Source: Engraulis encrasicolus (lineage: Eukaryota; Chordata; Actinopteri; Clupeiformes; Engraulidae). From it: a stretch of DNA of 64,000 bases. The stretch lies in assembly GCF_034702125.1 (NCBI RefSeq), contig NC_085866.1, forward strand, positions 10,297,842-10,361,841. Direction: 5' to 3'. This document shows, one piece after another, positions 1-64,000 of this stretch; position 1 is the first letter of the stretch; the number at the start of each line of letters is the position of its first letter. The position numbers and the translations under genes were made by a program. Below the pieces are notes generated by a model, which saw nothing but the letters and a program-made list of their open reading frames with translations, made no database searches and was not told the DNA's origin.

Positions 1-2567
1 TAAAAACCTCATGAACACAGGACTCCCAACAGTGGGACTTTGTCCAGACCAGTGCCGTTTTTTAAGCAGCGTGTTAACGGCCTGTGGGTCATTATTTCTT
101 GGCTTAAATAAATGATTATAATAATCGAATTTAAACTGTAAATGATGGATGAAGAAGCAGGTGGTGAGAAACAATTAAGCTCAAAAGAATGAAAAGATAG
201 TTGAATGTCTACACATTATTGCTCTTTTGTCAAAAACAACTTAATTTCATTCCTCAGGTCAATATTGGGAAATATGTGTTCTGTATGTAGTTTACTTCAA
301 AAGTTATGACCCATTATGTGCCACTGTTTCAATCTGTTTCAGGTTCCAGTCAGCTGTCAATTGAAGGGTTTTAAAATGAAGCCCATGGGGGACCAGTGGC
401 GTTTTTTTTTTTTTTTTAGTCCCCCAAAATTACCACAGGGGCCTGACGAGGGTGCCCACCATGTTTTGAGGGGGGCCCATGGTACCTTATATTCTTCGAC
501 CTTACTTTTGCCAAACATATCGGCCTTTTTGCTTTTATAAACCCAGTGGTTGCCTAAAAAACCTGCAAAAACACATGCTTCAGCATCTGAAGCACATACT
601 AAGCAGTGTTAATTAATTGAATCAAAAGCTGCTTTCATTTTGCAGTATCACCCATTCATTCAGACGTTAACCATACAAACTATTTCTTCATTTACCAAAA
701 ATGTTGAATTTTCATGAGCCTAAAGCTACCTCATGCAGCTTCCTGGCACTACGGTTCAATGATAGCATGTTGGCACAGTAATTTGGCATCAATGGGTTAA
801 CCAACTTACCAATTTCATATTTAATCTAACTGTTAAATCACAATGAGCTGCATGCATTGTTTGAAATGTGCTATACCAACTATTATTATTATGGAAAAAA
901 TCTAATGGCAAGAACATACAAACTAGGGATGGCCGCTTTTGAAAAAAAAATGTGTATCACAGTTTTCTTGATGACAATATCTGCACATTTTTTAAAATAT
1001 ATATAAGTGGTGTCTTTCCCCCAAACCTTTCTAACGAAAAGACTGAAATTAAATTTAAAAATGAGATAAAATCATGAATTTAAATTAATCTCCATTTCTA
1101 TTTTATCACTTTTTCATTTCAATAATAGTTGTATAATTAACAGTTTATATTTCCCTATCCAACAAAGTCTCAAATAAGAGAAAATGCATTGCATAAAATA
1201 GCCTAAAATCTCCACCACAGGGCATTCAGTCCCAGTAGTAGATCTTTCAAGGAAGAAGGGTTAAATGATTATAAGCAGCTGCTAATTTCTCTGGCAGCTG
1301 TTTTGGGCTTTTTTCTAAGCCAGCCCAAAACAGCTTATTTCTCTTACACCTGGCAACACTAGTTGCTTATTTCACGTTCTACACCTGGCAACACTGGTTC
1401 CTAGGTCCGGCGTCCTGTTGCTTGCGCTTGACTAGTAGCGACAGAACAGTGGGAACAGAAACGAAACAGACTGAAGACACGGAAAACAAACGGATTTACT
1501 GACATTGTGTGAATATTTCCTTTGAATTAAAGGCCAAATCCAACGTAGAAGGTATTTTGTCCGGTGGTTTGTGTCATACGGCGATGCATTTCGCTCCTAT
1601 TTTGCTCCCAAATCATTTCAAACAGCAATGTAGCAATGTTGTCTGTCCATTGCATTTGTAAGCTAGGCTACGTTAGCCTATGACAAAACTCATAAGCAGC
1701 CTTAATAGCAGTGCAATTAAATACCGTTATGAATCTGAGAACTGTTAATAATTAATAAAATAGCACCACATAGAATTGCATTTTAACTCAGCCACATACA
1801 ATAGCCTAAGTGCCCAAACCGATATGCCACCATTCCGTTTAAAACCGGCTTATTCCTCACCTACAGAAACTTAAAGAAATGAATTGTTTCCTCACTTCAG
1901 CATGTTATCCAACTCCATTTAAGTCCAGCGATAATAGCTCCAAAAATGAAGAAGTTCTAGTGAAGTCTGCAGGTGGAACATCTCGCGAATCGGGTGGAGT
2001 GCGTGCAGGGGCAGTGGCAGTACCTCATCCGAGCCGGGGGGCACTCAACATGTGTAAAGTTACTAGGACCCAATTCTGTACCCCCTCTGTGCCTGTGTCT
2101 GGGACAACTGACCCTCCTAGTCCCTTCCTGTGTGTGTTGCACTTGGAATCCGTCAATGCACTTTGCAAACCCGTTAGACATTTTTTATTTTTTGTATGAT
2201 TGGCTGGCGCAGGGGCCCTAGGGGGGGCCTGGACCAATCCTACAGGGGCCCAGGCCCACCCTGGCCCCTGTCTAAAAACGCCCATGCATTGGACATTATT
2301 TCAGCTTGGTACCTGTCATATTCTGAATGTAGACAAGATACAAAAAAAAACCTTTCAAAGCCTACTATTGGGGACTACATGCTTTGCCATCAGACATCAT
2401 TGTTGATAAGGCTAGATTGAAGCAGTTGCCTACTTCATAATTCAATATCTCCTCACGTTTCCTCTTCCCAACTTCAAGGACAGGAGGCAACAATTAATTT
2501 AAAACAGAGAGGTGTTTTGCATTCACAATGCTCAGATTAGTGTCCTACTAATCGAGTCCTACTACAG
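1..2567. other. No gene recognised; AT-rich spacer
   Basis: I see no exon with splice context and no conserved protein here. The only open frames are short and lie in low-complexity or GC-skewed sequence. A small hairpin occurs at about 1295-1336, where AGCTGTTTTGGGC is repeated in inverted orientation. Two direct copies of a CACCTGGCAACACT motif lie at about 1348-1400. This could be 3' flank of gene A, whose last coding exon I could not fix. Confidence 0.5.
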
Positions 2568-2863
2568 CAGGGGTGGGGAACCTTTTTCATCGGAGGGGCC
2601 ACTTCAAATTCCTCCAAAGTCCGTAAAAGTCCTCCAAGGGCCGTAGGCCTACTATGAACACAAACCAGAATTCCCCCCCCCACCCCCCCCCCCCTGTACT
2701 TTAGGCCTAAGTTATATATTGAGGGCAGCCACCCTTAAAACAGACCCAACTCTCTCTGAGATTCCTTTACAAAACATTAACATTAAAATTGTATTGGGTT
2801 GGGGGATAANATGACCTCAAGGGCCATAAATGGCCCTCGAGACATATAGGTTCCCCACCCCTG
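2568..2863. mobile_element. hAT-like MITE
   Basis: The ends are inverted: CAGGGGTGGGGAACC on the left and GGTTCCCCACCCCTG on the right. The flanks share TACAG but are not a clean 8-bp duplication. The CA(G)GGGTGGG terminus and the length of about 300 bp fit a non-autonomous hAT element. An N lies at 2810 inside it, next to a C-rich run at about 2674-2693. Confidence 0.6.
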
Positions 2864-3225
2864 CTGTACAGCAGTCATACCAGTGGTCACCCTATACGTG
2901 GAGTCTTAATTATTTGCAGTTTTGTTCTCAATGCTCAACTGGCACAGATAAGGATGCTGAGGAAAATAATCATTCAAAAACAGGTAATCTATTTACAGCT
3001 AGGTAAGCACATTTTTTTTTCTCTGTCAAAGATTTCCCACGCTCCTCTTTTACAGAAAGGTTATGGCTGAGAACTTTCCATTCTTTCCATTGTGTATTAT
3101 TGATCTGACATACATCACACATACAGTATAATAATATAAAAAAAAACAAAAAATACAAAATAAAATATTTTATTCTGAAATGCCTTTATAAAGCACTCAA
3201 GGTCACTGTGCAACATTAAAATTAT

Positions 3226-3300
3226 TACATTACAATACATTTAGCAGACGCCTTTGACCAAAGCGAATTACAGTACAGCAGTATAAGTAATTAGTAGCAA
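3226..3300. repeat. Common fish dispersed-repeat end (TTTAGCAGACGC type)
   Basis: The segment reads ATTTAGCAGACGCCTTTGAC followed by CAAAGCGAATTACAG. It matches the widely dispersed fish repeat with a consensus like tttagcagacgcttttatccaaagcgacttacag. A similar end in the opposite orientation is at 15745-15795. It is non-coding. Confidence 0.5.
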
Positions 3301-3483
3301 AATGTAGATGATAATGAAATCTAGGCACAATGTACAGTTGCAACACAGACAGGATTGGCCAACACATGGTAAAAGAAGATGTAGCATATAATAATATGAT
3401 ACATAAAAAGTTTTTAAAAAAGCAATTTGGGTGCATAAAATGTGTTTAAGGCAGTGGCAACTTTGGGCTGTCTTTGCCATAAC

Positions 3484-3622
3484 CGAATGTTACTTAAGGC
3501 CAACAGTCATAAAATGTTTATGACATGGACATAATATTTATGACGCATGCATAACTGTGCCATGACACTATTATGACGCCGTAATGACATGCTTATGACA
3601 CCGGCGTCAAGTAAAGTGTTAC
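3484..3622 (-). mobile_element. MITE fragment of the GGTAACACTT family
   Basis: Read on the minus strand it starts GGTAACACTTTACTTGACG and continues with repeated TATGAC/GTCATA blocks. The terminus resembles that of the better-preserved element at 53697-54036. No second terminus or target duplication could be fixed. Confidence 0.4.
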
Positions 3623-4204
3623 CGTAGAATTAGTTATTACAGTATGTCACATAGGTGAGTACGCCCCTCACATTTTTGCAGATTCATGAGTATATCTTTT
3701 CATAGCAACATTAAAGACATTTCACTTCGGCACAATGATTAGTGACCTGTTAACAACATACTATAACCGCTTAAATTAGTTGTTAACTCACAAAAAAAAT
3801 CTAAATACACCCATTAATATTTTACAACATGTAACAAAAGTGAGAACACCCCAGGCTAAAATCCAGAAAGGAAGAAAGGAACAGAAAGGAAGAAAATATC
3901 AGCCTAAAATAAGTAGCCTAATAAACGGAATGATTGAACATTAATGCAAACATCCATAACATTTAAGATCACAATGAGTTACATTACATTAATAATTCTT
4001 AACGTGTAAAGTTGTTGTTTTGAAATTGATTTTACTTAGGGGCACTGTGGGCCTCCGCTACCTCGTAGGAAGACAAAACCAAAAGCAGAAAGCATTTTTG
4101 CCAGGCGAGTTGGTCTAGTACTTCACCACTGGAGATAATGCAAAGGATGCATAACCCTAAGCCACAATGTTGTCTGCACAATACTGGTCATTACATGCAG
4201 ACAA

Positions 4205-4650
4205 ACCATTGAGAGTAAATAGAATGGAGGCCAAAATTCTATTTCATTGTTGAAGCCAAGTTGGAGCCAAGGTTGGACCCAAAAAGACCAAAAAATGGCC
4301 AAATCCCATTCATTCCTATGAGAGACATAAAACCCTGTATCTCCCTTAAATGCCACTCCAGGGGGATCATTTTTCGCTCAACTAGTAGGTCCCCTTGCTC
4401 TCCAACTTACCAGGGTGGTGATTTTTTGTGGTGATGTTTTATTTTAGAGAGATATTAAAAGTTAAATTGACCAATGAGCATCAGAACATGGTTTGATTGA
4501 CCGTTAGAAGTCTTGTTGTTGTCCAATCAGCACCTGCGTTTGGCGTTGCTAAGGTGGAATGTAAGTTGGAATGTTCCCAAATCTGGCTTCAAAGCGTTGA
4601 ATGGCAAATAGCGTTGATTTGGCGTCCATTCTATTTACTGTCAATGAGTC
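4205..4650. repeat. Inverted-repeat-flanked segment, possible MITE
   Basis: A 22-bp arm, CATTGAGAGTAAATAGAATG and on (about 4208-4229), recurs inverted at about 4627-4648 with one mismatch. The roughly 440-bp segment between them shows no coding signal. A decayed non-autonomous DNA transposon is likely, but target duplications were not identified. Confidence 0.4.
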
Positions 4651-5084
4651 TGACAGCTTGAACCAAACGTTTTGTATGTTGTGTATGTCAACCGTTGGTT
4701 CCAGAGCTTTGCCAGTCCGGTGCCAGGATACAATTTTCATGTTATAGTCCGGATTACCAGGCTAGGCCTTTGTCAGATCCAGAGACATCAGCTACATAGC
4801 ATCCGAATTTAGTGAGGGTTAATAACTGAGATGTTTCTCTGGTTATTGTGGAGGATCCCACCCTCCTCCTTTACCCAGGCTTGGGACTGGCTAGTTACTA
4901 AATAAATGGGAAAAAAACACAATATAAGACACTAGGCGGAGTTAAGGACTCCCCCGTGTCTGCGTATGTAAGATTTTCTTTCCGTTGTCGCGTTGTCCAC
5001 CACTAATATGACACCATGTTATGTTATACTCCCTAAGTATAACTGACTGTGGGACACGTATAAACAACTTGACAATAAAGGACA

Positions 5085-5243
5085 GAGACCGGACTGAAGT
5101 TATAAACTAAATAAACTACCAGCAAAGATAGCAGTGTGCGGTGATTCATCCTTCATTTACTTGGATTACTCTTACTGCACATCACCAGCACCTGGACAGT
5201 GGTTGTGCACAGGGACGTTACTTTGAGAGACCGGACTGAAGTT
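5085..5243 (+). mobile_element. Truncated Penelope-like element tail with 17-bp target duplication
   Basis: Sequence 5102-5227 matches the last ~120 bp of the full Penelope-like element ending near 24003, from ATAAACTACCAGCAAAGAT to the terminal GTTACTTTGAG. It is flanked by the direct repeat GAGACCGGACTGAAGTT at 5085-5101 and 5227-5243. So this is an independent, strongly 5'-truncated insertion. Its left edge lies just downstream of where the hammerhead-like motif sits in the long copy. Confidence 0.85.
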
Positions 5244-5666
5244 GACCATTTATTCACACGCTAGGAAAGGAAGTGGTACCCTTGACATGGGCCTGTGCAA
5301 CATACGTACCTCATGAACATTCAGTTACAGAACAGTAATTGTGGAGGATCCCACCCTCCTCCTTTATCCAGGCTTGGGACTGGCTAGTTAGTAGGTTAGT
5401 TAAAACCACAAAATAAGATAGGCTACTAGGCGGAGTTACGGACGCCCCCGTGTCTTCTTATATAAAATGTGAAATGTTATGTTTGTATGGATGGCAGGCC
5501 ACTGGGGGTGGCTGGAGTTGATGGAAGCTCACTGCTCAGAGCTTGAGGCTCATGACTATCAATCTCTTCTCTGTAATACAGAAATATCACAATTATCACA
5601 CAACATGATATATGTATGTATTGCACAAGAGTCACTGATTATTCAATTTATCTCAACTTTTCTTAC

Positions 5667-5706
5667 CGATTGTTTATCGTGGATCCATAGGCGGAGTCGT
5701 TTGATT
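5667..5706 (-). CDS. Gene A tentative cytoplasmic mini-exon
   Basis: On the minus strand, acceptor CAACCAG precedes 40 nt that end at donor GTAAGA. In the phase required by exon 5 they encode about KSNDSAYGSTINNR, a polar, tyrosine-containing stretch plausible for a short receptor tail. The splice sites are only moderately convincing and an alternative acceptor lies 13 nt upstream, so this is a low-confidence call. Confidence 0.35.
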
Positions 5707-6788
5707 CTGGTTGTAACTGAAAAAACAAGCACATGCACACGCACAGAATAAGAACACACATCAATTTGGCAGGTACTCAAGCTCTCTGAGGACATTAATA
5801 TGTAAACTTGTAAATCATACCTGTGGACGTATGTCTGATGGAATTCTACTAATCACAGCGTCGTGTGTCTGTGACAAAGGCCAGATCTGTGTTATTTGCT
5901 GGATTTACAGGTGAAAAACTTGGCCACTAGGTGGCATGGTAATATGGCATTCAATACACAACTCTGACATTCTGAAGAGATCTGCAAATATTAGGTTACT
6001 TTATAGTAATAGTGTTGATCTTAATACATTCCAATGTGGAAAAAAATAAACAAGGAACCAAATGGAGACATTTCATATCAAACCCTTCAGTGCTACTAAA
6101 TGAGTTGTCTGGGTAAGCAATGAATTGGGGAAATGAGAAGTTTGAAGCTTTTTCTATGTCTACTCGCATCACATCACTAATGGTGCATTGGTAAAAGGTG
6201 AACAATGCTTTAAAAACCTACATGTGATGATGGGTGTCTTGCGTCAGTTTCTTCTATTGGTTTAGGCAATGATATACCATCACTGCCAGCCCCTGTATTA
6301 GACGAGTACACAAAGAAAGTCAAACATACAGTAGTTTATCAGCTCATGTCCCTGTTGTCAAATGTCAAAAACAACAACTTAATTCCATTCCTCAGGTCAA
6401 TATTGGGACATTCTGTATGTAGTTTACTTCAAAAGCTATGACCCTGTACACAAAGAAAGCCAAACAAATAGTAGTTCATCAGCTCATGTCCCTGAGTTGG
6501 AGACTATGTTTTGTGTGCCTTTTAATATGATCCGATGTCAACTATCACTTTCAAGCTATTCCATCACAGAGTCCTCCTGACCATAAGCAGTAGACAAAAT
6601 CATATTTCATGACCTTACATATCTGCTGCTGTTGTAAAAATGTTATATAGACAAAATGTTATAGGCCTTTACCTGTTTCTTTTATGAAAAAAAAGTTAGC
6701 CTATTGGATTTTTCATTCACTAAACAGCAACAATATTAGTGTTATAGAAATATATTTTTTTAAAGCGCTCACAACAAAGGTAACTTAC

Positions 6789-6952
6789 TTTCACTCTGGT
6801 ATTTCCTCCAAATTTGGTAAAATGCAAAGCCATATAGAATGAAAGAAAGTACCGCACAAACCAAAAGTGCATATCTCTGTCTGACGTCTTTACATACAAC
6901 ATCACTTATAGGACTCCCATCTTCAGCCTTCTCTTTTCTTATTGCACTGCAA
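6789..6952 (-). CDS. Gene A exon 5: stalk and transmembrane segment
   Basis: Acceptor ATCTAG and donor GTAAGT bound 164 nt, phase 2 to 1 as in the paralogues. The exon encodes the last CRD cysteine (DCSAIRKEK), a short polar stalk, a hydrophobic helix (YALLVCAVLSFILYGFAF) and a basic stop-transfer segment ending in WRKYQSE. It is typical of a type I TNFRSF membrane exon. Confidence 0.85.
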
Positions 6953-7024
6953 CTAGATGATAAAAACAGAATCAGACATGCAGAAAACAAATCAAAGGTT
7001 AAAGAATCCTAAAAGAGTAAACAA

Positions 7025-7586
7025 TCTGGAGGTCAAATGATGCATCCTTATGTAGCCTGTGTGACACTTTATCCTGATGGCCAGGTAGTCATTTCCACTC
7101 TTGCCCTGATAAAATGTCACGTCTTTTATCTAGTTAGCAAGAGAGGTCTAATAAGAAGGATAGAGGATCAAAAAATGAGAATAAATTCTCTGACTAAGGC
7201 ACTCCAAATCAAAATGTCCCCATCAATATGACAGGTCCCACATGGACATATTAAAAACAAGGCCCACGCGCAGCGGCACAAGTGCCTTCTTCAGGGCAGT
7301 GTCACTATGCGTCTCCTAGTCTTTGATGTTAAGCACCTGTGGCATTTGTGTTGTTTCTCCTGTACTGTTTTGCACTTGGTCTGTCGTGCAAGAAAAGTAG
7401 GCTCCTTTGTGTGGGGTGGGTGTGTGTGGGTGCCCCGGCAGATGTGACTGCGGGACTGGCAGAATGTTATTTCAGAGTTTGAAACCATTTTGTATCATGC
7501 TGTGGTGTCGTTTGTGGTAGCACTCATGTTTCCACGTTGCACAACTCTGCTTAGGTGCGTAACAGTGAAGTGTCCTTGCTAGTTAT
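7025..7586. other. Intronic sequence, nothing recognised
   Basis: This part of gene A intron 4 lies between the transmembrane exon and the MITE at 7587. I see no exon-like stretch with splice signals and no repeat family that I can name. Confidence 0.4.
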
Positions 7587-7889
7587 TAGGGCTGTAACGA
7601 TATTGTATCGAACAGAGAAATCGTGATACACAGATAAGCCCTTTCAAAGTTTTGTTTCCCATCAGTCAAGAAAACAATAAAATGATATGAAGTAATAGTG
7701 CTTCCAATGTAAACTTAAAAAAATATCATAGCCTCTTGTAACATATTGTACCTATAAACTATCAAAGTTTGTATTCATAATTTTATTTTATAGTATTGGA
7801 AAATGTGAAATCATGTGGTGTATCGAATCGCAGGTCAAAAATCGTGATACGAATCGAATTGTGAGTCGAGTGTATCGTTACAGCCCTAC
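7587..7889. mobile_element. MITE with TAGGGCTGTAACGATA termini
   Basis: Left end TAGGGCTGTAACGATATTGT and right end GTATCGTTACAGCCCTA form inverted repeats about 300 bp apart. The interior repeats ATCGTGATAC motifs. Such TAGGGCTGTAACGATA ends belong to an abundant non-autonomous DNA transposon group, probably hAT. The target duplication is not clear. Confidence 0.6.
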
Positions 7890-8119
7890 TAATGGTGAAT
7901 GTCTTGTCGGATGCACACAGAAACACTCAACATCGTCAACACTGCTACAACATCATTAGAGGGGAGCACCAGTCGTTTTACCATTTCTATTTTGAGATAC
8001 TCGAGACAATGGGGCTTGTTCAATAGGCGCGCTGCATTGGAACTAAGTGTGTAGTGGCTATATTTGGGATTGGTGCAATAAATAGTACACAACTCCCGGG
8101 CAGTTTTACCAACCTTTTG

Positions 8120-8215
8120 AGGGGTAGGGACAACCTGGTTGTTTTTTTCTTTTCTATTTTGAGGGTTTTTTTTTTCTTTCTTTCTTTATTTATTTTTATA
8201 TTTATTTATTTTAAC
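8120..8215 (+). repeat. T-rich low-complexity tract
   Basis: The sequence is dominated by T with TTTC and TTTA units. It produces spurious short open frames and no credible protein. Confidence 0.6.
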
Positions 8216-8571
8216 CACTGTCGCTGTGCAGTACTGTGCAGTAGCCTGTTATTTGGCAGACTCTCATGCAACTGCACATTCTTTAATCATCTACTGTTCG
8301 AAGTTTACATATCGTCTATGACTGAGCCCACGAGGCCATTATTATAACAAAAGAGGAGAATCATTTAAAGAAAATGAAAGCTCTGAATTGTATGACAGTT
8401 GTATTTCAAGATATACATGTTAACCTGTTGCGGGGAAGTAGAACCAAGTGTCTGATGGTTGGGTTCTCTCACCCTAACAAATGAAAGTGGCGTAGTCATT
8501 AATGTAAACAGTATAAATAAAAATACCCCACAGCCACACTTACACAGTCAGAAACAAGAACAGTCAGAAAC

Positions 8572-9057
8572 TGTTGGAACTGTATTTTATCCTTTAGTAG
8601 AGCAAACATGTTGCCTTGGTACAAATGTGCCTTTTCGCATTCAAGAATTGCTGTTCAAGGCTAAGCGGAAGATTACTGGACTGTGCGAAGACTTTATCTG
8701 TACCAGAACGATGGAATGCCCAAACACAACAAAGTTACATCTACACATAGCAGGCCAAGGCCTGTGTGTTTGTGTGTTTGTGTGATTGTGTGTGTGTGTG
8801 TGTGTGTGTGAAACAAATCTCTATCCGGGTGATTGCCCCCCCCCTCCGTAGCGGGTAGAGACCAAATGTAAATCAGGGACAATCCTTCAATAAAAACGGC
8901 TTGGAATGCGGAGAGCAGTTAGAGCGACTGGGGAAAATTGTAGCTGACGGTTCTCCCTACTCGCTCTCCAAGCGAGCTTGAAACTTAATTAACGATTCTC
9001 TGTGTCCATTCATTTCAGGTGTTTCATATTACAAATGTTAAGGGTTTGAACCTAACA
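8572..9057 (+). repeat. 5' LTR of the LTR element in gene A intron 4
   Basis: A 486-bp terminal repeat starts TGTTGGAACTG and ends TTTGAACCTAACA. It is nearly identical to 14213-14700. Visible differences are the length of a (TG)n tract, the length of a C run and a C/T change near 8931. It contains an AATAAA signal near 8889. A 5-bp target duplication, GAAAC, lies at 8567-8571 and 14701-14705. Confidence 0.9.
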
Positions 9058-9063
9058 TTTACT

Positions 9064-9081
9064 TGGTCCTTCGAAGCCGGA
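9064..9081 (+). promoter_or_regulatory. Primer-binding site, tRNA-Tyr-like
   Basis: TGGTCCTTCGAAGCCGGA follows the 5' LTR after a 6-bp spacer. Its complement resembles the 3' end of eukaryotic tRNA-Tyr, with one additional A. Assignment to tRNA-Tyr is by recognition of the acceptor-stem sequence and was not computed. Confidence 0.6.
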
Positions 9082-9324
9082 TCCCAAGATACCCGACGAT
9101 TCCAGCACGCGAGGAGGGAACCAGGAAAGTCTGTGGCCACAGCACTAAGACCCTTTTCCGGGACTGGTCCCTCCCTCGCAGGCTGGGATCCGACGGTTGA
9201 CGGGAATCTTGAAAAGACCAGAGAATTGTGAGTAGGCCTACATTTTTATTTTTATTTAAAAAGGATTGAATGAAAAGACGGTAAAATAAGAGAAGACAAA
9301 ACCCTGACAATTCTAGACTCTATC

Positions 9325-9535
9325 AGGTAAAATAGGAGGCCAGACTCCTCTGTGTCGTCGAGCAAGTTAAATTCTGAAGACTGTATGATAAAAATTTAAA
9401 AAAAGGAAAAAAGAAAAGAAAAAGGGAGGCCAGACTCCTCTGTGTCGTCGAACAAGTTAAATTCTGAAGACTACGTAAAGTAAAGGGAGGGCAGACTCCC
9501 CTAGTACGAGAAACTAGTTTAAATTCTGTGTTCTC
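9325..9535 (+). repeat. Triplicated leader repeat in the LTR element
   Basis: Three related units of about 50 bp start at roughly 9330, 9425 and 9485. Each begins GGAGG(C/G)CAGACTCC and ends with an AAATTCTG motif. The first two are almost identical and the third has diverged. They lie between the primer-binding site and the gag start, where retroviral packaging and dimerisation signals are usually found. Function is inferred from position only. Confidence 0.6.
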
Positions 9536-9802
9536 TGCGTTGAGAAAAAGTGTGAAAGTTTGTGTGAAAGGATTCGTATTACCACTCGGTAATACGTTTC
9601 ATACCAATACAACAAGGTTCAAATAGCGAGTCTTTGTGGAAGCCTGTATGCAAGAAGATTCCACCTGTGAGGGGCACGTATCCTCGGAGGTTGAAGTGAA
9701 TCTTACCACAAACGATCGTTGATCGCTATCTTGTTGAAAAGTGTATCCAACAATAGAGGCACTGTAGGTGTTGTGACGTTGGACTAAATTCATAGAGACA
9801 AA

Positions 9803-10010
9803 ATGGGGGGCAGTAACAGCAAAAGAAGTGAAAAGTTCCTTGCTGAAATGCAATGCAAGGACTGGGAAGTAGTACAAAAAGAAGACCCTACGGCAATAGT
9901 ACTTTTGTGTTATTGGATAAAGCGGTACGAATAGAAAAAGACTTGATAAATGCTTTGTATGTGGAGAAAAGGGTCACTGGGCAAGGCATTGCCCACAAGG
10001 GAAAAAAAAA
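9803..10010 (+). pseudogene. gag remnant: N-terminus and CCHC zinc knuckle
   Basis: An ATG at 9803 opens a frame of 43 codons that starts Met-Gly-Gly with a nearby Ser, the context of an N-myristoylation signal as in retroviral matrix proteins. It ends at a stop near 9934. A separate short frame at about 9949-10008 encodes a canonical CX2CX4HX4C knuckle, as in nucleocapsid. Most of matrix and all of capsid are missing between them. This reads as an internally deleted gag, not a working one. Confidence 0.6.
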
Positions 10011-10099
10011 ATGTAGATCTGAAAACTCGGAAATTATAGCAAAACTAGTGTGAAAAAGCAATTTGCATTTGGATTACTCACTGAGCAGTTAATGTCTCA

Positions 10100-13000
10100 G
10101 ATAGCCTATACCATATAGTAATATGGATATCTGTTTGTCTGTCTGTGTGGGCCCTATTTGTTGTATGAATTGTCCTAGTGGGACACCCCACTGTGTGTGT
10201 GAGAGAGATTGTATATGTGTATGTGGAGTGTACGTGTGTATCTGTGGAGTGAGTGTGTTTAGTGGAGGTACTCTATTGTGTTCAGAGTTAGCTGGAGCTT
10301 GGGAGTGCACATGTTGAAACGATTTTTTTAAAATAAGAAGAAGCCTTTTATTTTATTCTACAATTCAACTTTGAGGTGTAGGGTTTTTGTCATGATTTTG
10401 TTTTTCCACACATTCTTACCCATTTATTTTTGTTAGGAGAAAACGGGGTTGTGGAGTTATGTTGTTTCTTTACTGTTTTCAATTGAAAGTTAACATGTTA
10501 ATGTTTAAGCCTTTAAGACACGGCATTATAAATTAGCTGTTACCAGAATGGCAATGACCAAGTCATAATGTATTACTAAAGGCCCCGTGCACTGTCATGG
10601 TAGTGTAGTACTATAGTAGTTGACCTTCAATGTCTATTACAGCGTGCCACAGGAGGTACGGCGTGCATTAAGGGGCTACTGCATTGTCTTAAATGGATTA
10701 TCCTGAACATGTTAACTTTGCAAAAGAGTTTGCTTTCATGATTTACTGTACCAAAATGTCTTTGTTTCTTCTAAAAGAATAGATGAAGCTTTCTCCTTGT
10801 TCTTATTTATTTATTTATTTTTTATTTTTTTAAAAGAACAGTGGGTTTGAGATCTTGAAATAACGCAGGCGTTATTTGATGGCCTAAAGGTGCTGTGAGT
10901 AAACCTAATTTGGACCTGGTCTGAGAGTTAGATCACATGTGCTGAACATTTCTAGAAATTTAGGTTGTCATTTTGTTTTGATTGACTTTTAACTATGACT
11001 TATTTCTTCGTTTTATTTCATCGGATTTCTTGCCTTATTATGTTCTATTTTGATGCGTTAATATCAATGGTATCATGGGGTTGGTTTCAAAAAACCTAAA
11101 AGTTGGGTGGTAGTACTCAACTAGTCATTTCCAATGAAATTATGATCTGGAACTTTATTTTAATAACTGGAGCACAATGTAGACTCTGAAAACTAGCAAA
11201 AACTAGACTCCGAATACACAGAGGCGCTTGTCAAGGTCACCCCAGCAAAGATAACAGTGTCCTATGTGTAGATGTTTACACTAGCTCGGCAGCGGCAGTG
11301 ATACTGCCAGACTCTGTATAGATATTAAAACATACGGATGGCTCCTGTTTGTCTCAGAGGCTCTCTGTAAGTAGCCCAAGGTCTTCTGCAGGCACCCCTT
11401 ATCAGACACAGCAGGCCCAACTATCAACATGCACATTTCTGTGGCAGAGACAGAAAGACACTCAATATTGAAACCTCCAACAGTGTATGCTAAACCACCT
11501 GTTTGTCACTGCAAAGGCAATAAGACCTAAAACTGAACACCGACCTAGGATAAAACAATACCACAGCTTAAAGTTATGTTAAATATCTATCATTGTCATT
11601 AGTTTAATACTGTAAGTGTGAACATTGCTTCACATGGTGTGTGATGAGACATGTCAATGTTCTCTATTTGCTTTTAAAAGTTTGAATTTGTTGACGTTGG
11701 GATCCTTATATTTTCATTTGTTTGATTTATAAAGAAAGAGACAGTTGTCTCTCTGTATTTTCATTTCAGTCGTCAGGTTGCAATCAAAGTGAAAACTGAT
11801 TGCCAATAAGGTTTTAGTTCTGTTACAAAATGTTTTATGTAACCGATACATGAAGTCAACCATTTTTGCTCTGATTTGATTTCAAATTGATCTGCTTTGA
11901 GTGTACATGCAAGAAAGTTGTTTTCCCCATAATTTTTTTGTTCTTTGAGGAACAGGCCTACTGTTATGGAAACGAGCTGAAATACAGCTGATGTGAATGG
12001 AAGGAACCTAGACAACACCAATGCTCGCTAGGTTAAGTGAATTTTGTTTTTAATTTGATAAGTTTCACAAGATTTTCCCAGAGTTTGTTTTGTTTCAATT
12101 GGGTAATAATTTTAGTTATTACACTTGATACAATGACAACTGTTATTTTTTTTCTTTCAAACCATGGAAAGTTTGCCCTAAAGTTAGACAAGGTCTGACC
12201 TTTATACCTTAGGTAAAGGGTATGTCTGGTTGTTTGTTTCATTTTTTTTCTTTTAATAGTTGTGTATTTTACAATGGCAGTTGTGTTTTCTTTCTTTTTA
12301 TCTCTTAAATTTTGATTGGTTTATCTAGTGATTTGTATGTCTTTGGAATGGTGTGAGAAAGTGGAGAGTAGTAATACATGTCATTCATTTTAAATTGATG
12401 GAGCCATGGGCTAAGCCATGTATCAACAGGAGGGATATTATTGGATTCTCAAATATTACTCATACTCAATTTTTTTTTACAAAATACATTTTTGAATGTA
12501 CTGACATTATTGGCAGGAGTTGGGCTAGGCCCCTATATCACCATGACCTCATGACAAAAGGACAGTGAGGACTGCATGCCAATATGTTTTAGTTCTGTTA
12601 CAAAGTGATTTATGCAGGCCTAACTATCATGTAAAGACAGCCAATACTATGAGTATAGTCATTTTGTACGGCATGCTTAATGTTTCTTCTGTGCCTATTA
12701 TGTCCATCTGTGCATAGAGTATTTTCAAGGCTACATTGGATGAAGTAACTATGTGGTCAACACCACATTTTGTCAGTTTGCGTTTATCGCCTATTCTGTA
12801 AGGAACTGTACTGTAAACGTGAGCCACAATAGTCGGTTTCATGTTATGCTTCTGGGATTAAGTAATTTTCTTTTTCATAATTTTGCTGTGCTCTTGATAA
12901 TTGTTGTTCCCCGGGAATGTAGAGCTATCTATTTTATTTTGATTATAGATTATGAGAGAATGGTTGGGCGGCTTTGGGTTTTGTTTTGTCTAAACTAACA

Positions 13001-13450
13001 AAACATGTTTTTGTTTCTTCTCTATTATAATGCTCTCTAATCTGTTACAGCTGCGCACCTCCTCCACACTACTGTCTGTGTGTGGATGAGTTGACTACTG
13101 AGAGCTTCTTTCTTTAAGCAAATGTTTGAAAAAACCTATGCACCTATGAACTAGAGGGTGTTGGGAGATGTTTATTCATTTTTGGTTTTAGCAGTTGTTT
13201 TTGTTTTCTTTTCTCTTCAAAAGGCATTTTTGCCTTTTCGCTCAAAGTCTGTTTCGGAAATTACTTCAGTCTTATTGAGTCATGTGGATGGCACATGTCT
13301 CAAACAGGAGAGATATTTTAGGATGAATCAGTCCATCAAACAAATATGTGTATAGGGCACATGTTAAATGAAACCTTGTTCTAAAACTTCACCCCTTAAC
13401 CTAACCTAAAACAAACATAAGAGAGCTACAATGTGGAATCAAATTGCATC
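10100..13450 (+). other. Non-coding interior of the LTR element
   Basis: About 3.3 kb where a gag-pol region would be expected holds only short frames and AT-rich sequence. A TG-rich patch (10123-10317) gives a cysteine-rich frame that I regard as compositional. No RT, integrase or protease motif was recognised in any frame. Confidence 0.5.
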
Positions 13451-13499
13451 AGGGTTTGAATCATTTGTATGTTGGTGGTGTACTATAAACAAACATGTG

Positions 13500-14127
13500 G
13501 ACAGAATGAACTAGATCCACTATAACGTGCAGGCGCTGGGCAACAAAACTGAATTCGGGTTCAGGGCCATCCATGAACAACTGAAGGCAACCTCCCTCAT
13601 GGCATTCCAATCTCGTATTGCGGTTGATATGCTTTTGGCCGATAGGAGTGTGTGCTCTATTTTTGGTTATCAATGTTGTTCCTTCATACCGAACAATACG
13701 GCAGCTGACGGAAGTCTCACCAGGGCGATAGAGGGACTGAGATCCCTCAACCAAAAAGAAAATGAAAGACCACTCCGGGGTCGACACTTCAGTGTGGGAT
13801 GGTTTCTCTGACATGTTTGGCAAATACAAACAGTTGGCAGCGTCAATATTTGCGGCGAACCTCACGTTATGTGGATGTTGTTGTATTCCTTGTATTAGAT
13901 TGTTGTGCACCAGATTTATTACCACTGCCATTGCACCAATGGAAGAAAAAATGTCAAACCTATATGCTCTTTTAACTAGACAGGATAGTGATGTCGATGA
14001 CACTAATGTTGACTATGATAATGTTGTTGGTGGAGACCATGAGCCTCCACACCAATCTGATGATGGCGAATCCCTCCACGTCCCTGATCTGTTCCCTGAC
14101 CCAGGGGATTATGATGGGGGCCTCTAA
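13500..14127 (+). pseudogene. env transmembrane-subunit remnant, frame-disrupted
   Basis: Two overlapping open frames (13527-13811 and 13762-14127) together carry retroviral transmembrane-subunit hallmarks. The first holds a heptad-rich segment followed by a CX6CC motif, with a region where class I env proteins have their immunosuppressive-like segment. The second holds the membrane-proximal part, a hydrophobic anchor with a CGCCC cluster and an acidic cytoplasmic tail. The frame changes at about 13755-13775, in an A-rich stretch. The surface subunit is not recognisable upstream. The copy is therefore broken at the N-terminal side and by the frame change. Confidence 0.65.
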
Positions 14128-14212
14128 GTGTACCTATTTAAAGAAAAAAGTGATGAAGTGATCGCTGAATGATGTTCATGTTTGTCTCTAAATAGAATAA
14201 ACAGGAGGGAAA

Positions 14213-14424
14213 TGTTGGAACTGTATTTTATCCTTTAGTAGAGCAAACATGTTGCCTTGGTACAAATGTGCCTTTTCGCATTCAAGAATTGCTGTTCAAG
14301 GCTAAGCGGAAGATTACTGGACTGTGCGAAGACTTTATCTGTACCAGAACGATGGAATGCCCAAACACAACAAAGTTACATCTACACATAGCAGGCCAAG
14401 GCCTGTGTGTTTGTGTGTTTGTGT

Positions 14425-14459
<35 letters not shown>

Positions 14460-14700
14460 AAATCTCTATCCGGGTGATTGCCCCCCCTCCGTAGCGGGTA
14501 GAGACCAAATGTAAATCAGGGACAATCCTTCAATAAAAACGGCTTGGAATGCGGAGAGCAGTTAGAGCGATTGGGGAAAATTGTAGCTGACGGTTCTCCC
14601 TACTCGCTCTCCAAGCGAGCTTGAAACTTAATTAACGATTCTCTGTGTCCATTCATTTCAGGTGTTTCATATTACAAATGTTAAGGGTTTGAACCTAACA
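14213..14700 (+). repeat. 3' LTR of the LTR element
   Basis: A 488-bp repeat, TGTTGG...CCTAACA, matches 8572-9057 except for microsatellite and C-run lengths and one transition. The polypurine tract is directly upstream. It is followed by the GAAAC duplication at 14701-14705. Confidence 0.9.
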
Positions 14701-14922
14701 GAAACAAGAAATGAAAAAACAACAGAGAAAAAAGAAAAACGATGTCGAAAGACTGATGAAAAACACCTACTTCATACCTGCCAACATTTGGATGGGAAAA
14801 TCCAGGAGATTTTTTAGATGCGATGGGACAAATGATGTTTTTAAATGATGTACCTGTAAATGAGGTGGGTATTGGGAGTCAAAAATTACATGACAATAAG
14901 AACAAAGTCAGAACAGACATAC

Positions 14923-15007
14923 TCTGTCCATGCAGAGCAGTTAAAGCCGTGTGTGGAGTTCTGGCCCTTAGGACACTTTTCACACTCAGTGTCTGAGGTC
15001 TTAGACC
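14923..15007 (-). CDS. Gene A exon 4: CRD3
   Basis: The exon is 85 nt, acceptor CTACAG, donor GTATGT, phase 1 to 2. It encodes GSKTSDTECEKCPKGQNSTH followed by GFNCSAWTE, a TNFR CRD with the T-x-C-x2-C spacing seen in exon 4 of the paralogues. Two potential N-glycosylation sites (NST, NCS) are present. Confidence 0.85.
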
Positions 15008-15126
15008 CTGTAGATGAAAAAAAAACACACGCAGAGGTTAGTTGTGACAGTGGTCCTTCATTAGAAAACAACTAGAAAATGCCCACATAAAGACATAATG
15101 ATCATTTAGCTTTACTTTTATCTCTA

Positions 15127-15492
15127 TTAAAGGGACACTGTGTGAGATTTTTAGTTGTTCATTTCCAGAAGTCATGCTGCCCATTCACTAATGTTACCTT
15201 TTTCATGAATACTTACCACCACCATCAAATTCTAAGTATTCATTATGACTGGAAAAATTTCACTTTTCATACATGAAAAGGGGGATCTTCTCCATGGTCC
15301 GCCATTTTGAATTCCAAAAATAGCCATTTTTAGCTGCAAAAATGACTCTACTTGGACCATACTAGAAAATATTTGTTTATTACTTAGTAAACTTTAATGT
15401 GAAGATCAAATTTGGCAATAGGCAGCCCAGTTTCAATGAGCAGCATAGTTGCAGTACCTTTTTTGACCATTTCCTGCACAGTGTCCCTTTAA
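15127..15492. mobile_element. TTAA-flanked MITE (piggyBac-type duplication)
   Basis: Inverted termini AGGGACACTGTG and CACAGTGTCCCT are flanked on both sides by TTAA (15127-15130 and 15489-15492). The TTAA target is typical of piggyBac or Kolobok elements. It lies in gene A intron 3. Related halves occur at about 58790-58858 and 60125-60262. Confidence 0.8.
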
Positions 15493-15744
15493 GGTATATG
15501 ACCGAAACATTGTGAATTAAGTTACTGTGAAACGGTCAGTGTGTGTGAGTTTTGTTTTCTTCTGATTAGCAACCTATACTGCAACCCACCAGCCAGCTGA
15601 GGTGTGCAGGAAAAACATAAAGTTGTATATATAAAAAATATAAATATAAAAAATAAGAAAAAGCTAAACCTACTCATCTACACTAACCCTGTTTTGCCTG
15701 TTACCCTCACCTAACCATGTACAGGTTTAGGTGCTGCTGATTAT

Positions 15745-15795
15745 GAACTTGTTTGTAAATCACTTTGGATAAAAGTGTCAGCTAAATATAATGCT
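15745..15795 (+). repeat. Common fish repeat tail
   Basis: TTTGTAAATCACTTTGGATA followed by AAAGTGTCAGCTAAATATAA is the familiar end of a dispersed fish repeat, in the orientation opposite to that at 3226. Confidence 0.5.
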
Positions 15796-15950
15796 GAGCA
15801 ACCTTGTATGTATCAAACACTTTGCATTATTAGGTATTTGAGCTCAGTAACATTTTGTCAACGGTTAGATTTAAATGTAACTGTATTCTTCTGAATCTGC
15901 ATCTCTTAGTATTAATTTTGTGCAGTGCAGCCTTTTGCAATGATACTTGC

Positions 15951-16109
15951 CAGGTATTTTTATCCTCTGACCACGAGTACAGACTGCATGTTTTACTGCA
16001 AAACTGCAGTCCTCTTGTGATGAGAAACTTTCGCAGTAGTATCCGTCCACTACTTCACACCTTGCGTCATCTGTTGATGTGCATTTCTGTCGTGTTTTGA
16101 GCCCTTGGC
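15951..16109 (-). CDS. Gene A exon 3: CRD2 into CRD3
   Basis: The exon is 159 nt, phase 1 to 1, acceptor TTTTCCAG. The donor is the non-canonical GC form (CCTG|GCAAGT). It encodes QGLKTRQKCTSTDDARCEV and later GYYCESFSSQEDC, closely paralleling exon 3 of units 1, 2 and gene 3 (TSDTLCEPLEGYYC). The reading frame is open throughout. Confidence 0.85.
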
Positions 16110-16582
16110 CTGGAAAAACACAACAGCATGTTATTACTCCATACAAATATGTCACATTATGTTACACCAATAGTATTTTCAAGTAATCAGGTCTTTTTTA
16201 TTTGGTTTGGTTTATTTATGGATATAGGAAAACAATGGGTATCCATTAAGGGATTACATGTAAAAGCATAAAACACTTATTTCCAACATGGTCCCAGATG
16301 GAAAGGACGAGACATACAAACACATGCAATAAAAAGCACATATAGGCTACAAGTATACCATCACATTCCTGAGTCACTTTTTGTTTCTGCCATTTTAATA
16401 TTTAGTGGAAGGCTAGCATAATCCCTGTACAAATAGAAAAGGCTATGTTCCACGCTCTTAATAGCTGGTACCTTACAGGAGCGGACACTTGCTCTTGTTT
16501 CGTCCATATCTGAATCACAGTATATGACACACAAACATTAACATGACACTTTATTTTCACTTTTTATTACACAGATCCATAC

Positions 16583-16708
16583 CTGAATCACAGGTTTTGC
16601 ATTGATGGCATTTGTTGTAGCCATTGGGTTCATCCATGTATGTGCCATCTATACAGGGAATACATGATGTACTGGAGAACTCCGTGCAATCTTTGCGTAC
16701 AACCAGGC
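16583..16708 (-). CDS. Gene A exon 2: CRD1 end and CRD2 start
   Basis: The exon is 126 nt, identical in length to exon 2 of units 1 and 2, with acceptor TTCCAG, donor GTATGG and phase 1 to 1. It encodes GLVVRKDCTEFSSTSCIPC and then GTYMDEPNGYNKCHQCKTCD. The CTE(Y/F)(S/T)ST(S/T)C signature is shared by all copies in the cluster. Confidence 0.9.
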
Positions 16709-17280
16709 CTGGAAGGAAAACAACACAGGAACTGCATGCATGTCACCCAAAGGTGATAAGGGTGATTACCTGGTCACATGACCTCACCCACATTCAACTA
16801 CTCCACCCATTTAAGTGCTAGACAACACCCAATACTGGTTTAGGTATGTATATTATCACATCCTACCATTTAAATTACTATACAATTCTCATGCATTTTA
16901 CCAGATAAATATGCTCACATCCCTGATATGTGTATCGATAATCATATCCACATAGAGTTCATACAATACATATCACTCCTCAGATGCAGGTTCGGGCCAT
17001 TAGTAAATAAAAAAACACATGATATCAAAGTGCAAAAGTGCTAATCCCAATGTGCAAAAAATCACAGTATAATCAAAATCCTTTCTCCAAAAAATATTAA
17101 TGTCCATATTGTAGTAGGTCTCTCATCCAGTCCGACATATTCATTTTTACATGACGTATCCAACTCCTGAAGCAGGTTCATTAGTCAACAATAGTCCAAG
17201 TGACAATCTTGATGTGGCATAGGCCCATCCATTAAAAAAAAAATGACATTTACAGTGTGCAAGTCAGCAGTGCATGCATG

Positions 17281-19503
17281 TTACAAGAATACACTGAGGT
17301 CCTGTAATTCATTTAAACCATGGGGTTCTACTGTGTTCAGTTCGTGTATCCAGTAGGCCTCTCTCTGCAAAAGTTGCTTAATTATATTGCCCCCTCTTGG
17401 TTTTTGTTGTATGCGTTCTATACCTATGAATTTCAGGGAAGCGGCTGATCCATGATTTTTTTCTTTATAGTGCCTAGCTATAGAATAATCCATGTTTCCG
17501 TTTCGTATTGCTCCTTTGTGTTCAGCAATTCTTAGTTTTAAATTACGCTTAGTTTGGCCAATGTACATCAATCCACATGGGCATTTTAACATGTATACCA
17601 CATGTGTCGAGAGGCAATTGATGAACTCTTTTATGGGATATTTCTTCCCAGAGTGGGGATGACCGAATGTTTTTGTGTCAAATGTATGTGAACAATGAGC
17701 ACATTTCCCACATCTGTAGTTTCCATGTATCCCTTTGGCCAGCCAAGTCTTTTTGGGGGTCTCCATGTAGGTAGAACTAACCACCATGTCTTTGATATTT
17801 CTCCCTCTTTTAAAACAGAAACGAGGTGGCAGTGATGATAGATGGTGTAGACTAGGGTCACATTTTAAGATTTGCCAGTGTTTTCTGATGATCCGCTGGA
17901 CCTGCTTTGATGCAGTTGAGTATTCAGAAACAAAAGTCACTCTGTTTTCAGTGTTTTTGGGTGTGGGGTTAAGTAATGATGCTCTGTCCCTCCTGTGGGC
18001 CTTTTCTGCAGCTTGATTAATTAGCGAGTCATCATACCCCCTTTCCCTAAAGCGTTGAGACATTTCATTAGCCTTAATTCCATAATCATTCTCATCACTA
18101 CATATCCTCCGTAATCTCACAAATTGTCCATATGGAATGTTTTGAATGGTATGATCAGGGTGGAAACTCGAAGCGTGCAAGATAGTATTTCTATCCGTCG
18201 TTTTTCTGTAAATAGAAGTTTCCAGTTTTTTGTCAGCATTTACAGCTATCAGCAGATCTAAAAAATGTATTTTTTCACTGTCATATTCCATGGTGAATTT
18301 CAAAGTTGGATATGTTCCATTTATATGTTCATTAAATTTAAATAAGTCATCTTCAGTACCTACAAACACCACTAGGATGTCATCAATAAATCTTTTGTAC
18401 AGTAAAATGTTGTCAAAAAAAGGATTGTTGTTAAAAATGTTTCTCTCTTCCCATAAACCCATGTACAAATTGGCATAATTAGGCGCAAAAGGGGAGCCCA
18501 TGCTTGTCCCTTGAGTTTGCAAGTAAAATTTGTTGTTAAACATGAAGTAATTTGATTTTAAAATAAACTCAGTTAGCTCCATCAACAATTCGACAGGGAG
18601 GGTATCTTTCTTAGGTGTCAAATAAAAGTTCAAAGCCTCAAGCCCCCCCACATGGGGGATGTTGGTATATAAGCTTTCCACGTCAAATGTTACTAAAAAA
18701 GTCTTATCCGGTACATAAATGTCACTTAAAAGTTTCAAAACATCAGTAGTGTCGGACACATACGATGGAAGGCATGTCACAATTTCCTTTAAGAAATGGT
18801 CAACATATTGGCTCAAATTTTCAGTAAGGGAGTCTTTACTAGCCACAATGGGTCTTCCTGGAGGATTGTCCAATCTTTTGTGTATTTTTGGTAACAGGTA
18901 GAAGACAGGTGTCACAGGATGTTCACTCTTTAGAAAGTCAAACTGACTCTTAGTGAGCCAGTTGTTTTCCAATGCATTATTTAGTATGGTGTCACGCTCA
19001 TTCATATATGTGTCCACAGGATTCTGTCCCAGCTGTTCATAGAAGTTAGGATCAGTTAACTGTCTCATAGCTTCAGCCACATAATCCTTTGTATTTTGTA
19101 AAACGATTCCGCCACCTTTGTCAGCAGATTTCAGAATGATGTCAGTATTTTCCTTTAGCTCATTTAAGGCTTTTCTTTCAGGTACAGTAATGTTGTATTT
19201 GGTCTTTTTATTTGCAACAGAAATGGTTTTGTCAATGTCTTTTTCAACTAGTTTGGCAAAGGTGGCCAGAGTGGCATTGGGGGCGCCAGGAGGCATGAAA
19301 GTGGACTTTTTCTTAAACTTATCAAAGACACATGGGCCAACACTACCGGTGGATTCTCCCATTGCTTTAGCATGGAAAAAGTGTTTTAAGTGTAACTGTC
19401 TGAAAAACTTGTATGAATCCACCTTCAATTTGAATGCATTTACTTTATTTGTAGGGACGAAAGACAGTCCGCGGCTCAGTGCCTTTACCTGCGGGGTTGT
19501 CAA
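17281..19503 (-). CDS. Penelope-like reverse transcriptase with GIY-YIG endonuclease (ORF2)
   Basis: This 740-residue protein reverse-transcribes the element RNA at a nick made by its own endonuclease domain. RT motif A is FDVESLYTNIP (about residue 271), motif B is GTSMGSPFAPNYANLYM (about 331) and motif C is FIDDILVVF with the catalytic Asp pair (about 374). A Cys-rich linker (CGKCAHC) leads to the C-terminal GIY-YIG domain: VVYMLKCPCGLMYIGQT (about 638), with the catalytic Arg in LRIAEHKG. Length and order match canonical Penelope-like elements. The frame is open upstream of the Met at 19503, overlapping the end of ORF1, and the plus copy shows conserved residues there (NTVINISDYPL). The true N-terminus may therefore arise by frameshift or re-initiation. 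Confidence 0.95.
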   Translation of the reverse strand: MTTPQVKALSRGLSFVPTNKVNAFKLKVDSYKFFRQLHLKHFFHAKAMGESTGSVGPCVFDKFKKKSTFMPPGAPNATLATFAKLVEKDIDKTISVANKKTKYNITVPERKALNELKENTDIILKSADKGGGIVLQNTKDYVAEAMRQLTDPNFYEQLGQNPVDTYMNERDTILNNALENNWLTKSQFDFLKSEHPVTPVFYLLPKIHKRLDNPPGRPIVASKDSLTENLSQYVDHFLKEIVTCLPSYVSDTTDVLKLLSDIYVPDKTFLVTFDVESLYTNIPHVGGLEALNFYLTPKKDTLPVELLMELTEFILKSNYFMFNNKFYLQTQGTSMGSPFAPNYANLYMGLWEERNIFNNNPFFDNILLYKRFIDDILVVFVGTEDDLFKFNEHINGTYPTLKFTMEYDSEKIHFLDLLIAVNADKKLETSIYRKTTDRNTILHASSFHPDHTIQNIPYGQFVRLRRICSDENDYGIKANEMSQRFRERGYDDSLINQAAEKAHRRDRASLLNPTPKNTENRVTFVSEYSTASKQVQRIIRKHWQILKCDPSLHHLSSLPPRFCFKRGRNIKDMVVSSTYMETPKKTWLAKGIHGNYRCGKCAHCSHTFDTKTFGHPHSGKKYPIKEFINCLSTHVVYMLKCPCGLMYIGQTKRNLKLRIAEHKGAIRNGNMDYSIARHYKEKNHGSAASLKFIGIERIQQKPRGGNIIKQLLQREAYWIHELNTVEPHGLNELQDLSVFL

Positions 19504-19532
19504 AGGGTAGTCCGAGATGTTTATAACCGTGT

Positions 19533-20366
19533 TCAGGTCCGGTTCAGGCTCCTCGTGAACCGATTTGGATCCCGACTTCTGCCTTTTGCCCCTCCTCGTC
19601 CTTTTCTGTATGTGTGGCCTCCTCTCTGTCCTAAAAAAGGCCCATCGGTGGAAGAAGACGCACTGCTGCTGCCTTGGTCGCTTGTCTCCGCCTCGCTGGT
19701 CAGGAGCAGGTGTCGCTCTTTCTGTCTCTGTTCTCCTCTGCGATGTCCACCGCGCTGTCCACCGCGCTGTCCACTGCGCTGGCCTCTCGTCTGTGGTTTC
19801 TGTTGTCTGCGCTTATCCCATTTGTACACCGATCCTCTTCTGTAGTCCACGGCATCTCTTTCATATTTCTCTATTTTGAACGCTTTCAGCTCATCTTCAA
19901 ATTTAGCCAATCCCTCTTTTATGGCTTCCTCCAATTTGGCGACCTGTGTTGTGTCTGGAGTGTTGATTTCGGTTTTTAATTCTTGTATCTCCGTCATCAC
20001 TTTTTCTGCGTCTTTCTTAGTTTGTTCTATGATCAGCAAAGTCAAGTCTAATGAGCATTTGTTAAGGATTCTTTCCCACTTATTCATAAACTCGGTGTCA
20101 CCCTTGCCGAGTGCTGGCTTTTTGTATATGCGTAACCCCCTCGGTATTTGCTTTTTACGCCAATATTCGGAAAGCGCAATGCCATGCCATTTTAGGCGAA
20201 TGTTCTTCTCCTCTAAATAAATCAGTTGGCTTTTCTGATCTTCATGATAGAAATGTGCATTGTCTCTCTGATGTTCTCCAAACAACGATTGTTGTGAGAT
20301 TATACTTTGCGCTTCAGCGTCATCGAAGGAGAAGCACACAGTTTGGTTCAGGTGCTCATTAGTCAT
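19533..20366 (-). CDS. Penelope-like element ORF1, coiled-coil/RG-rich protein
   Basis: The protein has 277 residues. The first ~100 are mixed charged. About residues 95-165 are Lys/Glu-rich with heptad character (AEKVMTEIQELKTEI), consistent with a coiled coil. The C-terminal ~100 are Arg/Gly/Gln-rich with GQRGGQRGGHRRG repeats, consistent with RNA binding. It precedes ORF2 in another frame. A role in RNA packaging is inferred from composition and position. I recognise no enzymatic motif. Confidence 0.75.
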   Translation of the reverse strand: MTNEHLNQTVCFSFDDAEAQSIISQQSLFGEHQRDNAHFYHEDQKSQLIYLEEKNIRLKWHGIALSEYWRKKQIPRGLRIYKKPALGKGDTEFMNKWERILNKCSLDLTLLIIEQTKKDAEKVMTEIQELKTEINTPDTTQVAKLEEAIKEGLAKFEDELKAFKIEKYERDAVDYRRGSVYKWDKRRQQKPQTRGQRSGQRGGQRGGHRRGEQRQKERHLLLTSEAETSDQGSSSASSSTDGPFLGQRGGHTYRKGRGGAKGRSRDPNRFTRSLNRT

Positions 20367-20433
20367 CTTGTTGGCGTGCGACAGGTAACAAAACTCACTG
20401 CGAAGTTTCCAATGTAGTACTCAAAGTAACGTC

Positions 20434-20853
20434 CCTGTGCACAACCACTTGTCCAGGTGCTGGTGATGTGCAGTAAGAGTAATCCAAGTAAATGAAGGAT
20501 GAATCACCGCACACTGGTATCTTTGCTGGTAGTTTATTTGGTGAACAACGCGTTTCGCTACTGCTTCATCAGGTTCACTCTGACATTACGCATGTCACCC
20601 AAAGGTGATAAGGGTGATTACCTGGTCACATGACCTCACCCACATTCAACTACTCCACCCATTTAAGTGCTAGACAACACCCAATACTGGTTTAGGTATG
20701 TATATTATCACATCCTACCATTTAAATTACTATACAATTCTCATGCATTTTACCAGATAAATATGCTCACATCCCTGATATGTGTATCGATAATCATATC
20801 CACATAGAGTTCATACAATACATATCACTCCTCAGATGCAGGTTCGGGCCATG
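20434..20853 (-). repeat. Penelope repeat end (pLTR-like), inverted relative to the plus copy
   Basis: This segment is the reverse complement of about 23582-24003. It forms the 5' end of the minus-strand element and directly abuts the 5'-truncated plus copy at about 20860, giving the inverted-head arrangement typical of Penelope-like insertions. Confidence 0.85.
20541..20578 (-). ncRNA. Hammerhead-ribozyme-like motif, minus copy
   Basis: This is the same 38-nt motif as at 23842-23879, on the minus strand. Stem I arms are GTGAAC and GTTCAC, with cores CTGATGA and GAAAC. Confidence 0.65.
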
Positions 20854-20999
20854 CCATGCTGCTCCTGACCAGCGAGGCGGAGACAAGCGACCAAGGCAGC
20901 AGCAGTGCGTCTTCTTCCACCGATGGGCCTTTTTTAGGACAGAGAGGAGGCCACACATACAGAAAAGGACGAGGAGGGGCAAAAGGCAGAAGTCGGGAT

Positions 21000-23288
21000 C
21001 CAAATCGGTTCACGAGGAGCCTGAACCGGACCTGAACACGGTTATAAACATCTCGGACTACCCTTTGACAACCCCGCAGGTAAAGGCACTGAGCCGCGGA
21101 CTGTCTTTCGTCCCTACAAATAAAGTAAATGCATTCAAATTGAAGGTGGATTCATACAAGTTTTTCAGACAGTTACACTTAAAACACTTTTTCCATGCTA
21201 AAGCAATGGGAGAATCCACCGGTAGTGTTGGCCCATGTGTCTTTGATAAGTTTAAGAAAAAGTCCACTTTCATGCCTCCTGGCGCCCCCAATGCCACTTT
21301 GGCCACCTTTGCCAAACTAGTTGAAAAAGACATTGACAAAACCATTTCTGTTGCAAATAAAAAGACCAAATACAACATTACTGTACCTGAAAGAAAAGCC
21401 TTAAATGAGCTAAAGGAAAATACTGACATCATTCTGAAATCTGCTGACAAAGGTGGCGGAATCGTTTTACAAAATACAAAGGATTATGTGGCTGAAGCTA
21501 TGAGACAGTTAACTGATCCTAACTTCTATGAACAGCTGGGACAGAATCCTGTGGACACATATATGAATGAGCGTGACACCATACTAAATAATGCATTGGA
21601 AAACAACTGGCTCACTAAGAGTCAGTTTGACTTTCTAAAGAGTGAACATCCTGTGACACCTGTCTTCTACCTGTTACCAAAAATACACAAAAGATTGGAC
21701 AATCCTCCAGGAAGACCCATTGTGGCTAGTAAAGACTCCCTTACTGAAAATTTGAGCCAATATGTTGACCATTTCTTAAAGGAAATTGTGACATGCCTTC
21801 CATCGTATGTGTCCGACACTACTGATGTTTTGAAACTTTTAAGTGACATTTATGTACCGGATAAGACTTTTTTAGTAACATTTGACGTGGAAAGCTTATA
21901 TACCAACATCCCCCATGTGGGGGGGCTTGAGGCTTTGAACTTTTATTTGACACCTAAGAAAGATACCCTCCCTGTCGAATTGTTGATGGAGCTAACTGAG
22001 TTTATTTTAAAATCAAATTACTTCATGTTTAACAACAAATTTTACTTGCAAACTCAAGGGACAAGCATGGGCTCCCCTTTTGCGCCTAATTATGCCAATT
22101 TGTACATGGGTTTATGGGAAGAGAGAAAACATTTTTAACAACAATCCTTTTTTTGACAACATTTTACTGTACAAAAGATTTATTGATGACATCCTAGTGG
22201 TGTTTGTAGGTACTGAAGATGACTTATTTAAATTTAATGAACATATAAATGGAACATATCCAACTTTGAAATTCACCATGGAATATGACAGTGAAAAAAT
22301 ACATTTTTTAGATCTGCTGATAGCTGTAAATGCTGACAAAAAACTGGAAACTTCTATTTACAGAAAAACGACGGATAGAAATACTATCTTGCACGCTTCG
22401 AGTTTCCACCCTGATCATACCATTCAAAACATTCCATATGGACAATTTGTGAGATTACGGAGGATATGTAGTGATGAGAATGATTATGGAATTAAGGCTA
22501 ATGAAATGTCTCAACGCTTTAGGGAAAGGGGGTATGATGACTCGCTAATTAATCAAGCTGCAGAAAAGGCCCACAGGAGGGACAGAGCATCATTACTTAA
22601 CCCCACACCCAAAAACACTGAAAACAGAGTGACTTTTGTTTCTGAATACTCAACTGCATCAAAGCAGGTCCAGCGGATCATCAGAAAACACTGGCAAATC
22701 TTAAAATGTGACCCTAGTCTACACCATCTATCATCACTGCCACCTCGTTTCTGTTTTAAAAGAGGGAGAAATATCAAAGACATGGTGGTTAGTTCTACCT
22801 ACATGGAGACCCCCAAAAAGACTTGGCTGGCCAAAGGGATACATGGAAACTACAGATGTGGGAAATGTGCTCATTGTTCACATACATTTGACACAAAAAC
22901 ATTCGGTCATCCCCACTCTGGGAAGAAATATCCCATAAAAGAGTTCATCAATTGCCTCTCGACACATGTGGTATACATGTTAAAATGCCCATGTGGATTG
23001 ATGTACATTGGCCAAACTAAGCGTAATTTAAAACTAAGAATTGCTGAACACAAAGGAGCAATACGAAACGGAAACATGGATTATTCTATAGCTAGGCACT
23101 ATAAAGAAAAAAATCATGGATCAGCCGCTTCCCTGAAATTCATAGGTATAGAACGCATACAACAAAAACCAAGAGGGGGCAATATAATTAAGCAACTTTT
23201 GCAGAGAGAGGCCTACTGGATACACGAACTGAACACAGTAGAACCCCATGGTTTAAATGAATTACAGGACCTCAGTGTATTCTTGTAA
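21000..23288 (+). pseudogene. Frameshifted Penelope ORF2 (plus copy)
   Basis: The ORF2 frame runs open to a stop at 22136-22138. It continues in another frame from about 22130 to 23288. Against the minus copy, the run GAGAGAAAC has become GAGAGAAAAC near 22125-22131. The break falls between RT motif B and motif C, separating the catalytic Asp pair and the GIY-YIG domain from the N-terminal half. Otherwise the protein is almost residue-identical to ORF2 of the minus copy. Confidence 0.9.
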
Positions 23289-24003
23289 CATGCATGCACT
23301 GCTGACTTGCACACTGTAAATGTCATTTTTTTTTAATGGATGGGCCTATGCCACATCAAGATTGTCACTTGGACTATTGTTGACTAATGAACCTGCTTCA
23401 GGAGTTGGATACGTCATGTAAAAATGAATATGTCGGACTGGATGAGAGACCTACTACAATATGGACATTAATATTTTTTGGAGAAAGGATTTTGATTATA
23501 CTGTGATTTTTTGCACATTGGGATTAGCACTTTTGCACTTTGATATCATGTGTTTTTTTATTTACTAATGGCCCGAACCTGCATCTGAGGAGTGATATGT
23601 ATTGTATGAACTCTATGTGGATATGATTATCGATACACATATCAGGGATGTGAGCATATTTATCTGGTAAAATGCATGAGAATTGTATAGTAATTTAAAT
23701 GGTAGGATGTGATAATATACATACCTAAACCAGTATTGGGTGTTGTCTAGCACTTAAATGGGTGGAGTAGTTGAATGTGGGTGAGGTCATGTGACCAGGT
23801 AATCACCCTTATCACCTTTGGGTGACATGCGTAATGTCAGAGTGAACCTGATGAAGCAGTAGCGAAACGCGTTGTTCACCAAATAAACTACCAGCAAAGA
23901 TACCAGTGTGCGGTGATTCATCCTTCATTTACTTGGATTACTCTTACTGCACATCACCAGCACCTGGACAAGTGGTTGTGCACAGGGACGTTACTTTGAG
24001 TAC
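23289..24003 (+). repeat. Penelope 3' UTR and repeat end (plus copy)
   Basis: This is ~715 bp of non-coding 3' sequence. The first ~540 bp match the minus copy (17280 to 16740). The terminal ~420 bp match the inverted end at 20434-20853. The last ~120 bp recur alone as the insertion at 5102-5227. Confidence 0.85.
23842..23879 (+). ncRNA. Hammerhead-ribozyme-like motif in the Penelope repeat end
   Basis: In order the sequence shows GTGAAC (stem I, 5' arm), CTGATGA (core), a short GC/AGTA/GC stem II, GAAAC (core), a very short stem III closing on GTT, and GTTCAC (stem I, 3' arm, perfectly complementary). The cleavage position would be after GTT at 23873. Minimal type I hammerheads with tiny stem III are known from Penelope-like elements. 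Stem II has an extra A, so activity is uncertain. Confidence 0.7.
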
Positions 24004-24881
24004 AGAATTGCATACTTCAAATGTATAGGCTAAGAACAGAGACAGCAAACACACAGCACAGCAAAAAGTACAATGTTAAATTAACACGTAGAGAATCGAT
24101 TTAACATCTAATTATACACATATTTGGTCCTAGAGTACTATCTAGATTTAAAATAAACGCTGCATTTTTGCTGTGCATATGGAAATCATTCCTGTGGATG
24201 CGGACATCTGGACATGTGGTTGGAAAACCAGAGAATGTGAGAATAATTGTCAACAGTAGTAGGCAGAGCGCTTTTTGTTTTTATTAGGCTAGGCCTACTA
24301 CAAGGGGAAAAAAACATTTTACTTGCTGAAATTATAATAAAGAACTGAAAAGTGACGCACATACAGTAGGCCTGGCGAGAATATGGAAAATAATTAAATT
24401 ATAGAACGCGGAGTTGGGGCCAACTAAGTAGCGAGTCCAACTTAATGTTTACAGAATAATATGACTCCGTGTGGGTTCAATGAACCTGGCAACCGTCTCC
24501 TTTTCTGGGGAAGGGGCACCATCTCCTGTCATTTGAATCTGCTGGACGGCCGTGTTGAGGGGCAGCCCGAGGCGCGCCACCTTTCCGGGTGGAAGTGTGC
24601 GCGCGGGGGGGAGGAGAATGTCCTTTTAGACTATTATGTTTATGAATGCAGCCTAGCCTACATAAATCATTTTCGCATTCCGAATCCGTTGTGTTTTATT
24701 TAGTTAAAGTCTAGCGGTGCGGTGGTGGCCTTTTTTGACTGATATCTGCTATGACTCATAGCCTTATTCATAACGAAAGTAGATCAAAGCAGGTGTGGAA
24801 AAAAGACATTTCCTTTCATCAGTAGGCTAAAATGCGCTGATTCCAGGCAACTGGCCTCAAGATTGTGTGAAGATTACCTAC

Positions 24882-25002
24882 CTCTTTGACACATCGGGCA
24901 GCACTCTCCCGAAACACTCAAGTACTCTGCTCTTCGACAAGAGCAATTTACAGAAGATTGCAATATGGCGAACACTGACAGTACAAAAAGGAAGGACAAC
25001 AT
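24882..25002 (-). CDS. Gene A exon 1: signal peptide and CRD1 start
   Basis: The ATG at 25002 opens 40 codons plus one base to donor GTAGGT. It begins MLSFLFVLSVFAILQSSVNC, a clear signal peptide, followed by the CRD1 motif AEYLSVSGECCPMC. The start fits the signal peptide and the exon layout of units 1 and 2. Confidence 0.85.
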
Positions 25003-25099
25003 AGCCTTCAGTATGAAATTTACCAGGGTGTTCTATCTCTCCTAGTACATCGTTAACTTTCATCACGTGTGGAATTCATCTTACGTAAAATGCCAGTCG

Positions 25100-26700
25100 A
25101 AACCACATCCATGACATGTTTGCAATTTATCGCCAACTTTTATTTGTAAATTTAAAGCCGAGAAAAGTCTGGGTCCGTCTTCTTCGCCGAAGGGATGTTG
25201 CCAGATAGCCCATATTATGCACATTTTGTGTGATATGGGCCTAAATAAAGTTTCACTAACTGGTCATGTGTGGGATATGTTAGGAGTGAAAAGGCGAGGT
25301 GGCCATGTCATCACTGTCAACGGTGAGTTTCCAGTCGTCCTAAAAAAAAAACACAACTGTAGGCTTCACTAGGTAGCATGACATCTATCCCTTTAAAAAA
25401 AAGAGTCAGATTCTGCTGCTTGAGTGACGTAAAAGTGACACTCAATCTCGTTTAAGACTTGTAGTATGAGTGATGTGATGTAGGCATAGGCTACACATTC
25501 ATGTAAAACTGAATAGTTTAACTCCAACAGCCATTGAATGGCCAAAAACTGTAAGCGTAATTTATTTACGTTAAGCGAGCAAATGTGCAGCGACAATGTT
25601 AGATGAAAGCTGTGAAACTTTGCAATGTGTTTTGTAGCACAAATGGCATTCCTGATGCACTAGTGACATTATCGCCTAAGTGTAAGATTGGTGCATGGCG
25701 TTACACTGGTATTATTGTCCACTGTTATAACACTGTAGCCTACCTAATGTGGTAGATCCACTGCAATAGTGAACCATTAAGTAAACAAACTGAACAATTA
25801 GGCTACTTAAATTGCTTGACCGAAGACATGCACATGCGCCCCCTCCCTCGCCACTCGGACCCTTTTATCTTCATAGATGTCAGATTCTCACATAGCGTCA
25901 TCCAACTTTTGGGAAAGATTTCATCCACGACTGGCAGCCGACCCACCCAGATATTTTCTCCCGGGACAAGTCTCGTAGCCTACTTCGAAAGAGCAATTGC
26001 GAATGCTAAACCTAGAACGCATTGTCTTTCACACTGCTACTGTGCAATATTAGTAGGCCTATTTGGACGAATGAACTCCACAACTAGCGCGCGGCTTGCC
26101 AAAGGGAATTGTCACACTCTTTTACGATAGATACATAATGCAATAATCATATAGACAGTTCAAAATAACTTTTCCCCATAATCCATGTGCCAATAGTTGT
26201 ATGCGTCATGTTCTGAGGTGACCTGCTCGATTTTCATAGACTGTCCGATGTAGCTGAGCCGAAGATGTTGCGTCACTGCGAGGGCGGAGCCTGGGTAGTA
26301 TTGGAGTAGTACACTTTTGGAGTCCTGCCCCTGTGGTAGGGTGCGGCAGCTGTTGCTTTTAGTTGCGCAGTTTCAACAAGTGTAGGGTTGCCAGGTTGAT
26401 TCTGAAAAAAAAATCCCCAGTCCAACACATGACAGTTGCACTAGGCCGCCACCAACAGTATTGCAACCAGTATTACACGTCAACAGCCTGCATATACTTT
26501 GGGTGTGGCTTCAGTAGAAGGCAAGGCTGGGCTATTGGTATTGGAGAAGTGTCACATCCTGGAAAGAACATTATAAGGCTTTGGTATGGCCTGGAATTGA
26601 ATTACAGCCCTGGACACAGCTTTATAGGTGAGGGTCAAGGCCTTGTGCTTGATCTGAGCTGACATTTGTGCAAGTTATTATAGCAAGCTATCAATGTTAT
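25100..26700. other. Upstream flank of gene A, nothing firm
   Basis: This is presumably the promoter side of gene A. I see no exon with both splice signals and no named repeat. Short open frames are scattered on both strands without recognisable domains. An (AT)n-like patch lies at about 26700-26722. Confidence 0.4.
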
Positions 26701-26785
26701 ATATATATATACATATATATATCAAAATATTAATGCAAGTTATTATAGAAGCATGCACCCTTTAGGGTAGAATTAACACCAGACA

Positions 26786-27076
26786 CTATACAACATTCTC
26801 CACCATTTGCTGCAGGCTGAAGTCAGGCAGGAAAGAGTTGCTGTAGTCAAGGCAAGCGATGGCAGTGGCCCGTCCCAGAAGCTGAGTGTGGCATATTGTT
26901 GGGTCAGCTATGGTCTTCAACAGTTCCAGCTGGCTCAACAGTGTTTTCCTCCATCCTCTCCATGACTGAGGTGCTTTGATCATATCACTGTCCCTCAGCA
27001 CTGCTCCTGAAACGCTGTTCTCATTGCTGCCCCACTGTTCATACATTCCCATGATATGTGAAACGACAGAAGACAC
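26786..27076 (-). other. Unrecognised 96-codon open frame
   Basis: A minus-strand frame has mixed composition and contains LLSQLELLKTIADPTICHTQ. It does not resemble the TNFR exons. It may be a degraded mobile-element fragment or chance. There is no splice evidence and I assign no function. Confidence 0.2.
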
Positions 27077-27437
27077 ATTTCATTGTGTGCTGTTAAAAAG
27101 AATGGGCTGTGATCTCAATGATACGCAACACATTCTTCTTTCTTAAGACGCATAAGATAGGCATTCTGCCTAGACTTGTTTTATCTCAATAATACGCAAC
27201 ACATTCTTCTTTTTTGAGGAGCATAAGATAGGTAGCCTGCCCTCGACTAGGTCGTCAAAAACACAGCAGGGAAGAAAACAGCAGGGGGCATGCTGCTGAT
27301 ATGGGCCACTTCAGGTTCACTTCCTGTTCTAAGTAGAGAGCAAATGTTCTCAGTGCTATGAGTGCGGAAGTGTACACTGTTCAGCTGCACTCGTTTGCAC
27401 GGCAGCCAGGCTAAGAAAAGACCTACTGATGAGATGA

Positions 27438-27503
27438 TCAAGTCATTGTCACCTGATGCAAAGTTACACTCTGTTCACTTGGTCCATCTCGCTGTGTATA
27501 CAC
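27438..27503 (-). pseudogene. Unit 0 candidate terminal exon
   Basis: Acceptor GCTTCCAG is followed by 21 codons and a TGA (VYTQRDGPSEQSVTLHQVTM...). The same 66-nt stretch with identical flanks is at 29218-29283, and a shortened version is at 41564-41605. The three-fold recurrence in the receptor cluster suggests a cytoplasmic last exon. The required reading phase is unproven and the rest of unit 0 is decayed. Confidence 0.35.
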
Positions 27504-27731
27504 CTGGAAGCGATGCACAACAGAAAGAGATTAATCGTATTACTATCCACATTTTCAATGTTATCTGATAGAGGAGAAATCCTTACATGTCTTTTTAGGT
27601 TCATGGTCTCTGAATAAATGATACATAAATTCATGTGAATTACTGGAATAGAAACCAATTATTATAACTTGTTGGATTGAAATTGCTTGAACTGTTCATG
27701 ACATGCTCCAAACCACTCCTATGGTCTAGAG

Positions 27732-28052
27732 CAGTGTTTCTCAAAGTGTGGTCCGGGGACCACTGGTGGTCCGCGACAGAGCTCAGGTGGTCCGCGAGTG
27801 GATTTCTACTTTTCCAAGACGAGCTAGAAGTAGGCTATATTTGTAACACAATTACAAAGTTAAACACATGGAAAGTCTTATTTTCACCACAATAATACAG
27901 GCTTGTAATGTAAATAAAAAGTAAGTGATCTGCATTGAAATTAGCCCTGTCAAATTAACACCCCTCAAATGTCAATTGAGTTGACACGTGGTCCCTGAAC
28001 ACTTTTTGGGGGACAAAGTGGTCCTCGGTCTGAAAAATTTTGAGAAACACTG
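27732..28052. mobile_element. hAT (Charlie-like) MITE with 8-bp duplication
   Basis: The ends are CAGTGTTTCTCAAAGTGTGG and TTTTGAGAAACACTG. The flanks GTCTAGAG (27724-27731) and GTCTAAAG (28053-28060) form an 8-bp target duplication with one mismatch, as expected for hAT elements. Confidence 0.8.
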
Positions 28053-28104
28053 GTCTAAAGCCTGTCAGAATGTTTGTCTGACTACAAAAAGGATGGCATT
28101 ACAC

Positions 28105-28180
28105 ATGGAAACCCCTGCAAGACGTGGAAACTCCGGCCGTCTCCTCCAACGAAGGACCATCACCACCATTAACCACCATT
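28105..28180 (-). pseudogene. Unit 0 remnant of a TNFRSF transmembrane exon
   Basis: The minus strand aligns by eye with the 3' half of exon 5 of units 1 and 2. It has the GGTGGT...GGTGATG...CCTTCGT.GGA.GAGACGGC...GGAGTTTCCA order, with a gap of about 12 nt and several substitutions. The 27.6-27.66 kb flank also matches the sequence downstream of exon 5 in unit 1. So a receptor gene copy once lay here. Confidence 0.5.
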
Positions 28181-28189
28181 CACAACAGA

Positions 28190-28203
28190 TCAGCATGTCT
28201 AAA

Positions 28204-28253
<50 letters not shown>

Positions 28254-28860
28254 ATACTTCAGATTTTTTAAAACAAACATCACTTGTTTTCAAAGCATGA
28301 TATGCATGAGGAGATTTAAACATATACTAGATATCATTTTAAGGTTTACGTTTGATTCAAAAGTAGTGTGCAATGTTTTAAAATTAAACGTTACTTTGTT
28401 ACCATAGTAATATATTATAATAATATAATTACATCATAGAAGCAATATTCTTCAAAAACTTTTTTTTAATTTTGTGGTCTTGCTTCATGGGCCTATAGAG
28501 TAATAGCCTACAGAGCCAAATTACTGCCAGCTCAGTCCCAAAGAGTTTCGCACTTGCCTAAATGTTTGGCTATTTCCTCAAGTTGTTAATCTATGAGGAC
28601 GCTCCCTGCAATTTTGTTCATAGTTGGTCGAAATTAGCAGCATACTGATGCAAGTGACATAATACCACAATCTGTGATAATACTTCCGCTAGTTTCACAG
28701 CGGAAGGTTTGTTTTCCTCAGCGGAAGGGTTGGGGAGTGAAACGACACTTGTGGTGCAACCTGCAACCCATGGTTGGAAAGTCCCCATGGCGCTGGCATG
28801 CACTGCGCATGTGCTGCGCATGTGCTTGCTGTAGCAACTGTTTACTGCAAGTCTAGCCTA
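28190..28860. repeat. Segment duplicated at 47040-47600 (upstream of unit 2)
   Basis: Both blocks contain the same order of landmarks: a GA microsatellite, AATACTTCAGATT, AACAAACATCACT, TTTACGTTTGATTCAAAAGT, AATATTATAATAATATAAT, and CAACCTGCAACCC(A/G)TGG near GGAAAGTCCCCATGGCG. It is therefore a segmental duplication of the 5' flank of a receptor gene. Confidence 0.75.
28207..28250 (+). repeat. (GA)n microsatellite
   Basis: A run of GA/AG dinucleotides, about 44 bp. It recurs, longer, at 47057-47141 in the duplicated block. Confidence 0.95.
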
Positions 28861-29159
28861 CTTGGAGATGAAATACAGTTACATACTACACTGCATTCCA
28901 CATTCTTACGCAAATGGCATTTTTCGCTGTTTCTCCAAATAATCAATATAAATGACAGTCATGGTAATTTTCAAGTCATCAGCCATTAGAGTACAATTAA
29001 AAGGTTTTTGAATGAACCATCCAATAATAATGGTATTTTTTAAAATAATGAAAAACTTAAAATGCTCTGTTCCAAATTATTACGCAAAACAGTTTTGTAG
29101 TGTTGTAATCCAAATTTCTTTCTTTTTTCCCCCATTTACATCAAAACAGTTGGAATCTG

Positions 29160-29345
29160 TTCAGCAGCTCTCGTTTGCACGGCAGCCAGGCTAAGAAAAG
29201 ACCTACTGATGAGATGATCAAGTCATTGTCACCTGATGCAAAGTTACACTCTGTTCACTTGGTCCATCTCGCTGTGTATACACCTGGAAGCGATGCACAA
29301 CAGAAAGAGATTAATCGTATTACTATCCACATTTCATTGTATTGT
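29160..29345. repeat. Second copy of the 27383-27560 segment
   Basis: The sequence from CTCGTTTGCACGGCAGCCAG to TCGTATTACTATCCACATTT is essentially identical to 27390-27555. Part of it is present again at 41577-41657. These mark duplicated 3' ends of the receptor units. Confidence 0.85.
29218..29283 (-). CDS. Unit 1 candidate terminal exon
   Basis: It is identical to 27438-27503, with acceptor GCTTCCAG and stop TGA. Position supports assignment to unit 1: once the nested insertions 29494-38753 are ignored, this stretch lies downstream of unit 1 exon 5 exactly as 41564-41605 lies downstream of unit 2 exon 5. The phase from exon 5 does not match without another small exon, so coding status is tentative. 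Confidence 0.35.
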   Translation of the reverse strand: MYTQRDGPSEQSVTLHQVTMT

Positions 29346-29493
29346 TATCAGATAGTGATGCAATCTTTAACAACACATACCTGTAGATTATTTTGAAACA
29401 GTGATATTAAAATAGATAGCACTATTCAGCAGTATAAATAATGCACATCATAATTTTTGAAAGAATTGTTCTCTTGCTTTTATACTTACTGTA

Positions 29494-29596
29494 TGAATGA
29501 ATGAATGAATGAATGAAACTTTATTGTCATTGTACAGGTACAACGAAATTGGTAAAGTGCAGATGCTCACGGTGCTTAAAAATCAACAAAGAAACC
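29494..29596 (-). mobile_element. LINE 3' tail (segment 3 of a split LINE)
   Basis: Read on the minus strand, a 3' UTR ending CAATGACAATAAAG leads into a (TTCA)n tail. The element continues at 32308-32832 and 38525-38750 after removal of nested insertions. The flanking TGTA at 29490-29493 and 38750-38753 may be its target duplication. Confidence 0.75.
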
Positions 29597-29598
29597 TA

Positions 29599-31218
<1,620 letters not shown>

Positions 31219-32307
31219 TATATACAGCTCCAGGCCTTTTTATTAGAATACCATGAAAAAGTTGATTTATTTCCATAATTCCATCAATAATGTTAAACTG
31301 TCATGGATTGTAGATTCATGGCCCAGTTTTTTAACTATTCCAATCATTATTTTTTTTCTTTTTATATATGTTGGCCTTCCAGCTCAAAAAACCCATGAAT
31401 TGGGGAATTTGCATTATTAGAATATTGTTATAAAATCACATTTTTCTTCATCAAAATTCGGGTCACATTAAATCAGTTGAAATTTGGTACTTTCTACATA
31501 ACATGCAATGGTCAATACTTGGTTAGGACATTCTCTGTCTTCATAATGGCCATGATGCGTTTAACATTGAAGTCAATGGCAAAAACAGTGCATGGGAGTT
31601 ATGGAAGCCCAGATATCCTTGATGCTTTGCTGTCAGCTGTTCTTGTTTGTTGACCTGGTGCCCCACACTTCCCTCTTCAATATACCCGAAGATTTCCATG
31701 CCACGTTTTGGTGTTAACTCACCAGTTTAATTCTAAATAACCAGAAATGAAACCCCATTGAAAATGAATGGGGTTTAATTTCTGTTGAGTTAGAATTAAA
31801 CTGGTGAGTTAACACCAAAACGTGGCATGGAAATCTTCGGGTATATTGAAGAGGGAAGTGTGGGGCACCAGGTCAACAAACAAGAACAGCTGACAGCAAA
31901 GCATCAAGGATATCTGGGCTTCCATAACTCCCATGCACTGTTTTTGCCATTGACTTCAATGTTAAACGCATCATGGTCATTATGAAGACAGAGAATGTCC
32001 TAACCAAGTATTGACCATTGCATGTTATGTAGAAAGTACCAAATTTCAACTGATTTAATGTGACCCGAATTTTGATGAAGAAAAATGTGATTTTATAACA
32101 ATATTCTAATAATGCGAATTCCCCAATTCATGGGTTTTTTGAGCTGGAACGCCAACGTATATAAAAAGAAAAAAAATAATGATTGGAATAGTTAAAAAAC
32201 TGGGCCATGAATCTACAATCCATGACAGTTTAACATTATTGATGGAATTATGGAAATAAATCAACTTTTTCATGGTATTCTAATAAAAAGGCCTGGAGCT
32301 GTATATA
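31219..32307. mobile_element. 1.09-kb palindromic (foldback) element
   Basis: Two arms of about 535 bp are inverted copies of each other with few mismatches. They start TATATACAGCTCCAGGCC and meet near 31760 in AAACCCCATT...AATGGGGTTT. TA at either end suggests a TA target. No protein is encoded. Its left end shares the TA with the right end of the Tc1 element, so the two are adjacent insertions in the same LINE. Confidence 0.85.
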
Positions 32308-32832
32308 CTGTATAAAAATAATTCAGCTGTCAAGTCAGCTGTGCAAAATTAAGTGTGTAGATTGCTTTTGGATAAAAACTGTCTTTTAGCCTGTTTGTTT
32401 TTGTACCCAGAGCCCTGTAACGCCTGCCTGATGGCAGCAGCTCAAACAGTTTATGTCCAGTATGGTAGGGGTCTCTGATGATTTGCTTGGCTTTCTTTGG
32501 ACAGCGACAGGAGAACAACTCCTCTAAAGAGGGCAGGGGACAGCTGGTGATCTTCTGAGCTGTGCTGACCACTCTCTGAAGAGCTCTTCTGTCCGCTGCT
32601 GTGCAGCTGGAATACCACACACATATACAGTATGTTAGGATGCTCTCTATGGAGCTCCGGTAGAAGGCCACCAGTAGACTTTGGGGTAGATGGTTAGCCC
32701 GTAAGACCCTAAGGAAGTACAGTCTCTGTTGTGCCTTCTTGATGGTGGCAGTGGTGTTGGTGTTCCAAGTAAGGTCGTCCCTTTGATGCACGCCCAGGAA
32801 GCGGGAATCAGAGACCCTCTCCACACAGGCCC
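32308..32832 (-). pseudogene. LINE reverse transcriptase C-terminus (segment 2)
   Basis: The frame 32848-32330 encodes the end of an L2/CR1-like non-LTR protein: KKAQQRLYFLRVLRANHLPQ, YRSSIESILTYCICVWY, then LFELLPSGRRYRALGTKTNR and a short C-terminus. The upstream half of the same protein is at 38525-38750, separated by the BEL/Pao insertion. It is broken and not functional. Confidence 0.85.
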
Positions 32833-33629
32833 TATTCTGTCCCGGCAATACTGGAGTATTCTTGACAGATAGCGAACAAAGAATTAAGACTCGAAGCGTG
32901 TTTCCAGTTTGTGAAGTTTAGTGAAGTCTTGCTGAATCTTAACAATTTTGTAAAACTGAAACAGAATCAAACATATAGGGTACATTTAGGAAATGAATGA
33001 ATACAATCCACAGGATAAAATCTGTTTTCCTTTTACAGGTACTAAGGTAAGTATTTTCTTTATAGGTCAGGTCAGGAAAGTAGGCACTGATTGTCACAGG
33101 CTATGATAAAGATAGGGAAGCCCAAGTTAAATCAGCTAATCAGGCGAACTTTAACATTCTATTCAAGAAGACTAAAACACAGATAATTTAACAGGTAAGT
33201 ATGTAAAATTATAGTAGGAATGTTTACATGTGAAATACAATGTATAAAATACGGCAAACAAGGCTTAACAAAGGTTAAGAGGCTGGACAATTTAGCTAAG
33301 CACCATAGCTAATGATCGGCGATTAGCACAATTCACACCTTTTAAATGGCGATCTCAGTAGAAACGAAATGTGGCATTTTTACCATTACTTTCAATGTTA
33401 CAATAACATTTAAAACGTATTGCCAAGGTTTCTAGAAGAAACTTACTGATAGTTCCAGTCTTTGGATTGAAACAGTTGAATCAAGCGAGGTAAGCATTTG
33501 CACAGCAACAGGAAGGTTGGACAGGAAGTACGGTTTGTAAACAATAGGAAATAAGAAATGCTGGATGCAGTACCAAACATTAACACAAGGGGGAACCTTA
33601 ACCCACCCAATAACTGACAGGTCAGCACA
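32833..33629 (-). repeat. BEL/Pao 3' LTR
   Basis: A 797-bp repeat equals 37723-38519. The only difference I saw is one base near 33575 versus 38465. The 5-bp duplication GGCCC is at 32828-32832 and 38520-38524. In minus orientation it starts TGTGCTGACC. A purine tract (AAGCGGGGAG) lies immediately upstream of it. Confidence 0.95.
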
Positions 33630-33738
33630 CTCCCCGCTTGGTATACAGTACTTGTATACCACTATTAACTCTTTCTTAAATGGCATTAGTAAATGGGTGT
33701 AATGTGCTCCTAAATTAGCTCTTGGCTTAGAGTCTTAA

Positions 33739-33850
33739 TTATGGCCTTACAAGCTTTGCTTGCCTGTCCTTTATCAAAACAATGTCACCTTCCTGAAGGC
33801 TGGGTTTCTCTGAGGTCCACCTCCCACACCGCCGAAGTGCGACCAGGCAC
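33739..33850 (-). pseudogene. BEL/Pao integrase C-terminal remnant
   Basis: In the frame that ends at 33739, the last residues read EKPSLQEGDIVLIKDRQAKL. This resembles the GDxVLIKD block near the end of BEL/Pao integrases. It lies in a different frame from the gag ORF. The call rests on this short motif and its position next to the 3' LTR. Confidence 0.55.
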
Positions 33851-36800
33851 CCCGCGGAGCAGCAACAGGAGCCGGCCGGTGACAGTGCGGCGCAGGAGCT
33901 GGAGGACGAGCCGGCCGATGACACCACAGCGCAGGAGCAGGAGCTGGCTGGTGACCCCGTGGAGCTGGAGGGAGACACCACGGCGCAGGAGCAGGAGCTA
34001 GCTGGTGACTCCCTGGAGCTGGAGCAGGCTGGAGACACCAGGGCGCAGGAGCAGAGGATGGCTGGTGACCCCGTGGAGCTGGAGCAGCCTGGAGACACCT
34101 TGCCGCAGGAGCAGGAGCTGGCTGATGACCCCGTGGAGCTGGAGCAGGCTGGAGACACCAGGGCGCAGGAGCAGAGGATGGCTGGTGACTCCCTGGAGCT
34201 GGAGCAGGCTGGAGACACCATGGCGCAGGAACAGGAGCTGGCTGGTGACCCCGTGGAGCTGGAGCAGGCTGGAGACACCATGGCGCAGGAACAGGAGCTG
34301 GCTGATGACCCCGTGGAGCTGGAGCAGGCTGGAGACACCAGGGCGCAGGGGCAGAGGATGGCTGGTGACTCCGTGGAGCTGGAGCAGGCTGGAGACACAG
34401 TGGCGCAGGAGCAGAAGATGGCTGGTAACCCCGTTGAGCTGGAGCAGGCTGGAGGTATCTTGCCACAGGAACAGGAGCTGGCTGATGACCCCGTGGAGCT
34501 GGAGCAGGCTGGAGACACCAGGGCGCAGGAGCAGAGGATGGCTGGTGACCCCGTGGAGCTGGAGCAGGCTGGAAACACCATGGCGCAGGAACAGGAGCTG
34601 GCTGGTGACCCCGTGGAGCTGGAGCAGGCTGGAGACACCATGGCGCAGGAACAGGAGCTGGCTGATGACCCCGTGGAGCTGGAGCTGGCTGATGACCTCG
34701 TGGAGCTGGAGCAGGCTGGAGACACCAGGGCGCAGGGGCAGAGGATGGCTGGTGACTCCGTGGAGCTGGAGCAGGCTGGAGACACAGTGGCGCAGGAGCA
34801 GAAGATGGCTGGTAACCCCGTGGAGCTGGAGCAGGCTGGAGACACCAGGGCGCAGGAGCAGAGGATGGCTGGTGACCCCGTGGAGCTGGAACAGGCTGGA
34901 GGTATCTTGCCACAGGAACAGGAGCTGGCTGATGACCCCGTGGAGCTGGAGCAGGCTGGAGACACCAGGGCGCAGGAGCAGAGGATGGCTGGTGACCCCG
35001 TGGAGCTGGAGCAGGCTGGAGACACCAGGGCGCAGGAACAGGAGCTGGCTGATGACCTCGTGGAGCTGGAGCAGGCTGGGGATTGCTTGGAGCAGGGGCA
35101 GGAGCTGTCTGCGTGTTGCTGGAACTAGAGCTGCTCCTCCCAGACGACGTGCTACAGCGCTTGTGTGCCTTCACCCTGCCGTGGATGATGTCAGTGCATG
35201 GCTTCAGGAAGGAAGGGTGTGCATTATGAAGGACATGGGTCTTGTAAGCATTGACTTCCTCAGTCTTATGAGCGCCACCCAGACACAACTCCCCTACTAT
35301 GACCCAGCCAAGATCAAGGCGCTGAGCATAAGGCAAGTTGTGTGGCCCATTACACAGCTCGCGTACCTTGTGCACGCTCAAGATATCTCGACCTAGTAGC
35401 AGAAGAATGGGTGCCGTGTTGTCAAGTGGAGGGATCTTGTCAGCCACTGGTCTGAGGTGAGGGAAGTATTGGGCGCACTCAGGTGTGGGGATCTCTGACC
35501 GGTCGCCAGGTAGGTATTCACACTCCAGCAACGTGGGTAATGTGACTTTGGTCTTCCCATCGAGAGATTCCATGATGATGTTAGTCGCTTTCCGTCCAGC
35601 AGTCTCCACTCTGCCCGAGCATGTTTTTAGCGTGTAAGGGGATGCCTTGCTGTTAATGCCCAACAGACTGAAGAACTCTGATTTCACTAAGGATCGATTG
35701 CTTTGGTCATCGAGTACAGCGTATACTTTGTGAGAAATGCTTGGATTATCAGCCTGTGAAACTTTGACCAGACAGATCTTGGAACAGGATCTAGGCTGGG
35801 GCGCGTCGCCACATATCTCAGTGCATTTGGAACTGACAACAGGGGGTGCTGTAACTCCACTCTCCCCGCTTTGCTCCCCACCATGCTCCCCACTCTGGTC
35901 ATTCCCTGGTGAGTGTTCAGCCTGTCCATAAGGTGACCACGGCGCTGGACCAGGATGCATAGCTGAGATGTGCATGTCGCTGTCACACTCTGTGCATTGC
36001 AGTGTGGTTTTGCAGTCTTTGGCAATATGCTTAGTGCTTGCACAACATCTGAAGCAGATTGAGTTCTCCTTTAGGTAGGCTTTTCTCTCATCCAGGTGCT
36101 TTAGTCGGAAGCCACGGCATTTTGTTAGCGGGTGCGGTTTGTGATGTATAGGGCATTCTTTGTCTGGTTCTGCCTTCAAAGACATGCCGTCCTGAGACGC
36201 CCCACCTGCGGCTGCGACGTCAGTCTTCTTCACTATTACTGCAGGTTTGTGGATGTGCTTTTGGTCTCTCTCACCTTTGGGTTGACTGGAGGTAGAGGAA
36301 AGGCTGAACGCGAAACTGGGATCATTGCGAGTCTTGGCCTGGGAACATACAAATTCAACAAAGTAGCTGAATGGCGGGAAAGGCACGTGATATTGCTCCT
36401 TGTATCTGGATCCCTGTGTCATCCATCGTTCTCGTAGTGAGAAGGGAAGCTTTTCAACGATAGGATTCACCCCTCTAGCTGTATCGAGATACATGAGTCC
36501 AGGTAGGAACCCCTCTGCCTTTGCACCTTGTAGCTCTTTCAACAAGTCGCCTAACTCTCTCAGCTTGTGTGTGTCGTTGTTGGAGATAACAGGAAAGGCA
36601 TCCAGTCTTTTCATTAAGGCGTCTTCAATCACCTCTGGGCTTCCATAAATTTCCTCCAAACGCTCCCATACCATCCACACACCACGCCTGGGATTATTTA
36701 CATGCACCGCCCTAATCCTCATGGCCTGAGCTGACGACTGGGGCCCCAACCATTTGATCAGTAGGTTGAGCTCTTCCTGCTCAGATAGGTTTAGCTCCTT

Positions 36801-37679
36801 TGTCGCAGCAATGAAAGAGGCCTTCCATGCCCAGTAATTCTCTGGGCTGTCGTCAAAGGCAAGGAGCCCTGAGCTCACCATCTCTCTTCTCATGAGATAC
36901 TGGGCTAAGACATGGGTTTGTGGGTTTTGAGGTGAGCATTTGTTACCCTGGTTGGGATGTAAGGCTGGGGGGTTAGGTTCTGTGTCTTTCCTTTTAATGT
37001 CTGGAGGAACAGGTGAATTTTCCTGCTTTGGAATAAATGTCTTTGGAGCAGAATGAGCAGCATGGCGAACAGTAGTTGTGCCTCTGAGTTCATTTTCCTT
37101 TACGAAAGATTCGTATAGTGAATCTTGGTCTTTGTGGCTGGGGGGTCGAAAGGTCACTGGTGCATGCTGAGCAATTAAGTGCTGTTGGCTAGGGGCTGAT
37201 GGCGATCGTGGTGGATGGGCATCGAATGGCTGAGTTTCGACATAGTCTTCTGTGCGTGTCATTGGATCATAAAGAGCTAGATCCTGTAACTCAACAAGAT
37301 CGTTGCTTTGTCTTTGTTCGAGCTCTGCTGCTGCTTCTTCATAGACAGCTGCCTCTGTTGATGCTGCAGCTGCTTCTTTCTCTTGCTCTAACACATGAAG
37401 ACGTGCATCGATTTCAGCCCTTTCTCTCATCATCGCTGCCTCCTTTTCAGCCCTTTCTCTTATCATTGCTGCCTCCTTCTCTGCAAATGATACCTTAGTT
37501 TTTGCTGCTTCAGCCTTAGCCCTGGCTCTTGTTGCAGCGATGCTGGATGATGTCCTGGTTGATGATCTGGAGGATTTGTGTGAAGTTGAACCCGAGGCAT
37601 GAGATCTTGTCTCCAACTGAGACTGACGTTCCTCTTGACCCAGTTGGCTCATCTTGTATGCTTCTGCTGTGCTGTTCAC
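33774..37679 (-). CDS. BEL/Pao gag-protease ORF extended by a proline-rich repeat tail
   Basis: The frame is 1301 codons. Residues 1-130 are charged and probably coiled coil (AAMIRERAEKEAAMMRERAE). About 270-460 form the Pao-type gag core (YWAWKASFIAATKELNLSEQ, then RLEEIYGSPEVI). A CPIHHKPHPLTKC segment and a zinc knuckle (CFRCCASTKHIAKDC, CX2CX5HX4C) lie near 515-560. A protease-like block (VLDDQSNRSL, then ILLLGRDIL) lies at 650-770. From about 850 to the end it is a 20-residue repeat (QPAPAPRGHQPAPVPAPWCL type) encoded by the minisatellite. The host frame for pol has been replaced. The start at 37679 follows the 5' LTR by about 45 bp. Gag assembles particles. The tail is novel sequence and its role is unknown. 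Confidence 0.8.
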   Translation of the reverse strand: MNSTAEAYKMSQLGQEERQSQLETRSHASGSTSHKSSRSSTRTSSSIAATRARAKAEAAKTKVSFAEKEAAMIRERAEKEAAMMRERAEIDARLHVLEQEKEAAAASTEAAVYEEAAAELEQRQSNDLVELQDLALYDPMTRTEDYVETQPFDAHPPRSPSAPSQQHLIAQHAPVTFRPPSHKDQDSLYESFVKENELRGTTTVRHAAHSAPKTFIPKQENSPVPPDIKRKDTEPNPPALHPNQGNKCSPQNPQTHVLAQYLMRREMVSSGLLAFDDSPENYWAWKASFIAATKELNLSEQEELNLLIKWLGPQSSAQAMRIRAVHVNNPRRGVWMVWERLEEIYGSPEVIEDALMKRLDAFPVISNNDTHKLRELGDLLKELQGAKAEGFLPGLMYLDTARGVNPIVEKLPFSLRERWMTQGSRYKEQYHVPFPPFSYFVEFVCSQAKTRNDPSFAFSLSSTSSQPKGERDQKHIHKPAVIVKKTDVAAAGGASQDGMSLKAEPDKECPIHHKPHPLTKCRGFRLKHLDERKAYLKENSICFRCCASTKHIAKDCKTTLQCTECDSDMHISAMHPGPAPWSPYGQAEHSPGNDQSGEHGGEQSGESGVTAPPVVSSKCTEICGDAPQPRSCSKICLVKVSQADNPSISHKVYAVLDDQSNRSLVKSEFFSLLGINSKASPYTLKTCSGRVETAGRKATNIIMESLDGKTKVTLPTLLECEYLPGDRSEIPTPECAQYFPHLRPVADKIPPLDNTAPILLLLGRDILSVHKVRELCNGPHNLPYAQRLDLGWVIVGELCLGGAHKTEEVNAYKTHVLHNAHPSFLKPCTDIIHGRVKAHKRCSTSSGRSSSSSSNTQTAPAPAPSNPQPAPAPRGHQPAPVPAPWCLQPAPAPRGHQPSSAPAPWCLQPAPAPRGHQPAPVPVARYLQPVPAPRGHQPSSAPAPWCLQPAPAPRGYQPSSAPAPLCLQPAPAPRSHQPSSAPAPWCLQPAPAPRGHQPAPAPRGHQPAPVPAPWCLQPAPAPRGHQPAPVPAPWCFQPAPAPRGHQPSSAPAPWCLQPAPAPRGHQPAPVPVARYLQPAPAQRGYQPSSAPAPLCLQPAPAPRSHQPSSAPAPWCLQPAPAPRGHQPAPVPAPWCLQPAPAPRGHQPAPVPAPWCLQPAPAPGSHQPSSAPAPWCLQPAPAPRGHQPAPAPAARCLQAAPAPRGHQPSSAPAPWCLQPAPAPGSHQLAPAPAPWCLPPAPRGHQPAPAPALWCHRPARPPAPAPHCHRPAPVAAPRGAWSHFGGVGGGPQRNPAFRKVTLF
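33885..35110. repeat. 60-bp minisatellite, about 20 units, inside the BEL/Pao element
   Basis: The unit is like GAGCTGGAGCAGGCTGGAGA followed by CACCAGGGCGCAGGAGCAGA and GGATGGCTGGTGACCCCGTG. Register is exact for 12 units from 33961, then shifts after a short extra piece at about 34681. A six-unit block (34141-34500) recurs with changes at 34501-34930, a higher-order repeat. Because 60 is a multiple of three and stops are absent, frames of 389 and 463 codons are open on the plus strand, and 428 plus the gag frame on the minus strand. Confidence 0.95.
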
Positions 37680-37722
37680 TGTTGTTCAACTGCTTATCCT
37701 TTTAGGGTGGTTATCATTTTAC

Positions 37723-38519
37723 TATTCTGTCCCGGCAATACTGGAGTATTCTTGACAGATAGCGAACAAAGAATTAAGACTCGAAGCGTGTTTCCAGTTT
37801 GTGAAGTTTAGTGAAGTCTTGCTGAATCTTAACAATTTTGTAAAACTGAAACAGAATCAAACATATAGGGTACATTTAGGAAATGAATGAATACAATCCA
37901 CAGGATAAAATCTGTTTTCCTTTTACAGGTACTAAGGTAAGTATTTTCTTTATAGGTCAGGTCAGGAAAGTAGGCACTGATTGTCACAGGCTATGATAAA
38001 GATAGGGAAGCCCAAGTTAAATCAGCTAATCAGGCGAACTTTAACATTCTATTCAAGAAGACTAAAACACAGATAATTTAACAGGTAAGTATGTAAAATT
38101 ATAGTAGGAATGTTTACATGTGAAATACAATGTATAAAATACGGCAAACAAGGCTTAACAAAGGTTAAGAGGCTGGACAATTTAGCTAAGCACCATAGCT
38201 AATGATCGGCGATTAGCACAATTCACACCTTTTAAATGGCGATCTCAGTAGAAACGAAATGTGGCATTTTTACCATTACTTTCAATGTTACAATAACATT
38301 TAAAACGTATTGCCAAGGTTTCTAGAAGAAACTTACTGATAGTTCCAGTCTTTGGATTGAAACAGTTGAATCAAGCGAGGTAAGCATTTGCACAGCAACA
38401 GGAAGGTTGGACAGGAAGTACGGTTTGTAAACAATAGGAAATAAGAAATGCTGGATGCAGTACCTAACATTAACACAAGGGGGAACCTTAACCCACCCAA
38501 TAACTGACAGGTCAGCACA
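37723..38519 (-). repeat. BEL/Pao 5' LTR
   Basis: A 797-bp repeat, partner of 32833-33629. In minus orientation it ends GGGACAGAATA and is followed by GTAAAATGATAACC, the place of a primer-binding site, though I could not assign a tRNA. Confidence 0.95.
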
Positions 38520-38524
38520 GGCCC

Positions 38525-38750
38525 CATCGATGACCAGCGGTTGAATGTTAGCCTTTGTCCTCCTGTAGTCCACTATCAACTCCTTTGTTTTTGTGATGTT
38601 TAGGAACAGGTTGTTCTCCTTGCACCAGACCGATAGACGCTGCACCTCTTCCCGGTATGCAGTTTCATCTCCCTTGGAGATGAGACCTACGATGGTGGTG
38701 TCATCAGCAAACTTGATGATACTATTGCTGGAGTGAGAGGGGGTGCAGTT
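38525..38750 (-). pseudogene. LINE reverse transcriptase fragment (segment 1)
   Basis: The minus strand encodes IIKFADDTTIVGLISKGDET, with the RT motif C Asp pair, then EEVQRLSVWCKENNLFLNIT and KTKELIVDYRRTK. The next residues (VIDGACVERVSD in the uninterrupted protein order) lie across the BEL/Pao insertion at 32800. The 5' part of the LINE is missing, consistent with usual 5' truncation. L2/CR1-like, family not certain. Confidence 0.85.
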
Positions 38751-39392
38751 GTAGGGGTGAGTTGAAAATCTAAGGAGTAGAAATAAAAGGATTCATCAGG
38801 ACATTAGGCCTTAACCTCTTCAGTATTATGAACCCAAACACTGTCAAGTATTGCTAGACATCAGGGCTGATTGACACCAGAAATACGGTGTTGTATGCAT
38901 GGGGATAGTCACTACGTACTGTGCTTGCTGACTTCATTTCAGTCCCAATTTTACTTTAATGTTCATTCCATGCAGGTTATAAAATGTGCATTTCCACAAT
39001 CCCGTATACTGTACAAGAAAGTTGAATATCTGCACTACTCCAGTCCAGCAAGTGACATTTACCTGTCATTTTACGGTATGTCACAGAAGTGAGCACACCC
39101 CTCACATTTCTGCAGATTTGTAAGTGTATCTTTTCCTGGGACAACATTTTTTTTAATCACTTTGACAGTAGCCAGCATACAACTTATATAGCAACTTCAA
39201 TTTATTGTTCATTCAAAATAATTTTTCCAAAGGAGTTGGGGTTGTACTGTATATCCAGCCGCTAACTTGCTTCTTGGATGTGCACGTCACTCTACAAGAA
39301 ATGTGCATGATCTCTGAATAAATAATGAATACATTCATGTGAACTACTGGAATAGAAACCAATGAAATTTGAGTTTGAAAACCCTGCTGTAC

Positions 39393-39577
39393 CTGGAAAC
39401 TCCTCTCTTTCTCGCCGTCTCTTCCTACGAAGGAACATCACCAGTATCACCACCGCCAGCAACACCGCCATCATCACTCCTACTATGATGGCCACAGTGT
39501 AGTCCTGCTTGGTGCCACATTGGGCATCTGAGGACAATGTTGCCTCTTGAATAACCTCCTTACCCAACGCCTCACAC
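39393..39577 (-). CDS. Unit 1 exon 5: CRD end, stalk, transmembrane
   Basis: The exon is 185 nt with acceptor CTGAACAG and donor GTACAG, phase 2 to 1. It encodes CEALGKEVIQEATLSSDAQC, then a hydrophobic helix (VAIIVGVMMAVLLAVVILVM) and a strong basic stop-transfer (RRKRRRERE). The protein is identical to unit 2 exon 5. Confidence 0.9.
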
Positions 39578-40101
39578 CTGTTCAGGTTCAAAGATTAACA
39601 ATCATCCCAATGCACTTTTTACACCCGCATAACACCCATTCCTAATGCTGTAAACCTGTTGAGGTTGATAGACTGTGTCAGAGTCACTCACTTCTGTACA
39701 CCACATTTCTATGTAAAAATGTAAAATGTTATTCATGTACTCCATTTATGTGGTCCTGTTGGCCCCAAATGGGGTGGGGGCGGTTCTTAGATTCCTAATG
39801 CCTCTTTTCCACTGACTGTTTTCTGGTAGGACTACAGCTCGACACAGCGCAACTCGGCCACCACTTTTTGCTTTACGATTGAGCTGTGTCGCGCCTCTAT
39901 TCGAAAAGCAAAAAGTGGTGTCCAAGTCACGCTTTGTGGCCAAGTCGCGCCTCTGTCTGGCTTTGCAAGCACTGTTCAAAGAGAAAGTAGGCCTACGTAT
40001 ATTATCAACGATGGGACTTTACGGTGGACTTAAGTATATGGTGTTGTTAGCATGTTAAGAGAGAATGAAGAATAAGGAAGGTTAAGTCACAGCTTGCTCA
40101 C

Positions 40102-40189
40102 TTTGTGTGTGGTCTGCAGGACGTGAAAGTTCCGTCTGAGTATGTGTTGTTACCACAGTCACCACACACACTATCGGAGGATGAAGTAC
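40102..40189 (-). CDS. Unit 1 exon 4: CRD3
   Basis: The exon is 88 nt, phase 1 to 2, acceptor GTGCAG, donor GTGAGC. It encodes GTSSSDSVCGDCGNNTYSDG followed by TFTSCRPHTK, a canonical TNFR CRD block with one N-glycosylation site (NNT). It is identical to unit 2 exon 4. Confidence 0.9.
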
Positions 40190-40212
40190 CTGCACATTGG
40201 ACAGACATTGGA

Positions 40213-40428
40213 CTGTTGTTGAAGAGTGTTTGGAGGTAGGGTGCGCACATCCACAGGTAGTTGTCCAGGTGCCAGACAAAAAGTAGTAGGTAGTGTGATG
40301 AAGCGGTCTGCACACTGTGTATTAACTCCAAAAATACTTTATTTCATTTAACGATTTTAAATGAAATAAAGTATTTTTGGAGTTAATACACAGTGTGCAG
40401 ACCGCTTCATCACACTGTTGTTGAAGAG
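40213..40428 (-). mobile_element. Short Penelope-type insertion with inverted head and 14-bp duplication
   Basis: The target repeat CTGTTGTTGAAGAG is at 40213-40226 and 40415-40428, and occurs once in unit 2 (43031-43044, empty site). The insert (40227-40414) read on the minus strand resembles the tail of the long Penelope element: AAATAAAGTA, CAGTGTGCAGACCGCTTCAT, CACCTGGACAA and GATGTGCGC in the same order. About 120 bp of it (40294-40414) forms an almost perfect palindrome. It probably represents a second Penelope lineage. Confidence 0.7.
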
Positions 40429-40487
40429 GATATACAAAAACAAATGGTATGTGAATGTTTCTTTTGGGGGGCAAAGATCATACTGAC

Positions 40488-40643
40488 CCTTTTCTTTGAT
40501 GTATTGTCCCGGAGAGCATTTTGTGTGTTCCACAGCTCCTTGGCAGCCGTCTTTGATTGGGTCAGTGCAGTAGTGTCCTTCCAGGGGCTCACAGATTGAG
40601 TCTGAGAAAGGTTTGCACTCGCTCTTCAGGCTAAGACCAGCAC
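40488..40643 (-). CDS. Unit 1 exon 3: CRD2
   Basis: The exon is 156 nt, phase 1 to 1, acceptor GCCCAG, donor GTCAGT. It encodes AGLSLKSECKPFSDSICEPL, then EGHYCTDPIKDGCQGAVEHT and KCSPGQYIKEKG. The 3' two-thirds equal unit 2. The 5' third differs (SECKPFSDSI versus TECISTSDTL). Confidence 0.9.
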
Positions 40644-40763
40644 CTGGGCATAACAGACTCAGTTAACAGTAAGCTGTAGATGAAGGTCCAAGGGTCTGAT
40701 GTGTTTGTTCCAACATCCATGGCTGTTGTCATTGTTTTCCACATCAGTACATGAGTTATAAAT

Positions 40764-40767
<4 letters not shown>

Positions 40768-40817
<50 letters not shown>
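40768..40817 (+). repeat. (CA)n microsatellite
   Basis: A run of CA dinucleotides, about 48 bp, in unit 1 intron 2. Confidence 0.95.
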
Positions 40818-40819
<2 letters not shown>

Positions 40820-40841
40820 TATAAACATCACATGTCCTTAC

Positions 40842-40967
40842 TTGTATCACAAATTGTACAGTTTTTGCATGCCTCCAGTCCATTGTGATGATCCGTGTAA
40901 GTAGGGAAGCTGCATGGAGTACAAGTGGTGCTGGTGTACTCTGTACAGTGCCTGAACATGTGGAAAC
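40842..40967 (-). CDS. Unit 1 exon 2: CRD1/CRD2
   Basis: The exon is 126 nt, phase 1 to 1, acceptor CTTCAG, donor GTAAGG. It encodes FHMFRHCTEYTSTTCTPCSF followed by PTYTDHHNGLEACKNCTICD. The CTEYTSTTC signature is common to the cluster. Confidence 0.9.
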
Positions 40968-41144
40968 CTGAAGAGTACAATCAATTGGTTAATTAGGCCA
41001 GAGTTTGTGTAATTAGAACACTATGAGTAGAAAAACAAAATCTATCCATTCCAAGTAGATACTGTGCTACTGGCATTATAGGTTTACATATCAACTGTAG
41101 GCAACAGGAGGGTTGCACATGCAGCTTACATAGACGAGGCTTAC

Positions 41145-41286
41145 CAGGGTTGCACATTGGGCAGCATTTTCCATTCACTTGATACTCAGCAGCAGTACAG
41201 GAAACGGCAGCAACAATGCCTACAGGAGTGCACACTAGAACTAGCACGGCAATGGTAAAAAATACTGGTAGACGACCCCTCCACAT
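41145..41286 (-). CDS. Unit 1 exon 1: signal peptide and CRD1 start
   Basis: The ATG at 41286 begins MWRGRLPVFFTIAVLVLVCT, a signal peptide, followed by SCTAAEYQVNGKCCPMCNPG up to donor GTAAGC. The position of KCCPMC matches GECCPMC of gene A and EGCCPVC of unit 2. Confidence 0.9.
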
Positions 41287-41563
41287 TGGTTTCTCTTTGC
41301 GGCATAGTCACTCCAGTGTAGTTTGAAAATATCTAGGCTGGTGAAGAAAGGAAACCTGAGACATCCATGTTTCCACACAGGCAAGTGCACACAACAAAAC
41401 ATGGACCGGTAACAAGTTGTTTAAGTGTAAGGAAGACAGAAAGAAGTGTCACTCTCATAAGCCACGCCCCTTCATGGAACACTGACTCAACTAACCAATG
41501 ACCAGAGAGTTCACACATTCTCACAGAGCTCACAGCAGCCCCTCTGCAGTTTCCCCTCTGCTG

Positions 41564-41605
41564 TCATGCAGTGTTCACTTGGTCCATCTCGCTGTGTATA
41601 TACAC
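41564..41605 (-). CDS. Unit 2 candidate terminal exon
   Basis: The same acceptor context (GCTTCCAG) as 27503 and 29283 is followed by a variant with two extra bases, so the frame differs: the phase-0 reading stops after 13 codons. The phase-1 reading, which unit 2 exon 5 requires, stays open to about 41521 (VYTQRDGPSEH...). This is a marginal call. The sequence could also be 3' UTR. Confidence 0.3.
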   Translation of the reverse strand: MYIHSEMDQVNTA

Positions 41606-42256
41606 CTGGAAGCGATGCACAACAGAAAGAGATTAATCGTATTACTATCCACATTTTAGAAGCAAAGAATTGTTGTCTTGGTTTTATACTTACTGTAGGG
41701 GTGAGTTGAAAATCTAAGGAGTAGAAATAAAAGGATTCATCAGGACATTAGGCCTTAACCTCTTCAGTATTATGAACCCAAACACTGTCAAGTATTGCTA
41801 GACATCAGGGCTGATTGACACCAGAAATACGGTGTTGTATGCATGGGGATAGTCACTACGTACTGTGCTTGCTGACTTCATTTCAGTCCCAATTTTACTT
41901 TAATGTTCATTCCATGCAGGTTATAAAATGTGCATTTCCACAATCCCGTATACTGTACAAGAAAGTTGAATATCTGCACTACTCCAGTCCAGCAAGTGAC
42001 ATTTACCTGTCATTTTACGGTATGTCACAGAAGTGAGCACACCCCTCACATTTCTGCAACTTCAATTTATTGTTCATTCAAAATAATTTTTCCAAAGGAG
42101 TTGGGGTTGTACTGTATATCCAGCCGCTAACTTGCTTCTTGGATGTGCACGTCACACCACAGCCCTCTACTAGAAATGTGCATGATCTCTGAATAAATTA
42201 ATGTGAACTACTGCAATAGAAACCAATAAAGTTTGAGTTTGAAAACCCTGCTGTAC

Positions 42257-42441
42257 CTGGAAACTCCTCTCTTTCTCGCCGTCTCTTCCTACGAAGGAAC
42301 ATCACCAGTATCACCACCGCCAGCAACACCGCCATCATCACTCCTACTATGATGGCCACAGTGTAGTCCTGCTTGGTGCCACATTGGGCATCTGAGGACA
42401 ATGTTGCCTCTTGAATAACCTCCTTACCCAACGCCTCACAC
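42257..42441 (-). CDS. Unit 2 exon 5: CRD end, stalk, transmembrane
   Basis: The exon is 185 nt, identical in protein to unit 1 exon 5 (CEALGKEV..., hydrophobic helix, RRKRRRERE). Acceptor CTGAACAG, donor GTACAG, phase 2 to 1. Confidence 0.9.
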
Positions 42442-42919
42442 CTGTTCAGGTTCAAAGATTAACAATCATCCCAATGCACTTTTTACACCCGCATAACTGT
42501 CTCAGAGTCACTCACTTTTGTATACCGTATTTCTATGTGAAATTTAAAATGTTGTTAATGTAGCCTACTGCAGTTACTATGTGGTCCTGTTGGCCCCAAA
42601 TGGGGTGGGAGTGGTTTTTAGTTTCCTAATATCTCTTTTCCACTGCCTGTTTTCTGGTAGGCTTACAGATCGACACAGCGCAGCTAGGCCACCACTTTTT
42701 GCTTTACGATTGAGCTGCGTCGCGCCTATTCAAAAAGCAAAAAGTGGTGGACGAGTCACGCTCTGTGGCCAAGTCGCGCCTCTGTCTGGTTTTGCAAGCA
42801 CTGTTCAAAGAGAAAGTACGTATATCAACGATGGGACTTTACGGTGGACTTAAGTATATGGTGTTTAGTGTATCAGGAGAGAATGAAGAATAAGGAAGGT
42901 TAAGTCACAGCTTGCTCAC

Positions 42920-43007
42920 TTTGTGTGTGGTCTGCAGGACGTGAAAGTTCCGTCTGAGTATGTGTTGTTACCACAGTCACCACACACACTATCGGAGGAT
43001 GAAGTAC
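42920..43007 (-). CDS. Unit 2 exon 4: CRD3
   Basis: The exon is 88 nt, same boundaries and sequence as unit 1 exon 4 (SSDSVCGDCGNNTYSDG). Acceptor GTGCAG, donor GTGAGC. Confidence 0.9.
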
Positions 43008-43118
43008 CTGCACATTGGACAGACATTGGACTGTTGTTGAAGAGGATATACAAAAACAAATGGTATGTGAATGTTTCTTTTGGGGGGCAACAGTTTTACA
43101 AAAAAAGATCATACTGAC

Positions 43119-43274
43119 CCTTTTCTTTGATGTATTGTCCCGGAGAGCATTTTGTGTGTTCCACAGCTCCTTGGCAGCCATCTTTGATTGGGTCAGTGCA
43201 GTAGTGTCCTTCCAGAGGCTCACAGAGTGTGTCTGAGGTGGAGATGCACTCTGTCTTAAGGCTTAGACCAGCAC
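43119..43274 (-). CDS. Unit 2 exon 3: CRD2
   Basis: The exon is 156 nt, acceptor TCCTAG, donor GTCAGT. It encodes AGLSLKTECISTSDTLCEPL, then EGHYCTDPIKDGCQGAVEHT. The 5' third is closer to gene 3 exon 3 (TSTSDTLCEPLEG) than to unit 1, which points to mosaic ancestry. Confidence 0.9.
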
Positions 43275-43659
43275 CTAGGAAGATTGCATCAAATGTAGAT
43301 GTAGATTGACCTTGAACAACCCAGTAATGGTTGAAGAATGCCTTTGATAAAATGAATGATGATCATCATTAAAAAATTCAACCAAAAACCTCAGAGCAAC
43401 AGTCAAATACCCCCACACTGCAGGCTTAATCTGTCTAGCGTGAGTGAGAGTATTAAACTACATCGACTACTACCATAACTTTGATGGCCATTTAGATGGA
43501 AACATTTTGCATTTGATCACATTTTAAATTATCTGTGGGCTCTATGAAGGCGGCCTGAACCTCCTGCCTGATGTAAGGGATGTGATACATCATCACAGAC
43601 AGTAAGTGCTTTCTTTGCCATCCTTGTTTGTTTTTTTTGTTTGCCAGTCCTTAGGTCAC

Positions 43660-44140
43660 TGCAATGGCTATCAGTGAGGTTTAGAATTGAGTTTAAAACT
43701 CTTCTGATAGTTTATAAGCCACAAAATGACGTAGGCCCTTAGTATACTGTAGATATGTCAGAGCAAACTCATCCTAATAGATGTCTTAGATCAGTGATGG
43801 GCAACCTGGATTCAGAAGCAACAATCCATGCCACATATTCCAAATGACCTGGTTTTACCTGTCCACAATTAGTCAATTGAACAGAATAGAACAGGTAAAA
43901 CCAGGTAATTTGGAATATGTGACATGGATTGTTGCTTCTGAATCCAGGTTGCCCATCACTGTCTTAGATCTTCAGAGTCTCCTCTACTGGTTTTGCCTAG
44001 GGTCAAATCTATACAGGGTAAAATGGTATTTAGTCATTATGCTGCCAAATGCTGGAACCAACTTCCTGTTCAAATTAGAACTGCCCCAACACTTGTTTTA
44101 AAAATAAACTTTAAAAAGCTTTGTTTTCCTCTGCCTTCGG
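43660..44140 (+). pseudogene. LINE C-terminal fragment interrupted by a MITE
   Basis: Before the MITE the plus strand encodes LQWLSVRFRIEFKTLLIVYK. After it come YAAKCWNQLPVQIRTAPTLV and KINFKK. The order (SLxWLPVxxRIxFKxLLxxYK ... AAxxWNxLPxxIR ... FKxxLK) is the conserved end of many fish non-LTR proteins. It is 5'- and internally broken. Confidence 0.6.
43784..43969. mobile_element. 170-bp palindromic hAT MITE with 8-bp duplication
   Basis: The element 43792-43961 begins CAGTGATGGGCAACCTGGAT and ends with its complement. Almost the whole length is self-complementary. The target duplication TCTTAGAT is at 43784-43791 and 43962-43969. It is inserted in a LINE fragment. Confidence 0.9.
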
Positions 44141-44439
44141 TGTTAGTTATCAACGATCTATAATACAATACAGGCTAGTTTTTTTTTTACTTCTCTTTTC
44201 TCTTTTTCTGCTTTCTAGCACATTGAATGACAGTTTTTTTGATCATTGACAACAGTGTATAAATAATATTAATTGGTAGATGTTTTTCTACAGTCATAGC
44301 CATGCTATTTAATGCCGGATGAGCTATCCAGCATGCCTGTTGACTATTTTGTGAAGCTTTTCTTCATTTGCTATCGGCAAGGAAAAATACCAGGCCACGG
44401 AAGAGACACATCAAATGCTCTCAACAAAATAAAAGCCGC

Positions 44440-44770
44440 ATTAATATCTATCCACCCTGAATTATCTTAGATTTCGCATAAAGTAAAGCCTCTGCATCCC
44501 CTTTTGGTAGATGGTGTTAGTGTTACATATCCATGTTAATTTATCATTTATCATTACTGCTCCCAAGTATTTGTAGTTCATCACAACCCCGTTCCCCGTT
44601 CTGAGATCAATGATCAGTTCCTTAGTCTTTTTTTGTGTTTACAAAAAGAGAGTTGGACTTGCACCAATCTGCAAACTGATCAACCCAGTCCCTATATTGG
44701 GTCTAATTGTTAGCCTGTATTGACCCCATGAGACCGTAGCTGCATCTGCAAATTTAATTGGGACATGATC
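44440..44770 (-). pseudogene. LINE RT fragment, minus strand
   Basis: The minus strand shows IKFADAATVSWGQYRLTI, a degraded RT motif C (Asp-Ala where Asp-Asp is expected), then DWVDQFADWCKSNS and a LRTGNGVVMNYKYLG-like stretch. It resembles the L2/CR1-like LINE at 38525-38750 but is older. Confidence 0.55.
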
Positions 44771-44937
44771 AGCTGTGTTGCTTTGGCGCTCATTTAGTAG
44801 AGTATGTGTCAGTGTTGGTTAACACAGCCTTGTTTACCCTATAGCACACGGTGTTGTCTCAGGGAGGACTCAACCCATCTTATTATGTTTCCATTTACAC
44901 CCGAGTGCAACAGCCTCTCCATCATAAGGTGTGGCCT

Positions 44938-45605
44938 GGTTATTCGGCGAAGGTTATGTTTTGACCGCTGTGTATTTATTTTCTGTGAATTTGTTTGTAC
45001 TTCGTATAACTCAGACAGAACTGAGCCGATTTTTATGAAATTTAGTGGGATGATTGGTCATGACCCAAGGAACAATCGATTACTTTTTGGGAGTGATTAG
45101 GTCAAAGGTCAAGGTCAGGGTCACGAAAAGGTCAAAAACGTAAATTGAGCCGATTTTTATGAAATTTAGTGGGATGATTGGTCATGACCCAAGGAACAAT
45201 CGATTACTTTTTGGGAGTGATTGGGTCAAAGGTCAAGGTCACAAAAAGGTCAAAAACGTAAATTGAGCCGATTTTTAAGAAATTTAGTGGGATGATTGGT
45301 CATGACCCAAGGAACAATCGATTACTTTTTGGGAGTGATTGGGTCAAAGGTCAAGGTCAAGGTCACGAAAAGGTCAAAAACGTTTTTCTTTGCCAAGCAC
45401 TATATGCCAGAACAACGTGTGCATGCTGAATTGAATAAGAGGTCAAGAATGGGCCAAAAATGTAATATTACGATATTCCGGTCCGATTTAAATGAAACTA
45501 ACACCAAAATTTGGAGAATGTTATGCCCCACACTCTGAAGATGGCCAGAAAAAAATAAGTGGCGTAGGCGAAGGTTTGCGCTCTACCGAGTGCCCGTTCT
45601 AGTTG
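44938..45605 (+). mobile_element. Helitron-like dispersed repeat, copy 1, with internal tandem units
   Basis: It starts near TTCGGCGAAGGTTATGTTTTG and ends GCTCTACCGAGTGCCCGTTCTAG followed by T. Within it a unit of about 118-124 bp (AATTTAGTGGGATGATTGGT, then CATGACCCAAGGAACAATCG) is repeated three times (45042-45385). A second copy in inverted orientation is at 61362-62155. The CTAG end before T with a GC-rich stretch upstream resembles Helitron 3' ends. It lies in unit 2 intron 2. Confidence 0.6.
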
Positions 45606-45719
45606 TATTTATTTAACACAGGTGAAAAATATATAAAGAGAACCTGAGCATTCATATCATTCAGGCAAAATGTATTGTGGAGGTGCATGTACAACAGAGG
45701 CTTCTCTGTAGGTACTTAC

Positions 45720-45845
45720 TGTTATCACAAACTCTGCAAGAACTACAGCTACTAAGGCCATTGGGATGATCAGTGAAAGTGGCCGGAGGGCAGGGGGCAC
45801 AAGTTGTACTGGTGTACTCCGTGCAGTGCTTCCGAACATGGTATC
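45720..45845 (-). CDS. Unit 2 exon 2: CRD1/CRD2
   Basis: The exon is 126 nt, acceptor GCACAG, donor GTAAGT, phase 1 to 1. It encodes GYHVRKHCTEYTSTTCAPCP followed by PATFTDHPNGLSSCSSCRVC. Confidence 0.9.
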
Positions 45846-46680
45846 CTGTGCGAAACACACCAAAACACACAAATCAAACTCAAACACAAAAGAGTCATCA
45901 AGCAATAGAGTTTTGAAAATGGACAAAACAACAAAACAAAATAGTATAACAAATACAAGGGAACATTTTGTTAAGAAGATAATACATCTTTATGTTTTAC
46001 TGTGCACCTTAATTGCCCTCTGGGATTGAAACAGTAGCAAGACACTTTTACAGAAATATGGAAATACAAGGGTGCATCTGGAGATGTAAAGGGCCACAAA
46101 CACGCTACATCATTTTGTTGGACAACTGGATTGTTGTCAAATTTCAGCAATATGTCTTAAGTACATGCTGTGGGACTAGATACCTTAATTCACCTCTGCA
46201 GACATCCCAAGGTCGAAAAACAAATTTCAGGGAGATGTTAAGTCTTTATTTTGTGAGACAAATCAGCACACTCTCTGTCAAGAAGTCACCCTGAATGAAA
46301 ACTCGTTCTGAACAGCACTCACGTTGAACAGACACGTGTGCACAGGTTCCACAATACACGCACGCAGCCTCTCCTTCTCCCTCTCTAGCCTACCTGCGCA
46401 ATCTATTTGATGTATTTTATGCATGACGCACCAGTTACCATTTTGCCTGCACACTCTCACTCGCATCGTCCAAAAAATCAGGGACATTTTATCTGACTTG
46501 CGGGCACCAGTGAATATTTTTCAACATCAGGGAGACTCCCTGAACTTCAGGGAGACTTGGTATGTCTGCCTGTGGGATAGGATTACTCTACTCTTGAATA
46601 CCCCTATAAACTTGTAACACCTCATTACCCTTGTATGTTAACACCTGTAACACTTCCTTATGATACACATTTGGTCTTAC

Positions 46681-46807
46681 CAGCAGAGCAGACTGGGCAG
46701 CATCCTTCCCCAGAGTAGTATTCAGCTTTACCACATACTACAGAGTAGCCAGTACAATGCACAATGCTCGCTATAATAATCAGTCTGTAAGTAATGCTGT
46801 AGAACAT
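46681..46807 (-). CDS. Unit 2 exon 1: signal peptide and CRD1 start
   Basis: The ATG at 46807 begins MFYSITYRLIIIASIVHCTG, a hydrophobic leader, then VCGKAEYYSGEGCCPVCSAG to donor GTAAGA. It is 127 nt, phase 1, and clearly different from unit 1 exon 1 outside the Cys motif. Confidence 0.85.
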
Positions 46808-47039
46808 CGCGTCAGCCAATACCCTGTCTATCAATATTAGGCCTACACACAGTTTGCTTAATAATTCTGTTTACATATTCAATGATTTGATCTGACTGTA
46901 TTGTTGTTGATTTACTATCCAGCGTTCCTCAAAATAGTTTACTCTGTTTCTACTTTTCTAGTATATAATGGCTGTATTCTAGGCCTATTTGTCTTTGGCC
47001 AATGAAGTGATCCAGTCCTCTTGACCACCACCGACAATA

Positions 47040-47052
47040 AATCAGCATGTCT

Positions 47053-47144
<92 letters not shown>

Positions 47145-47600
47145 CAATACTTCAGATTCAGTAAAACAAACATCACTAAGTTAAGCATGAGGAAATTTAA
47201 ACATAGCCCTATAGAAGGCTATCATGTTTACGTTTGATTCAAAAGTAGGCCTAGTGTGCAACGTTTCATAATTAAACGTTTTGTTGCCATAAATAATATT
47301 ATAATAATATAATTGTATCATAGAAGCAAACTTCTTCAAAAACTTTTTTTTAAATTGTGTTCTTGCTCTTGCCTATGTTAGGCTATTTCCGCGAGTTGTT
47401 AATCTATGATTAGTTCAATCTAGTTTCACAGCGGAAGGTTTGTTTTTCTCTGCGAAAGGTTGACACTTGTAGTGGCACTTAGTGGTGCAACCTGCAACCC
47501 GTGGTTGGAAAGTCCCCATGGCGCTGGCATGTACTGCGCATGTGCTTGCTGTAGCAACTGTTTACTATCTGCAATAGTCTAGCTTACTTGGAGATGAAAT
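47040..47600. repeat. Duplicated upstream block of unit 2
   Basis: It matches 28190-28860 in order and sequence. It lies 0.2-0.8 kb upstream of the unit 2 start codon and so may contain promoter sequence. I see no decisive TATA or initiator. Confidence 0.75.
47057..47141 (+). repeat. (GA)n microsatellite
   Basis: An uninterrupted GA run of about 84 bp inside the duplicated block. It is much longer than its counterpart at 28207-28250. Confidence 0.95.
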
Positions 47601-47964
47601 ACAGATAGCCTACATTATATTCTTACAGGGAACAAATGCCGTTTTCATAAAATAGGCCTACACTGCACTGTTGTTTTCTCGAGAGGGAGCCAAGCTTACA
47701 CACAACCGCCCAAACAAAAGCAATTGACATTTAGGTTTTCAGGTGACGATTTAAAACTGTGGAAATAAGACCGCAAATTCCAAAGTAGGCTAGGCCTAGA
47801 CATAATATCATTTGAATTATACACAGCAAGCTAAGGGTACACATGCAAGGCAGGCACAACCTAGGCCTATCCTACGCATTGTTTTCTTTCGCTGTAGACG
47901 TTTTTATGACATTAATGTTACTATTACCCAACACGGTAGCCTATTCCCGATATTGGCTACAAGG

Positions 47965-49874
47965 CGTATAGCCAGTGCTTAATTTGTAAATCACAAGGTA
48001 CCGGAACGCAAAACACATATGACACCACAGCGATGATGAGTTGGACAGAGGTCCCGGAACGCACAGAAAAAAACTACATAGGCTACAATTACGCAAACGA
48101 ATAAAAACGGGGAGATGCAATTCCCTACATTTTAACGACATTGAGCATGTCAGGTCATGGAACCATACTTTTGTTTTTTAATACGGTTGGCAATCCAATG
48201 GCCAACAACCAGCCTATTAAATGATGTAGGCCCCTAATGACAACAACCAATATTTTAGTTTGATCGCTAACTTTATGCTTAGTAGTTTCAGCAAATGCAG
48301 TGCATGGAAATTATGCTTTCCACATGAGGTGAAAAGAAACAAAATCGGTCTTCTACTACCCATGGAAAGGACAGCGCATGGCTTTCCAATTGTTATCCTT
48401 TCCCCGTATTTACACAACGTTGGCAAATCCACGCTTTGTTGGCGACTTTCTTGCATATAATTTGGCTAATCCGCATGTGCTGTTGCGATATGCCACTTCA
48501 CTATTTCAAGGGCTCGTGCACTGATGGTAAGCGAGCGGCAGCGAAGACGGCGATGTTCCCTAGACTTGGCTTTTCACACTGACTGTCTGCTCGCGCTGCG
48601 GTCCGATTGAAAATCCCTCCAGCCAGTGCTTTATTTTGAGCGTGTATGCCATATTTGAATGAAACATCACATTGTCTTTGCTGTTTTCGTGCTCAAATTG
48701 ACTTGTAAGCAGCTGTCGGGTCCTGGGAGGGAAGGAAACGCGCGCACTAGGCGGAGCGCTCGCCAGCCGTGGAAGATATCATCCTCTCACCTCGGCTATC
48801 TATCCTTTTTGCTACATGGCTGATTAATGCACCAAAAGTGGCCCAGGCGCCCGTGCCACTATAAACTAGTATGTCCAAAACCTTGTGTGCCGACCAAAAT
48901 TTGATGAAAACTTTTAAACAATGTTTGGCACAGCCAGGCTTTCCATCTCATCCGCGCATATGAACAAACAGCGAGGGAGGGGCAACTTCATGTAGCCTAC
49001 ATTTAATCAGATAGATCCTACTCGGGATGGAAATGTAGTAGATCCATAATAGTTATGATTCTTAAATGTGTCAAGCAGTAGGCTACCAATTGCGCTTCCC
49101 TCACCAAAATAGCCACGCAAACGCTGGACTTCTCCTACTGCAATACTTCAGAGTCCTCTCCCTTTCACTCAAACACTCTCACTATGTCGAATGTCATATA
49201 TGATTAACTGTTGCATGTCCCTGCGTCGCGATTATAAAATATGATGTCGATCTTTTTTTTTTTTTAAGTCGGTGCCTTCAGCTCAACCATATTGTAACGT
49301 GCAGCCGACTGTAGGCTATTTTAAAGTTTAAAAGGTTATGAGTTGGTTTAGCATTCGTTAGCTTACCTTTCCAAATATGAATAAACACTACTGACCAACA
49401 CATAAGAAATAACTCAGATCAACACAACGTATATCTTTTTTCTTTTTTTAGTAGTGCACTTTTGCAAACCCTTGTTTGCAGACTCTCGCGCTCGGTCTCA
49501 ATTTGGAACAGCGCACATCAGTGTCTACTGTCTAGCTTTCGTGATTCAGAAATGGTGATCTTCTCGGCGCGCACACTTCATGGTTCCTTCTCGCTTGCTC
49601 ACTCGTGGTTGTTGCGATCCTGACAGTCTCAAACACAAGGCTGCACGGTGAGATGGGAAAAGTAGCCTAGTGAACATGGCATGATGCTGCGCTCTCACTC
49701 CTGAGGAGGTAGAGGTAGTCCGTTATAATAGGCTATATAGGCCTATATATTTTATTAATTCACGGGAGGTGCCGGATCAGCCAAAATAAGTCCCGGAACA
49801 CAGGGGGGTCAAAATTACGAGGTGGGGGATCCTGTTCCGGCATATTCCGTCTCAAATTAAGCACTGCGTATAGC
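47965..49874. mobile_element. 1.9-kb non-autonomous hAT element
   Basis: The element spans 47973-49866. Termini are CAGTGCTTAATTTG and CAAATTAAGCACTG, with subterminal CCGGAAC / GTTCCGG motifs. An exact 8-bp duplication CGTATAGC is at 47965-47972 and 49867-49874. There is no transposase frame. The interior is mixed, including GC-rich parts near 48500-48800, and may include captured host sequence. Confidence 0.9.
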
Positions 49875-49879
49875 CGACA

Positions 49880-50785
49880 AAAAGAAACAATCTAAGATTA
49901 AAACATGACCATTACACTCTTACCTGACAAAACTCATTGAAAGCGCTGTGCGCATCTTATCAAGCGTGTGTGTGTTTACTTGCGGAGCGTCGTTTTCTTC
50001 ACCCCCCCAGAGCCATCTAATAACAGAGTTGCGCAAACCGGGGACCAGGAAGTCGGTTGGTGATGTGATTCGCGTAGATTAAAATGTTTCTTAACAGTAA
50101 ACTTCTGTTCGTTGGAAACTAACACAGAACCATCACATACCAAACAAAGATTAAATACAAACAAATTACATTACCTTTACCACATTTTCTGTGTTCTACC
50201 GCCACCTCCTGGAACTAAGTAACAATAGAACTAAAGTCAATGGGGATTTCCATGTTAACGCTCCGTGAGGCTCCATGAGAGCCGCCATTGCTGTGGAAAG
50301 ATTGGTCCATAGAGGTCTATGGGAGTGGCGTAACTCTGATATTAGATGGCTCTGCACCCCCCTGAAGTGCGTCATGAACAAACTTAGATCACGTCACTTA
50401 GATCATGTAAAGAACTATACTACCCCCTAGCGCCTAAGTAGCGTATTTGGTCGCATGGAGTCTACACAAGGCCTATTTCTCGGGTTTTTTTTTTTTTGGC
50501 CCCATCATATTTATCAAGTTTATTGGTTCCCCTGATTCTCTATCTTTTCCTCTTAGCACTTTTATGTTGTTTATTTTTCATTCACATTATTTTAAGAATG
50601 TATTCTTCATTTCTTGTAGCTATCTTACATTTCCTTCATAATTCAATCAGACCACTCTTCGATGAGCTGAGTGAACAAGCCAACTGTGCCCAATCTGAAA
50701 GGGTAAGAGTGAATGTCCGAAAACACAACTACACACAGTACATTCCCAGAAGAATCTTTGTTTTGTCAATGAATTAGGAACACAT
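49880..50785. other. Intergenic sequence, nothing recognised
   Basis: This spacer lies between the hAT element and a LINE fragment. An inverted similarity occurs between about 50010-50040 and 50335-50375 (GCCATCTAATA...AGAGTTGCGC versus GTAACTCTGATATTAGATGGC), suggesting another short decayed MITE. No exon was recognised. Confidence 0.35.
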
Positions 50786-50789
50786 AAAA

Positions 50790-51500
50790 CGTTCAAAGTT
50801 CAAAGTACTTTAGTTTGCCATTTGTGCATAAACTAGTAGTCCAAGCACATAGGAACTCTTGTGCAGGCCCTCTGAGTCAATAAATAGAATTGAATAGAAA
50901 AATAGGAAGACAAAATACATTAAAAAGTGATCAAAATAGTAATAAAAAAAAGGTGGATCAAATGTTCTTTTTTTGCCATCAGCCTCACTGTTGCTGGGAA
51001 GAAACTGTTGAAAAACCTTGCTTTTCTGGTAGGAATGCTGTCCCCTCTACTGTGTCTCAGTTTGTATATGCAGTTCTTGTGTTTGAGCAGAGAGTTAGCT
51101 GGATGGAGTGGGTCTTTAATGATTCTCTCTGCTCTCCTATGGCTGCGCTGTACATATATGGAATCCATGGAGGGAAGTGCTGTGCCTATAATCCTCTCTG
51201 CAGTCTTGATTATTTGTTGCAAAGACTTCCTTTCAGCCTGAGTGATGCTGCCATACCAGACAGTGATGCCTGTTGTGAGGATGCTCTCTACAAGTCCTCT
51301 GTAGGCCTGGGTAAGAGGGTGGTAATTCAGTCCGGCCTTCCAAAGCATCCTAATAAAGTACAGCCTTTGTATGACTTTCAGCCCTCACCACCTCTGTCCC
51401 TTTAATGTGCAGAGGCTGTAGGGGAGGAGGATGTTTTCTAAAGTCCACAATAATTTCCCTCGTCTTAAGAAATCAAATTTCAGAGAAACCTATATGACGC
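50790..51500 (-). pseudogene. LINE C-terminal fragment and 3' end
   Basis: The minus frame 51348-50920 encodes YRGLVESILTTGITVWYGSI, then RKSLQQIIKTAERIIGTALP and a C-terminal NSFFPATVRLM-type end. This is the conserved end of an L2/CR1-like non-LTR protein. The 5' part is absent. Confidence 0.7.
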
Positions 51501-51639
51501 ATTGGTTCTTGGACAAACCAGAAGGTTTTCTTGAGAGGTTCCTCAGAGTTGCCACTGGAAGAACTTGAAGGTTCTTCAAGGATTTGTTTTCTTCTTTTTT
51601 TTCTTCAAGGATGTATTTTTTATGGGCTTTTTCTCCTTT

Positions 51640-51755
51640 CTTTCAGACAGGACAGTGAAGAGCGACAGGAAGCGAATGTGGAGAGAGAGAGAAGGGGTAG
51701 GGATGGCAAATGACCCAGGCGGATATGAACCCTGGGTGCCTCCTCACGCTTAGTG
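51640..51755 (+). repeat. Dispersed fish repeat (GACAGTGAAGAG...GGATATGAACCC)
   Basis: GACAGGACAGTGAAGAGCGA through a GAGAGAGAAGG stretch to ATGACCCAGGCGGATATGAACC is a familiar interspersed fish motif. The GGATATGAACCCTGG part resembles a degraded tRNA T-arm, so a SINE relative is possible. Confidence 0.35.
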
Positions 51756-51810
51756 TTGATTCTGGGTAGAACCAGGAGGTTATGCTCTAAGGACCTAAGG
51801 CATACTTACC

Positions 51811-51922
51811 ACCAGCATCAGAGACAAAACAAGGGACCACACCTGCCTGTGGGGCTTATAACTGACAATCCCCATAGGCAGGTGTGGTGCAGGCAGCCTT
51901 CCTTTGTCTCTGATGCTGGTGA
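51811..51922. repeat. Small foldback
   Basis: CACCAGCATCAGAGACAAA and TTTGTCTCTGATGCTGGTG are inverted around CACACCTGCCTGTGGGG / CCATAGGCAGGTGTGG. It folds as one hairpin of about 110 bp. Confidence 0.8.
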
Positions 51923-51931
51923 AGCGTTATG

Positions 51932-52262
51932 AAGCAGGAAGTGAGTGGTACCCCACGTTGTCAACGGTTTTGGTTCAGTTGAAATGACAGTTGCTCTTAT
52001 CAACAAATGCAATATGCTGTGCCTGCCCCATGTTGTTCCTCTGTCGTGGTTACACTGAGGACACAAAGTGTTTATCACCACCACCTGGGAATGGAAAGGG
52101 AGGCAAACAGGTGGCAGTGATGAACTCTTTGTGTCACAACAGAGGAACCACATGGGACTGGTATATAGAGCATATTCCATTTCTAGTTGCTGGTAAGGGC
52201 AACTGTCATTTCCACTGAACCAAAATGTTGACTATGTGGGGTAGCACAGGCTTCCTGTTTTA
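51932..52262. mobile_element. Foldback element, about 330 bp
   Basis: Left arm features (GTACCCCACGTTGTCAACGG, TTTTGGTTCAGTTGAAATGA, CAGTTGC, CATGTTGTTCCTCTGT) recur in reverse order and complement on the right. The element is largely self-complementary with scattered mismatches. It lies next to the smaller foldback and the two may be nested. Confidence 0.7.
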
Positions 52263-52269
52263 AACTTTG

Positions 52270-53680
52270 GCATGCCTCAGACTCCAACACAATACCAAAT
52301 TAGAAGCTACATGTTTAGCTTTCCAGCAATTGATTCTTTTAGATGTTAAATGACTGGCATACAACATCGATCAAGATAGAAGTCTACTGTGGCATACTGT
52401 CAAGGCATGTTTATGTTTCAGCTTTTTTACATTTGGAAATTACATCTAACCATATTTCTATGCCATTGTTGGTATCTTTCATAAAATAATCTGCATTAAT
52501 GGCTAACAACGACTCAAAATAAAGATGTAAATGTTTTTTTTTTAAATTTATTTTTTAAACTTTATTCAATTCAATGATGTGCAGATCTTTTTTCAGAGGT
52601 CTTCCATCTTATGTCCTTTCAAGAATCCCATAATCACAGTGTCCCTGTTGTTACTAACCTTCTTGACAACGTTTTGGTTTTAACAGACTTTCAAAGGCCC
52701 AGAGATAATCTCATATAAGACAGAAAATTGCGTAAAAACACTAAAAAACACTTCCCAAATGTAAAATGACATATACAACATGTGAAGAACTTAAAAAGCA
52801 GCAACAACACGTTCCAAAACCTTGCCGTATAATACAGCACAATCTTATTTTCGATGATTTATCACATAGGCCTATGTAATTACAGTCCACATGCAGCATT
52901 GACCAACATTACAAAGGATGTAAAAAAACAGGGACCTATGACCAGTCAAGTACATCATATACAAGAAAGTAGAGCTAGCAGCGTCCGTTTAATTCATACA
53001 CAAAATTGAGAACTTGGTCCATGTGTAGTGCTACGGAAACAATGTCATGAGTTGTTTTAGATGTAGAGTAAACAATAGGCCTACCTCGCTGAAAGAAATA
53101 CTAGTGTTCATAGTTTTCTGAGTATTACAAAGCACACATATTGAGATTCTTAGCTGCCTGCATTCTTAGCTGCATTTTTCTTCACATTTTTTTTGTTCAT
53201 GGTAGGCTACAGAGTTCAAGTGTACATGAAGTTAGCAGCAGAGTTGAAGTGTACGAGTGGTGCAGAGATGTTGGTGTCTGCTGTTCCATCATGCTATGAT
53301 TGACTGCCTGTTTACATTTATTGGCATTTCAGCAGCTATGGTTATATCATGGCCAATACAGATTGGAAATAAAAAACATCACATCACGTTAACAAAAACA
53401 ACTACCATATAAAATTAAGTGATAAAAATACGCTTCTTAACACTAATACATTCTAAAAAAAATTAATACCTTTAAAGATGGGACCTTATTAAAAATATCT
53501 GCCTTTTCATTCTCAGTGCAGAGCAAGTTAAAATATGCTCAATAGAAAGGGCTACAACAAAAATTACAAAGAGGGGGCACAACGCCAGTTAATTCATTCC
53601 AGTAATCCAGTATTCATAATTCCACTATGCCTGAAAAATGATGGGCCTTTTGATAACTAATAAGTATATGTTTTAGAGAA
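52270..53680. other. AT-rich intergenic sequence
   Basis: No gene, splice-bounded exon or named repeat was recognised across about 1.4 kb. Confidence 0.45.
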
Positions 53681-53688
53681 CATTATTC

Positions 53689-54044
53689 AATATTTTGGTA
53701 ACACTTTCTATGAGGCCCATATCTATAGCGCATTATGAGCGCATTATAACAAGTTATAATGCACATCATAATTAATCATAGTGCATTATGACAATTATAA
53801 TGTATTATAAGCCCCTTCATTGCCTGTAGTTTATAACCATTCACAAGCACTCAAAACACCCTAAGATTTACAATGCATTATACGCTAGATTTATAGTTAT
53901 TCATGACTGTTGATATACTCCATCATGAAGCGTTAATAGTGTAGTTATAATGCACTATGATGATGATGCGCATTATAAGTTGTTATAAATGTGCTCATAA
54001 TGTGCTATAGATACGGGCTTCATAGGAAGTGTTACCAATATTTT
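53689..54044. mobile_element. MITE GGTAACACTT...AAGTGTTACC with 8-bp duplication
   Basis: The element 53697-54036 has inverted termini GGTAACACTTTCTATGA and TCATAGGAAGTGTTACC. AATATTTT flanks both sides (53689-53696, 54037-54044). The interior is rich in TTATAATG/CATTATAA repeats. An 8-bp duplication suggests hAT. Confidence 0.85.
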
Positions 54045-54099
54045 GGGGGCAAAATGGTCAAGGCCCTAAGCGTTCTGTATACTCTGCTTATTTTATATT

Positions 54100-54240
54100 T
54101 TTTATTTTTTATTTAACCTTTATTTAACCAGGAAAAATAAACCCGTTGAGATTAAGAACCTCTTTTACAAGGGTGTCCTGGCCAAGTGGCGGCTCAAGTT
54201 ACAAAATTAAAATTACACAAATGCTTATGCCTAGTGGCGG
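54100..54240. repeat. Dispersed fish repeat (TTTATTTAACCAGG)
   Basis: TTAACCTTTATTTAACCAGG, then GTTGAGATTAAGAACCTCTT and ACAAGGGTGTCCTGGCCAAG is a common interspersed motif in fish genomes. Its element class is uncertain. Confidence 0.5.
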
Positions 54241-54651
54241 ACCTGACTGTTCAGTATGAATCACTGTTCAGTATGTAGACAAGAGGAAAGTAGAATAGGG
54301 AGGTGGACGTGTGGAACAAAGTGAAATGTCTTCATAAACAGGACAGGATCTGCTGTTATTGATGTGTCATTGATTGTGCATCAGGTTCAGACGATTGCCT
54401 GAATAAAACGGAAACAGGTACAGTATAGGCTATTGATTACATTTTCATTTTATACATTATTTTTGTCCTGTCTACATGTAAAATATGAGATTGTAAATTA
54501 CAAATTAAGCTCATAGATTTGCAGCGAGCTGGACTCTGGAGATACTGGCGAATAGCATCTACTATATGACATGAATTCTGATCATTTTTGAACACGTGTC
54601 TAAACTTTAAAGAATGATGGTCTCTCCACACAAACACACACATCAGCTTAC

Positions 54652-54687
54652 CTTTTTCTCCACCAGTCATTTGCATGCCTTCATTCT
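54652..54687 (-). CDS. Gene 3 exon 6: short cytoplasmic exon
   Basis: The exon is 36 nt between acceptor ACAATGCAG and donor GTAAGC. In the phase given by exon 5 it encodes ENEGMQMTGGEK plus one base. The splice sites and phase fit well. Small cytoplasmic exons are common in this family. Confidence 0.55.
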
Positions 54688-55089
54688 CTGCATTGTAAAT
54701 GAAAACAAAAAAACAGGCTATGAATAAGAAGTGGAGGTTTCATCATTGACAATACACAATAACACTGTGCGTGTAAAAGAATTTTGATCGCATTTCTACA
54801 TTCATATTACCGAGTTGAAATGATGATTTGCTATTTTACTTGACACCATTTCTGAGAAACACGTGTTAGTAAAATACTAGTAAAATAGCACAGAATACAG
54901 GACAGCAGAATACAGGAAAACTGAGATCAGTCTATCAGAATTAGAAATAATAACAGTATAAACAATAAATAAATAAAAATAATAATCATTTGAATAATTG
55001 TGATTTCAGTATTGACTGAAATAAACTGAGTCATGACTTTTTTTGTTCATATTTACGCAGCCCTATTACACAGTACATAGTGCAGCTAA

Positions 55090-55262
55090 TGAAACTCCAT
55101 TCCTGCACAGTGCCCGGGGGCAGCCCAAGAGTTTGAGGATGGTACCAGTGGGTGTCTCCACATGGGAGGATGGTCAATCATTCCAGGAATCGAACCGGCA
55201 ATCAGGAGGGCGGTCCGATTATCCTTAACTAGCCATTGACCACTGGAAACAACACCCATAAG
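55090..55262 (-). repeat. tRNA-derived SINE-like fragment
   Basis: The minus strand has GTGGTCAATGGCTAGTTAAG, where an A box is expected, and a perfect B-box-like GGTTCGATTCC (55186-55196). An unrelated body follows. This arrangement is typical of a tRNA-derived SINE. Confidence 0.5.
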
Positions 55263-55352
55263 AACAACAAATAGTAACAACTACTACAGTAAAAATGAAA
55301 AATGGAATTAATTTAAAGTAACAACAACAGCAATGAGTTGTGTCAGTACTAC

Positions 55353-55525
55353 CATTGTTGGTCCTGTTCTGAGAAAAACTTTTCCAGACAAGCATCATGA
55401 CTATTGCTGACAGCATCCCCAGAACAACGGTGAATGTGACTCCTCTGATCATAGCACTTCTGCCACAGTGAGTATCTGAGGATGGCGTTCCTTTGGTGAT
55501 GACATCCATGATGTACAAGTTACAC
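55353..55525 (-). CDS. Gene 3 exon 5: stalk and transmembrane
   Basis: The exon is 173 nt, acceptor TGACAG, donor GTAGTA, phase 2 to 1. It encodes CNLYIMDVITKGTPSSDTHC, then a helix (VTFTVVLGMLSAIVMMLVW) and KSFSQNRTNN. It is diverged from units 1 and 2 but has the same layout. Confidence 0.85.
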
Positions 55526-55544
55526 CTGTCATGGTTAAACATAC

Positions 55545-55563
55545 ACACACGCACGCACGCACG

Positions 55564-55657
<94 letters not shown>
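55545..55657 (+). repeat. (CA)n microsatellite
   Basis: About 110 bp of CA, with a short CACG-rich start, directly upstream of exon 5 of gene 3. Confidence 0.95.
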
Positions 55658-55659
<2 letters not shown>

Positions 55660-55707
55660 GTTAGTGTTTCTAAAAAAGGAATGTGTATTATATGTTATCA
55701 CAGTATA

Positions 55708-56042
55708 AGGGTATTTTCACACCTAGTCCTCTTTAAGTGAACCGAACTCAGTCCTCTTTAAGTGGACCAAAAAGTGAACCGACAGCAAAAGGACACAGTT
55801 CTGTTTTTTTTTCATATTGAGAGTGTATTACAGAAACAACCGGCTGCCATTCCTGGCCCTGTTAGGCTTCACAAGTGTAACTTGTCAGGACTCATAACTG
55901 AACCGTACTGAGACCACGTCAATAAAGGTACCTGAGACCGGTCTCAGTACGGTTCACTTCCGAGGCGTCTGGGTGCACTTTGAAGCGTTCACATATCCGC
56001 AGAAAATTTTAATGGCTGGAAGGGACCAGGTGTGAAAACCCT
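55708..56042. mobile_element. MITE with GGTTTTCACACCTGGTCC-type ends
   Basis: Left end GGGTATTTTCACACCTAGTCC and right end GGACCAGGTGTGAAAACCC are inverted. Internal CAGTACGG/CCGTACTG and GAACCG motifs are also paired. It lies in gene 3 intron 4. The target duplication is unclear. Confidence 0.65.
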
Positions 56043-56059
56043 GTAAGATATATACTGAC

Positions 56060-56147
56060 TGTGTGTGAGGTTTGCAGATGGTGAAATTTCCATTCGAATA
56101 TGAATTGGTAGGGCAGTCTTCACACACAGCATCCAAATATGCACTGC
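56060..56147 (-). CDS. Gene 3 exon 4: CRD3
   Basis: The exon is 88 nt, acceptor CCACAG, donor GTCAGT, phase 1 to 2. It encodes GSAYLDAVCEDCPTNSYSNG followed by NFTICKPHTQ, with the same Cys spacing as in units 1 and 2. Confidence 0.9.
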
Positions 56148-56399
56148 CTGTGGAAAAGATAATCATGATGAGGAGGAGACAGACATACTAAACTGTAGAA
56201 AAGTTATAGCATACACACCATTGTTTTCTTTCTAAATCATTTTCAGTCTGTCAATGTAGGCCTACTGTAACTCCAGCCTATTACATTATTAGTCCGTTTC
56301 TTGCTCCTACAGGCATAGTTGAACCCAGATGTTATGTTCCAACATTTGTATCATTGGAATGGAGTGACCATCACAAGGGTTGTGGGTGTCCTCTGGCTG

Positions 56400-56965
56400 T
56401 CACGCCAACGTACCTGGCTCTTTGGTGTAGTGGTCAGAGCCACAGCTTACTACCTCAGAAGGATTACTACCCCAGGATTGGTGACCCCGGTGCGAAGGAC
56501 CCCAGTGATGGGTGAAGCATAGATGATGGGGCACACTGGGTGGGAGTAGCATGATGAACAGTTGTGTGAGGGACACCATGAGTGTGTGAAACGTGCACTT
56601 CCCAAAGGGGAAGGCAGTGTGATGGAGTGACCATCACTTGTGTGAGTGTGTTCTGACTGTCACACTAATGAGTCCGGCCACAGTGGGTTTACATTACAGT
56701 GTCCAAACTTGCCCTCCAACCCGTGCCTGCAGTTCATAGGAGCGGAGCCGAGCAAGCGCAGCCCATAATGCTGGCGAAAATAACTCACAATTGGGCTCAC
56801 TGTCGGCTGAAACCTGACAATATTACTGTGGGTTCTGAGAAACCGATGTGGATTTAAATCAAATGTACAATAACAGGGGAGTTATATCCACATCTAAAAA
56901 TATGCCCATGGTCAGAGCCCTAGTTTACTACCTCAGAAGGTCTGGGTATAAGTCCCAGCTGGGTA
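56400..56965 (+). repeat. Two related tRNA-like repeat fragments
   Basis: GGTCAGAGCC followed by TTACTACCTCAGAAGG occurs at about 56430-56462 and 56911-56941. The first is preceded by TTTGGTGTAGTGG, like an A box. The second is followed by GGGTATAAGTCCC, like a B box. Two broken copies of one SINE family are likely. Confidence 0.4.
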
Positions 56966-57204
56966 ATTCTACTCCCCTTAGCTACAGTCATGTAAAATCT
57001 TTTGTCTGTATCATTTGCTTACAGAAATATTGTGTATTATATTATCCATATCCTCTGCACCAACATACCACACACCAACTGTCTGATGCAGCTGTCTTAT
57101 CCATCAACCTGTTACACACAAATACAAGGTGAATCTAAACATAAAAAATGATTAGATTATTGCTGTTTCTACAAGTTGCCATGGCAGTGTAAGTATCTCT
57201 TTAC

Positions 57205-57360
57205 CTTGCTGTCTGATGAACTGTCCTGGTTTGCACTGTGTGTGTTCCACAGCTCCTTGGCAGCCATCTGGGATTGGGTCAGTGCAGTAGTATCCTTCCA
57301 GAGGCTCACAGAGTGTGTCTGAGGTGGAGGTGCAGTTTCTCTTCACTTTAAGACCAGCAC
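57205..57360 (-). CDS. Gene 3 exon 3: CRD2
   Basis: The exon is 156 nt, acceptor CCACAG, donor GTAAAG, phase 1 to 1. It encodes AGLKVKRNCTSTSDTLCEPL, then EGYYCTDPIPDGCQGAVEHT and QCKPGQFIRQQG. It closely resembles unit 2 exon 3. Confidence 0.9.
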
Positions 57361-57398
57361 CTGTGGACCATAGACCTCATGCTTTGAATACATTTTCC

Positions 57399-57917
57399 TT
57401 AAAGGAACAGTCCACCCTTTTTATTTTCACATATTTGCAGTATTTCCAAGCATTATTCATGAATGTGCATAGAATTTTCTTCTCAGCGTTTTCAGTACTT
57501 AGATGTATTGGTATCAGAATTATTAGCATAGTTTTGTATAATCACTGGAAGTAAATGGGAGCACTAGCATAAGTGATCCCAGGGTGGGATTAAATAGCTG
57601 GAATGCATTTCTCGAAACCGAAGTTGCTTACTACATTAGCTGCTTTGTTGTTTTCAATGCATTTTCCCATTGGCAACTACCAAACAACTTCAACTACACC
57701 CCTGTTTTGCACTCTGGTGAATTTTACATTCATTTTAAAGTAGGTTAGAAGTGAATTTGATGATGTTTTTTTAGCACCATAGACTTGCATTGCTATGCTT
57801 AATATGGCTATACTGTTAAACTATGCAATGCAAACACAGATGAAAAATCCGATGTATTCTTATATTTTACAGGGACTTAACTACATATGATAAATTTGAG
57901 ATGGACTGTTCCTTTAA
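57399..57917. mobile_element. TTAA-flanked MITE (piggyBac-type duplication)
   Basis: Inverted termini AGGAACAGTCCA and TGGACTGTTCCT are flanked by TTAA at 57399-57402 and 57914-57917. About 510 bp, non-coding. Confidence 0.85.
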
Positions 57918-58789
57918 TGGCTATGTTTATGCGCTCTTCCTATTATTTATTTCTGAAGAATATAAATGACGTGTTGTTTCTCACTGCAGATATGAGTTGT
58001 GGTCAGAGGCAGGGGTGCTGCCAGAAATGTTGGGCCCCATGAAAGATTCGAATTTTTGGGCCGGTTAAGGGCCCCTCTCGGTGCTTGGGCCCCCTTAAGG
58101 GCCCCTATCAGTGCTTGGGCCCTTAGAATCTGTACCACTCCCCCCCCCTCCCCTAGCGGCCCCCATGGTCAGAGGTACTGTAGCATAACAGGAAGTGGTG
58201 TGACTTCAGAAGAAGAAGACAGCACTTCAGATGACAATGGAGCGGACGCACCCATGTCTTTATAGTATTGGTAAGTAAAATAAAAAAACGAATAGATAAC
58301 TCTCTTGGCCTATCTCTAATGTTTATACGTAGCAACGAAGGGGTAACAACCGGTGAACTTGAGTGTTGCAAAGGACTTTTGAGACAACATACTAAGCAGT
58401 AACAATAAAGATTCTATTCTCCCGAGAGGCAGAGATATCATTGTTGATTGAATTGCTTACATATGGTGGTCTGGTCAGTGGACGATGTAAATGGCAGATC
58501 ATTTTCATTCTGTGTATTATTTGGATGTAAAATATGGCATTGGTTTCACTTTGTAGTTGAGGGGAGCTGTATATGACAGGAAGTCTTGGCTAACAGTCTT
58601 GACTTCAAAGAGATACAGAGAACCCTTTTAGTGTCACCAAAATTTGAATTACACTCAAATAAAATACAATTACATCATTTTCAGATGAAAACTAAAAAAT
58701 TACTGAATGTTCAGTTTGGAATGTATTTCATCATAAAAACATAGTTATTCGAATTATTAGACTATTAGACTTTTCTTGAGAGATTCAGG

Positions 58790-58858
58790 GTCCAGTGTGT
58801 AATTTTAGTAATTTCTATCCTAAATGTATGCTGCCCATTCAGGAATATAGGTCTTACA
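58790..58858 (+). mobile_element. Fragment of the AGGGACACTGTG MITE family
   Basis: GGTCCAGTGTGTAATTTTAG and CATGCTGCCCATTCAGG parallel the start of the MITE at 15131. The element is cut by the TIR element that begins at about 58859. Confidence 0.5.
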
Positions 58859-59952
58859 GTTTTTCTCAATTGGTTTGTACATTTCTCACAACTGAATAAT
58901 GATTCTCAAAAGTCTTTGTTCAATTGTGACTGCACATGGTAAAATCAGTTTCTCATTGTTTTCGGCATATAGCAAATGCTCTCGTCCACCATGCCATGGC
59001 TGTGTACAATTCTCAGTGATTTCGTACATTATCAATTGCTTTAGTCATATCACTCAAAAAGCTTTGTCACTGAATGCATGAAACTATCTCACCCCCCAAA
59101 ACATTTAGGCCCTATGTCATAGTTTCAGTCTTGACATGCTTGATAAAAATGATTTACCAAATAATTTCCATTGGATTTTTGTCTATAAATGTGATCTGAA
59201 TTGATAAATTGCTCACAGGTGAATATTGACCCTCTCTAATCAAAGGCAATAGAAGGGATAGAGAAAACAGGCATGCAATACAACAATAGGCACTGTACTG
59301 CATTATATTACTCTATGCCTCATGTGCCCTTTATAATTACACTCCACGCAAAATTACAATATTTCCCTAGAATTTCACTAGACAGTAAGTGCACTTTATA
59401 CAGTATCAGTGTATTGTTTCAAATTTATTTTGCTTTAAAGTTCTAGATTTTTTTTCACATGGGCCTGCAAGACAAGTAAAAAGGGATGGTAGAGGGCGCA
59501 TTTTGACACCTCAACCAGAGTTGGCTATTTTTCCTATTTTGCAATGAGAAAACCTGTCAATAAAAAGGTCATAGTCTAAATGCATATCTAGGACAGTCTT
59601 ATCTAATCAATGCAATATAACGTCGAATTTACAACATTTCCCATCCAATCTAAACATTTCCCTTCAGAAAAGATCCTCAAGAGTGTACTAGTCAATTGAC
59701 AACATGACAAATCGATTTGACTAGCTTGTCCATACACTATGACACAATGACTAACCATTCTGCTGGCACTGATACGTTCATTGACACAAAAAACTTGGTT
59801 TTGAAAGACAAACTAAGGGTTTTGAGCAAGAGACTCGGTTTTGCAGGTCATCCACAGTGTTTTGCCATGTGTTAAAGCTGTTTTGAGAATGAATATTATG
59901 TTTTGCAAATTGCGAGAGAGATTCGAGAAATGTACAAAACCAATTGAGAAAT
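58859..59952. mobile_element. 1.1-kb TIR element (TTTCTCAATTGG ends)
   Basis: TTTCTCAATTGGTTTGTACA...TTTCTC at the left recurs inverted at 59924-59951 with one extra T. The interior has repeated TTGTACA and CTCA motifs and no transposase frame. A non-autonomous DNA transposon is likely, class unknown. Confidence 0.6.
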
Positions 59953-60124
59953 AATGTGTAATATTGGACCAGAGTGGATACGCAACGAATGAGGTCCATG
60001 AATAGCCAGACCTGTGTGTAGCTCCGGAGCCCCCTGGTGGAGCTAAGGAGTGTTCATGAAGCTGCACGGACCCACACAGGTCAGGCAAGAGCCGGCCATG
60101 TCTATGATGTCTACGACTAGTCAT

Positions 60125-60262
60125 TCATAATGGATTTACGATCCACGTATTCATGTATGAAAAGTGTACATTTCCAAACCATAATGGAAATGTGGACATT
60201 AATGGGTTCTACATTTTCATGAAAAAGATATAATTGTTGAATGGGCAACATATAGGCCTATG
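60125..60262 (-). mobile_element. MITE fragment related to 15131-15488
   Basis: On the minus strand TGTTGCCCATTCAACAATTA, then CTTTTTCATGAAAATG and ACTTTTCATACATGAATA follow the same order as the MITE at 15131. The terminal ends are missing. Confidence 0.45.
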
Positions 60263-60424
60263 GTAATAAACTTATAAAGAATGTTCACATACCTTCAAAC
60301 TTCTAAATAATAATAATTAAAACTCCAAACAAGAGTTCCAGAGTGCTATTTGGTTGAGTGAAGGTAGCCTGGTAGCACTATACTGTACCCACATAATAAT
60401 TATATTGAATGTTTATGTGATACT

Positions 60425-60735
60425 GTCCCATGGAAATAAGCTTATTTTAGACCTCCCCTTGAGTTAAATAATAGGATTTTACAGTTGTCCTATGATTTCA
60501 ACCGTTCTCTGGGTATGGCAGTGCAAATTTTACCTCCAAGCTAGCAGTTAACATTGAGTCCTATGAGACCAGTTAGCCGCCAGCTGGTCTCATAGGACTC
60601 AATATTAACTGCTAGCTTGGAGGTACAATGTGCACTGCCATACCCAGAGAACGGTTGAAAGTACAGGAGAAAGGTAAGACCCAATAATTTAACTCAAGGG
60701 AAGGTGTAAAATAAGCTTATTTCCAAAAATGGGCC
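60425..60735. repeat. 310-bp palindrome
   Basis: Landmarks GGAAATAAGCTTATTTTA, CCTTGAGTTAAAT, CAACCGTTCTCTGGGTATGG and TACCTCCAAGCTAGCAGTTA occur in mirror order after a short centre near 60575. Mismatches are few, so it is probably a foldback element. Confidence 0.75.
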
Positions 60736-60826
60736 CATATAAGGGGGGCCTTGGCAGGAATCTACCAGTATATAGGGGGCCTTGTCAGGCGCAGTCCTTG
60801 CATTGAGGCGTTGCTAGGCAACCGCC

Positions 60827-61170
60827 TTACCGCAGAGATACACCAGCGGCGATCTGAGCGAGTCGAGCGACGGAAGTAATTGACTTTGTATTGAGTCGAG
60901 AGACAAAAGCGATTCTGGAGACTAGAGCGATTTGCGCGACGAGCGCGACAATTTGAAGTTGAAATCTTTTCAACTTTTTATGACGCGGTTCGGCGACAAG
61001 CCGCGACAGCCAATGACTGTATAGAGGTCAGTGACCACAGCCAATGGGAATGCTTGAATGCTTTGCCTTCTGCCTGTACGGACATACTCTAGTCTCCTCA
61101 GTCTCTCGTATCGCTTGCTGCTACACTCTGTCGCTTGAGTCGCGTCGCCGCTGGTGTATCTCTGCGGTTA
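60827..61170. mobile_element. Harbinger-type MITE with TTA duplication
   Basis: Termini CCGCAGAGATACACCAGCGG and CCGCTGGTGTATCTCTGCGG are flanked by TTA at 60827-60829 and 61168-61170. It is 338 bp and contains repeated GCGA/TCGC motifs. A 3-bp TTA target is typical of PIF/Harbinger. Confidence 0.85.
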
Positions 61171-61361
61171 GGCCCCATCCATCTCAGACCAGCTGTAGGG
61201 GCCCCCTCTGACCCCTCTGCAAAGTTCACATAGGCCTATAGCTGGTAATTGGGGCCCTTGGACAGTTATTCACAGATAAATGGTATTTTTTTTCATGAAT
61301 AATGAATTTTGTATGTTTAAATTGGAAACAAGAACAATACAATACATTACAAACTAGAATG

Positions 61362-62155
61362 GGCACTCGGTAGAGCGCAAACCTTCGCCTACGCCACTTA
61401 TTTTATTCTGGCCATCTTCAGAGTGTGGGGCATAACATTCTCCAAATTTTGGTGTTAGTTTCATTTAAATGGGACCGGAATATCGTAATATTACATTTTT
61501 GGCCCAGTCTTGACCTCTTATTCAATTCAGCATGCACACGTTGTTCTGGCATATAGTGCTTGGCAATTTTTTTTTTTTTTTACCTTTTCGTGACCTTGAC
61601 CTTGACCATTGACCCAATCACTCCCAAAAAGTAATCGATTGTTCCTTGGGTCATGACCAATTATCCCAGTAAATTTCATAAAAATCGGCTCAATTTACGT
61701 TTTTTACCTTTTCGTGAGCTTGACCTTGACCTTTGACCCAATCACTCCCAAAAAGTAATCGATTGTTCCTTGGGTCATGACCAATCATCCCACTAAATGT
61801 CATAAAAATCGGCTCAATTTACGGTTTTGACCTTTTCGTGACCTTGACCTTTGACCCAATCACTCCCAAAAAGTAATGGAGTGTGCCTTGGGTCATGACC
61901 AATCATCCCACAAAATTTCATAAAAATCGGCTCAATTTACGTTTTTGACCTTTTCGTGACCTTGACCTTTGACCTTTGACCCAATCACTCCCAAAAACTA
62001 ATCGATTGTTCCTTGGGTCATGACCAATCATCCCTCATAAAAATTGGCTCAGTTTTGACTGAGTTATACGAAGTACAAACAAACAAACAGACAAACAGAC
62101 ATATTCACAAATAAATAAATACACGGCGGGCAAAACATAACCTTCTGGCGAAGGT
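61362..62155 (-). mobile_element. Helitron-like dispersed repeat, copy 2
   Basis: The minus strand starts TTCGCCAGAAGGTTATGTTT, holds about four units of the 118-124-bp repeat (GATTGGTCATGACCCAAGG) between about 61590 and 62045, and ends CGAGTGCCCATTCTAG before T. It is the inverted counterpart of 44938-45605. Confidence 0.6.
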
Positions 62156-62469
62156 AAAAATACAGATTCCGTGCACCCCCTCTCTTTCCCGTTAAAATGG
62201 AATATTCCATCCATGCGTGCCATGTGCGCCAGGCAAATCCCTGAACATTCAACGACGTATAAATAAGGAGGATAACTGTGAAGGCCACACTCAACAAACT
62301 CTTCATGGTCAATAACATCAAGCGGAGCACAAAAACATAGGAAGGCACGAAACGTTTGCAGATAGCCTTTGCTACATTCAGTGTTGTTAGACTAGCCTAC
62401 AGACAGCGTCACCACACTCAAAAGAAACTAAACAACCATAGAAAAAAACCTGAACACCGGCAATCCCCT

Positions 62470-63535
62470 GATTTTTTTTTGGCTTATGCTATGAGAAGTG
62501 CAGGCAAGAAAGCAACTCATGCATTGAGCGTGGAGTAGGTTAGGCCTACTTCGATTAGACTTCACAGGCACGCGAGTGCAGGGAGAGTTAAGGCTGTGTT
62601 TCTGTTTATTTTGTGCACGCGCGTCTTCAAAGGGTTCGTTCGGGGCGACCGCTTGAGAGAGCGCGCTTTTTGGTTTATGCAGTAAACGTCTCCTTCATTC
62701 GTTTTTGGAACTTATGGTGTCGAACGTCCACGAAGACAATATCCACGTGAAAACGCAAAGGCCTACAAACTGCTGTTCTGTCAGAAAAGAGTGTGCACCT
62801 GTCGCCTGTCTACTTCCCACAGCGACATTTAAAAGTCTCATATGAAATCCAATATAGCCTACAACATATGAGAAGTTCAGGCAAGATGGCAACTCGCGCA
62901 TTGAGCGAATTGGCTACTTTGATTAAATTTCACAGGCACGCGAGTGTGTTTCTGTTTAACCTGACTGCACGCGCGTCTCTTCTCAATGGGTCTGTTCAGG
63001 CAGGCTTTGGTTGAGGGCGACCACTTGACAGAGAGCGTGCTTTTCAGTTTATTCAGTAAATATCTCCTTGATTAGTTTTTGAAGGTTGGAATGTCTGTAA
63101 TATCCACGAAGACAATGAAATTAAATGCCTGCAAACCGCTGTTCTGTCAGAAAGTGTGCACCTGACGCCTACTCTGTCTACTTCCCACAGCGACATTTAA
63201 AAGTCTCCCATGAAATCCAACATCCAACATATGAGAAGTGCAGGCAAGATGGCAACTCGCGCATTGAGCGCGGAATTGGCTACTTCGATTAGATTTCACA
63301 GGCACGCGAGCGAGGGGAGCGTGAAGGCTGTGTTTCTGTTTAACCTGACTGCACGCGCATTTCTTCTCAATGGGTCTGTTCAGGTAGGCTTGGGTCAGGG
63401 CGACCGCTTGACAGAGAGCGCGCTTTTCGGTTTATTCAGTAAATATCTCCTTGATTAGTTTTTGAAAGTTGGGATGTCTGTAACATCCACGAAGACAGTA
63501 TCCACCTGAAAACGCCAAATGCCTGCAAACGTCAG
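62470..63535 (+). repeat. Tandem array, units of about 365-378 bp, nearly three copies
   Basis: The motif ATGAGAAGTNCAGGCAAGA followed by CATTGAGCG recurs at 62490, 62868 and 63231. Each unit contains GTGTTTCTGTTTA, CGACCGCTTGA(C/G)AGAG and CTGCAAACCGCTGTTCTGTC-like landmarks. Copies have diverged by substitutions and small gaps. No continuous coding frame spans units. Confidence 0.8.
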
Positions 63536-63830
63536 GTTATGAATATAACCACTGTCCCCTGAGGGAGAGGAACGAGGTACAACACAGATAGTATGGGATA
63601 TTACGCCCCCGCATGGTCTGGCTTGAAGACACCTTTATTCACGCCTGAAAGGCAAGTCGCGTGGTGACGTAGCAAGCACCGCCTACGTGGTACTTAAGCG
63701 CAGTCACCAGCGATGCTTCCCCAGTTCAACCCAGCGAACTTCACCGAGCATGAGCTAAGCGGGGCAAGCTGGTGTTGTACCTCATTCCTCTCCCTCAGGG
63801 AACAGTGGTTATATTCATAACCTGACTTTC
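63531..63830. mobile_element. Inverted-repeat element at the right edge
   Basis: GTCAGGTTATGAATATAACC and CACTG(T)TCCCTGAGGGAGAG at the left recur inverted at 63778-63826. The ~200-bp interior is non-coding. GTACAACACAGATAGTATGG occurs both inside (63581) and after the right arm (63843), so the repeat may continue past it. Confidence 0.65.
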
Positions 63831-64000
63831 GGTCGATTCACTCGGTACAACACAGATAGTATGGGACCTATATACACGCCCCGCACAGCAAGGGCTGACA
63901 CATATCAACATCCTGTCCCAGAGGAAAGGACCGAGGAGGCCACCGAAGGGTCCGCCACGTCCAAACGGTAGAAGCGTACAAAAGTGTGAGGGGAGGACCA

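Follow-up and report, generated by a model that had tools for sequence, protein, structure and literature searches.

Terminal-repeat retrotransposons with GAG (TR-GAG) of plants, for example AT5TE33540, consist of LTRs and one gag ORF without pol and, in the available text of the source, are thought to be mobilised by the proteins of other elements; for this example a related autonomous element exists (PMC8704663). Family-specific tandem arrays within a mobile LTR element are described for Ogre and Retand, plant Gypsy elements of which some Retand members are non-autonomous, and the available portions of the two sources propose illegitimate recombination, or strand transfer between co-packaged copies, as the source of the arrays (PMC7004042, PMC11963269). 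The element described here, located in the window (the whole 64,000-nucleotide stretch of DNA that was analysed), represents a young copy within a non-autonomous LTR retrotransposon family of BEL/Pao type, designated family A.

Structure of the window element

The features of the element and its insertion site are as follows:

32330..32827, minus strand: LINE ORF remnant in the downstream flank of the insertion, resuming on the upstream side from 38525
32828..32832, no strand: downstream copy of the GGCCC target-site duplication
32833..38519, minus strand: complete element
32833..33629, minus strand: 3' LTR, 797 bp
33630..33639, minus strand: purine-rich stretch AAGCGGGGAG preceding the 3' LTR, candidate polypurine tract
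33692..33854, minus strand: remnant of the integrase C-terminus, interrupted by stops and frame breaks and shortened by a 58-bp deletion
33855..35168, minus strand: captured cassette of about 1.3 kb, between gag and the integrase remnant
33868..35080, minus strand: minisatellite array of 60-bp units, each of 27 + 33 bp
35169..37679, minus strand: gag-like coding region of about 837 codons with a CCHC knuckle, first ATG at 37652
37690..37722, minus strand: leader directly 3' of the 5' LTR, candidate primer-binding region
37723..38519, minus strand: 5' LTR, 797 bp, sense TGTGCTGACC...GACAGAATA, one mismatch in 797 to the 3' LTR
38520..38524, no strand: upstream copy of the GGCCC target-site duplication

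As in BEL/Pao elements, two LTRs (797 bp) and a short target-site duplication (5 bp, GGCCC) delimit the insertion, and the LINE reading frame is restored without interruption when both flanks are joined. The leader start, GTAAAAT, is identical across the family-A, family-B and pol-bearing copies compared, and the purine-rich stretch AAGCGGGGAG is also present in the one pol-bearing copy compared; inspection of the leader by eye found no tRNA primer site.

The ORF at 33774-37679 (minus strand) encodes 1301 amino acids, the first ~837 of which match the gag of full-length vertebrate BEL/Pao polyproteins; the best gag match, at 81% identity, was to P0001 (1904 aa), a polyprotein in which Peptidase_A17 (the Pao retrotransposon peptidase) and DUF5641 were detected, and rve and RVT_1 only below their curated cut-offs. 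Among the 120 matches listed of 413, similarity to the polyproteins ended at or before ORF residue 872, which corresponds to the start of the array. A domain scan of the window ORF detected none of Peptidase_A17, DUF5641, rve and RVT_1, and in a neighbouring frame only a DUF5641 scrap remains (E 0.068). Of the BEL-type RT, RNase H and integrase, only the integrase C-terminal remnant is left; the window element is a deletion derivative and no autonomous BEL/Pao member.

The region near 35145-35762 (minus strand) has weak support for a retropepsin-like fold. The motif D-[DE]-Q-S-N-R was present in 81 of 120 retrieved proteins in a simple pattern search, and D..QSN and GRD were invariant across a 25-sequence alignment; a 206-aa structure model gave a mean pLDDT of 60.8, and its top PDB matches were HIV-1 proteases with E values of 0.01 or worse over ~67 columns, none reaching E <= 0.001. 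The Pfam scan of the window ORF yielded no protease domain, and the PDB sequence search was empty.

The array has a GC content of 66%, and its 17 units show a mean pairwise difference of 11%, some pairs being identical. Over 33900-35100 the three minus frames carry 0, 0 and 1 stops; the counts for the plus frames are 1, 29 and 0. Three of the six are thus fully open, and another two have one stop each; because the repeat unit is stop-poor by composition, several open frames are weak evidence of coding. The initial annotation had described near-identical 797-bp LTRs, an intact gag frame, the absence of RT, RNase H and most of integrase, and 60-bp repeats between gag and an integrase scrap, all of which agree with the structure above. 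Its coordinates fit the internal ORF but not the whole element, which spans 32833-38519.

The integrase end is conserved more than gag among the relatives P0001-P0006. Since the integrase of the window copy has decayed despite an LTR difference of 1/797, its decay preceded the last jump, and since the array units differ by 11% on average, most of the array is also older than that jump.

Family A, family B and pol-bearing relatives

When the host assembly (1.43 Gb) was searched with a 101-bp query spanning the gag/cassette boundary, the junction was recovered at seven places genome-wide, on five contigs: the window, C6, C17, C1015, C10:45.85M and two on C2. The left junction was identical at the base level in all seven; the cassette left edge, common to all seven, is 79% identical (49/62 nt) to that of family B. 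Array lengths, as assembled, differ among the copies. Three copies were tested for target-site duplications, which are GGCCC in the window, ATCAA at the C6 copy (L009), and CCAT plus a mismatched fifth base (4/5 bases) at the C17 copy (L010); the LTR pairs of these copies differ at 1/797, 1/797 and 2/803 positions, respectively. The gag frame is open in all three, is interrupted by a stop in the C2a copy, lacks its 5' part in C2b and is broken in L013; in L014, the last of the seven, it is open up to an assembly gap. The family is small, two of its seven places being a tandem pair on C2 that shares one incomplete LTR; this pair shows that duplication or unequal exchange happens. A further candidate relative, at C12:39379727 (L033), proved to be an unrelated GCAGGA hexamer repeat.

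Family A therefore comprises several insertions, with their own target-site duplications where tested, common junctions and near-identical LTR pairs. From the window alone a non-autonomous family amplifying this structure had been proposed, to be sought as further insertions sharing the junction and to be given up if the copy were unique or if full-length copies exposed the array as an artefact; the search recovered the shared junction at seven places with differing duplications where tested, and although pol-bearing copies exist, the array recurs at several places and in several lengths without them. Tandem arrays are hard to assemble, and one copy (L014) enters a run of N, yet there is next to no probability that the element is one defective copy, or that misassembly expanded or collapsed its repeats, given the same junction on five contigs with varied array lengths and distinct duplications. 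That one element was multiplied by segmental duplication rather than by transposition is likewise very improbable: the C2 pair could have arisen in such a way, but the flanking duplications of the window and C6 copies are exact and different, that of the C17 copy is near-exact, and three family-B copies (L019, L020 and L025) have exact duplications as well.

Family B, of which 13 loci were examined, has lost most of gag and kept the cassette. Its LTR pairs differ at 0/790 (L017), 0/790 (L019) and 1/791 (L020) positions, two pairs thus being identical. Because family B has the array-bearing structure too, this structure is older and wider than the initial annotation supposed. The two families have the cassette edges in common and overlapping integrase deletions, the 58-bp deletion of the window copy overlapping one in family B; the point of gag that meets the cassette left edge is not the same in the two.

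Pol-bearing relatives were found at six loci, with 94-95% similarity to the RT piece of P0001, and five of the six have open frames of 1758-1970 codons. Their LTRs are 65-84% similar to family-A LTRs, the higher values coming from short stretches, and no array was seen in the pieces of these copies that were read. An LTR search, which scored 40 of 128 candidates, yielded no A-type LTR on a pol-bearing element; its matches of >=90% were confined to A copies, one further LTR on C16 and short fragments. L014 is a hybrid of the two types, joining an LTR and 5' gag of the pol-bearing type to a 3' gag and array of the A type: its 5' LTR is 95-97% similar to pol-bearing LTRs and the first 1500 nt of its gag 95-100% to a pol-bearing copy, whereas beyond 1500 nt its gag is 97-100% similar to the family-A copy L013; the gag is open until the assembly gap at which the visible copy ends. 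Such a structure could be expected from template switching between co-packaged RNAs, DNA-level recombination being the alternative. The genome thus holds both pol-bearing relatives and one hybrid between these and family A.

We place at roughly 90% the probability that family A is a non-autonomous BEL/Pao element whose pol was swapped for the cassette, that it is served by the enzymes of pol-bearing relatives, and that capture occurred before families A and B split. Family A would retain the cis needs of its RNA (LTRs, leader and purine tract) and an intact gag-like ORF, with RT, RNase H and integrase apparently replaced by the ~1.3-kb minisatellite cassette. Its RNA would most likely be packaged alongside that of the pol-bearing relatives in this genome, and their enzymes would reverse transcribe and integrate it; the open pol-bearing relatives and the hybrid indirectly support such mobilisation by another element's enzymes. 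The cassette probably entered the lineage a single time, ahead of the A/B split, and family B would later have lost most of its gag; the array length presumably shifts by gain and loss of units, with template switching or RT slippage as the likeliest route.

We regard as unlikely, yet deserving of some weight, a different order of events, in which A and B captured like cassettes independently, or a B-like ancestor existed first and family A recovered a full gag by recombining with a pol-bearing element. The different gag points at which the cassette left edge is attached would suit such a history, as would the recombination with pol-bearing elements recorded in L014, and the C17 locus L029 links gag fragments from a different BEL lineage to similar repeats. 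Against it, both cassette edges and the overlapping integrase deletion are common to A and B, and one capture with a later loss of gag in B would be the more economical history.

Selection on gag and the frame through the cassette

The gag of family A is under purifying selection. Among the window copy, L009 and L010, 9 of 15 variable codons are silent (P 0.013); the window-C2a comparison gave 18 silent and 21 replacement changes (P 0.020), window-L013 a dN/dS of 0.21, and window-L009 4 silent and 5 replacement changes (dN/dS 0.36). Few changes lie behind the tests among the youngest copies. These values leave out L014, whose dN/dS was dropped as a sign of family-A selection once the copy proved to be a hybrid. 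The family-B gag remnant, or leader, looks neutral, with a pooled pN/pS of 0.99.

All 16 complete cassettes, 6 from A and 10 from B and 0.9 to 2.35 kb long, keep the frame of gag or leader free of stops, whereas the other two sense frames contain 11 and 12 stops in A and 108 and 18 in B; cassette lengths are divisible by 3 in 13 of the 16, the exceptions being L013, L020 and L023. Both observations would fit a cassette that is a selected coding module, with gag translated through the array as a needed gag-repeat fusion. However, the homologous array is read in different frames by A and B, and L020 switches frame within its array; tests covering six frames in A and three sense frames in B gave no significant excess of silent changes or shortage of nonsense changes in the array (smallest P 0.08); and the family-B remnant upstream itself looks neutral. 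Inheritance alone may account for the openness, as the units are stop-poor multiples of 3 and the copies are related. We therefore hold a selected module to be quite improbable. It is also doubtful that selection acts on openness itself, whether to escape mRNA decay or to give a gag fusion a disordered tail whose peptide sequence would not matter. The preferred reading takes the array to be filler or a passenger instead of a selected protein.

Searches for a host-gene source of the repeat, with ORF residues 800-1301 and with the plus-strand frame, each returned no match among the ~8000 candidates scored; given the limits set by composition and length, both results are weak evidence. Matches of the plus frame to Pfam PilJ (E 1e-8, above its cut-off) and to GntR were set aside, on judgement only, as repeat artefacts. 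The C17 locus L029 resembled a host gene but was rejected as one, since it matches BEL gag fragments (P0105-like); its Pfam scan was empty. No relatives were found in one scan of viral contigs or in a plasmid search.

Comparison with known systems

Among the closest known systems are P0001-like vertebrate BEL/Pao elements and the open copies in the same genome, with which family A has homologous gag, leader start, integrase end and purine tract, and which, unlike family A, retain RT and integrase. LTR elements without coding capacity are known as the LARD/TRIM type; family B resembles these in having LTRs and no functional coding part shown, but differs in retaining a gag remnant and the minisatellite. 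No vertebrate BEL/Pao element with an internal minisatellite was found in the open-licence literature, as judged by titles and the openings of abstracts.

With an intact gag as its only recognised coding part and one pol-less structure present at seven places, family A resembles TR-GAG, which also has LTRs and gag without pol; as far as the available text of the source goes, the example above is a plant Copia element, whereas the present element is an animal BEL/Pao in which a minisatellite replaces pol (PMC8704663). In having a family-specific internal tandem array at a fixed position it is like Ogre and Retand, whose arrays, in the available portions of the sources, lie 3' of the coding region, before the 3' LTR (PMC7004042, PMC11963269); in the window element the array lies directly 3' of gag, in the place of pol. 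It belongs neither to the plant Gypsy lineage nor to the elements with an array between pol and the 3' LTR, so that family A, by analogy, appears to work like Ogre and Retand without being a member of them.

The difference between A and B in gag retention and selection offers a natural comparison of what the RNA needs in cis with functions that can be borrowed; the two families illustrate how a tandem repeat can become dispersed among chromosomes, and one hybrid copy records exchange with the pol-bearing relatives in the same genome. Family A is a TR-GAG-like parasite, here a BEL/Pao with an internal array, and as such a variant of a known element type: an animal BEL/Pao counterpart of both the pol-less gag elements and the internal-array elements of plants.

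The family-A element in the window

The window carries a member of family A, the non-autonomous BEL/Pao LTR elements in which gag is kept and pol is replaced by a minisatellite cassette:

32833-38519, minus strand: family-A element with two LTRs
33774-37679, minus strand: open reading frame (ORF) of 1301 aa
33868-35080, within this minus-strand element: 60-bp tandem array

The order is gag, then the cassette with its 60-bp array, then a degraded integrase end. GGCCC flanks the element on either side, and an uninterrupted LINE reading frame is regained once the flanks are joined with a single GGCCC copy; the element is thus a genuine insertion. Full-length BEL/Pao polyproteins aligned in their gag portion with residues 1 to ~837 of the ORF, the top match being P0001 (1904 aa, 81% identical); among the 120 listed of 413 protein matches, in which the named proteins come from fishes and frogs, no alignment extended beyond residue 872 into the array.

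Other features of the window are:

17281-20366, minus strand, and 20780-23288, plus strand: a pair of near-identical RT-bearing elements in inverted orientation, each with a CPCGLMYIGQ motif at its end
29819-30871, minus strand: uninterrupted ORF of 350 aa
31215-32311: long inverted repeat whose 545-bp arms are 98% complementary and separated by 7 nt
38750-39049 and 41694-41993: direct repeats at a distance of 2.9 kb, with 100% identity across the 300 nt shown
45022-45383 and 61576-62034: tandem arrays with periods of 118 and 124 bp

The RT-bearing elements (a 740-aa ORF in the minus-strand copy, two overlapping ORFs in the plus-strand copy) are presumably Penelope-like with GIY-YIG, and we take the 350-aa ORF to resemble a Tc1/mariner transposase. 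The inverted repeat adjoins the LINE into which the family-A element inserted, the units of the two tandem arrays look mutually reverse-complementary, and the direct repeats are possibly the ends of another mobile element.

Two array-bearing families and the age of the pol-less structure

A search of the 1.433-Gb host assembly with window positions 33700-35200 gave at least 45 rows (all counts being lower bounds), which by our own assignment comprise 8 of family A, 25 of family B (a second array-bearing family, most of its gag gone), 5 in a cluster on contig C17, of which 3 were read, as locus L029, and 6 short integrase-end matches; the remaining row, an unrelated hexamer repeat, was rejected. 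Twenty stretches were fetched, and LTR, gag, array and 3' parts were mapped on each.

The gag/cassette junction matched seven places in the host assembly and no other; the members of family A are the window copy, L009 (C6), L010 (C17), the tandem pair C2a and C2b (L011/L012, on C2), L013 (C1015) and L014 (C10:45.85M). From the left (gag-side) edge to an anchor within the integrase remnant, the six complete cassettes measure 1344, 1557, 1137, 1209, 1203 and 911 bp. LTR pairs differ at 1/797 positions in the window copy (797 bp each), 1/797 in L009 and 2/803 in L010, with target site duplications (TSDs) of GGCCC, ATCAA and CCATG/CCATT, respectively, and the gag frame is open in all three. It is open in L014 as far as that copy's gap; C2a has a stop at codon 301, C2b is without the 5' part, and L013 has a 5-bp indel plus inserted sequence. 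The C2 pair (C2:33490001-33509000) consists of two internal parts with an incomplete middle LTR common to both; compared with the window copy, the stretch preceding its 3' LTR is just 85% identical and its gag 98%, a contrast which suggests a mosaic.

Family B comprises 13 loci (L015/L016 on C9, and L017-L028), whose longer LTR matches to the window LTR are 66-71% identical. Its internal part, which runs from the gag start through a 190-bp middle piece and the array to the integrase end, is complete in most loci and partial in some (L021, L026-L028). LTR pairs differ at 0/790 (L017, L019), 1/791 (L020) and 6/790 (L025) positions, and, with gaps, at 1/833 plus one gap (L022) and 14/794 plus two gaps (C9); partial pairs gave 98.8% (L018), 99.3% (L023) and 97.2% (L024), and the comparison reported no pair for L021, L026, L027 or L028. 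TSDs are exact in L019, L020 and L025, of 5 bp on a slight boundary shift in L017 and L022, and of 6 bp in C9; shifting also gives 4 bp in L018, and the comparison found none in L023 or L024.

Both cassette edges are present in 10 of the 13 family-B loci (not in L021, L027 or L028). Between the families, the left edges match at 49/62 nt, the right edges align, and the integrase-end deletions, of 58 bp (A) and ~70 bp (B), overlap and remove sequence that a pol-bearing copy retains; the left junction differs on its gag side. A single capture of the cassette followed by gag loss in B would be the simplest order, and family A may instead have regained gag. L029 (C17:45873501-45878500) consists of repeated ~1.9-kb blocks in which BEL gag fragments of a different, P0105-like lineage are joined to similar 60-bp repeats; it is possibly a third array-bearing lineage.

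The integrase end is conserved more than gag in 15/15 pairs among the relatives P0001-P0006; that of the window copy is disrupted by stops, frame changes and the 58-bp deletion. Because its LTRs are so nearly identical, this decay must have come before the last jump. The mean difference between array units is 11%, which would make most of the array, too, older than the insertion; those units which are identical could be recent additions. With integrase decay and most of the array older than the insertion, the window copy would already have been pol-less when it last moved, unless its LTRs were later homogenised by conversion.

Tests of constraint on gag and on the array

Under simple tests with a single substitution model, 9 of the 15 gag codons variable among the window copy, L009 and L010 are silent (expected fraction 0.29; P 0.013), as are 18 of 39 changes between the window copy and C2a (P 0.020). 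The window-L013 pair shows 81 silent and 64 replacement changes (dN/dS 0.21); the other family-A pairs, excluding L014, range from 0.08 to 0.43, the extremes resting on few changes. In the 157-codon leader of family B, pooled pN/pS is 0.99, and distinct variants (16 silent, 44 replacement) give a ratio of 0.88, both over 11 of the 13 loci; single pairs, with few changes each, scatter widely. Pairs of the window copy with family B over the same segments give 0.40-0.42, values to be expected from a part-way loss of constraint. Given this silent excess in A and the near-1 ratio in B, the family-A gag looks functional and the family-B remnant does not.

The gag/leader frame has 0 stops in 16/16 complete cassettes, and the other two frames have 11 and 12 in A and 108 and 18 in B; 13/16 cassette lengths are divisible by 3. 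Under a first-order Markov null, the probability of 0 stops is 0.057 (window copy), 0.010 (L019) and 0 of 300 (L023); this null disregards that one open unit stays open on repetition and that the copies are related, so the openness is only suggestive. The two families read the repeat in different frames, and the array units (six frames in A, three sense frames in B) showed no significant silent excess or nonsense shortage, the smallest P (0.08) falling outside the gag/leader frame.

Pol-bearing relatives and known systems

With a 210-aa RT piece of P0001 as the query for pol-bearing relatives, 150 rows were scored among 729 candidates; the matched stretch is free of stops in all but four. Of the 150, six were 94-95% identical to the piece; five of these lie in open frames of 1758-1970 codons and coincide with 5/6 of the short integrase-end matches. 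In the three read at the 3' end the integrase C-terminus is intact, and their LTRs are 65-84% similar to those of family A, the higher values within this range being for short stretches.

Two pol-bearing copies were read at gag. The gag of L014 is 95-100% identical to one of them up to nt ~1500 and thereafter 97-100% to L013; the crossover falls in gap-free sequence, and the 5' LTR (95-97%) is of the pol-bearing type. Template switching between two co-packaged RNAs would be expected to yield such a hybrid, and members of an LTR family are reported to recombine at high frequency (PMC5668417). A DNA-level exchange is a possible alternative origin of L014.

Neither 'non-autonomous' nor 'tandem repeat' was found as a term in the main texts of two surveys, one of BEL/Pao elements (PMC3118150) and one of pufferfish LTR elements (PMC11117352). 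The window element appears to work like plant TR-GAG elements (PMC8704663) and, as Ogre/Retand elements do (PMC7004042, PMC11963269), carries a tandem array; it is a member of neither plant lineage.
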